A stretch of 64,000 nucleotides of DNA. Source: Herbidospora cretacea (lineage in GTDB: Bacteria > Actinomycetota > Actinomycetes > Streptosporangiales > Streptosporangiaceae). Positions within the stretch are counted from its first letter, which is position 1; every line of letters starts with the position of its first letter. Below, piece by piece: positions 1-64,000 of the stretch. The stretch lies in contig NZ_BBXG01000028.1 in assembly GCF_001570605.1 (NCBI RefSeq), positions 16,566-80,565 on the forward strand, in the 5' to 3' direction. A model generated the notes under the pieces. It was given only the letters and a program-made list of their open reading frames with translations, was not told the DNA's origin and made no database searches. A program made the position numbers and the translations under genes.

Positions 1-99
1 TTCGTGGAGGCGGTACCTGCGGTGTCTTTCGATGGGCGGGGTGGTGTGCGGGAAGGGGCGGCTTTCGGGGCGCTGCGAGAGCGGTGCCTTGGGACGTGA
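1..99 (+). CDS. C-terminal end of a TadA/CpaF-type ATPase (partial)
   Basis: An open frame enters from the left edge and runs 32 codons to a TGA at 97-99. The tail (ending ALRERCLGT) is too short to identify alone. I assign it to a TadA/CpaF-type secretion ATPase because the following genes (two T2SSF membrane proteins, DUF4244, TadE-like proteins) are the usual downstream partners of that ATPase in actinobacterial tad loci. Such an ATPase would power Flp pilus assembly at the inner face of the membrane. The 111 bp before the next start show no gene. The identity is inference from context only. Confidence 0.45.
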   Translation, partial: FVEAVPAVSFDGRGGVREGAAFGALRERCLGT

Positions 100-210
100 C
101 GGCACGGGCTTGGGGCTTGGCTGTGCCTTGTTGGGCGGGCGTGCGTGGTCTGACGTGATGTGAGAGCGATGTCCCGGTGTTGTGGGCATCCGGGTTGATG
201 AGGGGCTCAA

Positions 211-927
211 ATGATCACTGGGCTGGTGGGGCTGTGTGTCGGGCTGGCCGTGTGGGTGGCGTGGGGGCCCTCGGTTCCGGTTGTGCGGTTGGCGCAGCTG
301 ACGCGGACTGTTGGCCCGGGGTTCTCGCTGCCCGAATTGGTGAAGGCTCGGCGGTCGCGTGCGGGGCTGGTTCGGGCCTGGCGGGGTGGAACGGTCGAGT
401 TGTGTCAGGCGGTCGTGGCGGAGTTGGCGGCTGGGCGTACGTCCGGTGAGGCGCTGTCTCGGGCGATCAAGTCCGTTGAGGGGCCGCCGGAGTTGGTGGA
501 GGCGCTCCGGCCGGTTGCCCGGGTTGCCCGCGATGGAGGGGATGTCGCGGCGGCGCTGGTGGATGCGGCGCCCGCATCCGGCGGTGAGGGGTTGCGGCGG
601 CTGGCTTCCTGCTGGGAGGTCGGGGTGAGTGTGGGGGGCGGGCTCGCGCCGCTTGTGGAACGGGTGGGTGGGGCTCTGCGGGACATGGAGAACCATCGGC
701 AGGAGATCTCGGCGCAGCTTGCCGGGCCCCGGGCCACTGCCCGGATGCTGGCGGGGCTGCCGGTGCTGGGGCTGCTGATGGCGGCCGGGCTGGGGATGCA
801 GCCACTGCCGTTCCTCTTCACGACGCTGCCCGGGATCGGGTGCCTGGTCGTGGGGTTGCTGCTCAATGTGACGGGGCTGCGGTGGACGGACCGGATGGTG
901 CGGAAAGCGGAGGACAGCGTGCGGTGA
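211..927 (+). CDS. tadB: TadB-like type II secretion F family membrane protein
   Basis: This 238-residue protein looks like an inner-membrane platform protein of a Tad/Flp pilus machine. An N-terminal hydrophobic segment (residues about 1-19) is followed by a cytoplasmic T2SSF-type helical domain with the characteristic stretch ASCWEVGVSVGGGLAPLVER (about 130-150). Two closing membrane segments follow near residues 183-200 and 207-225. The ATG at 211 follows GAGGGG at a suitable distance. It is the first of two T2SSF genes in tandem, which in actinobacterial tad loci correspond to TadB and TadC. In the family these proteins anchor the ATPase and help extract pilin from the membrane. The family call is firm; the exact pilus function is inferred. 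Confidence 0.85.
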   Translation: MITGLVGLCVGLAVWVAWGPSVPVVRLAQLTRTVGPGFSLPELVKARRSRAGLVRAWRGGTVELCQAVVAELAAGRTSGEALSRAIKSVEGPPELVEALRPVARVARDGGDVAAALVDAAPASGGEGLRRLASCWEVGVSVGGGLAPLVERVGGALRDMENHRQEISAQLAGPRATARMLAGLPVLGLLMAAGLGMQPLPFLFTTLPGIGCLVVGLLLNVTGLRWTDRMVRKAEDSVR

Positions 928-943
928 CCGCCGGGAGGCCGCC

Positions 944-1720
944 TTGCTTGCGGCGACCCGCGTACGGAGTCGGCTTCTGAGGGAGAGCGTGGTGGTTGGG
1001 GTTCTTTCCGGGCTGTGCGTGACGCTTGCCGTTGTGTGCTGGCCGGTTCGGCGTAGTGCGGCCGATCGGCTGCGGGCGGTTGTCGCGCCTCCTGCGCCTC
1101 GGGTCGCCGTGACGGAGAATCCGGTCGGGCGGATGGCCATGGTCGCGGGGCCGGTGCTTGTGCTGGTGGTTCTCGTGGTCGGTGGGGTGGCCGGCGTCGT
1201 GATGGGCGTGGTGCTGGCTGGGCTTGTCGTCGCCTACTTCAGGCGGAAGGAGCCTCCGGAGGATCGGCGCCGCAAGGAACTCGTCCGGGCTGATCTGCCG
1301 TTCGCCGCGGATCTCGTCGCCGAGTGTCTGCGGGCTGGTCAGCCGCTCGTGGGGGCTGTCGAGATCGTCGCGCGGGTGGTGGACGGCCCGTTGGGGGAGC
1401 GGTTGCGGTGGGCGGGTGGGCAGATGCGGCTGGGCGCCGATCCTGTCGAGGTGTGGCGTGGGCTCGCCGCCGAGGAGTCCTTGGCCTTGCTGGCCCGGGC
1501 GATCGCGCGGGCGGTCGAGTCGGGGGCGCCTGTCGCCGATGTGCTGACTCGGGTCGCCGAGGACGCCCGCCAGGCCGGCCGAGCCGCTTCTTCGGCGGCT
1601 GCGCGGCGGGTCGGGGTGCAGGCGGTGGCGCCGCTTGGGCTGTGTTTCCTGCCGGCGTTCTGCTTCCTCGGGATCATCCCGGTGGTCGCGGGTCTGGCCG
1701 CCCAGGTTCTTGCGCCCTGA
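944..1720 (+). CDS. tadC: TadC-like type II secretion F family membrane protein
   Basis: This 258-residue protein is the second T2SSF-family membrane protein of the tad cluster. I chose the TTG at 944 because GGGAGG lies just upstream (933-938) and little room is left after tadB. Valine codons GTG a few residues in are possible alternatives. Hydrophobic segments lie near residues 16-32 and 64-95. A T2SSF helical domain follows with ADLVAECLRAGQPLVGAVE (about 122-140), and a C-terminal membrane hairpin is rich in Phe and Leu. It starts 16 bp after tadB, so the two are very likely one operon. A 366 bp gap with DnaA boxes separates it from the pilin-like genes. Confidence 0.85.
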   Translation: MLAATRVRSRLLRESVVVGVLSGLCVTLAVVCWPVRRSAADRLRAVVAPPAPRVAVTENPVGRMAMVAGPVLVLVVLVVGGVAGVVMGVVLAGLVVAYFRRKEPPEDRRRKELVRADLPFAADLVAECLRAGQPLVGAVEIVARVVDGPLGERLRWAGGQMRLGADPVEVWRGLAAEESLALLARAIARAVESGAPVADVLTRVAEDARQAGRAASSAAARRVGVQAVAPLGLCFLPAFCFLGIIPVVAGLAAQVLAP

Positions 1721-2086
1721 CATGGCATGGCAGCACGTGTTCTAGTCACGCACCGGCAACACCAGAGCCGACTCTGGCTCTCGGATGGCGTGGCGCGGAT
1801 CGGGCCTGCCATGATCTCCGCGCGAGATGTCGGAGGCGTGTTCGTGCTCGCGTCGGCATGTTCCCCAGTTCTGCACAGCCTGTGGACAGAAGTTGTCCAC
1901 AGGTGTGGATAACGCGATGCCTCTATGCGGGCTGTCGCTTTGAAACCCCCGTACAGCATGGGCTTTTGGGTTATCCACAGGCCATCGGTTATCCACAGCT
2001 AGGGCTCGGGGGCGGTGGAAAGGTCGTCCGGGTCGGCAGGGTGGCTGTGCCGGGGCGGAGGGTCCGGTCCGGTGACAGGAGGACGC
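1721..2086. other. Intergenic gap holding a DnaA-box cluster
   Basis: No convincing gene is seen in these 366 bp between tadC and the DUF4244 gene. The left half, to about 1870, has no recognisable signal. The right half contains five DnaA-box-like 9-mers (listed separately). The last 30 bp carry the AGGAGG ribosome binding site (2077-2082) of the next gene. Confidence 0.7.
1881..1997. promoter_or_regulatory. Cluster of five DnaA-box-like sites
   Basis: Read directly: TGTGGACAG at 1881-1889 (reverse of CTGTCCACA), TTGTCCACA at 1893-1901, TGTGGATAA at 1904-1912 (reverse of TTATCCACA), and TTATCCACA at 1971-1979 and 1989-1997. Three copies are the exact E. coli consensus TTATCCACA, and one is the exact TTGTCCACA form preferred by Streptomyces. 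The first two form a perfect 8 bp inverted repeat with a 5 bp spacer. There is no dnaA or dnaN gene here, so this is probably not oriC. A DnaA-titrating or regulatory site is the better guess. Confidence 0.75.
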
Positions 2087-2419
2087 GTGAACGTCAAGAC
2101 CAAAGGCATCTCGTGGACCAGGGCCGCCGCCTCCCTGACCGCCCCCGACACCATGGCAGTCCCGGACGATGCCACCGCCGACGCCAAGCGGGCTCGGGCC
2201 TCCGCCCGGTTGCGGGAGGCGGCCGCCCGGGCGGCTCGGGTGCTGGGCGAGCGGAACGGCGCCCTGCGGCCGGACGCCGGGATGTCGACCGCCGAATACG
2301 CCGTCGGCACGATCGCCGCCTGTGGCTTCGCCGGGCTGCTGTTCAAGGTGGTGACGTCGCCCGATGTTCAGCAGATGCTCGTCTCGCTCGTGCAGAAGGC
2401 GCTGGCGCTGGCCGGATGA
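2087..2419 (+). CDS. DUF4244 Flp-pilin-like protein
   Basis: A 110-residue protein begins at GTG 2087 after a perfect AGGAGG (2077-2082). An upstream in-frame extension to 2015 lacks a comparable ribosome binding site. The N-terminal two thirds are Ala/Arg-rich. The C-terminal 45 residues start with GMSTAEYAVGTIAACGFAG, a short motif followed by one hydrophobic helix ending at the C-terminus. This is the DUF4244 signature, which resembles a Flp-type prepilin with its G-x-S/T-x-x-E-Y processing region. It probably supplies the major pilin of the Tad machine encoded upstream. Its stop overlaps the next start (ATGA at 2416-2419). Confidence 0.85.
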   Translation: MNVKTKGISWTRAAASLTAPDTMAVPDDATADAKRARASARLREAAARAARVLGERNGALRPDAGMSTAEYAVGTIAACGFAGLLFKVVTSPDVQQMLVSLVQKALALAG

Positions 2420-2772
2420 TCCGGCGTGACCGTGGATCGGTCACGGCCGAGACGGCCGCGGCGCTGCCCGCGCTGGTGGTCGTTCTCGGGGCGGCCCTGT
2501 GGGCGGTGGCCGTGGTGGGAGCGCGGCTGGAGTGCGTCGACGCCGCTCGGGCCGGTGCGCGTGCGGCGGCGCGGGGAGACGCGGTTCCGGCCGTACGGGA
2601 AGGGGCTCTGGCGGTGGCGCCGGCCGGCGCTTCGGTCGACGTGACGGTGGGTGCGTCGCTCACGGAGGTGACGGTGCGGGCGCATGTTCGTCCGTCGTGG
2701 GCGGTGATGCTTCCCGGCGTGACGGTGTCCGCGTCGGCGACCTCGGCGACGGAGAAGGGCGTTCTGCCCTGA
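2416..2772 (+). CDS. TadE-family minor pilin-like protein
   Basis: A 118-residue protein starts at ATG 2416, overlapping the DUF4244 stop by 4 bp, so the two are probably translationally coupled. It opens with RRDRGSVTAETAAALPAL, a positively charged leader and a TadE-type motif (G-S-V-T-A-E), followed by a single hydrophobic helix to about residue 32. The rest is a small extracytoplasmic domain predicted to be rich in beta strands. TadE-like pseudopilins are processed minor components of Tad pili. Position and motif agree well; I cannot say whether a pilus is actually built by this organism. Confidence 0.85.
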   Translation: MIRRDRGSVTAETAAALPALVVVLGAALWAVAVVGARLECVDAARAGARAAARGDAVPAVREGALAVAPAGASVDVTVGASLTEVTVRAHVRPSWAVMLPGVTVSASATSATEKGVLP

Positions 2773-2803
2773 CATTGATCGTGGTGAGAGCGGGAGTCAG
2801 GCA

Positions 2804-3193
2804 GTGGATGCGTGTGAGGGTCGAAGTGTCCGGGTGAGACGTGATCGGGGGTCGGCGACCGTGTGGGTCGTCGCGGCCATGGCCTTGGTGTGGGGGCTGG
2901 CTTATGTGTTCGTCCAGGTCGGAATGGCGAGAGTGGCCGTCCACGCGGCCCGTACCGCCGCCGACCTGGGCGCCCTGGCCGCGGCCGAGCTGGCCGTCGC
3001 GGCTCCGGGCGAGGCTTGTGAACAGGCGGCGGAAGTGGTCGCCGCCAACGACGCGCGGCTCACGTCGTGCGAGATCAAGGACGGGGTGTCCGAGGTGACC
3101 GCTTCGGTGGAGTTGCGGTTTCCGGGGCTGAGGCAACGCGAGGCCTCAGCGCAGGCCCGGGCGGGGCCGGTGTATCTGAACGCCGAGCGCTGA
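2804..3193 (+). CDS. Rv3654c-type TadE-like protein
   Basis: A 129-residue protein is given from GTG 2804; a GTG at 2834 just before RRDRGSATVW is an equally good start. After the basic stretch comes GSATVWVVAAMALVWGLAY, a single membrane helix of the same design as the preceding TadE protein. A region with HAARTAADLGALAAAELAV follows, typical of the helicase/secretion neighbourhood TadE-like family (Rv3654c in M. tuberculosis). Two cysteines near residues 73 and 88 could pair outside the cell. It is the last gene of the tad cluster before the repeat region. Confidence 0.8.
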   Translation: MDACEGRSVRVRRDRGSATVWVVAAMALVWGLAYVFVQVGMARVAVHAARTAADLGALAAAELAVAAPGEACEQAAEVVAANDARLTSCEIKDGVSEVTASVELRFPGLRQREASAQARAGPVYLNAER

Positions 3194-3227
3194 GGCCACC
3201 GGCTGCGGGCCAGGGCGTGTGGATGCG

Positions 3228-3489
3228 ACAGCACTACGACGCCCTGCCATGGGTCTCCAGAACTTCCACCCAGGTGCCTCTCAACGCTTCCGGCCGGGTT
3301 CGCCTGGTCCAGGTGGCGGATGCCGCGCAGCATGGCAGGGCAGTCGTAGTGCTGTCCGGCCGGGTTCGGCCTGGACCAGGTGGCGGATGCCGCGCAGCAT
3401 GGCAGGGCAGTCGTAGTGCTATCTGACCGGGTTCGCCTGGTCCAGGTGGCGGATGGCGCGCAGCATGGCAGGGCGTCGTGGTGCTGTCC
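3228..3489. repeat. Three 66 bp tandem repeats with an inverted partial copy
   Basis: Direct copies lie at about 3292-3357, 3358-3424 and 3425-3489. The anchor CATGGCAGGG recurs at 3331, 3398 and 3464, giving periods of 67 and 66 bp. Copies differ by a few substitutions and single-base indels. A partial copy in reverse orientation sits at 3228-3251 and pairs with the right half of the third copy over 24 bases with one mismatch. Read on the minus strand the unit is 22 codons without a stop (GQHYDCPAMLRGIRHLDQA...), but indels between copies break the frame. No spacer lies between copies. Confidence 0.85.
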
Positions 3490-3497
3490 GGCCGCTA

Positions 3498-3513
3498 TTC
3501 CGGACGTCCGGAA
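3498..3513. repeat. 16 bp perfect palindrome
   Basis: TTCCGGACGTCCGGAA reads the same on both strands and lies 9 bp after the last 66 bp repeat. It could be a binding site for a dimeric protein or an incidental high-GC palindrome. No adjacent gene start supports a regulatory role. Confidence 0.5.
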
Positions 3514-4616
3514 ACCGGCTTCCTGCAAGCGCAAGACCCAGCGACTTCGTCGAACCGCCTGAGCTCCACCAAACCCTCGGCCGGAACGGCGACCGCCTCT
3601 CCATAAGTGCGGGCACCATCCCGTGGGGCCGGGTGACCTACTTTTGGCCTCGTCGCTCTGGGCCGGATCATCCGGCCGGGATGATCGACGCTGCGGATGC
3701 CTTTCCCGCCTTCAAGGCTGCCTGCGTCGCGACTCAGGCAGTTCGGCCGACACTGTCGACCTCATCCCGTCCGGGGACATCGCTCATCGGGCTCTCATCA
3801 ACGACCGCATCGCGCCCAGCTCTATGCCCTGCACCGCTTTCACTTCGCCGAGGACGCCAACATCCAGCCCTAGCTGGGAAGGAAGGCGTCACAGGTGGTC
3901 GGCGTCCTGGACCGGCTCGAAGAGGAGCGCCATGGGACAGACAGGGTCATCGGGCGCTTCGCCAGCTCGTGTTTTGCACCCACTCCATGAGCTTCCAGAC
4001 GCCAATCCGAATCTGGTGGAGGGGGAGAGATCGTCTCGCTGACCTGGGTGCACATGCGCCATCCGTTGAAGGGAGTCGGGCGAAGAAGGTCACCAAGAGC
4101 CACCGCCGAGGCCTTCCCTTCGTCGCCGCTTGGGCCCTCGACGCCGCCACCTCGAACAGCACGACCGCACCCATAGAACCGCCCGTAGAACCGCCCAGTG
4201 GCAAGCCGTTCTCCAACGCCTGAGCTGGCGTCATACCTACGAGCGCCAAGCCCCTTCGTTTTTTGGCTGGCCGAAATGGTCAAGGAGTGCAGCCCAACTG
4301 CCCCATTTGAGATCGGCATCGTGCGACACCGCTGAGCCTTGTACATGACATCCGGATGGCATCAGTGGCGAGCAGCCATGACATCCCAACCACCGGAATC
4401 AGCCAGACAGGAGTCCTTGTTCCGTGGCCGGAATCGCGCCGCCCCCGTTTCGAGGTCGACCTCCACGAGATCGCCTTGGCCAGGCGTGCCCGGCGACCCC
4501 GGGGTCGGGCTAGAAGACTCGGCCGATCGGAGCTCGTCCAGCTCGGTCTGCCTTGAGGCTGGGCCTCGTCCCCTGTCCGAAGGGCCGGTAGACGCCTCGC
4601 CCAGCGCTTCAGGTCA

Positions 4617-6926
4617 CTAGTTCAGCAGGACGTCAAGAAGCTCCAGCGCCCCCCGCTTGCTCAAGGGTTCGTTGCCGTTGCCGCACTTCGGGGACTGGAT
4701 GCAGCTCGGGCACCCGTGCCCGCACTCGCACGACGCGATCGCGTCCCGCGTCGCCGTCAGCCATGCCACCGCGTTTCCGAAGCCACGCTCGGCGAACCCC
4801 GCCCCGCCCGCGTGCCCGTCGTACACGAAGACCGTCAGTCGCCCCGTGTCGGGATGCAGTTCCGTCGACACCCCGCCGATGTCCCAGCGGTCGCAGGTCG
4901 CGAACAGCGGCAGCAGGCCGATGGACGCGTGCTCGGCCGCGTGGGCGGCCCCGCCCAGGTCGCCGATGCCGGCGGGCAGGGACTCCGGAGGCAGCGTCCA
5001 CCACACGGCTTTGGTGCGGAGGCTGCGCGGCGGCAGGTCGAGGGGTTCGTCGCCGAGCATCTCGCCGGTCGACATCCGCCGTTTCAGGTAGGAGACCACC
5101 TGGCGGGTCACCTCGACCGAACCGAAGTGGAGTTCTCCGGGGCCGAGCGCATGAGAGCGGAGCGACTCGATGACGGCGATGTCGGTGACGTCGCGGGCGA
5201 AGGTCGAGTAGTCGGGGGTTCCGGCGGTGACGAGGGCCACGCCCATCTCCAGGTCGAGTTCGTCGACGACGAACGTCTGGCCCTGGTGGAGGTGGACGGC
5301 GCCGGTGTGCACCGACGTGTGGGAGGAGGCCTCGTCGCAGGTGCCGAGCAGGCGGCCGGTCTCGTTCTCGACGATCTGGACCGGGGAGCCGCCGGAGCCG
5401 CGGATGTCGGCCAGGTCGGCTGCCCGGTCGCGGCTGGTCCAGAACCAGCCGGTCGGGCGGCGTCGCAGGAGGCCGTCGGCCACCAGTTCGTCCAGGACCG
5501 ACAGGGCCGCCGGGCCGAAGATCTCCAGGTCGGCCTCTGTCAGGGGGACCTCGGAGGCGGCGGCGCACAGGTGGGGGGCGAGCACGTAGGGGTTGTCGGG
5601 ATCGAGGACGGTCGCCTCGACGGGGCGGCCGAAGAGGGCCTCGGGGTGGTGGACGACGTAGGTGTCGAGGGGGTCGTCGCGGGCGATCAGCACGGCCAGG
5701 GCGTCCTGGCCGTCGCGGCCCGCGCGGCCGGCCTGCTGCCAGAGGGACGCCCGGGTGCCGGGCCAGCCGGCGATCAGGACCGCGTCGAGGCCGGACACGT
5801 CGACGCCGAGTTCCAGGGCGTTGGTCGTGGCGACGCCGAGCAGGTCGCCCGACCTCAGGGCCTTCTCCAGCAGGCGGCGGTCTTCGGCCAGGTAGCCCGC
5901 CCGGTAGGCCGCGATCTTGTCGCCGTGGGGCACGCCGGCGTCGTCGAGGTGGCCCCGCGCGGTCAGGGCCACGCTCTCGGCCGCCCGGCGTGACCGGACG
6001 AACGCCAGGGTCCGCACCTCGTCGATCACGAGGTCGGCCAGCAGGTCGGCGACCTCGGCCGTGGCGGCGCGGCGAATTGGAGCTCCACCTTCACCGCGCA
6101 GATCGGTCAGGGGCGGCTCCCACAGGGCGATCGTCGTCCGGCCTCTCGGGGAGGCGTCCCGCGTCACCTCGGCCATCTGGAGGCCCGTCAGGCGCATGCC
6201 CGTCGTCGCCGGGTCGCTCGCCGTGGCCGAGGCCAGGAAGAACACCGGCGAGGAGCCGTATTTGGCGGACACCCGGCGGAGCCGGCGCAGGATCTGGGCC
6301 ACATGGGAGCCGAAGACGCCCCGGTAGCCGTGGCACTCGTCGACGACCACCAGGCGCAGGCGGCGCCAGAACGACGTCCAGGCCGAGTGTCTGGGCAGCA
6401 TCGAGCGGTGCAGCATGTCGGGGTTGGTGAGCACGTAGTTGGCGTTGCGCCGGATCCAGGCCCGTTCCTCGTGGGGCGTGTCGCCGTCGAAGGTGGCCGC
6501 CCGGACGCCGTCGAGGCCCAGATTCGCCACCGAGCGGAGCTGGTCGGCGGCCAGCGCCTTGGTCGGCGTGAGGTAGAGCACCGTGCCGCCGGAGAGGACC
6601 TCCGTGAGGGCCGGCACCAGATAGGCCAGCGATTTCCCCGACGCGGTGCCTGTGGCGATGATCACGTTTTGGCCACGCCTGACCAGGTCGGCCGCCTCTG
6701 ACTGGTGACTCCACAACCCCTGTATCCCGTGTCCCTCCAAACCCTCCCTCACCAGGTCGGGAACCCAGGAAGGCCAGTGGGCTTGACCTGCCTGACGTGC
6801 CGGAACATGCTCCACATGGGTGACCCGCCCGTGGCGGCCCGGGACCGTGACGAGACGGTCGAGAAGAGGGCCGCCTCGGTTTGGCGTACGCTCTCGGGGA
6901 AGAGCTGGGGATGTCGGCGAAGTCAT
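4617..6926 (-). CDS. MrfA/Hrq1-like DEAD/DEAH superfamily 2 helicase with DUF1998-type zinc tail
   Basis: A 769-residue ATP-dependent helicase. I placed the start at the ATG at 6926 (MTSPTSPALP); a GTG 20 codons upstream at 6986 is possible and neither has a strong ribosome binding site. Walker A (ATGTASGKS) is at residues 91-99, the DECH box at 196-199, and a SAT motif follows. The second RecA domain has ELGVDVSGLDAVLIAGWPG and QQAGRAGRDGQ. The last 40 residues hold a cysteine cluster (CECGHGCPSCIQSPKCGNG) like that of B. subtilis MrfA and yeast Hrq1, which act in repair of crosslinked or damaged DNA. It points toward the tad genes, a conserved actinobacterial adjacency. Confidence 0.9.
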   Translation of the reverse strand: MTSPTSPALPRERTPNRGGPLLDRLVTVPGRHGRVTHVEHVPARQAGQAHWPSWVPDLVREGLEGHGIQGLWSHQSEAADLVRRGQNVIIATGTASGKSLAYLVPALTEVLSGGTVLYLTPTKALAADQLRSVANLGLDGVRAATFDGDTPHEERAWIRRNANYVLTNPDMLHRSMLPRHSAWTSFWRRLRLVVVDECHGYRGVFGSHVAQILRRLRRVSAKYGSSPVFFLASATASDPATTGMRLTGLQMAEVTRDASPRGRTTIALWEPPLTDLRGEGGAPIRRAATAEVADLLADLVIDEVRTLAFVRSRRAAESVALTARGHLDDAGVPHGDKIAAYRAGYLAEDRRLLEKALRSGDLLGVATTNALELGVDVSGLDAVLIAGWPGTRASLWQQAGRAGRDGQDALAVLIARDDPLDTYVVHHPEALFGRPVEATVLDPDNPYVLAPHLCAAASEVPLTEADLEIFGPAALSVLDELVADGLLRRRPTGWFWTSRDRAADLADIRGSGGSPVQIVENETGRLLGTCDEASSHTSVHTGAVHLHQGQTFVVDELDLEMGVALVTAGTPDYSTFARDVTDIAVIESLRSHALGPGELHFGSVEVTRQVVSYLKRRMSTGEMLGDEPLDLPPRSLRTKAVWWTLPPESLPAGIGDLGGAAHAAEHASIGLLPLFATCDRWDIGGVSTELHPDTGRLTVFVYDGHAGGAGFAERGFGNAVAWLTATRDAIASCECGHGCPSCIQSPKCGNGNEPLSKRGALELLDVLLN

Positions 6927-7084
6927 GGGTTTCCATCCTGGCATCTCGGGGGAGAGTCGCCCGGAGTCGTGATTTCGTATAGACACAGGGGCGTGGCGTG
7001 GTTGAATGCCGCGCGTCGGGGTCGTGCTTCTTCAGGATGCACGATCCGCATCGGAACCTACGCAGGCAAGGCGCTGGAGGATCT

Positions 7085-7435
7085 GTGGATCTGAAGTTGG
7101 ACCACCGTACCGAGGACCGACTCACCATCGTCGAGGTTGAGGGTGAGATCGACGTCTACACCGCGCCCAGATTGCGTGAGCTGCTCATCGATTTGGTGAA
7201 CAAGGGGAACTTCCACCTTCTCGTCAACATGGAGAAGGTCGACTTCCTCGACTCGACCGGCCTTGGTGTGCTGGTCGGCGGGCTCAAGCGGGTGCGGGCG
7301 CACGATGGCTCCCTGGAACTCGTCTGCACTCAGGAGCGGATTCTGAAGATCTTCCGGATCACCGGACTGACCAAGGTCTTCGGGATCTACGCCTCGGTGG
7401 AGGAGGCCAAGGAAGCCCACGGCCGAGACAAGTAG
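7085..7435 (+). CDS. bldG: BldG-type anti-sigma factor antagonist (STAS domain)
   Basis: A 116-residue single STAS-domain protein. GTG 7085 is chosen because GGAGG (7076-7080) precedes it and the product then starts VDLKLDHRT, aligning with Streptomyces BldG. The motif [14 protein letters not shown] places the phosphorylatable serine at residue 57, as in BldG, and [10 protein letters not shown]-like and [15 protein letters not shown] segments are well kept. In Streptomyces BldG controls aerial development and stress responses by binding an anti-sigma kinase. Here, too, the next gene, 2 bp on, encodes an ATP-binding anti-sigma-like protein. The pair is almost certainly co-transcribed. Confidence 0.93.
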
Positions 7436-7437
7436 TC

Positions 7438-7893
7438 ATGGCCACCGTCGAGCTGACATTCAGCGCGCTCCCGGCCCACGTGCGGACCGCTCGGTTGGTC
7501 GCGACGGCCATCGCCCGCCGCACGGGCGTCGCCGAGGCGCTGCTGGACGAGGTGCGGCTCGCCGTCGGAGAGGCGTGCTCCCGGGCCGTGGAGGCACACC
7601 GTCTCCACTGCCCGGGGGAGCCGATCCGGATCGAGCTCAAAGACGACTCGGGGCGGTTCGAGGTCACGGTGACCGACGCCGCCCCCAGTGACGATCTGAA
7701 AGCCGTCGACTCATCCGACGGCTATCGGCTCGTCGACGCGATGCTCGGGATAGTGCCTGAGATGCCCGGCCTCGGGATCGCGGTGATCGCGGGCCTGGCC
7801 GATGACGTCGAGGTCTCACCCGGTCCGACCGGTGTGAAGATCCGAATGAGCTGGCCGGCCGCCCCGACTCCCAACGGGCTGGCCGCGGTCTGA
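7438..7893 (+). CDS. ATP-binding anti-sigma factor-like protein (HATPase_c)
   Basis: A 151-residue protein with a GHKL/HATPase-type fold, equivalent by position and sequence to the gene directly downstream of bldG in Streptomyces. The segment EVRLAVGEACSRAVEAH (residues about 41-57) corresponds to the N-box. The usual Mg-binding Asn (EACxNA) is replaced by Arg, so ATP binding or kinase activity may be altered. A later DGYRLVDAM...GLGIAVIAGLADDVE region corresponds to the G-box area. It should bind unphosphorylated BldG and release or hold a sigma factor. No sigma factor gene is nearby. A hairpin with a T-run follows the stop. Confidence 0.85.
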   Translation: MATVELTFSALPAHVRTARLVATAIARRTGVAEALLDEVRLAVGEACSRAVEAHRLHCPGEPIRIELKDDSGRFEVTVTDAAPSDDLKAVDSSDGYRLVDAMLGIVPEMPGLGIAVIAGLADDVEVSPGPTGVKIRMSWPAAPTPNGLAAV

Positions 7894-8255
7894 GGTCTGA
7901 AGTGAGACACGATCGGCCGACGGCCGGTCGTGCCTCCCACCTCTGATCTGCCTCCGAGTCAGGTTCCCGGTCAGGTGGGAGCCCTTTTTTACCTGAGCGC
8001 AATCCCCACGACATACGGCGATGCCCATTCCGCAGCCGATCTGTTCACCAATTTGCGGGGCGCAGGGGGTTCATATATGGCGAAGCGCTGCGTAGAGTAC
8101 CCGGCACCGGCCAAGGTATTGCGGAACGCAACCGGAAGCGGCACTGCCAATGACCCGGAAGTGCGCCGCCGGAGCTCTCCTCCAACGGGGCAGCCGTAAC
8201 ATTTTGGGGCAGCCACTCCCGGGCAGGACCTACCCGTCTGGCCGAGGAGGACGGA
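7894..8255. other. Intergenic region upstream of the pyrophosphatase gene
   Basis: These 362 bp hold a terminator for the bldG operon at the left and presumably the hppA promoter at the right. GAGGAGG (8244-8250) is the hppA ribosome binding site. I see no small gene with a good start signal and could not match the leader to any riboswitch class by eye. Confidence 0.6.
7934..7990 (+). terminator. Candidate intrinsic terminator after the bldG operon
   Basis: CTCCCACCT (7934-7942) pairs with AGGTGGGAG (7973-7981) across a 30-base loop, followed by CCC and six T residues (7985-7990). The long loop weakens it, but the T-run and its place 40 bp after the anti-sigma gene fit termination. Confidence 0.6.
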
Positions 8256-10583
8256 TTGTCTGCTCCTGCACATTTTCTAGCCGTGGATGATGGCACGGCG
8301 GTTTCCCTGAGCGGTGGTCACCTCACTCTCGTTGTCGTGGTGGCGGCCGTGGCCCTGCTCGCCCTCGCTGTCGCGGGCGGGCTCGTACGCGAGGTTCTCG
8401 CGGCAGGCCAGGGCACCGAGCGCATGCAGAACATCGCGAAAGCGGTGCAGCAAGGCGCGTCCGCCTATCTGACCCGGCAGTTCAAGACGCTTGCCATCTT
8501 TGTCGTCCTGATCCCTCTGGTGCTCCTTTTGCTGCCGGCGGCGACGACGGAGGTACGTATCGGCCGCAGCGTCTTCTTCGTGGTCGGCGCGGTCTTCTCC
8601 GCGCTGACCGGATTCATCGGCATGTGGCTGGCGGTGCGCGGCAACGTCCGCGTCGCCGCGGCGGCCCGCGAGTCCGGTGAGAAGGTGGCGATGCGCATCG
8701 CCTTCCGCACCGGTGGTGTGGCGGGCATGTTCACGGTCGGCCTGGGCCTGCTGGGCGCGGCGATCGTGGTGTTCTTCTACAAGGGGGACGCCCCCAGCGT
8801 CCTTGAGGGCTTCGGTTTCGGCGCCGCGCTGCTCGCGATGTTCATGCGGGTGGGCGGCGGCATCTTCACCAAGGCCGCCGACGTCGGCGCCGACCTGGTC
8901 GGCAAGGTCGAGCAGGGCATCCCCGAGGACGACCCGCGCAACCCGGCGACCATCGCCGACAACGTGGGCGACAACGTGGGCGACTGCGCCGGCATGGCGG
9001 CCGACCTGTTCGAGTCCTACGCGGTCATGCTGGTCGCCTCGCTGATCCTGGGCAAGGTGGCCTTCGGCACCGAGGGTCTGGTGTTCCCGCTGATCGTCCC
9101 GATGATCGGTGTTCTCACCGCGATCATCGGCATCTTCATCACCGCCCCCCGGGCGGGTGACCGCAACGCGATGGCGGCGATCAACCGCGGCTTCTTCATC
9201 AGCGCGGTCATCTCCGCGATCCTCGTGGCCGTCGCCGCGTTCCTCTACCTGCCGGGCAGCTTCTCCGAGCTGAACGGCGGCGTGCAGACGCTCGACGCCG
9301 ACCCGCGCTGGATCGCCATCGGCGCGGTCCTGATCGGCCTGGTGCTGGCCAGCGCGATCCAGATCCTCACCGGCTACTTCACCGAGACGAACCGCCGTCC
9401 GGTGAGGGAGATCGGCGAGAGCTCGCTGACCGGCCCGGCGACCGTGATCCTGGCCGGCATCTCGGTCGGCCTGGAGTCGGCGGTCTACTCGGCGCTGCTC
9501 ATCGGCGGCGCGGTGTACGGCGCCTTCCTGCTCGGCTTCGGCAACGTCACCGTGGCGCTGTTCGCGGTCGCGCTGGCGGGCACCGGCCTGCTGACCACAG
9601 TCGGCGTGATCGTGTCGATGGACACCTTCGGCCCGGTCTCCGACAACGCGCAGGGCATCGCCGAGATGTCCGGCGACGTCGAGGGCGAGGGCGCCGCGGT
9701 GCTCACCTCGCTCGACGCCGTGGGCAACACGACCAAGGCGATCACCAAGGGCATCGCGATCGCGACGGCCGTGCTCGCCGCGACGGCGCTGTTCGGATCG
9801 TTCCGGACCGCCGTCGAGGGAGCGCTGGCCGACGCCTCACCGGCGGTCAAGGACATGCTGGGCGGCTTCTCGACCTTCTCGCTGAGCGTCGACGCGCCCA
9901 ACGTGCTGGTCGGTCTGATCATCGGCGCGGCCGTGGTGTTCCTGTTCTCCGGTCTGGCGATCATGGCGGTCGGGCGCGCCGCGATGCGGGTGGTCTTCGA
10001 GGTCCGCGACCAGTTCCGCAGCAAGCCCGGGATCATGGCGGGCACCGAACTGCCCGACTACTCCCGCGTGGTCGACATCTGCACCAAGGACTCGCTGCGT
10101 GAGCTGGCGACGCCGGGTCTGCTGGCCGTCATGACGCCGATCGCGGTCGGTTTCGCGCTGGGTTACGCGCCGCTGGGCGCCTTCCTGGCCGGTGCGATCG
10201 CGGCCGGCACGCTGATGGCGGTCTTCCTGTCGAACTCGGGCGGCGCCTGGGACAACGCCAAGAAGCTCGTCGAAGACGGCCACCACGGAGGCAAGGGCTC
10301 CGAGGCCCACTCCGCGACCGTCATCGGCGACACCGTCGGCGACCCGTTCAAGGACACCGCCGGTCCGGCCATCAACCCGCTGATCAAGGTGATGAACCTG
10401 GTCGCGCTGCTGATCGCGCCGGCCGTGGTGACCTACTTCGACAACGCCGCGCTGCGGATCGGCGTCACCGTCGTGGCCGTGGTCATCGTCGTCGGGGCGA
10501 TCATCGTGTCGAAGCGCCGCCGGGTGACGATCGACAACCCGAACACCGACAACGAGAAGAAGCTGGAGCCGGTGGTCAACTAG
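8256..10583 (+). CDS. hppA: Membrane-bound proton-translocating pyrophosphatase, K+-independent type
   Basis: A 775-residue integral membrane pump that hydrolyses pyrophosphate and moves H+ (some relatives Na+) across the membrane. TTG 8256 is supported by GAGGAGG five bases upstream. The catalytic loop DVGADLVGKVE is at residues 209-219, followed by the Asp-rich DNVGDNVGDCAGMAADLFESY stretch. A second Asp-rich loop VIGDTVGDPFKDTAGP lies near the C-terminus. Lysine in GNTTKAITKG (490-499), where K+-dependent enzymes carry Ala, marks the K+-independent subclass. There are about 16 hydrophobic segments. It stands alone between terminators. In actinobacteria it is commonly placed near the tad/bldG region. 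Confidence 0.97.
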   Translation: MSAPAHFLAVDDGTAVSLSGGHLTLVVVVAAVALLALAVAGGLVREVLAAGQGTERMQNIAKAVQQGASAYLTRQFKTLAIFVVLIPLVLLLLPAATTEVRIGRSVFFVVGAVFSALTGFIGMWLAVRGNVRVAAAARESGEKVAMRIAFRTGGVAGMFTVGLGLLGAAIVVFFYKGDAPSVLEGFGFGAALLAMFMRVGGGIFTKAADVGADLVGKVEQGIPEDDPRNPATIADNVGDNVGDCAGMAADLFESYAVMLVASLILGKVAFGTEGLVFPLIVPMIGVLTAIIGIFITAPRAGDRNAMAAINRGFFISAVISAILVAVAAFLYLPGSFSELNGGVQTLDADPRWIAIGAVLIGLVLASAIQILTGYFTETNRRPVREIGESSLTGPATVILAGISVGLESAVYSALLIGGAVYGAFLLGFGNVTVALFAVALAGTGLLTTVGVIVSMDTFGPVSDNAQGIAEMSGDVEGEGAAVLTSLDAVGNTTKAITKGIAIATAVLAATALFGSFRTAVEGALADASPAVKDMLGGFSTFSLSVDAPNVLVGLIIGAAVVFLFSGLAIMAVGRAAMRVVFEVRDQFRSKPGIMAGTELPDYSRVVDICTKDSLRELATPGLLAVMTPIAVGFALGYAPLGAFLAGAIAAGTLMAVFLSNSGGAWDNAKKLVEDGHHGGKGSEAHSATVIGDTVGDPFKDTAGPAINPLIKVMNLVALLIAPAVVTYFDNAALRIGVTVVAVVIVVGAIIVSKRRRVTIDNPNTDNEKKLEPVVN

Positions 10584-10594
10584 TCCACCGGTCC

Positions 10595-10630
10595 GGCGGC
10601 CCCCCGGCACCCGTGTGCCGGGGGGCCGCC
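10595..10630. terminator. Strong hairpin terminator after hppA
   Basis: GGCGGCCCCCCGGCAC (10595-10610) and its exact complement (10615-10630) form a 16 bp stem with a CCGT loop, 12 bp after the hppA stop. There is no T-run, as is common in high-GC actinobacteria. Confidence 0.8.
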
Positions 10631-10653
10631 GCACGTTCATAGACTCGTGAACC

Positions 10654-10761
10654 ATGGAAGAGAAGCCGACGTCGAGCGGCCGTGCGCTGGTGGGCATCCT
10701 GCTGGGCATGGCCCTGATGTTCGCCGTGATCGTGTCCCTCGCCGTGTGGGCGATGCCCTGA
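10654..10761 (+). CDS. Small single-pass membrane protein (35 aa)
   Basis: An ATG at 10654 opens a 35-codon frame. The product starts MEEKPTSSGR, followed by a hydrophobic helix from about residue 11 to 33 (ALVGILLGMALMFAVIVS...) and ends WAMP. A short charged N-terminus with one clean transmembrane segment is typical of real small membrane proteins. The frame sits exactly between the hppA terminator and the SixA-like gene, whose ATG follows 15 bp later. It may therefore be the first gene of the sixA/FUSC operon. No Shine-Dalgarno sequence is evident, so it may be leaderless. The function is unknown. Confidence 0.6.
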   Translation: MEEKPTSSGRALVGILLGMALMFAVIVSLAVWAMP

Positions 10762-10776
10762 TACGGAGCAGACCGG

Positions 10777-11235
10777 ATGAAGAAGCTGATCGTGCTGCGC
10801 CACGCCAAGGCCGAGCACACTCCCGGGGTCCTCGACTTCGACCGGGTGCTGACGGCGCGGGGCGAGCGCAACGCCCGTGAGGCCGGTGAGCTGATCGGGA
10901 AGCTGGCGCCCGACCTGATCGTGTCGTCGCCCTCGGCCCGGACCCGGCTGACGGCCGAGCTGCTCGGCCTCGACGGTGTGCCGATCGAGTTCGAGCGGGA
11001 CATCTACGAGGCCTACACCGAAGACCTGGTCGAGATCGTCCGGCGGACCGACCCCGAGGTCGGCACGCTGGTGCTGGTCGGCCACAACCCGTCGGTCCAC
11101 GACCTGGTCGTCCAGCTCGCGGGGCCCGAGACCGACACGTTCAAGCCGGGGGCGTTCGCGGTGATCGAGTTGCCGGGGCCGTGGGAGGAGCTCGACCCGG
11201 GCACCGGCACCCTCCTCGATGGCCACCAGCCTTAG
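10777..11235 (+). CDS. SixA-like phosphohistidine phosphatase (histidine phosphatase superfamily)
   Basis: A 152-residue cytoplasmic protein with the histidine phosphatase signature RHAKA at residues 8-12, where His9 is the phospho-acceptor. The second conserved histidine is in LVLVGHNPSVHDLV (about 105-118), and SSPSARTRLTAE is the intervening conserved loop. SixA of E. coli dephosphorylates phosphohistidine on proteins such as NPr. The actinobacterial homologues are largely untested. The ATG follows GGAGCAGACCGG. The 3' end overlaps the FUSC gene by 17 bp, suggesting coupled expression. Confidence 0.88.
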   Translation: MKKLIVLRHAKAEHTPGVLDFDRVLTARGERNAREAGELIGKLAPDLIVSSPSARTRLTAELLGLDGVPIEFERDIYEAYTEDLVEIVRRTDPEVGTLVLVGHNPSVHDLVVQLAGPETDTFKPGAFAVIELPGPWEELDPGTGTLLDGHQP

Positions 11236-13294
11236 AGACCGCGGCCTCGCCGTCGGCTACGGCCTCGTCGGCGCGGCCTGCCTGCTCATCCCGCTGCTCG
11301 TCGGCCTGGCCGCCGGGCAGCCCGCCCAGGGCGGCGTGGTGGCGCTCGGCGCGTTCCTGGTGACCATCAGGGCCAACCCCGATCCGCCGGGCGTGACGCT
11401 CGGCTTCATGCTCGCCGGCGTCCTGGTGCTGGCCCTGGGCTCGATCGCGGGCGTCTTACTCGTCGGCCACGACCTGCTGCTGATCCCGGTGGCGACGGTG
11501 GCGGCGGCGCTCGCCATCCGGTTCCCGGTGGTCGGCTTCACCGCGCCGCTGGCGCTGCTGCTGACGGCGGCCAACCCGCTGCCGGTCGATCCGGTGCCCC
11601 ACCTGCTTCTCCAGATGGCCGGCGGGCTCCTGGCCGCCTTCCTGCTGACGCTGCCGTGGGCGTGGCGGCGGACCCGTCCGCTCGCGGCAACCCTGTCGGA
11701 GGCCGCCGGGATCCTGGCCGACCTGGTCGAGGCGACGTTCGACGAGGAGCGGTGGGAGGAGCTGCGGGGCGAGGTCGCCGACGCGCTCCAGAAGGCCCGG
11801 ACCGCCTGCGCCCGCCACCGGTGGGAGCGCCGCTCCCGCGACGCCGAGAGGATCACCACGGCCCTGCGGCGGGTCTTCTACGAGGCGATCACGCTGCGCG
11901 AGCTCGCCGAGGCGGCCGGGACACGCGAGGAGATCGAACCGCTGACCGCCGAGCTGGCGGCGCGCATCCGGGCCCTTTTCCGTGACGACGTCGAGGTCGC
12001 CGAGGTCGACTTCGCCGCCCGGATCGACGACCTGCGCGGCGACCGGCCCGACGACGAGCGGGAACTGCTGCGGCTGGTGCTGCTGCGGCAGATCGACCAT
12101 GCCGCCACCCGGATCAGAGCCACCCTCGACCACGTCAGGGTCCCGGCGATGAAACTGAAGTCGGTGCTGATCCCGATCCCGCGGCTGCCTGCGGAGAGCC
12201 CGGTCACCGACGCCATCATGATCGTTCCGAGATCCCCGGCGATGCGGATGACCAGGGACGATCCACAGTTCCGTCATCTGCTGCGGGCGACGCTCGGTAC
12301 CGCCATGGCGTGTGTGATCATCGCGATCTTCACGCCGGAGCACGCGCAGTGGCTCGCGCTGGGCGTCCTGCTGACCATCCAGCCGACCTACGGCGAGACG
12401 CTCGACAAGGCGGGCGCCCGCGTCGGCGGCAGCATCGCCGGGGCGCTGGTCGCCGCCGTGGTGCTGCTGATCGCTCCCGGGTACGGCTGGCTCGCCGCCC
12501 TCATCGTCATCAGCGCCGGCCTGGGGTACGGGCTGTACGCCGTCCACTACGCCTACTGGGCCACGTTCATGACCATGTGCGTGCTGCTGCTGATCGACAT
12601 CCAGGCCATGCAGAGCTGGGAGATCGCCGGGTTCCGGATCGGGCTGAACGTGCTCGGCGGGGCGATCGCGCTGGCCTGCGTGCGGCTGATGTGGCCGCGC
12701 GGGGAGGCGGTCCGGCTCAGGACGCGGCTGGCCGGGCTGCTGAAGGCCCATGCGACAGCGGCCCGGACACTGGCCGAGACGACCCGGGGACGGCGGCCGG
12801 AGGGCGCCGCCGAGCTGGCCATCAGGAAGGCCGCCGACGAGGCGGAGAGGGTCGAGTCGGCCATAGCGGCGATGGTCCACGAACCCGGCGTGGGCGAGAC
12901 CGGGCACATCGCGGAGCTGCTGGAGGAGGTCACCCGGGTCCGAGACGGGCTCATCACGCTGACCTCGGTGCTGCGCGAGGATCCGGGCAACGATGTCGGA
13001 CCAGCTCCGGCTGTGCTGCACGCGGTGGCGGATCGGCTGGAGCGGGGGGCGGAAGCCGTAAAAGAGAACGGCTCTTACGAACCTGGGGGCGAAGTGGACC
13101 AGAAGCTTTCCGACCTGCGGATGTGGCTCGGGAAGCTGGCTCTCAAAAGACTGGACGAGCTCGACGGCGACCCGGTCGACTCCCGCACCGAGGTCAGGAG
13201 GGCCCTGCTCCACGCGGCCGCCGCCGACCACGCGCTCAAGGCCCTCGCCGACGACTCGGCGCGGGTGGTGATCCTGGCTACCGGGGACCGGTGA
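11219..13294 (+). CDS. FUSC family membrane transporter-like protein
   Basis: A 691-residue protein with two hydrophobic blocks, each of about five or six segments (residues about 10-145 and 355-500). Each block is followed by a long charged helical cytoplasmic region. This duplicated layout is the fusaric acid resistance (FUSC/YccS/aromatic acid exporter) family. The second block contains HAQWLALGVLLTIQPTYGET, the most conserved FUSC stretch. It is thought to export aromatic or amphipathic compounds, but the substrate cannot be read from sequence. The start overlaps the phosphatase gene by 17 bp. The 3' end overlaps the convergent serB by 17 bp. Confidence 0.85.
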   Translation: MATSLRDRGLAVGYGLVGAACLLIPLLVGLAAGQPAQGGVVALGAFLVTIRANPDPPGVTLGFMLAGVLVLALGSIAGVLLVGHDLLLIPVATVAAALAIRFPVVGFTAPLALLLTAANPLPVDPVPHLLLQMAGGLLAAFLLTLPWAWRRTRPLAATLSEAAGILADLVEATFDEERWEELRGEVADALQKARTACARHRWERRSRDAERITTALRRVFYEAITLRELAEAAGTREEIEPLTAELAARIRALFRDDVEVAEVDFAARIDDLRGDRPDDERELLRLVLLRQIDHAATRIRATLDHVRVPAMKLKSVLIPIPRLPAESPVTDAIMIVPRSPAMRMTRDDPQFRHLLRATLGTAMACVIIAIFTPEHAQWLALGVLLTIQPTYGETLDKAGARVGGSIAGALVAAVVLLIAPGYGWLAALIVISAGLGYGLYAVHYAYWATFMTMCVLLLIDIQAMQSWEIAGFRIGLNVLGGAIALACVRLMWPRGEAVRLRTRLAGLLKAHATAARTLAETTRGRRPEGAAELAIRKAADEAERVESAIAAMVHEPGVGETGHIAELLEEVTRVRDGLITLTSVLREDPGNDVGPAPAVLHAVADRLERGAEAVKENGSYEPGGEVDQKLSDLRMWLGKLALKRLDELDGDPVDSRTEVRRALLHAAAADHALKALADDSARVVILATGDR

Positions 13295-14498
13295 GGCCGT
13301 CTTCGGCGTCGGCCGCCTCGACTTCCTCGCGGGAGATGCCGAGCAGGTAGAGGATCGAGTCGAGATAGGGCACGTTCAGCGCGGTGTCGGCCTTGGCCCG
13401 GACCACCGGCTTGGCGTTGAAGGCGATGCCGAGCCCGGCGACCTCCAGCATGTCGAGGTCGTTGGCGCCGTCGCCGACCGCGACCGTCTGGCTGACCGCG
13501 ATCCCGGCCTGCTCGGCGAAACGCTCCAGGGCGCGCGCCTTGCCGGGCCGGTCGACGATCTCGCCGACGACGCGGCCGGTCAGCCGCCCGTCGACGACTT
13601 CGAGGGTGTTGGCGGCCGAGTAGTCGATGCCCAGGTCGGCCACGAGGGTGTCGGTGATCTGGGTGAACCCGCCGCTGACGATGGCGAACTTGTAGTCGAG
13701 CCGCTTCAGCGTGCGGACCAGGGTCCGGGCGCCGGGAGTGAGCACGACCTCTTTGGCGACCTTCTCGAAGACCTCCTCCGGCAGCCCTTCGAGCAGGGCC
13801 ACCCGGCGGACGAGGGACTCGGCGAAGTCGAGCTCGCCGCGCATCGCCTCCTCGGTCACCCGGGCGACCTCGTCGAGGTTGCCCGCGTGGCGGGCCAGCA
13901 GTTCGATGACCTCGCCCTGGATGAGGGTCGAGTCGACGTCCATGACCACCATGCGCTTGGCCCGGCGCAGGATGCCGGTGCGCTGGACGGCCACGTCGAC
14001 CTGCTGGTGGCTGGCCTCGACGGCGAGCTCGGCCCGCAGCATCCTGGAGTCGGCGCCGGAGACGGCCATCTCGATGCACGTCACCGGATAGGACGACAGG
14101 CGTTCGATGCGGTCGATGTTGGCCCCGCTCGCGGCGATGCGGCCGGTGATGCCGGCCATCGCGGCGGGGGTGAGCGGGTTGCCGAGCACCGAGATGTGCA
14201 GGCGTCCTCGCCTGCGGGCCTCCTTGGAGGCCGTTCCGGTGGTCAGTTCGAGGTCCATGTCCAGGTCGGCGGCGACCTGCTCGATGGCGGTCCACAGGCC
14301 GCCGATGGTCTCACCGGTGCCCTTCGGTTTGCCCCCCGCGTAGGCCACCAGGACGCCGAGCGTCAGGCGGCCACGGATGACCACCTGCTCGACGTCGGCG
14401 ACGGTCACGGGGAAACCGGAGAGTACGGAGAACAGTCGGGAGGTGACCCCAGGGCGGTCAGGACCGGTGAGCGTGATCAGAAGAGTGCGCTGTTTCAT
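13278..14498 (-). CDS. serB: Phosphoserine phosphatase with N-terminal ACT domains
   Basis: A 406-residue enzyme for the last step of serine biosynthesis (phosphoserine to serine). The ATG at 14498 gives MKQRTLLITLTGPDRPGV, the start of an ACT domain. A second ACT-like unit begins near residue 97 (GRLHISVLGNPL). The HAD domain has the nucleophile motif MDVDSTLIQGE (Asp187, Asp189). Later it has SGGFTQI and the metal-binding GDGANDLDMLEVAGLGIAFNAKP. The ACT-ACT-HAD order matches actinobacterial SerB enzymes, in which the ACT domains bind serine. It stands alone, divergent from the olsB gene 145 bp away. Confidence 0.95.
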   Translation of the reverse strand: MKQRTLLITLTGPDRPGVTSRLFSVLSGFPVTVADVEQVVIRGRLTLGVLVAYAGGKPKGTGETIGGLWTAIEQVAADLDMDLELTTGTASKEARRRGRLHISVLGNPLTPAAMAGITGRIAASGANIDRIERLSSYPVTCIEMAVSGADSRMLRAELAVEASHQQVDVAVQRTGILRRAKRMVVMDVDSTLIQGEVIELLARHAGNLDEVARVTEEAMRGELDFAESLVRRVALLEGLPEEVFEKVAKEVVLTPGARTLVRTLKRLDYKFAIVSGGFTQITDTLVADLGIDYSAANTLEVVDGRLTGRVVGEIVDRPGKARALERFAEQAGIAVSQTVAVGDGANDLDMLEVAGLGIAFNAKPVVRAKADTALNVPYLDSILYLLGISREEVEAADAEDGLTGPR

Positions 14499-14643
14499 CC
14501 CGGATCTCTGGGCGTAGGACGGTTCCGTCGTCTCAACGCTACTGGGCCTGCTACACAGGGCGTACACCAGGTTCACCATGCGGACGCCGACACGCCCGAA
14601 AAGTGAGAGATCTTCGTCACTTCCCCATGTCGTCATTTCAGGC

Positions 14644-15375
14644 ATGAAGACTGAAAGGGAACTTCACCTCACAGACGCCCGCGGGCGTTACTCCGTCAGC
14701 CTCGCCACCAGCGCGGCCGACGTGCAGGCGGCCCAGCGGCTGCGCTACGAGGTGTTCGCCGGGGAGATGGGCGCGCGGCTCGACTCCCCGGTCTCCGGGC
14801 TCGACGCCGACCGGTTCGACGCCTACTGCGACCACCTCATCGTGCGCGCGGGCACCGAGGTCGTCGGCACCTACCGGATGCTGCCTCCGGGACGGACCGA
14901 CCGCCTCTACTCCGAGGGCTACTTCGACCTCGCCGGACTGTCGCCGGAGATCCGGAGCGGTCTCGTGGAGGTGGGCCGCACCTGCGTGCGCGCCGACCAC
15001 CGCAGCGGCGCGGTCATGGGCCTGATGTGGGCCGGCATCGCCCACTACATGGTCGGCGGCGGCCACACCTGGCTCGCCGGGTGCTGCTCGGTCCCCCTCG
15101 ACGACGACGGCACGACCGCCGCCGGCGTCGTCGCCAACATCGACCTCGGGCCGGCGGAGCACCGCGTCCGCCCGCACCGGCCGTGGTCGGGCGGCACCCC
15201 GCCGGAGCGGTTCGTGATCCCTCCGCTGCTCCGCGGCTACCTGCGGCTCGGCTCCTGGATCTGCGGCGCGCCCGCCCACGACACCGACTTCGGCACGGCC
15301 GACTTCTTCGTGCTGCTCTCGCTGGCCAACGTCGACGCCCGCTACCTGCGGCACTTCCTGGGAGAGGCGGCATGA
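14644..15375 (+). CDS. olsB: OlsB-like ornithine-ACP N-acyltransferase (GNAT fold)
   Basis: A 243-residue acyltransferase-like protein. The GNAT-type core starts with AAQRLRYEVFAGEMGA (residues about 30-45), the signature of the OlsB/autoinducer-synthase-like branch. VGTYRMLPP and VEVGRTCVRADHRSG (about 100-115) follow. OlsB links a 3-hydroxyacyl chain to the amino group of ornithine. The next gene overlaps by 4 bp and is a PlsC-type acyltransferase, the expected OlsA partner, so together they would make ornithine lipids. The ATG at 14644 is chosen over an upstream GTG-type extension that would run into the serB promoter. The amino acid accepted (ornithine, lysine, glutamine) is not provable here. 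Confidence 0.8.
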   Translation: MKTERELHLTDARGRYSVSLATSAADVQAAQRLRYEVFAGEMGARLDSPVSGLDADRFDAYCDHLIVRAGTEVVGTYRMLPPGRTDRLYSEGYFDLAGLSPEIRSGLVEVGRTCVRADHRSGAVMGLMWAGIAHYMVGGGHTWLAGCCSVPLDDDGTTAAGVVANIDLGPAEHRVRPHRPWSGGTPPERFVIPPLLRGYLRLGSWICGAPAHDTDFGTADFFVLLSLANVDARYLRHFLGEAA

Positions 15376-16253
15376 CCATCACGGCGCCGGTCAGGGCGCT
15401 GACGCCCTGGTTGCCGCTGGCGCCCTGCGAGCCGATCACCTGCGTGGCGCCCGCCCACCGGCCCGCCGGGATCGTCCGGCTGGCGGCCCGGCTGACCGGT
15501 GCGGTCCTGGTGCTGCTGGCCGGGGTGGTGCTGGCCCTCGTCGTCCGGTATCTGCGGCCCGGCGTCCTGGCCAGGGTGACCATGGCCTGGTCGCGGCTGC
15601 TGCTGCGGGCCCTCGGGGTGAGGGTCGCGGTGTCGCGGGGGTTCGCCTTCGTCGGCGGGGCGGCCGTGGCGGCCAAGGCCGTCTCCGACGAGGCGGGCGT
15701 CCTGCTGGTGGCCAACCACATCTCGTGGCTCGACCCGCTCGTGATGGCGGCGGTGCTGCCCTCGCGCCTGCTCGCCAAGAGCGAGATCTCCCGCTGGCCC
15801 GTCATCAGCACGCTCGTCGCGGGCTCGGGCGCCATCTTCATCGACCGCGAACGGCTCAGCCTGCTGCCCCGCACGGTCGGCGAGGTCACCGGGGCGCTGC
15901 GCGCGGGCGACACCGTCGTCGCCTTCCCCGAGGGCACCACCTGGTGCGGGCAGGACATGGGCGGCTTCCGCCCGGCCATGTTCCAGGCCGCCATCGACGC
16001 GGGCGCGGCCGTCCGTCCGGCGACGATCCGCTACCTGGAGGACGACGCCACCTCCGCCCGGCCCAGCTACGTCGGCGGCGACTCCCTGGTCGGCTCGATC
16101 GCCCGGGTCGCCTCCACCAAGCACATGATCGTCGAGGTGACGATGTTCCCGCTGGTCGCCGGGGCCGGTCAGACGCGGCGCTCGCTCGCCGGGGTGGCCG
16201 AGGCGCAGGTCAGGACCGCTCTCGGCACGTCCTTCATCGGCCCGCACTCATGA
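15372..16253 (+). CDS. olsA: OlsA-like lyso-lipid O-acyltransferase (PlsC family)
   Basis: A 293-residue membrane-associated acyltransferase. ATG 15372 overlaps the previous stop (ATGA) after GGAGAGGCGGC. A hydrophobic segment lies near residues 38-60. The catalytic NHISWLD (NHx4D box) is at 115-121 and the glycerol-phosphate-binding-like FPEGTT at 185-190. In ornithine lipid synthesis OlsA adds the second acyl chain to the lyso-ornithine lipid made by OlsB. Tight coupling to the OlsB-like gene favours this role over general phosphatidate synthesis. A hairpin shared with the convergent collagen-like gene follows the stop. Confidence 0.8.
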   Translation: MTITAPVRALTPWLPLAPCEPITCVAPAHRPAGIVRLAARLTGAVLVLLAGVVLALVVRYLRPGVLARVTMAWSRLLLRALGVRVAVSRGFAFVGGAAVAAKAVSDEAGVLLVANHISWLDPLVMAAVLPSRLLAKSEISRWPVISTLVAGSGAIFIDRERLSLLPRTVGEVTGALRAGDTVVAFPEGTTWCGQDMGGFRPAMFQAAIDAGAAVRPATIRYLEDDATSARPSYVGGDSLVGSIARVASTKHMIVEVTMFPLVAGAGQTRRSLAGVAEAQVRTALGTSFIGPHS

Positions 16254-16304
16254 AGACGAACAAGCGACCGGGCCATGGGGCCTGATCGCCTGTCCTCGTC
16301 TTCA
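16251..16304. terminator. Hairpin between convergent olsA and collagen-like genes
   Basis: TGAAGACGA (16251-16259) pairs with TCGTCTTCA (16296-16304). An inner GCGA/TCGC and GGCC pairing extends the stem. It begins at the olsA stop codon and ends 4 bp before the stop of the opposite gene, so it can serve both strands. Confidence 0.65.
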
Positions 16305-16307
16305 CGA

Positions 16308-17087
16308 TCAGTTGTTCGGCGGCGTGTGGTCGACGAACGGCGAACAGTTGCCGGGCCACGCCGGGTTCATGCCGGTGCCCGGGGTCGGGTTGACCGTGCA
16401 CGACGTCTGCCGGATCACGCCGGTGGAGCTGACGACCGTGACGTGCAGGTCGTTGCCCATGACGGCGAGGGACACCCCGGTCACGTTGCCCGGGTAGTTC
16501 GGCACGGTGACGAGACTGCGCCAGCGGGGCACGGCGAGCCGCGGGTCACGGATCAGCGTGGAGCCGTCACCCGGGGCGTACCCGATGAACTTGTTGTTGC
16601 CCTGGTAGGCGCTGTCGATCGAGCTGCCCGAGCGTCCGGGAGGGCCGGGAGGGCCCTGCATTCCGGGCGGCCCGGGAGGGCCCTGCATTCCGGGCGGGCC
16701 CTGAACTCCGGGGGGGCCCTGCATTCCGGGCGGCCCGGGAGGGCCCTGCGTTCCAGCCGGGCCGGGAGGGCCCTGCATTCCGGGCGGTCCAGACGGTCCG
16801 GGCGGTCCAGACGGTCCGGGCGGTCCGGGCGGGCCGGGACGGCCCTTGCAGATCACGCACGGCGGCTTGGGCTTGTGGTGGTGGTGGCGGTCGCAGCTCC
16901 AGTGGTTGCAGCTGGACGTCTGAGCCTCGGCCACGTACTGCGGCGTCACCGGCTGGACCTCGCTCGCCTGAGCGGGCGTCGTCATGGAGAGGAGACCGCC
17001 GGCCATCAGCGCCGCCGTCGCCACAGCGGCCGCGAGGGACCCCTTGGCCGGCGGGCGCGAGGACCCGGTCGTAAGTCGGTGAATCAT
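16308..17087 (-). CDS. Secreted collagen-like (Gly-X-Y) protein
   Basis: A 259-residue protein from ATG 17087, preceded by AGGAGA. A basic N-terminus and a hydrophobic stretch (residues about 16-40, ending TPAQA-S) form a signal peptide. A short linker carries four cysteines and a His cluster ([12 protein letters not shown], then CVIC). From Gly82 to about residue 155 there are 24 uninterrupted Gly-X-Y triplets, mostly GPP, GMQ, GPS and GVQ, long enough for a triple helix. The C-terminal 100 residues form a distinct domain with two cysteines (QTSCTVNP and GNCSPF) that could trimerise or bind. It is probably an extracellular filament or adhesin-like protein. The binding partner is unknown. Confidence 0.88.
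16620..16850 (-). repeat. Minisatellite encoding the collagen triplets
   Basis: Imperfect 9-, 18- and 27-base repeats (units such as GGAGGGCCCTGCATTCCGGG on the plus strand) encode the Gly-X-Y stretch. Such DNA is prone to length change by slippage, so strain-to-strain variation in triplet number is expected. Confidence 0.8.
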
Positions 17088-17286
17088 TGAGTGTCTCCTG
17101 GGTCGGTCTGAACGAAGCACCCCGCGCGTTCGGCCTCGCGAAGGGCGCCAAGATCAGCGATACCCGGTGACGAACGGGAATCGTGAGACGCCGGTTACCG
17201 ATAGTGCAAAATGAGTGCGCAAGTACAAACCGTGACAGTTGTGGCGAATCGCCCACCGACCTTCATCCCTGGGTAGTCTTCGCCCC

Positions 17287-18188
<902 letters not shown>

Positions 18189-18192
<4 letters not shown>

Positions 18193-19235
18193 CCGCCTTC
18201 CAATCGCTGTCCCGGGCCATGCTGTTCGGCTACCTGCGGGACAAGTCGGCGCTGTTCTTCTCGATCCTGTTCCCGCTGATGTTCCTGGTCCTGTTCGGCG
18301 GCGTCTTCACCGGCAGCGGGGTCTCCAAGTCGCAGGTCGTCCAGGTCGGCGCGGTGCCGGTCCTGGACCGGGCGGCGGGGGAGCTGGGCGACGTACTGGA
18401 GATCAAGAAGAGCAACGACCTGGCCGCCGCGCAGGACGAGGTGAAGAAGGGCGACTCGGTCGCGGTCGTCACCCAGCAGGGCGACGCGCTGCGGCTCTAC
18501 TTCTCGGCCGCCGACCAGGTGCGCGCGGCGACCGTCCAGGGCGTGTTCCGGCAGATCGTCACCCAGGCCAACAGCGTCGGCGTGCCGCAGAAGTACACGC
18601 TGGCCACCCAGCAGGCCGAGGACGACTCGCTCGAAGTCATCCAGTACGTCACGCCGGGCCTGCTGAGCTGGGCCATCGCCATGGGCGCGGCCTTCGGGGC
18701 GGCGGCCACCCTGGTGACGTGGCGGGAGAAGCGCATCCTGCGGCGGCTGCGGCTGGCCCCGGTCGGCACCGGGTCGATCGTCGGCGCGCGGGTCCTGGTG
18801 AGCGTGGTGATCGCGCTCATCCAGATGGCGATCTTCCTGTCGGTGGCGTCGCTGCCGTTCTTCGGGCTGCAACTGGCCGACGCCTGGTGGATGGCGATCC
18901 CGCTGATCATCGCCGGGACGCTGACGTTCATGGCGATCGGCATGGTGGCCGGCGGGCTGGCCAAGTCGGCGGAGGCCGCGGCGGGCATCTCCAACCTGAT
19001 CGTGCTGCCGATGGCGTTCCTGTCGGGGTCGTTCATCCCGCTCGACTCCGCGCCCGGATGGCTGCAGACGCTGTCGAACGTCTTCCCGCTCAAGCACCTC
19101 AACCAGGGCATGGTCGACGTCATGGTGCGAGGTCAGGGGGCGCTCACCGCGCTGCCCGAGCTCGGCATCGTGCTGGCGTTCGGGCTGGTCATCGGGCTGA
19201 TCGCGGTCAAGATCTTCCGGTGGGACTCCATCTGA
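18189..19235 (+). CDS. ABC-2 type transporter permease
   Basis: A 348-residue permease beginning at GTG 18189, which overlaps the ATPase stop. One transmembrane segment at residues about 18-37 (FFSILFPLMFLVLFGGVF) is followed by a large extracytoplasmic domain. Five further segments lie between about 155 and 345, the typical ABC2_membrane layout. The conserved SGSFIPLDSAPGWLQTLSNV motif precedes the last helices. With the preceding ATPase it forms a homodimeric-style exporter. It ends 9 bp before a strong bidirectional terminator. Confidence 0.92.
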
Positions 19236-19243
19236 GACAGCGA

Positions 19244-19277
19244 GAGACCCGCCGTCGCGGCCACGACGGCGGGTCTC
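19244..19277. terminator. Bidirectional terminator
   Basis: GAGACCCGCCGTCG (19244-19257) pairs perfectly with CGACGGCGGGTCTC (19264-19277) across a 6-base loop, between the convergent ABC permease gene and the secreted-protein gene. Confidence 0.85.
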
Positions 19278-19287
19278 ACGGGTGGAG

Positions 19288-19872
19288 CTACTTCTTCTTC
19301 ACGACCGAGGTCTTGACCGGCCGCATCATCTCCCAGCCCTTCAGGTTCTGCTCGCGCAGCCGGGCCCGGTCGAGGTCCTCCGCGCCGGCGGGGATGTCGT
19401 AGACCCACGCTCCGACCTTGCCGGCCTGGGTGCCCTTGGCCGTCTTCTTGAGCTGGAACCGCAGGGTCATGTACGCGGTGTCACCGACCTCCAGGATGCT
19501 GACGTTCGGGCAGAAGAACTGCCGTCCGTCGATGTAGCACCGCATGTTCCGGTTGTCGGTGGAGTAGCCGATCCGCTTCTTCAGGTCGGCGTCCTTGGGC
19601 AGGACCCCGCCCAGTTCGAAGATGTCGGCCTTGTACGGGCCGGTGTTGGTCACCTTGAAGGCGTAGGTGACGTAGCCGCCCGGCTTCGCCTTCTTGGTGT
19701 ACGACAGCGACGTGATCTTGAACAGCGACCACGGGTCGGCGGCCTTCGTCGCGGTGACGGAGGCGGCGGAGGCGGTGGAGGAAGCGGTGGTGGCCGAGGC
19801 GGCGGCAGGGGCGATCAACGCCGCCGCCGCGAGCACGGCGACCCCCGCGATCGCGCGCGTGACAGTGCGCAT
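19288..19872 (-). CDS. Secreted protein of unknown function, paralog of the product at 23405-24085
   Basis: A 194-residue protein with a signal peptide (hydrophobic residues about 9-27, AAASA-type cleavage). The mature part begins with an Ala/Thr/Ser-rich linker. A beta-rich domain then has YVTYAFKVTNTGPYKAD, recalling DUF11/CARDB-like extracellular folds, and two cysteines (RCYIDGRQFFC). The C-terminus is DIPAGAEDLDRARLREQNLKGW followed by a lysine-rich end. The same layout and C-terminal motif recur in the protein at 23405-24085. No membrane anchor is visible, so it is probably released or cell-wall bound through its basic tail. The function is unknown. Confidence 0.8.
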   Translation of the reverse strand: MRTVTRAIAGVAVLAAAALIAPAAASATTASSTASAASVTATKAADPWSLFKITSLSYTKKAKPGGYVTYAFKVTNTGPYKADIFELGGVLPKDADLKKRIGYSTDNRNMRCYIDGRQFFCPNVSILEVGDTAYMTLRFQLKKTAKGTQAGKVGAWVYDIPAGAEDLDRARLREQNLKGWEMMRPVKTSVVKKK

Positions 19873-19981
19873 GAGTGTGATGTCTCCCAGGGAACAGACG
19901 GGGAGAAAGAGCCCCCGTAATACTCGAAGGGAGTTTTTACCAGTTTTTTAGCGAAGTTCGATAGATCTTTAATGTAGAGAT

Positions 19982-20947
19982 TTAGCGCGGTCCAAGGATG
20001 AGATGGACATCCCCGAACTCGTGCCACAGATACCCGTGGGCGAGAGCGGCCTCGTACGACCTCATGACAAGGTCGGCGCCCCCGATGGCCGACAGCATCA
20101 TGAGGTGGGTCGACCGGGGCTCGTGCAGCCCGGTGAGCAGGCCGTCGACGACCTTGGCCGGGTCCTCCGGCGAGACGATCCGCTCCGTCCAGCCCTCGTC
20201 GTGGCCGGTCTCCAGCGCCCGGACCACGGTGGTGCCGACCGCGATGACCCGGCCGCCGTTCTCCCTGGCCAGCGCGACCTGCCGCCGGGTGGAGGCGGGG
20301 ACGGTGAAGCGTTCGGCGTAGGGCGGCTCGTCCTTCTCGGGTGAGGCCACCCCGGTGTGCAGGGTGATCGGCGCGATCGTGATCCCTCTCGCGACCAGGT
20401 CGGTGACCAGGCGGGTGGTGAACGGGCGGCCGGCGCTGGGCATCTCGGCGCTGCCGGGGATCGTGCCGAAGACGGTCTGGTAGTCGTCGATCGGCCAGTC
20501 GCGGTCGACGTAGGAGTAGCGGATCGGGGCGCCGTACCGCTGGAGGTAGGCGATGACGTCGGTGTCGAGCCGCGCCTTCCACAGGCGCGGGGTGAAGCGC
20601 TCGGCCAGCCGCAGTGTGGCCCCGCCGGGGAGCGGCAGCCACTCGCCCGGCGCGCCGCCCTTGTAGGTGGTGCCCCCCGGGCACCGGAGCTCGACCAGCC
20701 ACTCTCCCCAGGGCAGCTCGGTCGAGAAGTGCACCCAGAGCCGGTCGAGCTTCACCGAGGCCGGCAGAGTGCGCGAGTTGTTCACCACCACGAGATCGCC
20801 GGGATCGAGCAGTTCCGGCAGGTCATTGAAGGCATGGTGGGTGATCTCGCCGGTGTCGCGGCGCGAGACCATCAGCTTGACCAGGTCGCGCGCCTCGGGC
20901 GGCCGGTGGGCCTCGTTGACCGAGGGGAGGGCGAAGTCGATGCTCAT
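19982..20947 (-). CDS. queA: QueA-like S-adenosylmethionine:tRNA ribosyltransferase-isomerase
   Basis: A 321-residue protein of the QueA family. The ATG at 20947 (MSIDFALP) overlaps the preceding SDR stop; the longer open frame to 21613 is only the SDR gene in another frame. Conserved segments include the substrate-region GDLVVVNNSRTLPA, PLHTGV-like ITLHTGVASPEKDEPPYAERF, RVIAVGTTVVRALE and the C-terminal YLWHEFGDVHLIL. In other bacteria QueA transfers ribose from SAM to make epoxyqueuosine in tRNA. The protein is slightly short, and no other queuosine genes are in the window. An altered role is possible. Confidence 0.85.
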   Translation of the reverse strand: MSIDFALPSVNEAHRPPEARDLVKLMVSRRDTGEITHHAFNDLPELLDPGDLVVVNNSRTLPASVKLDRLWVHFSTELPWGEWLVELRCPGGTTYKGGAPGEWLPLPGGATLRLAERFTPRLWKARLDTDVIAYLQRYGAPIRYSYVDRDWPIDDYQTVFGTIPGSAEMPSAGRPFTTRLVTDLVARGITIAPITLHTGVASPEKDEPPYAERFTVPASTRRQVALARENGGRVIAVGTTVVRALETGHDEGWTERIVSPEDPAKVVDGLLTGLHEPRSTHLMMLSAIGGADLVMRSYEAALAHGYLWHEFGDVHLILGPR

Positions 20948-21606
20948 GCCAGGCTCCCCCGGGTGTGCCGCCCGCTGGCCCGGCGCTCGGTGACCAGTTT
21001 GACGATCAGCGGGGCGACCTCCTCGGGCAGCGGGGCCTCGCCGGCCTCCTGCGGACCGACCGCGTCGGCCAGCATCCGGGTGCGCATCTCGCCCGGGTCG
21101 ATCCACCACACGGCCAGGTCCGGCTCCTCGGCGGCCAGCACGTGGGACACCCGCTCCAGCGCGGCCTTGGTGGCGCCGTAGCCGCCCCAGCCCTCGTAGG
21201 CCTCGACGGCGGCGTCGGACGAGATGTTGAGGACCGCTCCCCGGTTCCGCCGCAGCGCGGGGAGGACCGCCTGGGTCAGCGCCAGCGGCGCGACCACATT
21301 GGTCTCCAGCAGCTCCCGCAGCGTGGGGATCGGATAGTCGCCCAGCCGCGGCAGCGGCACCGCTCCCAGCCCACTGGCGTTGTTCACCAGCAGATCCAGG
21401 TCCTGTACGGCCTCCGCCAGCCGCAGACGATGCGCAGGGTCGGTCACGTCCCCCGGAATCGCGGTCGCGCCCAGCCGGTCGGCCGCGGCCGAGAGGTCGC
21501 CGGCCCCCCGGGCGGTCAACGTGAGGGTCCAGCCGTCCTTGGCCAGTTCGGTGGCCAGCGCCAGCCCGAGGCCCCGGGACGCGCCGGTGATCAGTGCGTT
21601 CTTCAT
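20944..21606 (-). CDS. Short-chain dehydrogenase/reductase
   Basis: A 220-residue Rossmann-fold oxidoreductase. The cofactor motif TGASRGLGLA is at residues 7-16, NNASG near 75-79 and a serine near 130 (ISSDAA). The catalytic YxxxK is YGATKAAL at about 143-150. GDVTD at about 52-56 and the arginine region suggest NADP(H) or NAD(H) use without settling it. The stop overlaps the start of the QueA-like gene by 4 bp, so the two are co-translated. The coupling suggests a shared pathway, but the substrate is unknown. Confidence 0.9.
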   Translation of the reverse strand: MKNALITGASRGLGLALATELAKDGWTLTLTARGAGDLSAAADRLGATAIPGDVTDPAHRLRLAEAVQDLDLLVNNASGLGAVPLPRLGDYPIPTLRELLETNVVAPLALTQAVLPALRRNRGAVLNISSDAAVEAYEGWGGYGATKAALERVSHVLAAEEPDLAVWWIDPGEMRTRMLADAVGPQEAGEAPLPEEVAPLIVKLVTERRASGRHTRGSLA

Positions 21607-21696
21607 GGCTCAACGCTAGGAATCGCGGCCTTTCACCACATCGGGCCCGGGACGGGCCGGTCCTAGGCCTTCCGGCATAGGTCTTAGGGTGAAGCC

Positions 21697-22809
21697 GTGC
21701 GGCAAAGTCAGGACGCCCTGCTGCAAGCCGTCAGCTCGGCCGTCCTCGCGGTCACCCGGCACCTGTCCCCACGGGAGGTGCTGCAGGTCATCGTGCGCTC
21801 GGCCAGGGAACTGCTCGACGCGCGCTACGCCGCGCTCGGCGTCCCCGACGACGACGGCAGCTTCGCCGAGTTCGTCGCCGACGGCATCACCCCCGAACAG
21901 TGGGCCGCCATCGGCCCCACCCCCCGGCAACACGGCCTGCTGGGCGCGATGCTGCGCGAGGGCACCCCGGTCCGGCTCGGCGATGTCCGGCGCGACCCCC
22001 GGTTCGACGGCTGGCCGAAGGCCCATCCCGTGCTGAAGGACTTCCTCGGCGTCCCCATCCAGGACGGCGACCAGGTCCTCGGCATCATCTTCCTGGCCAA
22101 CAAGGCCTGCGGCCCGTTCACGACCGACGACCAGGACGTCCTCACCCTGTTCGCCGCCCACGCCGCCATCGCGCTGACCAACGCCCGCCTCTACGAGCGC
22201 GGCCGGGAGCTCACGGTCATCGAGGAGCGCCAGCGGATGGCCCGCGAACTCCACGACGCCGTCACCCAGAAGCTCTTCTCGCTCCGGCTCACCGCCCAGG
22301 CCGCCTCGGCGCTGCTGGCCACCGATCCCGACAGGGCCGCGCGGGAGCTCGACGCCGTCCAGAGGATGGCCGGGGAGGCGCTGGCCGAGCTCAGAGACGT
22401 CATCGTCGAGCTCAGGCCGGCCGAGCTCGACAGCCACGGCCTGGTCGAGACGCTCCGCAAGAACGCCCGCCTCCTCGACCGGCTCCACTCCGCCACGATC
22501 ACCTTCGAGGGCCACTTCGAGGGCGAGCTCCCGGCCGCGACCGAGGTGGCGGTGCTGCGGGTCGCCCAGGAGGCCGGGCACAACGCGCTGCGCCACTCGG
22601 GCTGCTCCTCGCTGCGGACACGGCTGTGGCGCGACCGCTCCGACCTCGTGCTGGAGGTCACCGACGACGGCTGCGGCTTCGACGGCGAGCCTGCCCAGGG
22701 CCTGGGGCTGGAGTCGATGCGGGATCGGGCGGCCGGGGCCGGTGGCAGGCTGGAGGTGATCTCCCGGCCGGGCGCCGGGACGACGGTGAGGATGGTGGTG
22801 CCGACATGA
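21697..22809 (+). CDS. GAF-domain sensor histidine kinase (NarL-type)
   Basis: A 370-residue cytoplasmic kinase. GTG 21697 gives VRQSQDALLQAVSSAVLA. A GAF sensor domain spans about residues 20-165 (LGVPIQDGDQVLGIIFLANK). The HisKA_3 dimerisation helix has RMARELHDAVTQKLFSLRL, where the His in ELHD is the phospho-site. The HATPase domain has EAGHNALRHSG and DDGCGFD...GLGLESMRDRA at the end. No transmembrane segment is seen, so the signal is probably an intracellular ligand or redox cue bound by the GAF domain. The response regulator starts within the stop codon. Confidence 0.93.
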   Translation: MRQSQDALLQAVSSAVLAVTRHLSPREVLQVIVRSARELLDARYAALGVPDDDGSFAEFVADGITPEQWAAIGPTPRQHGLLGAMLREGTPVRLGDVRRDPRFDGWPKAHPVLKDFLGVPIQDGDQVLGIIFLANKACGPFTTDDQDVLTLFAAHAAIALTNARLYERGRELTVIEERQRMARELHDAVTQKLFSLRLTAQAASALLATDPDRAARELDAVQRMAGEALAELRDVIVELRPAELDSHGLVETLRKNARLLDRLHSATITFEGHFEGELPAATEVAVLRVAQEAGHNALRHSGCSSLRTRLWRDRSDLVLEVTDDGCGFDGEPAQGLGLESMRDRAAGAGGRLEVISRPGAGTTVRMVVPT

Positions 22810-23408
22810 TCCGGGTGCTGATCGCCGACGACCATCCGATCGTGCGCCAGGGCCTGCGCACGTTTCTCGAGGTCCAGGGCGACATCGACGTGGTGGGGGA
22901 GGCCGGTGACGGCGCGGAGGCGGTCGAGCTGGCCCGCTCGCTGTCGCCCGACGTGGTGCTGCTCGACCTGAAGATGCCCGTCCTCGACGGGCTGGGCGCG
23001 CTGGCCGAACTCGACGGAGCCGCCCGGGTGATCGTGCTGACCTCGATGACCGACCGGGGCGACGTCGCGCCCGCGATGCGGGCCGGGGCGGCCGGCTTCC
23101 TCTACAAGGACGTCGACCCGTCGGCGCTGGTGTCGGCCATCCGGGCCGTCCACGGCGGGCAGGTCGCGCTGGCGCCCGAGGCGGCCGACGCGATGCTGAA
23201 GCCGTCGGCCGAGGCGGTGGCGCTGACCGACCGGGAACGCGAGGTGCTGGCGCTGATCGCCGGCGGCCGGTCCAACCGGGAGATCGCGCGGGCACTCGAC
23301 GTGGCCGAGAAGACCGTCAAGACGCATGTGTCCAACGTGCTGATGAAGCTCGGCGTACAGGACCGCACCCAGGCCGCCCTGTACGCCGTCAGGCACGGGC
23401 TCGGTTAG
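22806..23408 (+). CDS. NarL/LuxR-type response regulator
   Basis: A 200-residue regulator whose ATG overlaps the kinase stop (ATGA). The receiver domain has the acidic pair in IADDHPI, the phospho-acceptor Asp in VVLLDLKMP (about residue 54) and the conserved Lys in FLYKDVD. The C-terminal LuxR HTH has LTDREREVLALIAGGRSNREIA and KTVKTHVSNVLMKLGVQDR. Phosphorylation by the neighbouring GAF kinase should control DNA binding. Targets are unknown. Its last codon overlaps the stop of the convergent secreted-protein gene by 4 bp. Confidence 0.95.
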   Translation: MIRVLIADDHPIVRQGLRTFLEVQGDIDVVGEAGDGAEAVELARSLSPDVVLLDLKMPVLDGLGALAELDGAARVIVLTSMTDRGDVAPAMRAGAAGFLYKDVDPSALVSAIRAVHGGQVALAPEAADAMLKPSAEAVALTDREREVLALIAGGRSNREIARALDVAEKTVKTHVSNVLMKLGVQDRTQAALYAVRHGLG

Positions 23409-24085
23409 GTGCCCTTCTTGCGGTTGCGCGTGGGGGCGCGGTCGGGCTTGGGCGGCGGCGGGGGCGGCGGCACGTAGACGTGCGTCGGCTTGGTGTTCTT
23501 CTTCTTCACCGTCGGGGCCACGATCTTGGTCTTGACCGTCTTGAGGAACGACCAGCCCTTGATGCCGAGGTCGCGCAGCCTCCGCTCGTCGAGGTCGCCC
23601 GCGCCCGTGGGCACGTCATAGGTGATGGCGCCCAGCTTGGCGGTGGCGGTGCCGCGCGTCTTCTTGTTCAGCGTGACCTGGACGGTCAGCCACGCCGAGT
23701 CGGTCTGCCAGTCCTCTTCCGGGTTGGGGTAGAGGATGTCCGGGGTCCAGCACCAGAACTCGTTGCCCTCCCACGTGCAGGAGGTGCCCTTCGGGCCGTT
23801 CCACTTGAGGGTGCTGACGATGCCCTTCGGCAGGTAGCCCCCGATCCAGAAGTAGTCGGCGCTGTGCGGGCCGACGTTGGTGATCTCGAAGTAGTAGGTG
23901 ATCTTGGCCCCGGCCTTCACCTTCTTCGGATAGACGACGTGGTGCACCGCGAAGTTGGCGAAGGGGTCGGCCTTCGCGGCCTTGGCGGTGACGGCCGTCT
24001 GAGCGGGCGCGGCGTTCGCGGGAAGGCTCACCGCGAGCGGCGCTAAAAGCATGAGTCCGGCGGCGATGCCGGATGTTCTGCGCAT
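23405..24085 (-). CDS. Secreted protein with proline-rich basic tail, paralog of the product at 19288-19872
   Basis: A 226-residue protein from ATG 24085, after GGAGA. The signal peptide covers residues about 1-25 (ending ANAA). The mature domain matches the protein at 19288-19872 along its length: ADPFANF against ADPWSLF, YYFEITNVGPHSADYF against YAFKVTNTGPYKADIF, and DVPTGAGDLDERRLRDLGIKGW against DIPAGAEDLDRARLREQNLKGW. It has an extra Trp-rich insert with two cysteines and a C-terminal KKK...PPPPPPPKP...RNRKK tail that may associate with the cell wall. It is divergent from a WD40 kinase gene 120 bp away. The function is unknown. Confidence 0.8.
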   Translation of the reverse strand: MRRTSGIAAGLMLLAPLAVSLPANAAPAQTAVTAKAAKADPFANFAVHHVVYPKKVKAGAKITYYFEITNVGPHSADYFWIGGYLPKGIVSTLKWNGPKGTSCTWEGNEFWCWTPDILYPNPEEDWQTDSAWLTVQVTLNKKTRGTATAKLGAITYDVPTGAGDLDERRLRDLGIKGWSFLKTVKTKIVAPTVKKKNTKPTHVYVPPPPPPPKPDRAPTRNRKKGT

Positions 24086-24206
24086 GAAAATCTCCGTTGG
24101 ACAAGACATGGCAATCCCCGTATGTCTAGACCAATATCACTTTGGAACGGTTGAGCACTACTAGACTTCGCGTACAGTTGATCGTTTTGCACGGGGGAGA
24201 ACCGCA

Positions 24207-26801
24207 GTGCCGCCTACATCGCCATTACGGCCTGGCGAGCCGACTGAGCTGGGGGTCTACCGCATCACCGGGCGCCTTGGGGAGGGCGCTCAGGGTGTGG
24301 TTTACGCCGGTACCGCACCGGACGGCACACCGGTCGCGATCAAACTGTTGCGCGTTACGGACGCAATCGACGCAGACTCGTTCCTGCGTGAGGTGTCGGC
24401 CGCGCGCCGGGTCGCGCAGTTCTGCACCGCCCAGGTCCTCGGCGCCCACATGGACGGCGACCGGCCCTACATCGTCTCCGAACTCGTCGACGGGATCTCG
24501 CTCCAGCGGGTCGTCCAGCAGGAGGGCCCCCGCACCGGCGGCAACCTCCACCGGCTGGCGGTCGGCACCATCACCGCGCTGGCCGCGATCCACCGGGCGG
24601 GGATCGTCCACCGCGACTTCAAGCCGTCGAACGTGCTGCTGGCCCAGGACGGGCCGCGGGTGATCGACTTCGGCATCGCGCGGGCGCTCGACTCGTCGTC
24701 GACGCTGTCGAGCGGGGTCGTGGGGACCCCGGCGTACATGTCGCCGGAGCAGATCGAGGCCAAGCGGGTCGGGCCGCCGTCGGACATGTTCAGCTGGGCC
24801 GTGACGATGTTCTACGCGTCGACCGGGCGGCCCGCGTTCGGCCACGACAGCCTGCCCGCCGTGCTCTACCGGGTCATGAACGACACCCCCGACGTCTCGA
24901 CGCTGCCCGACCTGCTGCGCCCGGTCGTCGAGGCCAGCCTCGACAAGCAGGCCGACAACCGCCCGACCGCCAGCGAGGCCCTGTTCGCCCTCCTCGACCA
25001 CCAGGTCGACGACGACCTCGACAAGTCCCTCCTGGCCGGCCTCAACGCCGCCTCCCGGAACGGCAGGAACGCCAAGAAGGACGCCGCGCCCCCCGCGCGC
25101 CCATTCGTCCCTGCCCCGCCGCCATCAGCAGATTCCGATACGCCCCCACCGGTGACGCCGGGCTTCGCCCCACCGGACCCCCAGGCCCCCCACCTCCAGC
25201 CCCCGGCCCAGAGCTATCCGCCCCCGGGATACCAGCCCGCTCCGGGCCAGGCCTACCCGCCGCCCTACCAGGGACAACCCGGCCCGAACCAGAGCTACCC
25301 GCCGCCGGGCCACCACCCGCAGCCGCCGGTCCAGAGCTTCCCGCCGCCGGGTTACCAGCCCCCTCCCGGCGCGAACCACCCGCCGCCGGGACATCAGCCT
25401 CCTCCGGGGCCGCCCTACCCGCCGCCCTACCAGGGGCAGTCGCACCAGAGCCTCCCGCCGACCGCACCGTCCAAGAAGAAGAAGGGCAAGGAGCCGCAGC
25501 CGGTCGACTCCGACGCGACCACCTTCCACCCCCGCCCCGACCCCACCGGCGGCTGGCTGGGGGAGGCTCCGCCGACGAAGAGCAGGGCGGGGCTGGTCAC
25601 CGGCGTGCTCGTCGGCGTGCTCGCGGTGGCGGCCACCGCGCTGTTCCTCGTGCCGAACATCTTCAAGGGTGACGACGAGCCGGAGACCGTCCCGGCCGCC
25701 GCCCAGGGCGGGGTCACCCAGGAAGCGGTCGTCGACCTGCCGGCCACGACGGCCTCCGCACCGGTCCCGTCGCCGGTCGCGGCGTCCCTGTCCCCGGCGC
25801 CCTCGCCGTCGCCCAGCCCCACGGCGACCGCGGCTCCGGTCCCCGCGCTCGGCAAGCAGGACGGGAGCTCGCTGGCCGGTCACCGGAGCTCGATCTACTC
25901 CGTCGCCGTCGGCGGCGACAAGGACAAGCCTGTCGTCGTCACCGCCAGCGTCGACCGGTCGGTCCGGATGTGGAACGCCGAGTCGCACAAGGCGCTCGGC
26001 AAGCCGATCTACGCCCACGGCGACTGGGTCTACGCCGTCGCCACCGCCGAGGTCAACGGCCGCCCGCTCGCCGTCACCGGCAGCCGCGACGGCTCGGTCC
26101 GCGTCTGGGACGTCGAGAAGCGCAAGGCCGTCGGCGGCGGCCTGTGGGGCCACGGCAACTCGGTCTACACGGTCGCCATCGGCAAGGTCGGCAGCAAGTG
26201 GGTGGCCGCCTCCGGCGGCGCCGACGGCCGGATCCGGCTGTGGGACCTGAAGACCCGCCAGCCGATCGGCGGCGCCATCAGGGCCCACCGCAAGGACGTC
26301 AACTGGCTGGCCTTCGGCCAGGTCGGCGACCGCGCCGTCATCGTCTCGGCCAGCGAGGACGAGAGTCTCAAGGTCTGGGACGCCTCGTCCAGGAAGCAGT
26401 ACGGCAAGACGTTCAAGGGCCACGGCAAGCCCGTCTACTCCGTCGCCACCGGCGAGGTCGACGGCAGGGCCGTGGCCATCTCCGGCGGCGAGGACAACAA
26501 GATCCGCGTCTGGGACCTGAAGACCGGCAAGCAGATCGGCAGGTCCCTGACCGGCCACAAGGACAACGTCTACTCGCTGGCCTTCCGCGAGATCGGCGGC
26601 CACCCGATGGCGGTCTCCGGCTCCACCGACGGCACGCTCCGGCTGTGGGACCTGGCGGAGTCGGAGGAGGTCGGCAAGCCGGTGAAGGCCCACGACGGCA
26701 AGAACGTCTACTCGGTCGCCTTCACCGAGGTCGACGGGAAGACGCTGGTCGTCTCGGCCGGTGAGGACAAGCGCGTCCGGTTCTGGAAGCTGGCCGGCTA
26801 G
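24207..26801 (+). CDS. Transmembrane Ser/Thr protein kinase with C-terminal WD40 propeller
   Basis: An 864-residue PknB-type kinase fused to a WD40 domain. GTG 24207 follows GGGGGAGA. The kinase domain has GEGAQGVV (25-32), the ATP-anchoring Lys46, HRDFKPSN (135-142) and DFG (154-156). A linker of about 160 residues (about 290-450) is very rich in Pro, Gln and Tyr. A single membrane helix lies near 459-480. After a Pro/Ser-rich spacer, seven WD40-type repeats (about 556-864) each end in a W-D/N-x-form such as VRMWNAE, VRVWDVE, IRLWDLK and LRLWDLA. The propeller is therefore probably outside the cell and acts as sensor. The gene is convergent with the aldo/keto reductase, overlapping by 4 bp. 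Confidence 0.93.
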   Translation: MPPTSPLRPGEPTELGVYRITGRLGEGAQGVVYAGTAPDGTPVAIKLLRVTDAIDADSFLREVSAARRVAQFCTAQVLGAHMDGDRPYIVSELVDGISLQRVVQQEGPRTGGNLHRLAVGTITALAAIHRAGIVHRDFKPSNVLLAQDGPRVIDFGIARALDSSSTLSSGVVGTPAYMSPEQIEAKRVGPPSDMFSWAVTMFYASTGRPAFGHDSLPAVLYRVMNDTPDVSTLPDLLRPVVEASLDKQADNRPTASEALFALLDHQVDDDLDKSLLAGLNAASRNGRNAKKDAAPPARPFVPAPPPSADSDTPPPVTPGFAPPDPQAPHLQPPAQSYPPPGYQPAPGQAYPPPYQGQPGPNQSYPPPGHHPQPPVQSFPPPGYQPPPGANHPPPGHQPPPGPPYPPPYQGQSHQSLPPTAPSKKKKGKEPQPVDSDATTFHPRPDPTGGWLGEAPPTKSRAGLVTGVLVGVLAVAATALFLVPNIFKGDDEPETVPAAAQGGVTQEAVVDLPATTASAPVPSPVAASLSPAPSPSPSPTATAAPVPALGKQDGSSLAGHRSSIYSVAVGGDKDKPVVVTASVDRSVRMWNAESHKALGKPIYAHGDWVYAVATAEVNGRPLAVTGSRDGSVRVWDVEKRKAVGGGLWGHGNSVYTVAIGKVGSKWVAASGGADGRIRLWDLKTRQPIGGAIRAHRKDVNWLAFGQVGDRAVIVSASEDESLKVWDASSRKQYGKTFKGHGKPVYSVATGEVDGRAVAISGGEDNKIRVWDLKTGKQIGRSLTGHKDNVYSLAFREIGGHPMAVSGSTDGTLRLWDLAESEEVGKPVKAHDGKNVYSVAFTEVDGKTLVVSAGEDKRVRFWKLAG

Positions 26802-27658
26802 AGCCGGGCCAGCTCGTCGGCCGACAGCCGCAGCGCCCCTGCGGCCATGTTCTCGGCCAGATGGCGGGGGTTCCCGGTGCCCGGGATCGCCAGCACGTGA
26901 GGCCCCTGCCCGAGCGTCCAGGCCAGCCTGACCTGCGCGGGCGTCGCGCCGTGGGCGCGGGCCACCGCGAGCACCTCCGGGTTCTCCGCCGCGGTCGCCC
27001 CCGCCTCCCGCCCGGCGCCCGCGACGGCGAAGAACGGCACGAAGGCGATGCCCTGCTCCCCGCAGCGCCGGAGCAGCTCCCGGTCCCCGGGCGGCGCGCC
27101 GACGCCGAACGGGTTCTGCACGCACACCACCGGCGCGATGGCCCGAGCCTCGGCCAGGTGGGCGGCCGTCGCGTTGGACAGCCCGAGGTGGCGGATCAGA
27201 CCGGCGTCGCGGAGCTCGGCCAGCGCGCCGAAGTGGTCGCCGACCGAGCCGTCGCGGCGGCTCGGCGGGACGCGCAGGTTCACCACGTCGAGGTGGTCGC
27301 GCCCGAGCTGGCGCAGGTTCTCCTCGACCTGGCCGCGCAACTGCTCCGGCGTTGCCCACCACCAGGCCCCCGACGGGTCGCGCCCGGCCCACACCTTGGT
27401 GGCGATGACGAGATCGTCGGGATAGGGGGCCAGCGCCCGGTTGATCAGCTCGTTGGCCGACAGGCGCGGCGAGAAGTAGTAGGCGGCGGTGTCGATGTGG
27501 TCGACCCCGAGTTCGATCGCCCGCCGCAGCACGGCGATCGAACGGTCGCGGTCGGCCGGGACGCCGGGCCCGAAGGCGACGCTTCCGGTCAGGCGCATCG
27601 CGCCGAGGCCGATCCGGTTGACGGTCAGATCGCCGAGATTCCAGGTGGAGGTGGTCAT
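26798..27658 (-). CDS. Aldo/keto reductase
   Basis: A 286-residue TIM-barrel NADPH-dependent oxidoreductase. Conserved motifs include GLGAMRLTG near residues 18-26 and GVDHIDTAAYY (about 51-61, with the catalytic Asp and Tyr). The catalytic Lys is in VIATKVW (about 84). The histidine position in LDVVNLRVPP is occupied by Leu-Arg rather than the usual His, so activity may differ. IPGTGNPRHLAENMAA at the end is the cofactor-binding segment. The ATG at 27658 directly follows a terminator-like hairpin whose right arm contains the only Shine-Dalgarno-like GGGGAGG. Expression may therefore be attenuated or leaderless. Confidence 0.9.
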   Translation of the reverse strand: MTTSTWNLGDLTVNRIGLGAMRLTGSVAFGPGVPADRDRSIAVLRRAIELGVDHIDTAAYYFSPRLSANELINRALAPYPDDLVIATKVWAGRDPSGAWWWATPEQLRGQVEENLRQLGRDHLDVVNLRVPPSRRDGSVGDHFGALAELRDAGLIRHLGLSNATAAHLAEARAIAPVVCVQNPFGVGAPPGDRELLRRCGEQGIAFVPFFAVAGAGREAGATAAENPEVLAVARAHGATPAQVRLAWTLGQGPHVLAIPGTGNPRHLAENMAAGALRLSADELARL

Positions 27659-27687
27659 AAAAAAAGCCTCCCCGGCAGGGGAGGCTT
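27659..27687 (-). terminator. Terminator/attenuator hairpin abutting the aldo/keto reductase start
   Basis: On the minus strand AAGCCTCCCC (27687-27678) pairs with GGGGAGGCTT (27673-27664) across a TGCC loop, and the T-run then continues to 27659. The next base begins the ATG of the reductase (27658). It ends transcription of the gene at 27713-28447 and simultaneously hides a GGGGAGG ribosome binding site. Confidence 0.85.
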
Positions 27688-27712
27688 AAGGGTTCGTGAT
27701 CATTTTAGCAGG

Positions 27713-28447
27713 TCAGGCGCTGAGCTGCTCCAGGATCGCGTGGTGGGCGGCGACGCGCGCGCGGCGTACGGCATGGTCGAGGGCCTTGAGCGCCTCGCGG
27801 CGCGAGGCGACCTGGCCGGAGGTCAGCCCGCGCTCCTCGGCCAGCCGCAGCGCGAGCGCGAGGCGGGCCGCCAGATGGCCGACCCGGTGGGCGCGGCCGG
27901 GGTAGCCCGGCGCCAGCGCGCCGTCGACGTGGTCGAGCGCAGGGAAGCCCTGCATCGGCCCGTCGACCGAGGTCAGCGCGTCGGTCGCCGACCGCATCGC
28001 GGCCGACAGGGCGCGCTCGGCGTCGGCCAGCTGCGGCACGTCGGCGTCGGCGACGTGGGCGTCGTGGACCGTCCAGCGGATGCCCGAGTAGGACGACCCG
28101 CGCCGGTCGGGCGAGGGCACCAGCCCGAACCGGCGGGCGCCCAGCACCGCGATGACGGCCTGGCCCGCTTCGAGCGCGGCCCCGTTGAAGACCGGCGGGC
28201 CGGTGAGCCCCAGAAGGTCCCCCGGGATCGGCAGAGCCAGCCGGAACGACGTCAGCCCGGTCGCCCGCAGCTGCGCGAGAAAAACCCGCAACGGCGACTC
28301 GCCAGTGATATCCGTCACGATCTGGGGGCCGGCCGACCGCTCAAGCGCGTCGACGGCGTCGTCGAGACCGGTGTGGCCGGTCAGCCAGGCGTTCCCCCAG
28401 GAGACCAGGGCCGCCGAGATCGGTGAATCGGTGCGCACCCCAACCAC
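27713..28447 (-). CDS. Conserved hypothetical protein
   Basis: A 244-residue cytoplasmic protein from GTG 28447 (a GTG at 28438 is also possible). It opens VRTDSPISAALVSWGNAWLTG. A basic-residue-poor middle part has FRLALPIPGDLLGLTGPPVFN, and the C-terminal half is an Ala/Leu/Arg-rich helical region (residues about 140-240). I know of no assigned function; proteins of this form appear widely in actinobacteria, often beside an ABC ATPase gene as here (divergent, 51 bp apart). There is no signal peptide or membrane helix. The apparent extension of this frame to 29434 runs antisense through the ABC gene and is not real. Confidence 0.75.
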   Translation of the reverse strand: MVGVRTDSPISAALVSWGNAWLTGHTGLDDAVDALERSAGPQIVTDITGESPLRVFLAQLRATGLTSFRLALPIPGDLLGLTGPPVFNGAALEAGQAVIAVLGARRFGLVPSPDRRGSSYSGIRWTVHDAHVADADVPQLADAERALSAAMRSATDALTSVDGPMQGFPALDHVDGALAPGYPGRAHRVGHLAARLALALRLAEERGLTSGQVASRREALKALDHAVRRARVAAHHAILEQLSA

Positions 28448-28498
28448 GATAAGGCAATAGATTTTACGCGGACGGATTCGGACGTGAGGGGGATCGTC

Positions 28499-29287
<789 letters not shown>

Positions 29288-29333
29288 TATTTCGTTTCTC
29301 ATCCTCTTGTAAAGCGGCGTCCAAATATCATTT

Positions 29334-29357
29334 ACTCCAGTCGGCACAGACTGGAGT
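29334..29357 (+). promoter_or_regulatory. Hairpin containing the SPFH gene ribosome binding site
   Basis: ACTCCAGTC (29334-29342) pairs perfectly with GACTGGAGT (29349-29357) across GGCACA. The GGAG in the right arm (29353-29356) is the only Shine-Dalgarno candidate, seven bases before the ATG at 29364. It may be a translational switch, or the DNA-level operator of a dimeric regulator. Confidence 0.6.
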
Positions 29358-29363
29358 GGACGT

Positions 29364-30296
29364 ATGACCCAGCTCGTCATCACCTTCGCCGTGGTCCTTC
29401 TCGCCGCGTTCGCACTGGCCCGGACGATTCGCATCGTGCCGCAGGCGACCGCGAGAATCGTCGAGCGGTTCGGCCGATATCACCGCACCCTGAACGCGGG
29501 GCTGAACATTGTCGTGCCGTTCATCGACCGCATCAAAGTCGAGGTGGACCTGCGCGAACAGGTCGTGACGTTCCCTCCCCAGCCGGTCATCACCTCCGAC
29601 AACCTGGTCGTCTCCATCGACACGGTCATCTATTTCCAGGTGACCGATCCGAAGGCGGCGACGTACGAGATCGCGAGTTTCATCGTCGCGGTCGAGCAGC
29701 TGACCGTGACGACCCTGCGCAACGTGGTCGGCGGCATGGACCTCGAACGGACCCTCACCTCCCGCGAGGAGATCAACACCGAGCTGCGCGGGGTGCTCGA
29801 CGACGCGACCGGCCGCTGGGGCATCCGGGTCAACCGGGTCGAGCTCAAGGCGATCGACCCGCCCGCCTCCATCCAGGACTCGATGGAGAAGCAGATGCGC
29901 GCCGACCGTGACAAGCGCGCCGCCATCCTCACCGCCGAGGGCAACAAGCAGTCGGCCATCCTCACCGCCCAGGGCGAGCGCGAGGCGGCCGTTCTGAAGG
30001 CGCGCGGCGAGGCCGAGGCCGTGGTGCTGCGGGCCCAGGCCGACGCGGAGGCCCGCGCGATGCGCGCCAAGGGCGAGGCCGACGCGATCGGCATGGTCTT
30101 CAAGGCCATCCACGACGGCAACCCCGACGAGAAGCTGCTGGCCTACCAGTACCTGACGACGCTGCCGCAGATCGCCAAGGGCGACGCGAACAAACTGTGG
30201 ATCGTGCCCTCTGAGATGGGCAAGGCGCTCGAATCGCTGGGCGGCCTCTTCCAGCCGCCGAGCAAGCCCGACAGGGACCTGCCCGCCAAGCCCTGA
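29364..30296 (+). CDS. SPFH/band 7 (slipin/stomatin-like) membrane protein
   Basis: A 310-residue protein. An N-terminal membrane anchor (residues about 3-22) is followed by a band 7 domain beginning RIVPQATARIVERFGRYH. The conserved slipin segments VPFIDRIKVEVDLREQV and TSDNLVVSIDTVIYFQV come next. A long charged coiled coil (about 190-260) has repeated RAAILTAEG/QSAILTAQG/EAVVLRAQA heptads. Such proteins oligomerise into membrane microdomain scaffolds. Slipins often pair with an NfeD protease-like protein; none is next door here. The Pro-rich end (SKPDRDLPAKP) is disordered. Translation may be controlled by the leader hairpin. Confidence 0.92.
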   Translation: MTQLVITFAVVLLAAFALARTIRIVPQATARIVERFGRYHRTLNAGLNIVVPFIDRIKVEVDLREQVVTFPPQPVITSDNLVVSIDTVIYFQVTDPKAATYEIASFIVAVEQLTVTTLRNVVGGMDLERTLTSREEINTELRGVLDDATGRWGIRVNRVELKAIDPPASIQDSMEKQMRADRDKRAAILTAEGNKQSAILTAQGEREAAVLKARGEAEAVVLRAQADAEARAMRAKGEADAIGMVFKAIHDGNPDEKLLAYQYLTTLPQIAKGDANKLWIVPSEMGKALESLGGLFQPPSKPDRDLPAKP

Positions 30297-30372
30297 GTTC
30301 CCCCCGCGTCCTGAGCTCGTACCGCTGCCGCCTAGGCTTTCGGTCAGCCGGTACGAGAAGAGGGTCAGTGAC

Positions 30373-31119
30373 TTGACACCGTGGGAAGCGGCCGCGGTGT
30401 TCGCGGCCGGGATCGGGGCGGGCGGCATCAACGCCGTCGTCGGCTCCGGGTCGCTGATCACGTTCCCGACGCTGCTCGCGCTGGGCTATCCGCCCATCGT
30501 CGCGAACGTGTCGAACAACATCGGGCTGGTGCCCGGCGGGGTCACCGGGGTGCTCGGCTACCGGGCCGAGCTCCAGGGCCAGCGGACCCGGCTGACCCGG
30601 CTCGCCGCCGCCTCGGTCCTGGGATCCCTGGTCGGCGGGTTCCTGCTGCTGCGGCTGCCGGCCCAGGCCTTCGACGTGATCGTGCCGATCCTGATCGCCG
30701 TCGCGTGCGTGCTGGTGGTCATCCAGCCCCGGGTGGCCGGCTGGATCTCCCATCGCCGCCGCTCGGAACACGGCGGCCCGTGGCTCTGGCTGGGGGTCTT
30801 CGGGGCCGGCATGTACGGGGGCTACTTCGGCGCCGCCCAGGGGGTCGTGCTCATCGGGCTGATGGGCCTGTTCCTCGACGAGGAGCTCCAGCGGCTCAAC
30901 GCGGCCAAGAACCTGCTGTCGCTGCTGGTGAACTTCACCGCGGCGGTGCTGTTCGTCGTGATCGCCGAGGTCGACTGGACCGTGGTCGCGCTGATCGCGG
31001 CCGGGTCGGCGCTCGGCGGGTTCGTCGGCGCGCGGATCGGGCGGCGCATCCCCTCGCCGATCCTGCGCGGGGTGATCGTGGTCGTCGGGATCGTGGCGAT
31101 CGTGAAGTTGTTGGCTTGA
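30373..31119 (+). CDS. TauE/SafE family sulfite exporter-like permease
   Basis: A 248-residue integral membrane protein starting at TTG 30373, since an upstream GTG is followed at once by a stop. The duplicated TauE/SafE unit is visible: GIGAGGINAVVGSGSLITFP (residues about 13-32) in the first half and FGAGMYGGYFGAAQGVVL (about 142-159) in the second. About eight hydrophobic segments are present. Members move sulfite, sulfoacetate or other organosulfur anions, but many are untested and nothing adjacent concerns sulfur. It ends 29 bp before a small ORF. Confidence 0.9.
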   Translation: MTPWEAAAVFAAGIGAGGINAVVGSGSLITFPTLLALGYPPIVANVSNNIGLVPGGVTGVLGYRAELQGQRTRLTRLAAASVLGSLVGGFLLLRLPAQAFDVIVPILIAVACVLVVIQPRVAGWISHRRRSEHGGPWLWLGVFGAGMYGGYFGAAQGVVLIGLMGLFLDEELQRLNAAKNLLSLLVNFTAAVLFVVIAEVDWTVVALIAAGSALGGFVGARIGRRIPSPILRGVIVVVGIVAIVKLLA

Positions 31120-31148
31120 TTTATGCGTACAAATTATCGAAAACGGGT

Positions 31149-31388
31149 ATGAAAGCCCATGTGAAAGGCGATCGCGTAGAAATCGTCATCGATGCCGGAG
31201 GCACTCCCCGAACCTACGAAGTCATCGCGACGAAGGCCGGCCGCCGGGTCGAGGTGACCACCGGCCGGGGCGTCGTCGAGGTCTCCGAGGTGACCAGGAA
31301 CGGCACTCCGGTCCGCACCGCCCGGTTCATGCAGAGCCGGGTGCTCGCTCTCGTGGAGCACCCGATCGACGCTAGTGAGCCGGCCTGA
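31149..31388 (+). CDS. Small hypothetical protein (79 aa)
   Basis: A 79-residue frame from ATG 31149. The product MKAHVKGDRVEIVIDAGG... looks like a small beta-rich domain with alternating charged and hydrophobic residues (RRVEVTTGRGVVEVSEVTR) and a short helix RFMQSRVLALVEH. Third-base GC is high after the first ten codons, as in real genes here. The start region is AT-rich with no clear Shine-Dalgarno sequence. It overlaps the convergent Rieske gene by 17 bp. I recognise no family. Confidence 0.6.
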   Translation: MKAHVKGDRVEIVIDAGGTPRTYEVIATKAGRRVEVTTGRGVVEVSEVTRNGTPVRTARFMQSRVLALVEHPIDASEPA

Positions 31389-32280
31389 CCTGAACCACGC
31401 CGTCGCGGCGGACCCGCGTCTCGAACGAGGGTTGCCGCGCCGTCGCCGGGCCGTGGATCACCGCGCCGTCGGCGATCCTGAACACGCTGCCGTGCCACGG
31501 GCACACCACGCACGGCTCGCCGTTCTCGACCGTCACCCGGCCCTGGTGGAGCGGCCCGGCCAGGTGGGAACACCCGTCGGCCAGAACCGTCACGCCCTCG
31601 CCCAGGCGCAGCACGAACAGGTCGATGTAACCGAGCCTGCGGGCCACCGGACGGCCGTTGGGCAGGTCGCTGATCGGGCCCAGGTCGTGCCAGCCGGTCG
31701 GCACCAGGTGGCTGACCTGCTCGGCGTGGTTGGCCCCGGCGGCGAGCCGGTAGGCCAGGTGGCCACCCAGGTAGGCGCCCGCGCTCGCGGCCATCAGACC
31801 GGCCGTGGCGAAGAACCGGCCCGCCTTCTCGCGCCCGGCGATCCGGAAGGCCAGCGACCCGGCGTAGAGGCCGAAGGCGGTGGCGTTGGCGACGGCGTGC
31901 ACGAACCCGACCCTCTGCTGCTCACGGTGGAGCGTCGACCAGTCGGTCACGCCCGCCGCCGCGGTCGGGAGGGCGGTGGCCAGGCCCGCCGCCAGCACGG
32001 TCCGGGCGGCCATCGGGTCGGCCTTGGCGGCGTCGAGGATGGCGGTGGCCACGAAACAGCCCACGGCCACCGTCGCCAGCGGCGGATGCACCGGATGGCC
32101 GATCGGCACGCCGTGGAGCGCGTCGCGCACCCAGCCGGGCCCGATCCGCGCTCTCACGGCCTTGGCGAGCCCTCTGATCGGCCTGTCGAGCGTCGTCGCG
32201 TGTTCAAGCCGGTCCAGCAGGTCGCCGCCGCCGTTGCCGCTTTTGCGAGGCTTGGCGGACTTCTCGGTGGATCTGTCCAT
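31372..32280 (-). CDS. DUF2231 membrane domain fused to a Rieske [2Fe-2S] domain
   Basis: A 302-residue protein. ATG 32280 is chosen because GGGGGT lies eight bases upstream; the in-frame GTG at 32289 would leave no room. The N-terminal half is a DUF2231-like membrane domain of four helices with GVPIGHPVHPPLATVAVG. The C-terminal third is a Rieske domain with CSHLAGPL and CPWHGSVF, which supply two Cys and two His ligands to the cluster. The DGCSHLAGPLHQG...VCPWHGSVFRIADG spacing is that of Rieske ferredoxins rather than bc1 proteins. It probably passes electrons at the membrane. The partner is unknown. Its 3' end overlaps the small gene at 31149-31388. Confidence 0.9.
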   Translation of the reverse strand: MDRSTEKSAKPRKSGNGGGDLLDRLEHATTLDRPIRGLAKAVRARIGPGWVRDALHGVPIGHPVHPPLATVAVGCFVATAILDAAKADPMAARTVLAAGLATALPTAAAGVTDWSTLHREQQRVGFVHAVANATAFGLYAGSLAFRIAGREKAGRFFATAGLMAASAGAYLGGHLAYRLAAGANHAEQVSHLVPTGWHDLGPISDLPNGRPVARRLGYIDLFVLRLGEGVTVLADGCSHLAGPLHQGRVTVENGEPCVVCPWHGSVFRIADGAVIHGPATARQPSFETRVRRDGVVQVRPAH

Positions 32281-32328
32281 CGATGTCACCCCCTGACACG
32301 ACGTACCCGGCCTGTCAGGAGACGAACG

Positions 32329-32931
32329 TCATCGCGCGAGGTGACCTCTGAGCACGGAGGTCTCCACCAGGTCGTGGGCGTAGGCGCCCAGCGTGGGGGA
32401 GCCCTCGGCGATGATCGCGACGTTGGCGAGCACCTGGGAGGCGGTGACCTTGTACAGGGCCCAGGTGCCGCCGTCGTTGTGGTGGTTGGCCATGATCGGC
32501 GCGAGCCGGTCGAGGGCCTTGGCGTAGCGCGACTCCGGGGTCTGCCGCGCCTCGAACTCGTCCCAGAGCTCCCGCAGGGGCTCGGCCTGGTCGCTGGGGA
32601 GTAAACCGAAGATCCGGTCGGCGGCGGCCCGCTCCGCCGCCTCCTGGGCCTCGACCGCCACCCGGTCGTAGATGAAGGTGTCACCGGCGTCGATCTCGAC
32701 GATGTCGTGGACGAGCAGCATGCGCACCACCCGGTCGATGTCGGTGCCGGCCGGGGCGTGCTCGGCCATCACCAGCGCCCAGACGCCGAGCTGCCACGAG
32801 TGCTCGGCGTCGTTCTCGCGACGCGACCCGTCGATGAGGGTGTTCCGGCGGATGACACGCTTCAGCTTGTCGATCTCCACCACGAAGGCGAGCTGAGCGT
32901 CGAGGCGATCCCGGTGCTGCGCGATGGTCAC
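32329..32931 (-). CDS. HD-domain hydrolase (YfbR/HDDC2-like nucleotidase)
   Basis: A 200-residue protein with the HD-fold metal motif spread over ENDAEHSWQLG (residues about 40-50), VHDIVEIDAGDT (about 75-86) and a later conserved Asp in AKALDRLAPI. This matches the YfbR/HDDC2 group, which includes 5'-deoxynucleotidases. The exact substrate is not set by sequence. No signal peptide is present. It lies between the Rieske gene (49 bp away) and the molybdoenzyme gene (24 bp upstream), all on the minus strand, so these three may form one transcript. Confidence 0.88.
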   Translation of the reverse strand: MTIAQHRDRLDAQLAFVVEIDKLKRVIRRNTLIDGSRRENDAEHSWQLGVWALVMAEHAPAGTDIDRVVRMLLVHDIVEIDAGDTFIYDRVAVEAQEAAERAAADRIFGLLPSDQAEPLRELWDEFEARQTPESRYAKALDRLAPIMANHHNDGGTWALYKVTASQVLANVAIIAEGSPTLGAYAHDLVETSVLRGHLAR

Positions 32932-32954
32932 CGCGCCACCCTATTCTCTGGTGA

Positions 32955-35057
32955 TCAAACGCGGCACAGGATCACCGGAACACCGTTGAACACGGCATTC
33001 CCGGACAGCGGATCGATGACCTTTTCATCCGTCAGCACGTTGACGTTCACTCCGGCGTTCCCGGAGGCCACCTTCTGCGGCACCCCGTCGTGCCCCCAGC
33101 CGTGCGGCAGGCTCACCACGCCCGGCATGATCGTGTCGGTCGGTTCGAGCTGGACGGTCAGTTCGCCCGCTTCCGAGCGGATGAGGGCGTGGTCCGCCAG
33201 GCCGAGCCGTTCGACGTCGGCGGGGTTGATCTGGAGGGTGCACCGGTTCGTGCCGCCGACCAGCGGGGCGATGTTGTGCAGCCACGAGTTGTTGGACCGC
33301 AGGTGCCGCCGGCCGATGAGCACGAACTCGGGCCTTGCCTCGTCGAGGCGGCGCCGGAGCCTCTCGACGTCCTCGACGATCTCCGGCGGGGCGAGCTCGA
33401 CCTTCCCGGAGGCCGTGGTGAGGATCTCCGGCAGCCGGGGCACCAGAGGGCCCAGGTCCAGGCCGTGGGGGTGCTCGTCGCGGAGTTTGCGCAGCGTGAG
33501 GTCGCCGCCGTTCCATTTCCCGTACGGCCCCAGCCGGAGCATGGCGTCCAGCCGCCGCTCCGCCCCGCTGTCCCCGTCGAGCTCGGCCGGGTCGTGGTCG
33601 CCGATCATCTGCCCGATGATCAGATCGTCGACGCCGGAGAAGCCGGAGGCGATGGTGATCAGCTCGGCCATGATCTCCGCCTCCGACGGCCCTTCGGAGG
33701 CCAGGACGGGCGGGGAGTAGCGGGCGTAGTTGCGGACCGCGAAGTTGAGCAGGGCGAAGTCGTAGTGGCCGGTGGCGAGGAGCCGCGGCGGCGGCAGAAT
33801 CACGTTGGCGTGCCGCGTCGTCTCGTTGAGGTAGATGTCGACGCTGACCATGAAATCGAGCTTCTCCAGCGCCCTGGCCACCCGGGCCGCGTTCGGCGCC
33901 GAGCTGGCCGGGTTCCCCGCCACGGTCACCAGGGCGCGGATCCTCCCCTCGCCGGGGGTCTCGATCTCGTCCGCCAGGGTCGCGACGGGGAACTCGCCGT
34001 TGGTCTCCTTCAGGCCGCGGACTCGGCTGGTCCATCTCCCGGTCCTGTACGGCTTGCGCCTGCGCGGCCCCTCCGTCGCGGGCGTCGGGAACATCGCCCC
34101 ACCCGGCCGGTCGAGGTTGCCCGTGAGGACGTTCAGCACGTCGACCAGCCACTGGGTCACCGTGCCGAACTCGGCGGTGCAGGTCCCGATGCGGGCGTAC
34201 ACGGCGGCGCTCGGCGCGGCGGCCAGCGCCCGCGCGAGCCGCACGGTGACCTCCGCCGGGACGCCGCAGGCGGCCTCCACCACCTGCGGCGGGAAGTCCT
34301 TGACCGCCGCCTCCACCTCCGCCAGCCCCTCGACCGGCAGCGCGACCGTCACCAGATCCTCGGCGAACAGCGTGTGCGCGATCCCGGCCAGCAGGAACGC
34401 GTCGGTGCCCGGCTTGACGAACACGTGCTCGTCGGCCAGCTCGGCGGTCCGCGTCCGGCGCGGATCGACCACGGTCAGCCGCCCGCCCCGCCTGCGCAGG
34501 GCCTTGAGCCGGCCGGGGAAGTCGGGCGCCGTGCAGAGGGAGCCGTTCGACTCCAGGGGATTGGCCCCGAGCATCAGCAGGAAGTCGGTCCGGTCGAGGT
34601 CGGGCACCGCGATCGTCATCTGGTGGCCGAACATGAGCCCCGAGGCGACGTGCTTGGGCATCTGGTCGGCCGTGCTGGCCGAGAAGACGTTCCGGGTGCC
34701 CAGCGCCCTGACCAGCGCCCCGCCGTAGAGGGCGCCGGCCATGCTGTGGGCGCTGGGATTGCCCAGGTAGATGGCCCGCTCGGGTCCCGAGACGTCCTTC
34801 AGGCCCTTGGCGACGGCCGCGAAGGCCTCCGGCCAGCTCACCTCGCGCCACTGGTCACCCTCGCGAACCAATGGTGCCGACAGCCGGTCGGGGTCTTCGT
34901 CGAGCCGCCCGAGCGAGGCCCCCTTGGGGCAGATGAAACCCTGGGAGAACGGGTCGTCCCGGTCACCGGTCACCCTGGTGACGCGCGTTCCGTCGAGGGT
35001 GATCGTGAGACCGCAGACGGCCTCGCAGAGCGGACAGGTGCGGTGGACGGTCGTCAT
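32955..35057 (-). CDS. Molybdopterin-dependent oxidoreductase with [4Fe-4S] cluster
   Basis: A 700-residue member of the DMSO-reductase/formate dehydrogenase-like family. ATG 35057 (MTTVHRTCPLCEAVCG) is used; ATG 35066 is three codons earlier. The N-terminal [4Fe-4S] ligands are C-P-L-C-E-A-V-C and FICPKG. The bis-MGD-binding regions include NPSAHSMAGALYGG, GANPLESNGSL and VVDPRRTRTAELAD. The C-terminal molybdopterin-dinucleotide domain has HLRSNNSWLHNI and GVVSLPHGWGHDG. The residue at the usual Mo-ligand position (STADQMPKHVA region) is not Cys or Sec. No twin-arginine signal is present, so it is cytoplasmic. No small subunits are adjacent. The substrate is unknown. Confidence 0.92.
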   Translation of the reverse strand: MTTVHRTCPLCEAVCGLTITLDGTRVTRVTGDRDDPFSQGFICPKGASLGRLDEDPDRLSAPLVREGDQWREVSWPEAFAAVAKGLKDVSGPERAIYLGNPSAHSMAGALYGGALVRALGTRNVFSASTADQMPKHVASGLMFGHQMTIAVPDLDRTDFLLMLGANPLESNGSLCTAPDFPGRLKALRRRGGRLTVVDPRRTRTAELADEHVFVKPGTDAFLLAGIAHTLFAEDLVTVALPVEGLAEVEAAVKDFPPQVVEAACGVPAEVTVRLARALAAAPSAAVYARIGTCTAEFGTVTQWLVDVLNVLTGNLDRPGGAMFPTPATEGPRRRKPYRTGRWTSRVRGLKETNGEFPVATLADEIETPGEGRIRALVTVAGNPASSAPNAARVARALEKLDFMVSVDIYLNETTRHANVILPPPRLLATGHYDFALLNFAVRNYARYSPPVLASEGPSEAEIMAELITIASGFSGVDDLIIGQMIGDHDPAELDGDSGAERRLDAMLRLGPYGKWNGGDLTLRKLRDEHPHGLDLGPLVPRLPEILTTASGKVELAPPEIVEDVERLRRRLDEARPEFVLIGRRHLRSNNSWLHNIAPLVGGTNRCTLQINPADVERLGLADHALIRSEAGELTVQLEPTDTIMPGVVSLPHGWGHDGVPQKVASGNAGVNVNVLTDEKVIDPLSGNAVFNGVPVILCRV

Positions 35058-35172
35058 GAATCTCATCGTGCGCTGTGAACCGGAGGGGGCGGAAGCCCCA
35101 GAACGGAATAAAATTCTGCGGCCTCCGCCAACGCCCAGACGCCCCCGCGGACCGTCCGGGCCTCCCCCATGA

Positions 35173-35200
35173 GCCGTGCCCGGCGCCCGGTGGGCACGGC
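35173..35200 (-). terminator. Hairpin downstream of the small reverse gene
   Basis: GCCGTGCCC (35173-35181) pairs perfectly with GGGCACGGC (35192-35200) across a 10-base loop. It lies 72 bp past the stop of the gene at 35273-35494 and ahead of the molybdoenzyme start, so it would insulate the two. Confidence 0.6.
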
Positions 35201-35272
35201 CCAGCTCAAGCGAACCGCAGTCGGCCGCAGGCCGGCCGTGGCTCGCGCTCGGAATCTGCCGCCATGTGCCGC

Positions 35273-35494
35273 TCAGCCGGCCAGCACGAGCCGGCCCGCC
35301 TCCTCGACCTCACGGACGACATCGAAACGGGGGTCGCGGTAGAGACGACTCCCGAAGCCCTGGCGAGTGGTGGTCCACTCCAGCTCATAGGCCCACCGGT
35401 CCTGCGCCGAACACAGCCGCCGATCGGCCCCATCACGGAGCAGTATGAGTCGGGCCTTGCATAGCAAGAGTGCGTTGGTACGGTGGAAGGGCAT
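35273..35494 (-). CDS. Small hypothetical protein (73 aa)
   Basis: A 73-residue frame whose ATG at 35494 follows AAGGAG with a six-base spacer, the best ribosome binding site in this area; the open frame upstream to 35575 is not needed. The product MPFHRTNALLLCKARLILLR... has a hydrophobic/basic N-terminal helix, then AQDRWAYELEWTTTRQGFGS and an acidic C-terminal helix (EVEEAGRLVLAG). It has two cysteines. It is divergent from the Scr1-like regulator gene 296 bp away and shares its lower-GC setting. It may be part of the same accessory unit. I recognise no family. Confidence 0.6.
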   Translation of the reverse strand: MPFHRTNALLLCKARLILLRDGADRRLCSAQDRWAYELEWTTTRQGFGSRLYRDPRFDVVREVEEAGRLVLAG

Positions 35495-35790
35495 AGGAGA
35501 CTCCTTATCGGTGGCTTCGAGTGGAGCTCTCGGGTCGGGTCGTCGGTGGCAGCCTTCGGCCCGGCCTTTTTTCATTGCCGGAAGGTCCCGGAGGCACAGA
35601 GTGTCCGGTTGGCGATCTTCTGTGAACCTTTCTATCCTGATGTTCCATCAGATGAGAATTGTCGGCAAGACACCGCGAAAGAATTTCTGCGTCTTACACT
35701 GCAAGTTCCGGTGCAAATTGCATACGATGCGAGGTAGCCCTCAAGACGAGGGCTCCCGGTCCAGCATGATCAAGGACAAAGGGGACAAGC

Positions 35791-36645
35791 ATGGCAGAAA
35801 AGTCTGTCACGCCCCGTCGCCAGCGTCTCGGTCAGGTCCTGAGGACCCTCCGCGAAGCCACTGGCAAGACGGGGAGTCAATCAGCCGATGAGCTGGGCTG
35901 GTCAGCCGCCAAGGTCAGTCGTATCGAGACCGCACTGACGCTTCCAAGCGAGGACGACATCACCACCCTGATCGATCATTACGGGGGTGATGAGGCGACC
36001 CTTCGCGAAGCGCTCAATCTTCGCCATGCCGCTACCCAAAAAGGGTGGTGGGAGAAATACAGCGACTCCCTAGATCAGGGCTACCTCGCGTTCATTGGCC
36101 TTGAGGCCGAAGCGACAGAAATGCGTAACTGGGAACCGATGGTGTTCCCGGGGCTGTTGCAGACGGCAGCATACGCGCGCTCCCTTGTGGGAAACACGAT
36201 CCATCCGAAGATTCCGCCGGCGTTCGTTCGAGACCGGGTAGAGGTGCGATCGCGACGGCAGCAGCTTCTGCTGCATGGAGACAAGCCTCTTCGATTCAAG
36301 GCGATCTTCGATGAATCGGTGCTCAAGCGCGAGATCGGCGGATCCGAAGTGATGCTGGAGCAGTTGCGGCATGTGCTCGATCTGGCGTCTCTTCCCCATG
36401 TGGAGATTCGGATCAACGCTCTGAACACCCCGGTGCCCGCGCCCTGGGGTTCCTTCGTGCACCTCCGATTCAGTGACTTCCCCGACATCGTCTACCTGGA
36501 GGACCCCGATGGTGGACGGTTCTGGAGTGACCCCGAACGGGCCTTCTCTTACGAGAGCTCCTTCGAGGAACTTGCGGATGCGGCTCTCGATGGATCTGCC
36601 TCAAGGCGGCTGATTGAAGAGACGATTGCGCAATGGCGAGCGTAG
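35791..36645 (+). CDS. XRE-type HTH regulator with DUF5753 (Scr1-like)
   Basis: A 284-residue regulator. The N-terminal XRE HTH spans residues about 13-70, with LRTLREATGKTGSQSADELG and WSAAKVSRIETALTLPS. The remainder is a DUF5753 domain with the hallmark MVFPGLLQTAAYARSLV (about 116-132) and SFEELADAALDGSASRRLIEE at the end. In Streptomyces, Scr1-type proteins work with a small DUF397 protein encoded just downstream, in an antitoxin-like regulatory pair. Here a DUF397 gene overlaps the 3' end by 13 bp. ATG 35791 follows AAAGGGGAC. Codon choice is less GC-biased than in flanking genes, as expected for mobile accessory regulators. Confidence 0.93.
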   Translation: MAEKSVTPRRQRLGQVLRTLREATGKTGSQSADELGWSAAKVSRIETALTLPSEDDITTLIDHYGGDEATLREALNLRHAATQKGWWEKYSDSLDQGYLAFIGLEAEATEMRNWEPMVFPGLLQTAAYARSLVGNTIHPKIPPAFVRDRVEVRSRRQQLLLHGDKPLRFKAIFDESVLKREIGGSEVMLEQLRHVLDLASLPHVEIRINALNTPVPAPWGSFVHLRFSDFPDIVYLEDPDGGRFWSDPERAFSYESSFEELADAALDGSASRRLIEETIAQWRA

Positions 36646-36875
36646 AGCGCCCCAGTGTGCGGACAGGATTCGATCAGTCAATGGACATCAACGGTGCTGT
36701 CTGGAAGAAGAGTTCCTGGAGTGCCAACGGCAACTGTGTCGAGGTTGCCCAGCTCGGTACCGATCGAGTCGGAGTTCGCGACAGTAAAGATGTGCAAGGT
36801 TCGCCGCTCGTCTTCACCTCCGAGGAGTGGCGGGCATTCGTCGGTGGTGTGAAGGACGGAGAGTTCGACTTGTAG
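36633..36875 (+). CDS. DUF397 protein 1 (Scr2-like partner)
   Basis: An 80-residue protein overlapping the regulator gene by 13 bp. After a 16-residue leader comes the DUF397 core: VWKKSSWSANGNCVEVAQL, VGVRDSKDVQGSPLVFTSEEWRAF and FVGGVKDGEFDL (each quoted in part). ATG 36633 keeps coupling to the regulator; an ATG at 36681 would give only the core. DUF397 proteins are the usual small partners of Scr1/DUF5753 regulators, and their molecular action is poorly known. The C-terminal GEFD ending is shared with the second copy. Confidence 0.9.
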   Translation: MASVERPSVRTGFDQSMDINGAVWKKSSWSANGNCVEVAQLGTDRVGVRDSKDVQGSPLVFTSEEWRAFVGGVKDGEFDL

Positions 36876-36877
36876 CG

Positions 36878-36910
36878 GTGCGCCGCCACAGTGCGCCGCC
36901 ACGGTGCGCC
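36878..36910 (+). repeat. Short 13 bp-period direct repeat
   Basis: GTGCGCCGCCAC occurs at 36878-36889 and 36891-36902, followed by a partial copy GTGCGCCC at 36904. It starts 3 bp after the DUF397-1 stop. It may be a slippage product. Confidence 0.6.
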
Positions 36911-37034
36911 CAGTGATGCCGGGTCCGGTTGTGTCTCCGGGTGCATGGCCGGACCTCACAGTCACCCTGGCGATATTGAATGGTATTGACCCCTTTGTCA
37001 TTCTGGCGTTGACCAAGACGAAAAGGGGTGGGCC

Positions 37035-37235
37035 GTGTCGAATGTCGACATGTCCGATGCCGTCTGGCACAAGAGCAGCTTCAGCACCAACGGCAACTGT
37101 GTTGAAGTCGCTCGGGTTGCAGGGAGCCACACCGCACTACGCAACAGCCGGGACCCCGATGGGCCCGTACTGGTGTTCACCGAAGCCGAGTGGAACGCCT
37201 TCCTCCAGGGTTTGGCGGTTGGAGAGTTCGACTGA
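37035..37235 (+). CDS. DUF397 protein 2
   Basis: A 66-residue protein from GTG 37035 after AAAAGGGGTGGGCC. It consists only of the DUF397 core: DAVWHKSSFSTNGNCVEVAR, then RNSRDPDGPVLVFTEAEWNAF and LAVGEFD (each in part). It is clearly related to the copy 160 bp upstream but diverged, so this is an old duplication or a second acquired partner. A separate promoter is likely, since AT-rich sequence with TTGACC elements lies between the two. It may compete with copy 1 for the same regulator. Confidence 0.9.
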   Translation: MSNVDMSDAVWHKSSFSTNGNCVEVARVAGSHTALRNSRDPDGPVLVFTEAEWNAFLQGLAVGEFD

Positions 37236-37250
37236 GGCCTGACGTGACAT

Positions 37251-37285
37251 CGGCCCGCACTCCTCGGTGGGGAGGAGGCGGGCCG
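37251..37285. terminator. Bidirectional hairpin between DUF397-2 and catalase
   Basis: CGGCCCGC (37251-37258) pairs with GCGGGCCG (37278-37285), and inner CTCCTC/GAGGAG extends the stem. It lies between convergent genes 15 bp after one stop and 12 bp before the other. Confidence 0.8.
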
Positions 37286-37296
37286 TACTCATTTCC

Positions 37297-38745
37297 CTAG
37301 GAGATTCCCAGGCCGCGGGCCACGCCCTGCCCCAGGTCCTTGTGGACGTTGGTCCAGTACTCCACCACCCGCTTCTGCACCTCAGGCGTCATCTCCGGCG
37401 CCGACGCGTGCCCGACGATGTTGCTCGTCAGGTTCGCCCTGTCCTCGTCGCTCAGCACGTTCTCCCACAGTGCCCTCGGCTGCACGAAGTCGTCGTCCTC
37501 GGCGTGCGGACGGTAGGCGGAGCGCATGATCTCGCCGGTCACCTGGTAGGTGTCGCCCGCGTACAGGTCCTCGAGGGCCGCGGGGCCGTTCACGCTGTTG
37601 GGCGCGTACACGGGATCAGGCATGTTGGCGTACCGCATCGCGCCGTCGCGGTTGTAACTGTGGACCGGCACCTTCGGCGCGTTGATGGGCAGTTGCTGGT
37701 AGTTGGGCCCGATCCGGTAGCGGTGCGTGTCCGGGTAGGAGAACAGCCGGCCCTGGAGCATCTTGTCCGGTGAGGGGCCGATCCCGGGCACGAAGTTCGA
37801 CGGCTCGAACCCGGCCTGCTCCACTTCGGCGAAGTAGTTCTCCGGGTTCCGGTTCAAGGTGAACCGGCCGATGGTGATCTCCGGGTAGTCGGCGTGCGGC
37901 CACACCTTCGTCAGGTCGAACGGGTTGAAGCGGTAGTCGGCCGCCTCCTCGAACGGCATGATCTGCACGTTCACCTGCCACGACGGGTGGTCGCCGCGCT
38001 TGATGGCGTCGTACAGGTCACGGATGTGGAAGTCGGCGTCCTGGGCGACCATGGCGCCCGCCTCGGCGTCGGTGAAGTTCTTGATGCCCTGTTCGGTGCG
38101 CAGGTGGTACTTGATCCAGAACTTCTCGCCGGCCGCGTTGTACCAGAGGAAGGTGTGCGACCCGAAGCCGTGCATGTGCCGCCACGACGCCGGGGTGCCC
38201 CGGTCGCTCATCAGGAACGTCACCTGGTGGGCCGACTCCGGTGACAGGGTCCAGAAGTCCCACTGCATGTTGTGGTCGCGCATGTGGTTGTCGGCGCGGC
38301 GCTTCTGGCTGTGGATGAAGTCCTGGAACTTGGACGGGTCCCGGACGAAGAAGATCGGTGTGTTGTTGCCGACGAGGTCGTAGTTGCCCTCGTCGGTGTA
38401 GAACTTGATCGCGAATCCGCGCGGGTCGCGCTGGGTGTCGGCGCTGCCGAGCTCGCCGGCGACCGTCGAGAAGCGCAGGAACAGGTCGGTCCGGGCGCCC
38501 TTCTGGAACAGCCCGGCCTTGGTGAACTGGCTGACGTCCTCGGTGATCTCCATGAATCCGTGGGCGCCGCCTCCCTTCGCGTGGACGACGCGCTCGGGCA
38601 CCCGCTCCCGGTTGAACTGGGCCATCTTCTGGATCAGGTAATGGTCCTGGAGCAGGAGCGGGCCGTTCGGGCCGACGGAGAGCGAGAACTCGTCACTCGG
38701 GGCCGGGGTGCCGGAATCCGTCGTCGTACGTGGCCTGTCAGTCAT
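37297..38745 (-). CDS. katA: Monofunctional heme catalase
   Basis: A 482-residue small-subunit catalase that disproportionates H2O2 in the cytoplasm. The catalytic His55 is in RVVHAKGGGAHG, the conserved Asn in VGNNTPIFFVRDP near residue 128, and the proximal heme Tyr in RLFSYPDTHRYRIGPNY near 340. Length and the C-terminus without a flavodoxin-like extension place it in the small clade. The ATG at 38745 sits 58 bp from a 15 bp inverted repeat resembling a Fur/PerR box, so peroxide or iron control is likely. It is divergent from a CapA-like lipoprotein gene. Confidence 0.97.
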   Translation of the reverse strand: MTDRPRTTTDSGTPAPSDEFSLSVGPNGPLLLQDHYLIQKMAQFNRERVPERVVHAKGGGAHGFMEITEDVSQFTKAGLFQKGARTDLFLRFSTVAGELGSADTQRDPRGFAIKFYTDEGNYDLVGNNTPIFFVRDPSKFQDFIHSQKRRADNHMRDHNMQWDFWTLSPESAHQVTFLMSDRGTPASWRHMHGFGSHTFLWYNAAGEKFWIKYHLRTEQGIKNFTDAEAGAMVAQDADFHIRDLYDAIKRGDHPSWQVNVQIMPFEEAADYRFNPFDLTKVWPHADYPEITIGRFTLNRNPENYFAEVEQAGFEPSNFVPGIGPSPDKMLQGRLFSYPDTHRYRIGPNYQQLPINAPKVPVHSYNRDGAMRYANMPDPVYAPNSVNGPAALEDLYAGDTYQVTGEIMRSAYRPHAEDDDFVQPRALWENVLSDEDRANLTSNIVGHASAPEMTPEVQKRVVEYWTNVHKDLGQGVARGLGIS

Positions 38746-38802
38746 CAGGTGTCCTCCAGAGCGGCTGGTCTACCACCTCTTTCCCCACCGTACGGCTGAT
38801 AA

Positions 38803-38817
38803 CTTGAATCATTCAAG
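38803..38817. promoter_or_regulatory. Fur/PerR-type 7-1-7 operator candidate
   Basis: CTTGAATCATTCAAG is a perfect 7-1-7 inverted repeat in the catalase-capA divergent promoter region. The arrangement TGAAT-N-ATTCA resembles the 7-1-7 boxes (TGATAATNATTATCA) of Fur-family regulators, which commonly control catalases. No regulator gene is adjacent. Confidence 0.6.
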
Positions 38818-38881
38818 TAAATGAATTGCCCTGGTTTGACCGGCAACGGTCTCCATAAGGCGCGAACCTTCATGAGATGGC

Positions 38882-39964
38882 ATGCTCTGGACCGTGAGAC
38901 GTGCAATCGCGATGTTCGCCATGGCTGTCCTGAGTGTCGGATGTGCCGCCGCCGTGGACGATCCCGGCGTCGAGCGCGTCAAGGCGCCCGAACAGCCCCA
39001 GGCGCGGGCGAGCGCGTCCCCCAAACCGGTCAAGAAGCCGTTCACCATCGCGTTCGGCGGTGACGTCCACTTCGAGGGGATCCTGCGGACGCGGCTCAAC
39101 GCCAACCCCAAGACCGCGCTCGGGCCCATCGCGAAGGTGCTGTCGAAGGCCGACATCGCGATGGTCAACCTGGAGACCGCCATCACCGAGGCGGGCACCC
39201 CCGCGCCGGGCAAGCAGTACACCTTCCGCGCCCCGGCCACCGCCTTCACCGCGCTGAAGGCCGCCGGGGTCGACGTCGTGTCGATGGCCAACAACCACGG
39301 CATGGACTACATGCAGAGCGGCCTGGACGACTCCCTCGCCGCCGTCAGGAAGTCCAAGTTCCCCGTGGTCGGGATCGGGCGCAACGCCACCGAGGCCTAC
39401 CGGCCCTGGCGGACCGTCGTGAACGGCAACAAGGTCGCCGTCATCGGCGCGACCCAGGTCCTCGACGCCGAGTTCATCTCCGCCTGGACCGCCACCGGCT
39501 CCCAGGGCGGTCTCGCCTCGGCCAAGGAGGAGGCCCGGCTCATCCAGGCGGTCAGGAACGCCAGGAAGAACAGCGACACGGTGATCGTCCACCTGCACTG
39601 GGGGACCGAGCTCCAGAAGTGCCCCAACGAGGCGCAGCTCTCGCTCGCCCCCAAGCTGGTCGCGGCCGGCGCCGACGTCGTGGTCGGCGGGCACGCCCAC
39701 ATCCTGCTCGGCGCGGGCTACCTCGACAACGCCTACATCAGCTACGGCCTGGGCAACTTCGTCTTCTACAACTGGGGCCCGGACACCGGCCGGACCGGCG
39801 TGCTGACCCTGACGATCAACGGCCGCAAGGTGATGAAGGACACCTGGACGCCCGCCCGCATCAACGGCGGCGTGCCGGTCCCGGTCACCGGGTCGGCGGG
39901 GCGGCAGGAGGTCGCCTACTGGCGTTCGCTGCGCGAGTGCACCGGACTTTCGGCCAAGCCCTGA
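38882..39964 (+). CDS. CapA-family (PGA_cap) lipoprotein
   Basis: A 360-residue exported protein of the CapA/metallophosphatase-like family. The N-terminus carries a lipobox LSVGC with Cys21, then a Pro/Ala linker. The domain begins FTIAFGGDVHFEGILR (residues about 54-69). MVNLETAITEAG, SMANNHGMDYMQSGLDD and VIVHLHWGTELQ follow, and VVGGHAHILLGAGYLDN keeps the His metal ligands. CapA supports poly-gamma-glutamate capsule synthesis in Bacillus, but most solitary homologues are uncharacterised. No capB/capC genes are here. A GTG at 38894 is an alternative start. Confidence 0.9.
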   Translation: MLWTVRRAIAMFAMAVLSVGCAAAVDDPGVERVKAPEQPQARASASPKPVKKPFTIAFGGDVHFEGILRTRLNANPKTALGPIAKVLSKADIAMVNLETAITEAGTPAPGKQYTFRAPATAFTALKAAGVDVVSMANNHGMDYMQSGLDDSLAAVRKSKFPVVGIGRNATEAYRPWRTVVNGNKVAVIGATQVLDAEFISAWTATGSQGGLASAKEEARLIQAVRNARKNSDTVIVHLHWGTELQKCPNEAQLSLAPKLVAAGADVVVGGHAHILLGAGYLDNAYISYGLGNFVFYNWGPDTGRTGVLTLTINGRKVMKDTWTPARINGGVPVPVTGSAGRQEVAYWRSLRECTGLSAKP

Positions 39965-40020
39965 ATTTGTTAACGGGCTGGTCATGGTGCGGTGAGCCCT
40001 ACCGGCACTAGCGTCGTCCC

Positions 40021-41316
40021 ATGACGCAGCGGTCCCAGTTCATTCTCGACGTCCTGATGGCCGAGTTCGGTGACTCCATCGACCGTGAACCCGGGGCGTT
40101 CCGGGCCAAGTTCCGCAAGATGGCGGCCTCCCCGTTCGCCTTCTACCGGGGCAGCGCCTGCCTCTTCTACGCCGACCTCTCGGGTGAGCTGGCCGACGAC
40201 GCGTTCCTCGACGACCTGACCCGCCGCGTCTGGATCCACGGCGACCTGCACGCCGAGAACTTCGGCACGTACATGAACTCCTCCGGCCGCCTGGTCTTCA
40301 ACGTCAACGACTTCGACGAGGCCTATGTGGGGCCGTACATCTGGGACCTGAAGCGGTTCGTGGCCAGCGTCGCCCTGATCGGCTACGCCAAGGCGCTGTC
40401 CGACGACGTCATCAGCGAGCTGGTGCGGGAGTTCGCCGGGTCGTACCTCCACGAGCTGGGCGCGATCGCGCACGGCGGCGACGACGCCATCGGGTCGCTC
40501 ACCCTGGAGACGACCACCGGGGTGCTCCACCGGGTCCTGCAGACCGCACGGCTGAACACGCGGGTCTCCCTGCTCGACGAGGAGACCACGATCGAGAACT
40601 TCGAGCGCCGCTTCGCCGTCGCCGACAACCGCCACCCGGTCGACGACGCCACCCGCGACGCCGTGCTGGCGGCCTACGAGGAGTATCTGGCCACGCTGCC
40701 GTCGCCGCTCAACCCGATCGAACACCACGTGAAGGACGTCGTCCTGCGCCACGGCATCGGGATCGGGTCGGCGGGGCTGCCGTCGTACAACCTGCTGCTC
40801 GAAGGGCACACGCAGGCGCTGGAGAACGACGTGATCCTGTACATGAAGCAGGCCCAGGTCCCGGCGGTCGCCCGCTACATCGACGACGAGAAGGTCCACG
40901 GCTACTTCAGGCACCAGGGCCACCGCACCGCCGAGTCGCAGCGCGCCCTCCAGGCCTACGCCGACTCCTGGCTCGGCTACGCCACCCTCAACGGCGTCGG
41001 CCAGCTCGTCGCCGAGGTCTCGCCCTACTCGGCCGACCTCGACTGGAGCGACGTCAACGAGCCCGTCGAGATCGCCTCGGTGATCACCGACCTGGGCCGC
41101 GCGGTGGCCCGCATGCACTCGGTCGCCGACGACGAGTCGAGCCACGACCTGGTCGACTTCTCCACCGAGGAGGCGATCGTGGCGGCGATCGGCGGCGCCG
41201 ACGACGAGTTCACCGCCCTGCTCGTCGACTTCGCCCACACCTACGGCGCCCGCGCCCGCCAGGACCACCAGCTCTTCGTGGATCTGTTCCGCAACGGCCG
41301 ATTCCGCGGTCTGTAG
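40021..41316 (+). CDS. DUF2252 family protein (APH/kinase-like fold)
   Basis: A 431-residue cytoplasmic protein. The DUF2252 signature is clear: FRAKFRKMAASPFAFYRGSA (quoted in part, residues about 27-46), WIHGDLHAENFGTY (about 71-84) and FNVNDFDEAYVGPYIWDLKR. GDLHAEN and NDFDE resemble the catalytic and metal-binding loops of aminoglycoside phosphotransferase-like kinases, suggesting a phosphotransferase whose substrate is unknown. ATG 40021 has no strong ribosome binding site. A TetR-type gene starts 22 bp after it and may be cotranscribed. Confidence 0.88.
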   Translation: MTQRSQFILDVLMAEFGDSIDREPGAFRAKFRKMAASPFAFYRGSACLFYADLSGELADDAFLDDLTRRVWIHGDLHAENFGTYMNSSGRLVFNVNDFDEAYVGPYIWDLKRFVASVALIGYAKALSDDVISELVREFAGSYLHELGAIAHGGDDAIGSLTLETTTGVLHRVLQTARLNTRVSLLDEETTIENFERRFAVADNRHPVDDATRDAVLAAYEEYLATLPSPLNPIEHHVKDVVLRHGIGIGSAGLPSYNLLLEGHTQALENDVILYMKQAQVPAVARYIDDEKVHGYFRHQGHRTAESQRALQAYADSWLGYATLNGVGQLVAEVSPYSADLDWSDVNEPVEIASVITDLGRAVARMHSVADDESSHDLVDFSTEEAIVAAIGGADDEFTALLVDFAHTYGARARQDHQLFVDLFRNGRFRGL

Positions 41317-41338
41317 TTCTGCGGGCAAGATAGGGAGA

Positions 41339-42034
41339 GTGTCCAGCCAGCCCCTTGACTACTGTGACGATGCCGGAAACTCCTCCCTCCGCCGTCAGCC
41401 GACACAGCGCCGCAGCGCGCGCCGGGTCGAGCGGATGCTCGACGCCTGCGCGGAGCTTCTGGACGAGGTCGGCTACGACGGCCTGTCGACGACCAGGATC
41501 GCCGAGCGCGCCGACGTGGCGATCGGCTCGGTCTACCAGTTCTTCCCCGACAAGCGAGCCATCAGCCAGGCGCTGACCAGGAGAAACGTCGAACTGTTCG
41601 TGGCCCGGGTGGGCCGCCGCTTCATCAGCGAGGAATACGCCGGCTGGTGGGACGCCGTCGACGCGATCATCGACGAGTACGTCGAGATGCACCGCAGCGT
41701 CCCGGGCTTCAAGTCGCTGCGGTTCGGCGACGCCGTCGACCTCAACCTGCTCGACGCGGGCACCGACAACAACACGGTCATCGCCGGCCGCCTGCGCGGG
41801 CTGCTGCTCAAGGAGTTCGGGCTGGCCGACAGCGAGGGCCTCGACACCGCCGTGCTGGTGGCCGTCGAGGGCGGCGACGCCGTCTTGAAACTGGCCTTCC
41901 GGCGCGATCCCGACGGTGACCCCGAGATCATCGCGGCGGCCAAGACCCTGGTGCGCAGCTACCTGTCCCGTCAGCTGCGCGACTTCAACGCGTCGGCCAC
42001 CCGGCCGGCGCCTGCTGCTCGATCTGGCGCCTGA
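41339..42034 (+). CDS. TetR family transcriptional regulator
   Basis: A 231-residue regulator. The TetR HTH spans residues about 27-72: RRVERMLDACAELLDEVGYDGL, then STTRIAERADVAIGSVYQFFPDKRAI. The ligand-binding domain follows. The GTG at 41339 is the only start that keeps the whole HTH with a leader of about 20 residues; the ribosome binding site is poor. It follows the DUF2252 gene closely and may regulate it or a distant exporter. Its final 50 bp overlap the convergent small membrane protein gene. The very end (ATRPAPAARSGA) may be less reliable. Confidence 0.88.
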   Translation: MSSQPLDYCDDAGNSSLRRQPTQRRSARRVERMLDACAELLDEVGYDGLSTTRIAERADVAIGSVYQFFPDKRAISQALTRRNVELFVARVGRRFISEEYAGWWDAVDAIIDEYVEMHRSVPGFKSLRFGDAVDLNLLDAGTDNNTVIAGRLRGLLLKEFGLADSEGLDTAVLVAVEGGDAVLKLAFRRDPDGDPEIIAAAKTLVRSYLSRQLRDFNASATRPAPAARSGA

Positions 42035-42365
42035 TGATCGCCTCGACGGCCGCCGGGTCGGGCATCGGCTGACGCGGCACCACCAGAGTGATGTGTTCCA
42101 GCGCCGGCCGGCACGGCTGACGCTGGGCGTTCTGATACCGGACGTGCGCGGCGCGCAGCTCGGCGTCGCGCAGTTCGAGGGTCCGCATGTCCGCGCCCCG
42201 CGCGGCGCGGATGTCCTGCAGCTGTGCCCGCAGGCGGAGCACCTCTCTGACGGCTTGTTCGTGGGCCTCGAAACGCGCCGCGACATAACCCGCCAAACCG
42301 GGCACTATCGCCGCCGCCGTGAGCGCGCAGGCCACTGTGAAGGTCGTCTGCCTGGAAACGCCCAT
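41985..42365 (-). CDS. Small membrane-anchored coiled-coil protein
   Basis: A 126-residue protein from ATG 42365. One hydrophobic helix (residues about 8-30, VACALTAAAIVPGLAGYV) is followed by a charged helix rich in Ala, Arg, Glu and Leu (about 31-75), which looks like a short coiled coil. A Pro-containing tail ends QQAPAGWPTR. Orientation by charge suggests the coil lies outside or is tethered to the membrane surface. No family is recognised. The gene overlaps the convergent TetR gene by 50 bp, which is long for this genome, so one of the two 3' ends could be misjudged. Confidence 0.6.
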   Translation of the reverse strand: MGVSRQTTFTVACALTAAAIVPGLAGYVAARFEAHEQAVREVLRLRAQLQDIRAARGADMRTLELRDAELRAAHVRYQNAQRQPCRPALEHITLVVPRQPMPDPAAVEAIIRRQIEQQAPAGWPTR

Positions 42366-42522
42366 CGCAGTCCCGTTCCCTCCAGATGGAGCTCAGGTCC
42401 CGTCAATATGCCCGTGAGCTGGAACGACACACGCTCTGTAGATGACCTGGAGCTAATCGTTGCCAGAGGAATGCCTGCGGTTGTCCGGGCAAAGACCCGC
42501 CGCGCTCGCTAGCCTCATCCTT

Positions 42523-43053
42523 GTGGCACATGTGACGCGGGAGCAGCTTGATCGTCTGCTCGAACAGACCCTGCTGTCCGACGACCACGGTGCCCTGGCG
42601 CGGCGCCTCGACGAGTTGGCGCAGGGGTACGAATCAGGTGAGGTCTCCCGGGCCTACATCCTGGCCCTGTCCGCCGAGGAGTGGCGTCAGGCGGGTCACC
42701 CCGACGCGGCCCTCGACCGCTACCAGCAGGCGGCCGACGGCGACGGGGGAGACGTCAACGTCGACCCGCGCGCGGGCATCGCCGACACCCTGTTCGAGCT
42801 CGACCGGCCCGACGAGGCCCGCGACGTCATCGAGGCCCTGCGCGCCGCGCCGTGCTCCCCGGCGACCGTGCTCAACGTGGCGGAGACCCTGGCGGCGTAC
42901 GGAGACCTGACGGGAGCCCACGAGTGGGCCACCGAGGGCGTCACCGCCTGCCCTCCGGGCAACTCGCTCCGCGAGTCCCTGCTGCGCACCCGCTACCGGA
43001 TCCGCATCGACCTGGGCCTCCCCGAAGACGATCTCGACGCGCTGGCCTCCTGA
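42523..43053 (+). CDS. TPR-like protein
   Basis: A 176-residue soluble, all-helical protein. GTG 42523 is preferred to a TTG at 42460 whose added residues look noncoding. From about residue 40, Ala-rich helix pairs resemble tetratricopeptide repeats: AYILALSAEEWRQAGHPDAA, ARAGIADTLFELDRPDEARD-like and VAETLAAYGDLTGAHEWATE (quoted in part). Such repeats act as protein docking surfaces. There is no membrane helix. It is monocistronic, followed by a perfect terminator. No specific partner can be named. Confidence 0.75.
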   Translation: MAHVTREQLDRLLEQTLLSDDHGALARRLDELAQGYESGEVSRAYILALSAEEWRQAGHPDAALDRYQQAADGDGGDVNVDPRAGIADTLFELDRPDEARDVIEALRAAPCSPATVLNVAETLAAYGDLTGAHEWATEGVTACPPGNSLRESLLRTRYRIRIDLGLPEDDLDALAS

Positions 43054-43061
43054 CACAGAGA

Positions 43062-43095
43062 AAGGAGCCGCGAGACGAAGTCTCTGCGGCTCCTT
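43062..43095. terminator. Strong hairpin terminator
   Basis: AAGGAGCCGC (43062-43071) pairs with GCGGCTCCTT (43086-43095), extended inward by GAGAC/GTCTC around a GAA loop. It serves the TPR-like gene and may also serve the convergent exported-protein gene ending at 43179. Confidence 0.85.
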
Positions 43096-43178
43096 GGTGC
43101 TCTATATGTGGACGGCCCGCACGCCTGGAGGCGCTGGCCGGATGCGATGGGGAACTGCGGGGAAGAAGATCAGTCGCC

Positions 43179-43877
43179 TCAGTTGAGGAGAGCGCCGCCG
43201 AGGAGCTTCCCGGCGAGCCCGGTGAGGCCGGCCAGGTCGGCGCCGCCCAGACCGCCGGTGAGACCGGCCGGCTCGCGCTTGGCGGGGGCCTGGCGGGGCT
43301 GGACGCCGCTCACGACCTCGCCCACCGAATCGGTGATCCCGCCGGGGACGACGCCGACCTTCGGCACCTTCGGCAGCATCTTCGACATCCGGGGCACCGG
43401 CGGCACGCCCGGCAGGTCGGGCAGCACAGACAGGTCGGGGATCACGTTGGGCACGCCCGGCAGCGCCGACCCCGACGCGATGCCGAGCACGCCGTCGGCC
43501 CGTGCCAGGCCCGCCAGGCCGAGGAGCGAGGCCGCCCGCTGGACGGTCCGGGACACCTCGTCGCCGGGGGCCACCCGGCCGCACGGCACCCCGGCCAGCC
43601 GTCCGGCCTGGGCCATGGTCATCGCCGTGGAGCCGCCCGTGCGGGTCAGGTCGCGGACCGTCTTCCTGGCCGCGCCCGCCGACCTGGCGACGTCGGCGGC
43701 GCCCTTCACGACCGAGGCGGCGACCGCGCCGGTCCTGGCGGCGGCCTTGTAACCGGTCACGCACAGGCCGTCGTCGGCGTGGGCCTGCTGCCCGGCGGCG
43801 GACAACCAGCTCACCCCGGCGGTGACGACCGCCAGAGCGACGAGCCGCCCCCGGATGCTACGTGATGTCATCGACAT
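43179..43877 (-). CDS. Secreted hypothetical protein
   Basis: A 232-residue exported protein. ATG 43877 follows GGGGGG with a six-base spacer. The signal peptide spans residues about 1-32 (hydrophobic LVALAVVTAGVSWL, cleavage near QQAHA-DD). The mature part has two cysteines (LCVTGY and VPCGRV) about 60 residues apart and an Ala-rich helical region. A Pro/Val/Leu-rich stretch follows (PDLSVLPDLPGVPPVPRM), and a Gly/Leu-rich tail closes it (LTGLAGKLLGGALLN). The low-complexity, repeat-like composition resembles structural or surface-active secreted proteins. No family is recognised. It lies downstream of clpB on the same strand but probably has its own promoter. Confidence 0.75.
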   Translation of the reverse strand: MSMTSRSIRGRLVALAVVTAGVSWLSAAGQQAHADDGLCVTGYKAAARTGAVAASVVKGAADVARSAGAARKTVRDLTRTGGSTAMTMAQAGRLAGVPCGRVAPGDEVSRTVQRAASLLGLAGLARADGVLGIASGSALPGVPNVIPDLSVLPDLPGVPPVPRMSKMLPKVPKVGVVPGGITDSVGEVVSGVQPRQAPAKREPAGLTGGLGGADLAGLTGLAGKLLGGALLN

Positions 43878-43975
43878 CAACGCCCCCCTGTTGCTTGCGG
43901 TAGTTCGGTGAGTGCCGAACGTAGCAGCGGGGTTTTCGCAGCCGGGAGCGGCTTGTCCCAGTCGTGGAGAACTGA

Positions 43976-46555
<2,580 letters not shown>

Positions 46556-46680
46556 GTCTATTGGCCTCGCCTTCGCTCGGCGGCCTGGCCGCCTTCAGCC
46601 ACTGTCTTCCCTCGTCGCTCCGCTCCTCAGTCCAGACAGCGGCGCGGCCGGGCACTTCCCCCGTACGACAAATGTCTTTG

Positions 46681-47028
46681 CTATGACGGCGGTAGTTCGT
46701 ATCTGACCAGAGCCCGGATCAGCTTCAGTTCCGTGGCTATGCGGTTGAGTTCGTCTCTTAGGCGGAGGTTCTCGGTCTCCAGCTCCAAGATGCGTTTGAT
46801 GCCTGCCAGGTTTATGCCCTCCTCCTGCGACAGGCGCTGGACCTCTCTGAGGAGGACGATGTCGCGGGTCGAGTAGAGGCGGCCCCGGCCTGCCGTGCGG
46901 CCGGGGCTGACCAGACCCAGACGGTCGTACTGGCGCAGCGTTTGCGGGTGGAGGCCGCTCAGCTGGGCGGCCACGGAGATCACATAGACGGGCGTCTCGT
47001 CGGACAGGTCGAAGAAATTGGCGTCCAT
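46681..47028 (-). CDS. hspR: Heat-shock repressor HspR (MerR family)
   Basis: A 115-residue repressor. The MerR-type HTH begins VYVISVAAQLSGLHPQTLRQYDRLGLVSPGR (quoted in part by its elements VAAQLSGLHPQTLRQYDRLG and RGRLYSTRDIVLLREVQRL). A leucine-rich helix (ILELETENLRLRDELNRI) provides dimerisation. HspR binds HAIR sequences (CTTGAGT-N7-ACTCAAG) with DnaK as co-repressor. Two such sites lie upstream of dnaK in this window, so the operon is autoregulated. Its start lies 3 bp after the dnaJ stop. The last residues are short compared with some homologues but complete. Confidence 0.96.
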   Translation of the reverse strand: MDANFFDLSDETPVYVISVAAQLSGLHPQTLRQYDRLGLVSPGRTAGRGRLYSTRDIVLLREVQRLSQEEGINLAGIKRILELETENLRLRDELNRIATELKLIRALVRYELPPS

Positions 47029-47031
47029 CCG

Positions 47032-48201
47032 CTACTCGCTTCTGGCCTGCTTGATCAGTTCCTCGCGGAGGTCGGGTCCGTCGGTCGCGTCACGGAACTG
47101 CTCCAGCGCCGCCCTCGCCTTGTCGTCGAGGTGTTCGGGCACGACGACCTGGACGGTCGCGAGCATGTCGCCCTTCGTGCCGTCCTTGCGGGGGGCGCCC
47201 CGGCCGCGCACCCGGAAGGTGCGGCCGTTGGGAGTGCCCTCGGGGATGCGGAGCGTGACCGGCATGCCGCGCAGCACCGGCACCCGGATCTCGGCGCCCA
47301 GCGCGGCCTCGGGAAACGTGACGGGCACGGTCACCGTGAGGTTCTCGCCGCTGCGGCCGAAGACGGGGTGGGGCTGGACGTGGACCAGCACGTAGAGGTC
47401 GCCCGCGGGGCCGCCGTTCTCGCCCGGTGCGCCCTTGCCCTTGAGCTTGACCCGGCTGCCGTCGCTGACGCCCGCCGGGATGCGGGCCTGGATCGTGCGG
47501 GTGCTGCGGCCGCGGCCGCTGCCCTCGCAGACCGGGCACGGGTCGTCGACCAGCAGCCCCCGGCCCCGGCAGTCGCGGCAGGGCTCGGAGAAGGCGAAGT
47601 TGCCCAGGTTGCGGCTGGCCGCGCCGGTGCCGTCACAGGTCGGGCAGACGCGGGGCGTGGTGCCGGCCTTGGCGCCCGTGCCGGAACAGGCCGGGCAGGC
47701 CGACGAGCTGGTCAGACGCAGGGAGACGGTCGCGCCGTCGATCGACTCGGCGAACGACAGGGTGACCTCGGACTCGATGTCCTGGCCGCGGCGGGCCCGG
47801 CCGGCCGTGTTGGCCTTCGGTCCGCCGCCCCGGTTGAACAGGCCGCCGAACAGGTCGCCGATGCGGTCGCCCGCCTGGTTGGTGCCGCCGAAGAGGTCGC
47901 CGAAGTCGAAGCCCTGCTGCCCGGCGCCCGGCCGCCCGGGACGGTTGTAACCGCCGAGGCCGCCGCCGAACAGGCTCCTGGCCTCGTCGTACTCCTTGCG
48001 CCGCTTGGTGTCGCTCAGGGTGTCGTAGGCCTCGGAGACGGCCTTGAACTTCTCCTCGGTCTCCTTGTTCCCCTTGTTCGCGTCAGGGTGGTACTGCCGG
48101 GCCAGCTTGCGGTAGGCCTTCTTGATCTCTTCGGGGGTCGCGGTCTTGGGCACACCGAGGACGCCGTAGTAGTCCTTCTCCAGGTAGTCCTTGGTGCTCA
48201 T
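47032..48201 (-). CDS. dnaJ: Co-chaperone DnaJ
   Basis: A 389-residue type I DnaJ. The J-domain has YHPDANKG with HPD at residues 38-40. A Gly/Phe-rich linker follows ([19 protein letters not shown]). Four zinc-finger CxxCxGxG motifs follow: [24 protein letters not shown] and CPVCEGSG. The C-terminal substrate-binding domains end at residue 389. It stimulates the DnaK ATPase. GGAGGAAG precedes the ATG at 48201. An 80 bp gap with a hairpin separates it from grpE, unlike the tight spacing elsewhere in the operon. The DnaJ1-type N-terminus [17 protein letters not shown] is typical of the actinobacterial dnaK-linked copy. Confidence 0.97.
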
Positions 48202-48243
48202 CTAACGCTTCCTCCGCGTGAACAGACACATATGTGATGGGTG

Positions 48244-48268
48244 CCCCTCCCGCGTGGTGCGGGAGGGG
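48244..48268 (-). promoter_or_regulatory. Intercistronic hairpin between grpE and dnaJ
   Basis: CCCCTCCCGC (48244-48253) pairs perfectly with GCGGGAGGGG (48259-48268) across GTGGT. There is no T-run, so it is more likely an mRNA-processing, stabilising or partial-termination element than a full stop within the heat-shock operon. Confidence 0.6.
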
Positions 48269-48282
48269 GCTCCCTCAGAGAT

Positions 48283-48878
48283 TCAGGCGCCGGCGGGCTC
48301 GTCGTCGAGGACGTCGCCACCACCGGACTCCGGCTCGGCCACCGCGACCCGCGCGGGACGCAGGACACGCTCGCCGAGGCGGTAACCGGGCTGCAGGATC
48401 TCGACACAGGTCGCCTCGGCGACCTCGGCCGAGTAGCTGTGCATCAGGGCCTCGTGGATCGTCGGGTCGAAGGGGTCGCCCTTCGAGCCGAACGACGACA
48501 GGCCCAGCTTGCCGACGGCCGATTCGAGCGACTCGCTCACCTTGGCGAAACCACCGGTCAGCTCCCCGTGGTCACGCGCCCGGCCGATGTCGTCGAGGAC
48601 CGGCAGCAGCTCGTTGATCACACCGGCGACGGCCTGCTCACGAACGGTGATCCGGTCGCGCTCGACCCGCTTGCGGTAGTTGGAGAACTCCGCCTGGAGG
48701 CGCTGGAGGTCGGCGGTGCGCTCGGCCAGGAGCTCCGCGGCCGCCCCGCCCAGGGCGGAGGTGTCGGCCGCGGTCTCGTCGGGCGCGGGCGCGGTCTCGC
48801 GGGCCGCCAGCGTCTCGGGGTCGATCTTGCGGTTGTCGCGGATCACCGGCTCCTGCTCGGAACCGTTCTCACGCGGGG

Positions 48879-48882
<4 letters not shown>
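48283..48882 (-). CDS. grpE: Nucleotide exchange factor GrpE
   Basis: A 199-residue protein. A disordered acidic/Ala-rich N-terminus is followed by the long dimerising helix ([20 protein letters not shown], residues about 56-75). The conserved core has [19 protein letters not shown] and [11 protein letters not shown]. The beta domain near the end has [25 protein letters not shown] (quoted in part). GrpE exchanges ADP for ATP on DnaK. The ATG at 48882 overlaps the dnaK stop by 4 bp, giving translational coupling. Confidence 0.96.
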
Positions 48883-50750
<1,868 letters not shown>

Positions 50751-50772
50751 GAGTACGTCCTTGTAGTCAAAG

Positions 50773-50791
50773 TTGAGTCGATGTGACTCAA
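50773..50791. promoter_or_regulatory. HAIR operator 1 (HspR site)
   Basis: TTGAGT-CGATGTG-ACTCAA is an exact match to the HspR-associated inverted repeat core (TTGAGT-N7-ACTCAA). It lies 23 bp upstream of the dnaK start and adjoins the -10 element, well placed to block transcription. Confidence 0.92.
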
Positions 50792-50820
50792 TACTCGGTG
50801 AGTACGGAAGCGCTTGTCAA
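50791..50820 (-). promoter_or_regulatory. Predicted dnaK promoter
   Basis: On the minus strand TTGACA (50820-50815) and GAGTAT (50796-50791) are separated by 18 bp. They lie between the two HAIR sites and fit a housekeeping sigma factor promoter controlled by repression. Confidence 0.65.
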
Positions 50821-50839
50821 ACGCTGTCCTGTCAACGGT

Positions 50840-50860
50840 CTTGAGTCTAGTGGGCTCAAC
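50840..50860. promoter_or_regulatory. HAIR operator 2 (HspR site)
   Basis: CTTGAGT-CTAGTGG-GCTCAAC is a HAIR element with one mismatch in the right arm (GCTCAA for ACTCAA). It lies upstream of the -35 element, so HspR dimers could flank the promoter. Confidence 0.85.
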
Positions 50861-50912
50861 TCTCGGCGCGAGCGGAATGTTCCCTAGATGTCCCTGATTC
50901 GACCCCTAGGGG

Positions 50913-51281
50913 TCACCGGGCCCCGTCGAAGATCACCCTCTTCCCGACCGGGTTCTTGAGCCGCACGTACGTGGCCTTCTTGATCGCCATCGCCACGCAC
51001 ATGCCGGCGTCCTTGACCGAGCCCTCGTACAGGGTGATCCGGACCGTCTTCCTCGTCTCCTTGACCGCGACCCTGGTGAGGACCGTGCACGGCTCCACCC
51101 CCGACCACCACACGACGCGCACCCCGCGCATGTGGGGCCTGGCGGTCAGCCACCTCACCTTGTGGGGGTTGAGCGCGCCCTTCTGGATCTTGACCACCTT
51201 CGGCCCGGGGGCGGCGGCCTGGGCGGGGGCGGCGGGAACGAGCAGGGCGGCCACGGCCGCGCCGACGACTAAGAGTCTCAT
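50913..51281 (-). CDS. Secreted protein, paralog of the adjacent upstream lipoprotein
   Basis: A 122-residue exported protein from ATG 51281, overlapping the previous stop by 4 bp. The signal peptide covers residues about 1-22 (ending PAQAA) with no lipobox Cys. The mature domain is a small beta-rich unit: VRVVWWSGVEPCTVLTRVAV, VRITLYEGSVKDAGMCVAM and ATYVRLKNPVGKRVIFDGAR. The two cysteines (VEPC and GMC) are positioned for a disulfide. The same pattern is found in the gene directly upstream, so this is a tandem duplication in which one copy lost or never had the lipid anchor. The function is unknown. Confidence 0.82.
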   Translation of the reverse strand: MRLLVVGAAVAALLVPAAPAQAAAPGPKVVKIQKGALNPHKVRWLTARPHMRGVRVVWWSGVEPCTVLTRVAVKETRKTVRITLYEGSVKDAGMCVAMAIKKATYVRLKNPVGKRVIFDGAR

Positions 51282-51715
51282 TGGGCACCATCCACGACTT
51301 CCCGGCCGGCCAGGGGTTTGGCCAGCTTGACGAACGTCTCCTTCTCGATCGCGATCTGGATGCAGGCCGCCTCGGGATCGGTGGTGCCCTCCCAGAGGGT
51401 CACCGTGACCTCCGTGTCGGTTTCCTTCACGTCGACGCGGTCGAGGGTGTAGCAGGGCTCGACCCCCGAACTCCACGAGATCATCACGCCGTCGCCGGCG
51501 GGGGTGGCGCGCGTCCAGGGCACCTTGCGTGGTTCCACCGTGCCGCCCTTGGGCTGCACCAGCGTCGGCCCGCTCGGCGTGGCCGAGGCCGGCGGGGCGG
51601 CGGGCTGGTCGGGGCCGATCGGTGAACCGCTGTCCACGGCGTCTCCATTTCCGCAGGCCGAGGCCATGATCACGGTCGTGAACATGGCCGCGATGACGAG
51701 CCGGATCCTTCTCAT
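51278..51715 (-). CDS. Lipoprotein, paralog of the adjacent downstream secreted protein
   Basis: A 145-residue protein from ATG 51715. The signal peptide ends in a lipobox MASAC (Cys21), so it should be membrane-anchored outside the cell. A Pro/Ser/Ala linker leads to the same domain as in its neighbour: VMISWSSGVEPCYTLDRVDV, VTVTLWEGTTDPEAACIQIAI and ETFVKLAKPLAGREVVDGAQ. The conserved S-G-V-E-P-C and A-C positions likely form a disulfide. It is divergent from an ABC exporter operon 78 bp away. Ligand and partner are unknown. Confidence 0.85.
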   Translation of the reverse strand: MRRIRLVIAAMFTTVIMASACGNGDAVDSGSPIGPDQPAAPPASATPSGPTLVQPKGGTVEPRKVPWTRATPAGDGVMISWSSGVEPCYTLDRVDVKETDTEVTVTLWEGTTDPEAACIQIAIEKETFVKLAKPLAGREVVDGAQ

Positions 51716-51793
51716 GTCCGTATGACGGGTGTCACTCCGAAGGGGTTCAGCGACCCGTTGACTCCGGTATGGCCACGGGTTTAATTTCATCAC

Positions 51794-52522
51794 ATGATGA
51801 GTTCTGAAGAACCCGCGATAGCCGTCACCGGGCTGCGGGTCGTCCGGGGAGCCCGCGAGGTGCTCCACGGGCTGTCGTTCCAGGTGCCGAAAGGGCAGAT
51901 CACCGGGTTACTCGGGCCGAGCGGCTGCGGGAAGACCACGCTGATCCGGTCGATCGTGGGCGTGCAGGTCGTCGCCGGGGGCGAGGTGACCGTGCTGGGG
52001 CGTCCGGCGGGGTCGGCCGAGCTGCGCCGCCTGATCGGCTACTCCACCCAGAACCCGGCGATCTACCGCGATCTGTCGGTGCTGGAGAACCTGCGCTACT
52101 TCGCCGCCGTGCTGGGCGCGCCGAAGACCGACCCGGCCCGGGTCCTCGCCGAGGTGGGCCTGGAGGGCGCCGCCCACCAGCTCGGCGGCACGCTGTCGGG
52201 AGGCCAGCTCAGCCGGGCCAGCCTGGCGGTCTCGCTGCTCGGCTCGCCGCGGCTGCTCACCCTCGACGAGCCGACCGTCGGGCTCGACCCGGTGCTCCGC
52301 AAGGAGCTGTGGGAGCTGTTCCAGGGCCTGGCCGACCGGGGCGTCACGATCCTGGTCTCCAGCCACGTCATGGACGAGGCGGCCCGCTGCCAGCGGCTGG
52401 TCATGCTGCGCGACGGCGAGATCCTCGCCGACGACAGCCCCTCGGGCCTGCGCGCCCGCACCGGCACCGAGGACCTGGAGCAGGCCTTCCTGCGCCTCAT
52501 CGAAGAGAGGCAGGCGGCATGA
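51794..52522 (+). CDS. ABC transporter ATP-binding protein
   Basis: A 242-residue ATPase. Walker A GPSGCGKT is at residues 41-48. The signature reads LSGGQLSRASLAVSLL rather than the usual LSGGQxQR. Walker B is LLTLDEPTVGLDP and the H-loop SSHVMDEA. It belongs with ABC-2 exporters: the permease starts in its stop codon (ATGA). ATG 51794 follows ATTTCATC without a strong ribosome binding site; a second ATG follows immediately. The substrate is unknown, but the set resembles multidrug or antibiotic exporters. Confidence 0.92.
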   Translation: MMSSEEPAIAVTGLRVVRGAREVLHGLSFQVPKGQITGLLGPSGCGKTTLIRSIVGVQVVAGGEVTVLGRPAGSAELRRLIGYSTQNPAIYRDLSVLENLRYFAAVLGAPKTDPARVLAEVGLEGAAHQLGGTLSGGQLSRASLAVSLLGSPRLLTLDEPTVGLDPVLRKELWELFQGLADRGVTILVSSHVMDEAARCQRLVMLRDGEILADDSPSGLRARTGTEDLEQAFLRLIEERQAA

Positions 52523-53244
52523 TCACCCTTGCCACCGCGAGAAGGATCGGCGGCCAGCTCCGCAACGACCCCCGCACCATCGCCCTGATGGTCCTGGTGC
52601 CGACGCTGATCATGATCCTGCTCTACTACGTGATCGACAACGAGCAGGCGTTCGCCCAGTGGGCCCCCGTGCTGCTGTCGATCTTCCCCTTCCTGGTGAT
52701 GTTCCTGGTCACCTCCATCTCCACCCTTCGCGAGCGCACGTCGGGCACGCTGGAGCGGCTGATGGCCTCCCCGCTGCGCCAGCTCGACCTCCTCCTCGGC
52801 TACGGCCTGGCCTTCGGCGTCGCCGCCGTCCTCCAGGTGACCGTCGCTCTCGCCGTCTCGCTGACCTGGCTCGGCTACGAACCGAGGGGAGACCTCTGGG
52901 CGCTGGTCCTGGTCGCCCTGCTCAACGCCCTGCTGGGCACCGCCCTGGGGCTGCTGTGCAGCGCGTTCGCCCGGTCGGAGTTCCAGGCGGTGCAGTTCAT
53001 GCCGCTGGTGATGGTGCCCCAGATCCTCCTCGGCGGGGTCATCGTGCCGCGCGAGCAGATGGCGACCGTGCTGGAGTGGATCTCCAACGTCCTGCCGATG
53101 TCCTACGCCCTGGAGGCCATGAGGCTGGCCGTGATCGGCGGCGACCTCGGCGGTGACTTCTGGCGCGACATCGCGGTGGTGGCCGGTTGCGTGCTGCTGG
53201 CCCTCGTCCTGGGCGCGGCGACGCTGAAGAGGCGCACACCGTAA
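52519..53244 (+). CDS. ABC-2 type transporter permease
   Basis: A 241-residue membrane protein with six hydrophobic segments. The first is near residues 22-40 (IALMVLVPTLIMILLYYVI), then a short loop. Five helices follow, with LRERTSGTLERLMASPLRQ (about 74-92), the conserved cytoplasmic segment of ABC-2 permeases. QILLGGVIVPREQMATVLEW precedes the last helices. Unlike the permease at 18189-19235 it lacks a large external domain. It ends 10 bp before proC, so proC could be expressed from the same transcript. Confidence 0.92.
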   Translation: MITLATARRIGGQLRNDPRTIALMVLVPTLIMILLYYVIDNEQAFAQWAPVLLSIFPFLVMFLVTSISTLRERTSGTLERLMASPLRQLDLLLGYGLAFGVAAVLQVTVALAVSLTWLGYEPRGDLWALVLVALLNALLGTALGLLCSAFARSEFQAVQFMPLVMVPQILLGGVIVPREQMATVLEWISNVLPMSYALEAMRLAVIGGDLGGDFWRDIAVVAGCVLLALVLGAATLKRRTP

Positions 53245-53254
53245 ACTGCCACCC

Positions 53255-54055
53255 ATGATCGCGATCCTGGGCACCGGCAAGATGGGTGAGGCGCTCCTTT
53301 CCGGCCTGGTCCGGGCGGGGCGGGCGGCTGACCAGATCATGGTCACCACCCGCCGGCCCGACCGGGCCAAGACGCTTGCCGACACCTACGGCGTCCGGGT
53401 CGTCACCAACGTCGAGGCGGCCGAGCGGGCCGACGCGCTGATCCTGGCGGTCAAGCCCCAGGACATGGGGACCCTGCTGCGGGAGATCGGCCCCGTGATG
53501 CCGGCCGGCAAGCTGGTCATCTCGGTCGCGGCGGGCATCACCACCGACTTCGTGCAGGCCCGGCTGGGCGGCCCGGTCCCGGTCGTCCGGGTCATGTCGA
53601 ACACGCCGGTGCTGGTCGACGAGGCCATGAGCGTGATCTCGGGCGGCGCCCACGCCGACGAGGAACACCTCCAGCTGACCGAAGACCTGCTCCGGCCGGT
53701 CGGCAAGGTCCTGCGCATCCCCGAGGCCCAGCAAGACGGCGCGACCGCGCTGAGCGGCTCGGGCCCGGCCTACTTCTTCTACCTGGTCGAGGCCATGGTC
53801 GACGCGGGCATCCTGCTCGGCATGCCCCGGGCCGCCGCGCTCGACATGGTCAAGCAGTCGATCGTCGGCGCGGCGATCATGCTCCGCGACTCGGGCGAAC
53901 ACCCGGTGATCCTCCGCGAGGCCGTCACCTCCCCTGGCGGGACCACCATCGCCGCCATCGCCGAGCTGGAGCGCCACCGCGTGCGCGCCGCTTTCCTCGA
54001 CGCGATCGAGGCGGCCCGGGACCGCAGCCGTGAACTGGGCGGGACGAACAAATAG
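53255..54055 (+). CDS. proC: Pyrroline-5-carboxylate reductase
   Basis: A 266-residue enzyme for the last step of proline synthesis, reducing 1-pyrroline-5-carboxylate with NAD(P)H. The Rossmann motif is ILGTGKMGEALLSG at residues 4-17. VKPQDMGTLL and VRVMSNTPVLVDEAMSVIS lie in the middle. The C-terminal helical domain has the family signature LSGSGPAYFFYLVEAMVDAG (about 167-186) and VTSPGGTTIAAIAELE. The ATG follows the permease stop by 10 bp with no clear Shine-Dalgarno sequence. Confidence 0.96.
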   Translation: MIAILGTGKMGEALLSGLVRAGRAADQIMVTTRRPDRAKTLADTYGVRVVTNVEAAERADALILAVKPQDMGTLLREIGPVMPAGKLVISVAAGITTDFVQARLGGPVPVVRVMSNTPVLVDEAMSVISGGAHADEEHLQLTEDLLRPVGKVLRIPEAQQDGATALSGSGPAYFFYLVEAMVDAGILLGMPRAAALDMVKQSIVGAAIMLRDSGEHPVILREAVTSPGGTTIAAIAELERHRVRAAFLDAIEAARDRSRELGGTNK

Positions 54056-54067
54056 TGATTAATAGAT

Positions 54068-54080
54068 AGGAAGCTTTCCT
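54068..54080. promoter_or_regulatory. Palindromic operator candidate before the MFS gene
   Basis: AGGAA-GCT-TTCCT lies in an AT-rich 40 bp gap, 16 bp before the GTG of the MFS transporter. Its compact palindrome suggests a repressor site, for example for a MarR- or ROK-type regulator, but no regulator is adjacent. Confidence 0.4.
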
Positions 54081-54095
54081 TATAAGCTCGGGCGA

Positions 54096-55295
54096 GTGGT
54101 TGTACTCTCCCCGGCTCGCCTCTGGTCTCGTGACTTCTCCCTCTACTTCGTCGGCCGGGCGGTCGCCCTCATGGGCGACGCGATGTTGCCGGTGGCGGTG
54201 ACGCTCGGCGTCCTCGGCATCTACGGCCCCGTGGGGGTCGGCGTCGTCCTCGCGGCCTGGATGGCGGCCTTCGGCGGCCTGGTCCTGTTCGGCGGGGTGC
54301 TGGCCGACTGGTTCACCGCCCGGCGCATGATGATCTTCGCGGACGTCCTGCGCGTCGGCACCCAGACGGTCATCGCCGTCACCTTCTTCACCGGCCAGCC
54401 CCCGCTCTGGCTCCTGATCACGATGTCGTTCCTGAGCGGCCTCGGGGCGGCGCTCTTCCAGCCCGGCGTCAACAGCATGATCCCGCAGATCGCCGCCGAC
54501 CCCCAGCGCGCCAACGCGACCCTGCGGGTGGCCGACGCGGTGGCCCGTCTCGTCGGCCCCGGCATCGCGGGCGCGATCGTCCTGTTCGGCGGACCGGGCG
54601 TCGTGTACGCCATCAACGCCGGAACGTTCCTGGTCAGCGCCCTGTGCCTGCTGGCCATGCGGGTCAGGCTCACCAAGACCGAGGCGACCTCGCTCGTCAG
54701 CGATCTGCGGGAGGGCTGGGCGGAGTTCCGGTCCCGTACGTGGATGTGGTCGGTCATCCTCGTCTGGTCGGTCTACGGGATCGTCCTGTTCGGCCCGATG
54801 TGGCCGGTGGGCGCGCAGGTCATCTCCGAGGCCCACGGCGGGACCGCCTACGTCCTGGCCATCACGGGCGAGGGCCTCGGCAGCATCGTCGGCGGCCTGG
54901 TGGCCATGCGCTACCGCCCGGCCAGACCCCTCTTCTCGGGCGCGCTGGCGATGATCGCCTTCATGGCCATGCCGCTGGTCGTGGCCCTGGCCGCCCCCGT
55001 CCCGGTGATCGTCACCGGCTACACCCTGGCCGGCGCCGCCTGGGCGTTCTGGTCGGTGATGTGGGCGACCAGCGTCCAGACCCAGGTCCCGGGCGAGGTC
55101 CTCAACCGCGTCACCGCCTATGAGGTGGCCGGCTCGGTCCTGAGCATCCCCATCGGCCAGTCCCTCGGCCCGATCGTCGGCGAGGCCGTCGGCGCCCGGA
55201 CGGTCATCTTGGCGGGCTTCTTCGCCGGCCTGGCCGGAATTGGCGTGCTGCTGTCCATCCGCCCGGTCAGGAACCTGCGCGCGGTGGGCCGCTGA
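54096..55295 (+). CDS. MFS transporter (MFS_3/EntS-like)
   Basis: A 399-residue membrane protein with about 11-12 hydrophobic segments from residue about 10 on. The N-terminus RLWSRDFSLYFVGRAVALMG and the inter-helix loop GVLADWFTARRMMIFADVLR (about 69-88) are typical of the MFS_3 group, proton-coupled drug or siderophore exporters. The middle has FLSGLGAALFQPGVNSMIPQ. GTG 54096 lies just after an AT-rich palindrome that may be an operator. No substrate can be given. The next gene, 39 bp on, starts a separate MacA-type operon. Confidence 0.9.
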   Translation: MVVLSPARLWSRDFSLYFVGRAVALMGDAMLPVAVTLGVLGIYGPVGVGVVLAAWMAAFGGLVLFGGVLADWFTARRMMIFADVLRVGTQTVIAVTFFTGQPPLWLLITMSFLSGLGAALFQPGVNSMIPQIAADPQRANATLRVADAVARLVGPGIAGAIVLFGGPGVVYAINAGTFLVSALCLLAMRVRLTKTEATSLVSDLREGWAEFRSRTWMWSVILVWSVYGIVLFGPMWPVGAQVISEAHGGTAYVLAITGEGLGSIVGGLVAMRYRPARPLFSGALAMIAFMAMPLVVALAAPVPVIVTGYTLAGAAWAFWSVMWATSVQTQVPGEVLNRVTAYEVAGSVLSIPIGQSLGPIVGEAVGARTVILAGFFAGLAGIGVLLSIRPVRNLRAVGR

Positions 55296-55334
55296 CTCAG
55301 AGGGCGACCATGCCCCGATCTACGATGGGCTGTT

Positions 55335-56681
55335 GTGGTGATCCGGCGTGGTATCCCCCTGTTGGCGTTCCTGCTCGCGTTATCCGCCTGCACAGCGGAG
55401 GAGGCGCCCGTCGTGCAGACCGCGGCCGTGGCGCGGGCGCCCGTCAGTGAGGTGGTGGAGGCCCCGGCGACCGTCGGGGCGCGGGCCACCGCGAGCCTCA
55501 CCTCCCCGGCGGCCGGGACGGTCGCCAAGCTCTACGTCTCCGACGGCGACACGGTGAAGAAGGGCGAGATCCTCCTGCGGATCAGCGCGCCGCAGGCCCG
55601 CGAACGGCTGAAGCAGGCGAAGAAGGCCGACAAGCAGGCGGCCAGGCCGGTCTCGTTCGGGGGAGCGCCCACCGTGCCGTCGCTGCGGCTGCCGAACGGC
55701 GTCGACTCCCACGTGCGGAAGTCGTTCGCGAAGGCGCGCCAGGCCGCTCGCAAGGTCGAGGACAGGGCCATCCGCACGCACCTGCTGTCGGCGATCGAGC
55801 TGGCCGAGCAGCAGCACCGGTCCCAGCAGAAGGCGCTGAACGGGATCGTCGGCGGGCTCAACCGGATGCTGACCTCGTTCACGGGGCAGCTCGGGGCCGG
55901 GATGAGCGGGCTCTCGTCGTCCATGACCTCACTGCAGGCCGCCTCCCGGAGCCAGACGCGGGCGGCGGTGAAGGCGGCGGAGGAGACCGTCAAGGGGCTC
56001 ACGGTCAAGGCGCCGTTCAGCGGTGTCGTCACGCTCGGCGGGGGAGGCGGGGCGGCCACGCCGTCGCTGCCGGACCTGTCGCAGCTCGTCTCCGGCGGCG
56101 GCGTCCCGGCCCAGTCGACCGGCGGTTCGGCGGGGACGATCGCCGAGGGCGTCCCGGTGTCGCAGGGGGAGGCGCTGCTGACCGTCACCGACGTCTCCGA
56201 GCTGAACCTGCGGGCCGACGTCGACGAGACCGACGTGCTGCTCATCGAGGACGGCACCCGGGCCGAGGTCGAGTTCGACGCCGTGCCGGGCGCGGTCTAC
56301 GACGCCGAGGTCACCGGGGTCGGGGTCACGCCCCAGGAGGGCGCGACGGGCGGTGTCAGTTATCCGGTACGCCTCCAGCTCGCCGATGGCCGCTTCGACG
56401 ACGGCTCCGAGGCGCCCGACCCCAAACCCGGCATGAGCGCCGTGGTCCGCATGATCGTCAAGGAGTCGCCGCAGGCCGTCGCGGTCCCGGCCGCCGCCGT
56501 GGTGACCAGCGGGCGCGACACCGTCGTCTGGGCCGTCGTCGGCGGGAGGGCCGAGCGCCGGACCGTCCGGCTCGGGGCCGAGGGCGACGCCTTCGTCGAG
56601 GTCGTCTCCGGGCTGAACGTCGGCGACCGGGTCATCACGCGCGGCGCCGACGGTGTCCGCCAGGGGCAGGAGATCCCGTGA
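55335..56681 (+). CDS. MacA/HlyD-type membrane fusion lipoprotein
   Basis: A 448-residue periplasmic-adaptor-like subunit. The N-terminus has a lipobox LSACTA (Cys19). The first biotinyl-lipoyl half follows (ATASLTSPAAGTVAKLYV). A long helical hairpin spans about residues 90-225, with many Lys/Arg/Gln and a Gly/Ser-rich tip. The second lipoyl half is TVKAPFSGVVTLGGGGG, then a beta-barrel (LRADVDETDVLLIEDGTRAEVE, quoted in part). In a Gram-positive cell it would bridge the wall rather than an outer membrane. The next two genes are MacB-like ATPase and permease, overlapping by 4 bp each. GTG 55335 or 55338 could be the start. Confidence 0.9.
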   Translation: MVIRRGIPLLAFLLALSACTAEEAPVVQTAAVARAPVSEVVEAPATVGARATASLTSPAAGTVAKLYVSDGDTVKKGEILLRISAPQARERLKQAKKADKQAARPVSFGGAPTVPSLRLPNGVDSHVRKSFAKARQAARKVEDRAIRTHLLSAIELAEQQHRSQQKALNGIVGGLNRMLTSFTGQLGAGMSGLSSSMTSLQAASRSQTRAAVKAAEETVKGLTVKAPFSGVVTLGGGGGAATPSLPDLSQLVSGGGVPAQSTGGSAGTIAEGVPVSQGEALLTVTDVSELNLRADVDETDVLLIEDGTRAEVEFDAVPGAVYDAEVTGVGVTPQEGATGGVSYPVRLQLADGRFDDGSEAPDPKPGMSAVVRMIVKESPQAVAVPAAAVVTSGRDTVVWAVVGGRAERRTVRLGAEGDAFVEVVSGLNVGDRVITRGADGVRQGQEIP

Positions 56682-57358
56682 CCGCCTTCGAGGCGGCGGC
56701 GTTGACGAGGTCGTACCACCTCGAAGGCGTGACCGTGGACGCGCTGCGCGGCGTCGACCTGACCATCGGCGACGGCGAGTTCGCCGCGATCATCGGTCCG
56801 TCGGGGTCGGGCAAGTCGACCCTGATGCACCTGCTCGGCTGCCTCGACCGGCCGACCTCCGGCGTGCTGAAGGTCGGCGGCGTCGACGTCTCGACCCTCG
56901 ACGACACCAGGCTGGCCGAGCTGCGCAACCGGATGATCGGCTTCGTCTTCCAGTCGTTCCACCTGCTTGGCCGCACCTCGGCGCTCGACAACGTGGCCCT
57001 GCCGCTGGTCTACCGGGGCGTGCCCAGAGCCGAACGCCGCCGCCGGGCCCGGGAGGCGCTGGAGGCCGTCGGCCTGGCCCACCGCCTCGACCACCGCCCC
57101 TCGCAGATGTCCGGCGGCGAGCAGCAGCGCGTCGCCATCGCCCGCGCCCTCGTCGGCGACCCCCAGGTCGTCCTGGCCGACGAGCCGACGGGCAACCTCG
57201 ACACCCGCAACGGCGACGAGGTCATGGGCCTGCTCGAACGCCTCAACGCCGACCAGGGCGTGGCGATCGTGCTGGTCACCCACGAACCCGAGGTCGCCGG
57301 CCGGGCCCGCAGGCAGATCCACGTCCGCGACGGCCTGATCGAACGGGACGTCGCGTGA
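56678..57358 (+). CDS. MacB/LolD-type ABC ATPase
   Basis: A 226-residue ATPase starting at GTG 56678 within the preceding stop. Walker A GPSGSGKST is near residues 41-49, the Q-loop FVFQSFHLLGRTSALDNVAL near 91-110, the signature MSGGEQQRVAIARAL and Walker B VLADEPTGNLDT. This is the standard MacB/LolD/FtsE set. It would drive the mechanotransmission-type permease encoded next. All three genes (adaptor, ATPase, permease) are coupled by 4 bp overlaps. Confidence 0.95.
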   Translation: MTAFEAAALTRSYHLEGVTVDALRGVDLTIGDGEFAAIIGPSGSGKSTLMHLLGCLDRPTSGVLKVGGVDVSTLDDTRLAELRNRMIGFVFQSFHLLGRTSALDNVALPLVYRGVPRAERRRRAREALEAVGLAHRLDHRPSQMSGGEQQRVAIARALVGDPQVVLADEPTGNLDTRNGDEVMGLLERLNADQGVAIVLVTHEPEVAGRARRQIHVRDGLIERDVA

Positions 57359-58539
57359 GGACCGCCGAGGCCTTCCGGATGGCGCTCGAAGCGCTGCGGG
57401 TCAACCGGCTGCGCAGCGCCCTGACCATGCTCGGCGTGATCATCGGCGTGTCGGCCGTGGTGATCCTGGTCGCCATCGGGACCGGCGCGAAGGACGCCAT
57501 CGAAGACGAGATCTCCGGTCTGGGCTCCAACATCATCCTGGTGGTCCCCGGCCAGCTCAACTTCCAGGCCGCCCCCACCCAGAGCCGCCTCGACCTGGCC
57601 GACGTCGCCTACGTGCGCCGGGTCGTCGGCGACCCGAGCCGCGTCACCGTCTCGGTCCAGTCGGGCGAGAGCATGCGGGTCGGCCGCAACGAGGCCTTCG
57701 TCACGATCGTCGGCACCGACGAGAACATCCCCAACGTCTTCGAACGCCCGCTGAAAAGAGGCCGCTACCTCACCGAGACCGACATCGACACCCGCCGCCG
57801 CGTCGCCGTCCTGGGCTCGGAGGTCTCCGGCCAGCTCTTCGGCGACCTCGACCCGGTGGGCAGGCAGGCCACGATCGCCGGGGTGCGGTTCCGGGTCGTC
57901 GGCGTGTACGACAAGGTCGGCGCCACCTTCGGAGTCGCGCGCGACCGTGAGGTCCACATCCCGGTCACCACGGCCCAGCGGCTCCTCGGCGTCCAGCGCG
58001 TCAACGGCATCGCGATCGGCGCCTCCGGCCCCGACGTGATCGACTCCCTGGGGCAGAAGGTCGTGGACGCCCTGGTCGCCCGCTACCCCGGCGAGAAGTT
58101 CTCCGCCGTCACCCAGACCCAGCTCCTCGGCACGATCGGCACCGTCCTGGGCATGCTCACCGGCGTGCTGGCCGCCATCGCGGGCATCTCGCTGCTGGTC
58201 GGCGGGGTCGGCGTGTCGAACATCATGCTGGTCAGCGTCCGCGAGCGGACCAAGGAGATCGGCCTGCGCAAGGCGCTGGGCGCCCGGCAACGCGACGTCC
58301 TGGGCCAGTTCCTCATCGAGGCCGTCCTCCTCACCACGATCGGCGGCCTGATCGGCATCGCCTTGGGCGTCGGCGGCTCCCTGCTGATCGAGGCCCTCTC
58401 CCCGGTGCCCGCCTCGATCACCCTCTGGTCGATCCTGCTGGCCTTCGGCGTCTCGGCCGTCGTCGGCGTCTTCTTCGGCGTGGCCCCGGCCCGCCGAGCC
58501 GGCCGCCTCGACCCGGTGGTGGCGCTCCGCTCGGAGTGA
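57355..58539 (+). CDS. MacB/FtsX-type ABC permease
   Basis: A 394-residue permease starting at GTG 57355 inside the ATPase stop. The N-terminal RMALEALRVNRLRSALTMLG precedes the first membrane helix (about residues 22-42). A MacB_PCD extracytoplasmic domain follows (about 45-265). Three C-terminal helices contain GVGVSNIMLVSVRERTKEIG and LRKALGARQRDVLGQFLIEA, the classic FtsX-type coupling region. Like MacB it probably does not channel substrate through the membrane but drives extracellular release with the adaptor. The substrate is unknown. Confidence 0.95.
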   Translation: MRTAEAFRMALEALRVNRLRSALTMLGVIIGVSAVVILVAIGTGAKDAIEDEISGLGSNIILVVPGQLNFQAAPTQSRLDLADVAYVRRVVGDPSRVTVSVQSGESMRVGRNEAFVTIVGTDENIPNVFERPLKRGRYLTETDIDTRRRVAVLGSEVSGQLFGDLDPVGRQATIAGVRFRVVGVYDKVGATFGVARDREVHIPVTTAQRLLGVQRVNGIAIGASGPDVIDSLGQKVVDALVARYPGEKFSAVTQTQLLGTIGTVLGMLTGVLAAIAGISLLVGGVGVSNIMLVSVRERTKEIGLRKALGARQRDVLGQFLIEAVLLTTIGGLIGIALGVGGSLLIEALSPVPASITLWSILLAFGVSAVVGVFFGVAPARRAGRLDPVVALRSE

Positions 58540-58547
58540 TCGGGCGG

Positions 58548-58928
58548 TCAGGGGGCGAGGAGACCGCCGACGAAGGTCCGATCAGGAGACGAAGCGAGGA
58601 GTTCGACCGTGGTCCCCGGGCGGAGTTCCTCGCCGAGGACGGAGGTGACCGCGTCGGTGAGGGCGGCTCCGAGGCGCGTGGTGATCTCGGCGGCGTCGGG
58701 ACGGTCGAACACCCCTGCTCGGACGCCCAGAGTGACCGAAACGCTGGTGTCCACGGGCGCGCCACCCTGGGCGAAGCGGCCTGCGGGGACGCCGGACAGT
58801 CGGATGCTCACCAGCGGCCGCGCCCACTCGCCGTAGACGTGGACGATCGCGTCGGTCAGAGCGGTCACGAGCGCGGGTTCGTTGCCCGTCAGCCGGGCTT
58901 CGGCGATGTGAGCGGTCAGATGCGGCAC
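58548..58928 (-). CDS. Tautomerase-like protein (4-oxalocrotonate tautomerase/MIF superfamily)
   Basis: A 126-residue protein from GTG 58928 after GAGG. Processing of the start Met exposes Pro2 (M-P-H-L-T), the catalytic base of tautomerase-superfamily enzymes. Two repeated beta-alpha units follow: TALTDAIVHVYGEWARPLVS and ALTDAVTSVLGEELRPGTTV (each in part), as expected for a fused-domain member. It ends 8 bp from the convergent MacB-like gene. It is divergent from a MarR regulator across an AT-rich inverted repeat, suggesting it is that regulator's target. The substrate is unknown. Confidence 0.8.
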   Translation of the reverse strand: MPHLTAHIAEARLTGNEPALVTALTDAIVHVYGEWARPLVSIRLSGVPAGRFAQGGAPVDTSVSVTLGVRAGVFDRPDAAEITTRLGAALTDAVTSVLGEELRPGTTVELLASSPDRTFVGGLLAP

Positions 58929-58943
58929 AGTAGACCTCGTTTG

Positions 58944-58972
58944 CTTTGACCTTAAAAGCTTTGGAATCAAAG
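58944..58972. promoter_or_regulatory. Probable MarR operator in the tautomerase-marR divergent promoter
   Basis: CTTTGA (58944-58949) and TCAAAG (58967-58972) form an inverted repeat around TTAAAAGCTTT, the most AT-rich spot in the neighbourhood. It lies 16 bp from one start and 21 bp from the other. Confidence 0.6.
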
Positions 58973-58992
58973 ATATCGATGGGGGTTCGCGG

Positions 58993-59544
58993 ATGTCCAC
59001 CGAGCCGGGCGGCATCGCCGTCAACGAGGCCGTCCGTACGCTGCTGCTGCTCATGCCCCGGCTCGTGGGCCGGGCCAAACGTCTGCCGATCCCCCCGGAG
59101 CTGCGGGACCTCGACCTTGCGCCCCGGCATCTGGCCCTGCTGGCCCACCTGCAATACGACGGCCCCGCCAGCGTGAACGAGCTCGCCGATCGGCTGGAAC
59201 TGGCGCCGACGACCGTCAGCCTCATGGTCAGCGACCTGGCGCGGCCGGGTGTCCTGGAGCGGACCGCCGACCCCGCCGATCGCCGCCGCCGCATCATCGC
59301 CATCGCCCGGCCTTACGCCGAACCGATCCGCGCCTGGCTGTCCGGCAGCGCCACCGCCTGGGAACACGTGATGAGCGGTCTGTCACCCGCCGACCGCGCG
59401 ACCGTCGTCACCGCACTCCGCTCATTCGAAGCCGCGCTGGACCACCGAGAGCGGCAACCGAACGCCGAACCGCAGAACGCGGGGGAGCGCGAGGGGGCGA
59501 AGGCCCCTTCGCAGCGGGGGGTTCGGGGGGTCGTCCCCCCGTGA
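58993..59544 (+). CDS. MarR family transcriptional regulator
   Basis: A 183-residue winged-helix regulator. The core has LAPRHLALLAHLQYDGPAS, NELADRLELAPTTVSLMVSD (recognition helix, about residues 68-87) and GVLERTADPADRRRRI (wing). The family's usual length is about 145-165; the last 30 residues (ERQPNAEPQNAGEREGAKAP...) are low-complexity. They are encoded by a GC-rich repeat-like tract and probably arose by stop-codon loss or repeat insertion. It likely controls itself and the divergent tautomerase gene through the inverted repeat at 58944-58972. Confidence 0.9.
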   Translation: MSTEPGGIAVNEAVRTLLLLMPRLVGRAKRLPIPPELRDLDLAPRHLALLAHLQYDGPASVNELADRLELAPTTVSLMVSDLARPGVLERTADPADRRRRIIAIARPYAEPIRAWLSGSATAWEHVMSGLSPADRATVVTALRSFEAALDHRERQPNAEPQNAGEREGAKAPSQRGVRGVVPP

Positions 59545-59565
59545 CCTGGTGATAATTTGCTGGCT

Positions 59566-60750
59566 ATGAGCGACTTCGCGCGTGGCGCCTGCGGACCCGT
59601 GCGGGTCGTCTGGGACGACGCCCTGACGTCGTACGACTTCGGGCCGCACCATCCGCTCGCGCCGGTTCGGGTCGAGCTGACCATGGCGCTGGCGCGGGAG
59701 CTGGGCGTGCTCGACGCGGTCGAGGTGGTGCCCTGCACACCGGCCACCGACGACGACCTGGCGAGCGTGCACAAGCGCGACTACATCGAGGCGGTCAAGC
59801 GGGTCTCGGAGAAGGGGCGGCCCGACGTGCGGGCCGGTCTCGGGACCAGCGACAACCCCGCGTTCGCGGGGGTTCACGAGGCGTCCGCGCTGATCGCGGG
59901 GGCCACGCTGGAGGCGGTGAAGCAGGTCCACCAGGGCGGTGCGATGCACGCCCTCAACGTCGCCGGGGGGCTCCACCACGCCATGCCCGCGACGGCCAGC
60001 GGCTTCTGCGTCTACAACGACCCGGCGGTGGCCATCGCCTGGCTGCTCGCCCAGGGGGTCGAGAAGGTCGCCTACGTCGACGTCGACGTCCACCACGGCG
60101 ACGGTGTGCAGGCCATGTTCCTCGACGACCCCCGGGTGCTGACGATCAGCCTCCACGAGTCGCCCCGCACCCTGTTCCCCGGCACCGGCTTCGCCGAGGA
60201 GACCGGGGCCGAGGGCACCGCCGTGAACGTGGCGCTCCCGGCCGGCTGTGGCGACGCGGGCTGGCTGCGCGCCTTCCACGCGGTGGTGCCGCCGCTGCTG
60301 CGCGAGTTCGCGCCCGACTTCCTGGTCACCCAGCACGGCTGCGACTCTCACGCGCTCGACCCCCTGGCCCATCTCATGCTGTCTCTGGACGGCCAGCGGG
60401 CGGCGTACCGAGAGCTTCACAAGCTGGCCCACGAGACGGCCGGTGGGCGGTGGCTCGCCACCGGCGGCGGGGGGTACGAGCTCGTCCAGGTGGTGCCGAG
60501 GGCCTGGACCCACCTGATCGCCGAGGCGGCGGGCGCTCCCGTCGATCCCGGCACCGCCACCCCCGAGGCGTGGCGCGACTACGTCAGGGAGCGGACCGGC
60601 GACCTGCCGCCGCTCACGATGACCGACGGCCGCACCCCCGAATATCGGCCCATCTCGGAGGGTTACGACCCGGCCGATCCGATCGACCGCGCGATTATGG
60701 CCACCCGGAACGCGGTCTTCCCCTACCACGGTCTGGATCCCCTGCCATGA
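59566..60750 (+). CDS. acuC: AcuC-like class I/II deacetylase
   Basis: A 394-residue histone-deacetylase-superfamily enzyme. ATG 59566 (MSDFARGACG) is preferred to an upstream TTG. The active site is well kept: GGLHHAMPATASGFCVYND (residues about 137-155), YVDVDVHHGDGVQAMF (Zn-binding Asp and His, about 170-185), TQHGCDSHALDPLAH and ATGGGGYELVQV. In Bacillus AcuC deacetylates acetyl-CoA synthetase. Here no acs gene is adjacent. The next gene overlaps by 4 bp (ATGA) and is a conserved companion in actinobacteria. Confidence 0.93.
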   Translation: MSDFARGACGPVRVVWDDALTSYDFGPHHPLAPVRVELTMALARELGVLDAVEVVPCTPATDDDLASVHKRDYIEAVKRVSEKGRPDVRAGLGTSDNPAFAGVHEASALIAGATLEAVKQVHQGGAMHALNVAGGLHHAMPATASGFCVYNDPAVAIAWLLAQGVEKVAYVDVDVHHGDGVQAMFLDDPRVLTISLHESPRTLFPGTGFAEETGAEGTAVNVALPAGCGDAGWLRAFHAVVPPLLREFAPDFLVTQHGCDSHALDPLAHLMLSLDGQRAAYRELHKLAHETAGGRWLATGGGGYELVQVVPRAWTHLIAEAAGAPVDPGTATPEAWRDYVRERTGDLPPLTMTDGRTPEYRPISEGYDPADPIDRAIMATRNAVFPYHGLDPLP

Positions 60751-61529
60751 CATCAGGCATGACGCGCGAAGAGCTCATCGACCACCTCGTCCGCACCCGC
60801 ATCGCCGGTGACGTGGCCACCAGCCGCGAGAACAACCTCGACCACTACCGGTCGCTCGCGGTGCGTGACCCCCACTACATGTTCGGGCTGACCTTCGAGG
60901 GCGCCTGGGCCTACCGCGACGTGCTCGACCTGATGGCCAAATCGGCGGGCGTGGTGGCCGATCCGTCCCACCGGTCGGGCCAGGACACGATCGATCCCGA
61001 GCGGACGCTGACGGCTCTGGAGGCGATGGGCGACCGGATCGCGGCGGCCCTCCGGCGGCCGAACCCGAAGATGATCATCGCGACGGGCCACCCGACGGGG
61101 CTGATGGTCGTTCACATGGCTATCGCTCGTTTCGTCGTGACTCAGGGGGCGACTCTTCTTACTCCCGCGGAAGGGTGGACCTACCTTCCCGGTTCCTTCG
61201 GCCGTCGCCGCGCGATCCGCTACATCGACGACGTCGCGCTCCTCGACGACGGCGGTGCCCTTGTGCACACGCACGACTCCGCTCCGATGCGGAAGATGCT
61301 CGAGGAGCAGAGACCGGATTTCGTCATCGCCGACCACGGGTGGGCGGGCGCGGCCGGGGAGGCCGGCGTCGAGACGGTCGGGTTCGCCGACTGCAACGAT
61401 CCGGCCCTTTTCGTGGGAGAAGCCGAGGGGAAGATCGCGGTGACGGTCCCGCTGGATGACAACGTGCTGCCCAGGTATTACGGACCGTTGACCGACCACC
61501 TGCTCCGGCGGGTCGCCGCAGGCCTTTAA
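60747..61529 (+). CDS. Conserved phosphatase-annotated protein downstream of acuC
   Basis: A 260-residue cytoplasmic protein starting at ATG 60747 in the acuC stop. Recognisable blocks are NLDHYRSLAVRDPHYMFGLTF, IIATGHPTGLMVVHMAIARF, TLLTPAEGWTYLPGSFGRRRAI (part), LVHTHDSAPMRKMLEEQRPD and DFVIADHGWAGAAGEAGV. The GHPTG and HTHDS and ADHGWAG patches look like metal or phosphate-binding loops. Homologues are commonly labelled phosphatase without experimental proof, so I treat the activity as unproven. Its coupling to acuC suggests a linked function in acylation or metabolite control. Confidence 0.75.
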   Translation: MTSGMTREELIDHLVRTRIAGDVATSRENNLDHYRSLAVRDPHYMFGLTFEGAWAYRDVLDLMAKSAGVVADPSHRSGQDTIDPERTLTALEAMGDRIAAALRRPNPKMIIATGHPTGLMVVHMAIARFVVTQGATLLTPAEGWTYLPGSFGRRRAIRYIDDVALLDDGGALVHTHDSAPMRKMLEEQRPDFVIADHGWAGAAGEAGVETVGFADCNDPALFVGEAEGKIAVTVPLDDNVLPRYYGPLTDHLLRRVAAGL

Positions 61530-61832
61530 GGGCGTCCCATTTGTGGGTTTTCGCGCCCGCTTTTGCACTGGTGTGTCGACCGGTTGCCAACTTTTTGGTG
61601 ATCCTGGGCGACTCTAATGTGAGAGAAGTTGGTCCGTTCCAAGATCAAGGCGAGGGGCACGGTCCGGCTGCTGGCCAGCGTTTTTCGTGGTTTCGTGGGC
61701 ACGCTTCCCAGAAGGCTGATGAAATGGGGGGTTTGCCTCTGAGAAGTCCCGACTTACGCTGACAGCAGTACACGTGCGTGAGCAATGGCACCAGTGGGGA
61801 TAACCCGGATACACGTGCGGAAGAGGCGTCCG
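61530..61832. other. Intergenic region before the HTH gene
   Basis: These 303 bp are lower in GC than their surroundings. The short open frames have no coding character and no ribosome binding site. They presumably hold the promoter and leader of the HTH - bS22 - epimerase run. I could not assign a confident promoter or terminator by eye. Confidence 0.5.
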
Positions 61833-62036
61833 ATGGGTGCAGGCGAAAGACCTCTCAGCGAGGTGAAGTTCCTGACGGTGGCAGAAGTGGCCACCGTCAT
61901 GCGGGTGTCCAAGATGACGGTGTACCGGCTCGTGCACTCGGGCGAGTTGCCGGCCATCAGGGTAGGCCGGTCCTTCAGAGTGCCCGAACAGGCGGTGCAC
62001 GACTATCTGAGGGACGCTTTCATCGAGGCTGGATGA
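61833..62036 (+). CDS. Excisionase-type HTH DNA-binding protein (Rv0500A/SCO3328-like)
   Basis: A 67-residue protein from ATG 61833, with AGAGG upstream; 16 extra upstream codons look noncoding. It is almost entirely a MerR/excisionase-type HTH: VKFLTVAEVATVMRVSKMTV, YRLVHSGELPAIRVGRSFRV and a short C-terminal helix. It matches the small regulator found before the bS22 gene in mycobacteria (Rv0500A) and Streptomyces. It differs from BldC proper, whose HTH lacks the VHSGELPAIRVG wording. The phage-like name is misleading; this is a core actinobacterial gene. Confidence 0.92.
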   Translation: MGAGERPLSEVKFLTVAEVATVMRVSKMTVYRLVHSGELPAIRVGRSFRVPEQAVHDYLRDAFIEAG

Positions 62037-62175
62037 AGTTGACCACTAGCGACTAGCAACACCAAGGGCCACGCGGGTCCCCCCGGGGGAACGATCAACC
62101 GTGGATCGCCGGTAGGCTGTTGTGCCGGTGTGCGCTCGCGCACCGGTACGACTGCAACCTTCACCTGGGGGTCCC

Positions 62176-62274
62176 GTGGGCTCTGTGATCAAGAAGCGCC
62201 GTAAGCGCATGGCCAAGAAGAAGCACCGCAAGCTGCTCAAGAAGACCCGCATCCAGCGGCGTAACAAGAAGTAG
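62176..62274 (+). CDS. Very small basic ribosomal protein bS22-like (AURKAIP1/COX24 domain)
   Basis: A 32-residue protein starting at GTG 62176 after GGGGG. The product [20 protein letters not shown]... is about half Lys and Arg. It matches the tiny basic protein (Rv0500B in M. tuberculosis, 33 residues) found in actinobacterial 30S subunits as bS22. It is too short for usual gene callers but very strongly conserved. It sits between the excisionase-type HTH gene and the epimerase gene, the same order as in mycobacteria. Confidence 0.93.
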
Positions 62275-62303
62275 CCACCCGCGGTCCCTGCGAGGAAGAG
62301 TCC

Positions 62304-63290
62304 ATGAGTCCCGTGACCCGGACGATCCTGGTCACCGGGATATCCCGACACATCGGCGCTCGTCTGGCGAGCGTCCTCGCAGCCGACCCGGCGGTCAGCC
62401 GGGTCATCGGAGTAGACACGGTGCCGCCGGCTTCACCGACGCGTGATGGCGGCGCCCAACTCAGTCCTCTGGACCGGGTTGAGTTCGTCCGCGTCGACCT
62501 GCGCAGTCCCGACATCGCCCAGGTCATCGCGGCGGCCGACATCGACACGGTCGTCCACATGAGCCTGATGAGCGGGCCGGCCCGCAGTCGCTCGGCGATG
62601 AAAGAGCACAACGTCATCGGCACGATGCAGCTGCTCGCCGCCTGCCAGCGCTCGGAGACGGTGCGCCGGGTCGTCGTGCGCTCCACCACCGCCGTCTACG
62701 GCTCCTCGCCCACCGATCCCGCCGTCTTCACCGAGGACAGCGAACCGGTGGAGGTCCCCCACACCGGCTATGGCAAGGACGCCTCCGAGGTCGAGGGTTA
62801 CGTCCGCGGCTACGCCCGGCGGCGGCCCGACGTGGTGACGACGACTCTGCGGTTCGCGAACTTCATCGGACCCAGAGTCGACTCCCCGCTGACGCGTTAC
62901 TTCCTGTCGCCGATCCTGCCGACCGTGCTGGGCTTCGATCCCCGGCTCCAGTTCGTCCACGAGGACGACGGGGTCGAGCTGCTCCGGCGGGTCGCGCTCG
63001 ACGATCATCCAGGTGTCTTCAACGTCGCAGGCGAGGGCGTGCTGCTGCTCTCCCAGTGCCTGCGGCGGGCCGGGCGGCTCTGGCTGCCGGTCCCGGCGCC
63101 GGCCTTCCGCTTCCTCGGCGAGGGCGCCCGCGCGCTCGGCCGGATGGACTTCACCCCCGACCAGCTCGCCCTCATGAGCCACGGCCGGGTGGTCGACTCG
63201 TCGAAGGTGACCCACGAGCTCGGCTGGGCCCCCAAGTTCACGACGGCGTCGGCGTTCGACGACTTCCTGCAGACCAGAGGCGGTCGATGA
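62304..63290 (+). CDS. NAD-dependent epimerase/dehydratase family protein
   Basis: A 328-residue extended-SDR protein. The cofactor motif is ILVTGISRHIGARLA (residues about 8-22), with His in place of the usual Gly/Phe between the glycines. VDLRSPDIAQVI supplies the next conserved Asp, and the catalytic region reads VRSTTAVYGSSP and PHTGYGKDASEVE, where YGKDA replaces the classical YxxxK pattern. It corresponds to the galE2-like Rv0501 family, whose substrate is not established. It overlaps the acyltransferase start by 4 bp, so the two are co-translated and probably act on the same lipid or sugar intermediate. Confidence 0.88.
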   Translation: MSPVTRTILVTGISRHIGARLASVLAADPAVSRVIGVDTVPPASPTRDGGAQLSPLDRVEFVRVDLRSPDIAQVIAAADIDTVVHMSLMSGPARSRSAMKEHNVIGTMQLLAACQRSETVRRVVVRSTTAVYGSSPTDPAVFTEDSEPVEVPHTGYGKDASEVEGYVRGYARRRPDVVTTTLRFANFIGPRVDSPLTRYFLSPILPTVLGFDPRLQFVHEDDGVELLRRVALDDHPGVFNVAGEGVLLLSQCLRRAGRLWLPVPAPAFRFLGEGARALGRMDFTPDQLALMSHGRVVDSSKVTHELGWAPKFTTASAFDDFLQTRGGR

Positions 63291-64000
63291 ACGCCGAGGA
63301 GGCCCTCACCTTCGCCGCCCGGCGCCTGTCCGGCCGCTACGAGGTCGACGAGTTCGGCTACGACGCCGAGCTCACCGACAAGGTCGTGCTCGAACTGTTG
63401 CGCCCGCTCTACCGCCACTGGTTCCGCGTCGAGACCGTCGGCCTCCACCACCTGCCGCCCGACGGCGCCCTCGTGGTCGCCAACCACTCGGGCACGGTCC
63501 CGGTCGACGCCCTGATGCTCCAGGTCGCCCTCCACGACGAGGCCGGCCGGGCGATCCGGCTGCTCGGCGCCGACCTCGTCCACCGGCTGCCGGTGCTGGG
63601 CCACCTGTCCCGCAAGACCGGCCACACCCTGGCCTGCAAGGAGGACGCCGACCGGCTGCTGCGCAAGGGCGAGCTCGTCGGGGTCTTCCCCGAGGGCTTC
63701 AAGGGCATCGGCAAGCCGTGGGACCAGCGATACAGGCTCCAGCGCTTCGGCCGGGGCGGCTTCGTCGCCTCGGCGATCAGGGCCGGGGTGCCGATCGTGC
63801 CGTGCTCGATCGTCGGCGCCGAGGAGATCTATCCGAAGCTCGGCGACCTGCCGGTACTGGCCCGGCTGCTCGGCCTGCCCTATCTGCCGATCACGCCGCT
63901 GTTCCCGTGGTTCGGGCCGCTCGGGCTGGTGCCGCTGCCGTCGAAGTGGCTGATCGAGTTCGGCGAGCCGATCAGGGCCGACGAGATCGACCCCGAAGAG
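63287..64000 (+). CDS. Lysophospholipid acyltransferase-like protein (partial, cut by window end)
   Basis: The first 238 codons of a PlsC-family acyltransferase (Rv0502-like), running off the right edge. ATG 63287 overlaps the epimerase stop. The catalytic NHx4D box appears as VVANHSGTVPVDALMLQ, with NHSGTVPVD at residues about 65-73, and the second block as GVFPEGFKGIGK (about 131-142). WDQRYRLQRFGRGGFVASAI follows. It has no obvious N-terminal membrane helix; a hydrophobic Leu/Pro-rich stretch lies near 200-220. It probably acylates a lyso-lipid at the membrane, alongside the epimerase product. Confidence 0.88.
   Translation, partial: MNAEEALTFAARRLSGRYEVDEFGYDAELTDKVVLELLRPLYRHWFRVETVGLHHLPPDGALVVANHSGTVPVDALMLQVALHDEAGRAIRLLGADLVHRLPVLGHLSRKTGHTLACKEDADRLLRKGELVGVFPEGFKGIGKPWDQRYRLQRFGRGGFVASAIRAGVPIVPCSIVGAEEIYPKLGDLPVLARLLGLPYLPITPLFPWFGPLGLVPLPSKWLIEFGEPIRADEIDPEE

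Follow-up and report, generated by a model that had tools for sequence, protein, structure and literature searches.

The gap between tadC and the DUF4244 gene of a Tad pilus locus in Herbidospora carries a dense cluster of DnaA boxes, and boxes of the same type recur across the order at two places of the gene set comprising ssd, the tad genes, and the pilin genes. From sequence comparison, the boxes are real and conserved and probably functional, and we consider it fairly probable that DnaA controls the ssd-tad-pilin genes, so that the expression of the pilus and of a septum regulator would follow the DnaA level or the replication state.

The box cluster and its standing in the genome

A word scan of the window, meaning the whole 64-kb stretch of DNA analyzed here, found four exact TTRTCCACA boxes and one near-match within positions 1881-1997, and no exact box elsewhere in the window (Table 1). 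The boxes at 1893-1901 and 1904-1912, 2 bp apart, constitute an inverted repeat, and the start codon of the DUF4244 gene lies 90 bp downstream of the last box. The scan thus confirmed an earlier note on this DNA, which had described five boxes in 117 bp on both strands with one inverted repeat. The same note had seen no dnaA, dnaN, or parAB nearby, and this held as well, since the genome's own DnaA, its DnaN, and the ORFs beyond jag near oriC had no match in the window when used as tblastn queries; two of these ORFs resemble ParA and ParB by eye.

Table 1. Genes and candidate DnaA boxes around the tadC-DUF4244 gap, with positions counted in the window.
Feature	Position	Strand	Evidence and conservation
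tadB (T2SSF, PF00482)	211-927	+	Pfam match
tadC (T2SSF, PF00482), start codon approximate	992-1720	+	Pfam match
tadC-DUF4244 intergenic gap, 366 bp, containing the cluster	1721-2086	.	ORF positions
Weak DnaA box CTGTCCACA, one mismatch	1881-1889	-	Word scan; TGTGGA core in 7/7 aligned own-genus sequences
DnaA box TTGTCCACA	1893-1901	+	Word scan; TTRTCCACA in 7/7 aligned own-genus sequences
DnaA box TTATCCACA	1904-1912	-	Word scan; TGTGGATAA in 7/7 aligned own-genus sequences
DnaA box TTATCCACA	1971-1979	+	Own genus: TTATCCACA in 6/7, TTTTCCACA in 1/7
DnaA box TTATCCACA	1989-1997	+	Own genus: TTATCCACA in 2/7, TTTTCCACA in 5/7
DUF4244 (PF14029), small protein, first gene after the boxes	2087-2419	+	Pfam match
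TadE-like protein (PF07811)	2416-2772	+	E 2.1e-4, 21.8 bits, just below the curated cut-off of 22.9
TadE/G-like protein (Tad, PF13400)	2804-3193	+	24 bits, cut-off 22.3

The DUF4244 protein may be regarded as pilin-like. The GC content is 0.59 in 1801-2000, compared with about 0.70-0.77 in the flanking genes. A promoter scan of positions 1700-2120, which covered the sigma-70 type, returned no such promoter and gave a single terminator-like hit at 1948-1962. Downstream of the tad genes, a tandem array with a period of 67 and 3.1 copies occupies 3289-3494. Genes outside the window were called by a simple GC-based script, and the draft assembly contains undetermined bases, read as X, within tadA just before the window (at about 10520 of locus L120).

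Matches with one mismatch numbered 10 in the window against 6.87 expected, and 11 of 100 shuffles reached 10. Therefore, the one-mismatch total in the window is ordinary; what is not ordinary is the clustering and the presence of the four exact sites. The draft genome of 8,280,334 bases in 36 contigs contained 55 exact TTRTCCACA sites, compared with 16 for the reversed-word control. At the genome mean, the Poisson P of finding four exact sites in 117 bp is 1.5e-14, and multiplication by the genome length divided by 117 gives about 1e-9, a post hoc value for a stretch that was picked for its sites. When boxes were counted in 150-bp windows, five were found before dnaB, four at oriC, and four in the tadC-DUF4244 gap, and nowhere else were there at least three. 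The cluster is a real outlier, and it is not alone in the genome: uniqueness was rejected, oriC and the place before dnaB being equally dense. The earlier note had asked for this genome-wide count as a check, and its proposal was not refuted, as equally dense groups turned up at these two places only.

The densest group of the genome consists of five exact boxes upstream of dnaB (L119:4640-4779), a gene located about 40 kb from oriC. Exact boxes preceded dnaB in 28 of 30 loci, which were the 30 best matches of 61 genomes and are thus biased to close relatives. The box nearest to the aligned start of the dnaB query lay 108-125 bp before it in 19 of these 28 loci and 138-203 bp before it in the other 9. 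A single box precedes an ssb-like gene in the Herbidospora genome. The 9-mers of the cluster match the oriC boxes of the host, and the flanks of the pilus-locus boxes (g-TTRTCCACA-G) resemble those of 18 boxes from the oriC region and dnaB.

Several further observations were made during these scans. The DnaB product (L119:4847-7426) has LAGLIDADG/homing-endonuclease matches and therefore probably contains an intein. Two boxes at L132:6165-6205 are situated between an FtsK/SpoIIIE gene (Pfam; EccC-like by eye) and a second set of genes that appears tad-like by eye. Inverted box pairs with a 3-bp spacer occur elsewhere at C9:110213-110233, C20:63749-63769, and C2:601865-601885 of genome G000. 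Close direct box pairs are scarce in the order: each of 41 genomes had at most 10, and 6 of them had none. The reversed pattern gave no such pair in any of the 41.

Conservation of the boxes at two places of the gene set

The neighboring helicase had its best match among the named loci in Herbidospora solisilvae (95%), which places the host in Herbidospora or a close relative. DUF4244 is present in all seven genomes of the genus, including the one studied here. In the alignment of these seven sequences, the box columns had 97% identity versus 80% outside, and none of 399 circular shifts matched this value, with gap characters counted as a state. When only gap-free columns were used, the values were 97% and 83% (0 of 343 shifts), and the remaining intergenic columns stood at 85%, which makes the difference smaller. 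In each of the six other genomes of the genus, the 1 kb preceding DUF4244 contained exact boxes (18 sites, 12 of them in sense), two to four per locus.

In the order, DUF4244 was found in 197 of 200 genomes, and 41 loci from 36 other genera were chosen from the matches listed among them. In 31 of the 41 loci, an exact box was present in the 1 kb before the DUF4244 domain (47 sites, 42 in sense), a span that may take in the end of tadC; the other 10 loci had none. One box was found in 20 loci, two in 7, three in 3, and four in 1, and the commonest sense 9-mer of this pilin window was TTATCCACA, which occurred in 22 of the 41 loci. The reversed word gave no match at the DUF4244 and Ssd places and a single match over the full length of the 41 loci together, and the best of 199 shuffled words reached 3 loci. 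Altogether, the 41 loci contained 70 exact sites in 428 kb, 61 of which were at the DUF4244 and Ssd places, corresponding to a box density about 54 times that in the rest of the same loci. Both the place of the boxes and their orientation relative to the gene are conserved in the order. Downstream of the pilin boxes, a common GCA-N-GTG element was seen at 2 of 54 sites only.

The second box set lies outside the window, upstream of ssd, the gene with which the tad set begins. Of 28 loci of the order, 14 had an exact box in the 250 bp preceding the Ssd hit and 14 had none, and 4 of 5 own-genus loci had one; these distances take the tblastn hit as their reference point instead of a proven start codon. 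In the Herbidospora genome, a 6C RNA (RF01066) was detected upstream of the window at L120:8179-8254 on contig C28. The box starts at the next base, L120:8255, and lies 86 bp before the called ssd start. The 6C RNA was also detected in 13 of 14 further tad loci tested, where it ended 113-364 bp before the Ssd hit in 12 loci and 801 bp before it in one (L184).

The Streptomycetaceae have boxes at one of the two places. Among 42 loci of this family, 33 had a usable Ssd, and a sense exact box was located at most 450 bp before ssd in 22 of these; a looser box was found in 26, one of which (L088) matches elsewhere than the aligned array, and 7 had none. In 16 loci, the boxes formed a three-box array of [A/T]TATTCACA, NNNTCCACAG, and again TCCACA, in steps of about 18-20 bp. 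The tadC-DUF4244 gap, by contrast, contained no exact box in any of 36 Streptomycetaceae loci, so place and orientation are conserved before ssd in most of the family (26/33) and not at the DUF4244 gap. In 15 streptomycete loci, such as L100 and L109, the word TTRTCCACA (TTG in 14, TTA in 1) does follow the tadB stop at a distance of 10-27 bases, apparently in the frame of tadC, and may simply be coding. The earlier note had treated a lack of conservation in relatives with the same gene order as grounds for refutation. This test did not refute its proposal either: boxes were conserved in most of the sampled loci of the order, and 21 of the 23 named loci outside Streptomycetaceae that have both genes carry an exact box in the gap between them, but boxes were absent from the ten order loci and the 36 streptomycete gaps mentioned above.

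A class sample of 38 loci from 33 families, drawn from 148 genomes searched, was examined for the core TCCACAG. Among 32 Ssd windows, 21 had the core in sense and 3 in antisense, and among 38 pilin windows, 22 had it in sense and 1 in antisense; it occurred in at least one place in 30 of the 38 loci and in both places in 13 of 32. The 419 permuted words were found in a mean of 0.4 and 0.5 loci. One permuted word reached 22 loci versus 21 in the Ssd windows, namely GTCCACA, which represents the TCCACAG site shifted by one base, and the next best reached 4. The strict TTRTCCACA was rare in this sample (6/38 loci).

The boxes in the dnaA-dnaN gap of 27 genomes had this core as well, preceded by a loose triplet in which TTG (13/112), CCG, and TTA led, while the triplets before TCCACA at the tad sites of the class were led by TCG (16/74), CCG, and TTG. 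DnaN was found in 27 of 30 loci, and the 3 others, in which the stretch after dnaA was read, were excluded from this triplet tally; a first comparison with the triplets in 1.5 kb after dnaA, made before the restriction to the dnaA-dnaN gap, was noisy. Since the triplets are loose at oriC too, but TTG leads there versus TCG at tad, they do not decide between DnaA and another factor. The class tad sites resemble the oriC boxes of their lineages, though not exactly, a likeness that does not prove DnaA.

Weighing the possible explanations

Control by DnaA accounts best for these results. Five candidate boxes lie in what would be the promoter region of the pilin part (DUF4244-tadE-tadF), and together with the second set upstream of ssd they would make the ssd-tad-pilin unit a target of DnaA. 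The sites, their clustering, conservation, orientation, and position, as well as their likeness to the boxes of the oriC and dnaB regions, are direct observations; from them we infer DnaA binding, a promoter at this place, and an action of DnaA on transcription, which could have either sign. The earlier note had offered two readings of the cluster, and these fared differently. The best fit is a link between tad expression and replication, because the boxes lie at two places of one gene set, are mostly in sense, and are usually single. Pure titration of DnaA is weaker, because the position is conserved and the number is not. In addition to its main role, the dense Herbidospora cluster may serve to titrate DnaA.

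As the sole function, a DnaA reservoir is unlikely. According to this explanation, the cluster would serve to titrate DnaA or to promote ATP hydrolysis by DnaA in a datA-like manner, and its placement at tad would be incidental. The cluster ranks among the genome's three densest, and excerpts from reviews credit groups of DnaA boxes with restraining initiation in S. coelicolor and B. subtilis. Furthermore, DUF4244 was 72-534 kb from dnaB in 12 of 13 relatives with both on one contig, the 13th having a distance of 4.6 Mb. This proximity, together with the short distance between dnaB and oriC, indicates that the locus is probably replicated early; in the draft genome of the host, oriC and the tadC-DUF4244 gap are on different contigs. 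However, the number of boxes varies (n = 41, with one box in 20 loci, two to four in 11, and none in 10) while the position is kept, and the conserved box number and arrangement of a datA-like site were not found. In addition, boxes at two separate places of one gene set and a predominant sense orientation are features that a titration site does not need.

Somewhat less likely again is another tad-linked transcription factor recognizing TCCACAG-type sites that resemble DnaA boxes. The tad sites of the class often read TCGTCCACA or CCGTCCACA (25/74) instead of TTRTCCACA, and genome G318 has TTATCCACA twice at oriC and TCGTCCACA at tad. However, oriC and the region preceding dnaB carry this word too, with similar flanks, the class oriC boxes are also loose in their first three bases, and the stretch between ssd and tadF in the Herbidospora genome showed no regulator gene. 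Since boxes are present at replication genes and tad alike, a DnaA regulon fits better than a pilus-only factor. The empty streptomycete gaps and the different leading triplets at tad and oriC nevertheless make DnaA control slightly less likely, and the reservoir and the other factor slightly more so.

A signal acting at the RNA level in the mRNA leader, as the large share of sense sites (42/47) might suggest, is very unlikely, considering that two of the five sites are inverted, that one pair forms a palindrome (1893-1912) kept in all seven own-genus sequences, and that oriC is marked by the same word. Chance or compositional accident, with which the unremarkable one-mismatch total in the window would agree, was rejected as having virtually no probability, based on the genome-wide clustering (P about 1e-9, post hoc), the cross-genus conservation relative to shuffled words, and the column conservation above the local background.

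Relation to known systems and biological meaning

DnaA is a transcription factor in E. coli, B. subtilis, and Caulobacter. The present case is similar in that boxes lie upstream of genes, replication genes included, but differs in its target, which is a pilus gene set with ssd, beside a 6C RNA and class-wide. To our knowledge, little of the DnaA regulon beyond replication genes has been charted in actinobacteria. DnaA-box clusters outside oriC were reportedly described in Streptomyces coelicolor by Smulczyk-Krawczyszyn and coworkers in 2006. These clusters are likewise box groups away from oriC in a filamentous actinomycete, but their role, as far as the available excerpts report it, is the restraint of initiation, whereas the position observed here follows a gene set. 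The datA site of E. coli and the B. subtilis clusters are also DnaA-box clusters on the chromosome, going by similar excerpts, but the box number observed here is not conserved.

A link between the Tad pilus and the replication and SOS network has been proposed in silico for Dinoroseobacter shibae, in which CtrA and LexA sites were predicted at a tad gene (PMC6473078). That case, in the part of the source consulted, concerns other regulators in another phylum, with no DnaA boxes at tad. Among the matches listed in the open literature (titles and abstract starts), none reported DnaA boxes at the actinobacterial tad set. DnaA boxes outside oriC are a known kind, and what appears to be new is a widely recurring group with an unusual target, the pilus set.

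The 6C RNA sits upstream of ssd both here and in the 13 further loci, as a neighbor of the second box set and not within the window. An excerpt from a review describes interactions of this RNA with the dnaB and panD mRNAs in M. smegmatis. A reported partner of dnaB mRNA is thus placed beside DnaA boxes, and boxes precede dnaB too.

A wider reading, which we put forward tentatively and hold to be possible rather than probable, is that the ssd-tad-pilin unit beside the 6C RNA is under direct DnaA control via two fixed places throughout the class Actinomycetia, as an ancestral circuit alongside dnaB. Such a circuit would tie the pilus, perhaps with DNA uptake or attachment, and the septum regulator to replication. 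The boxes constitute a candidate DnaA target that recurs class-wide at the same two points of a single gene set, which makes a direct test easy. If DnaA control is true, the Tad pilus and Ssd would gain a link to the replication cycle.
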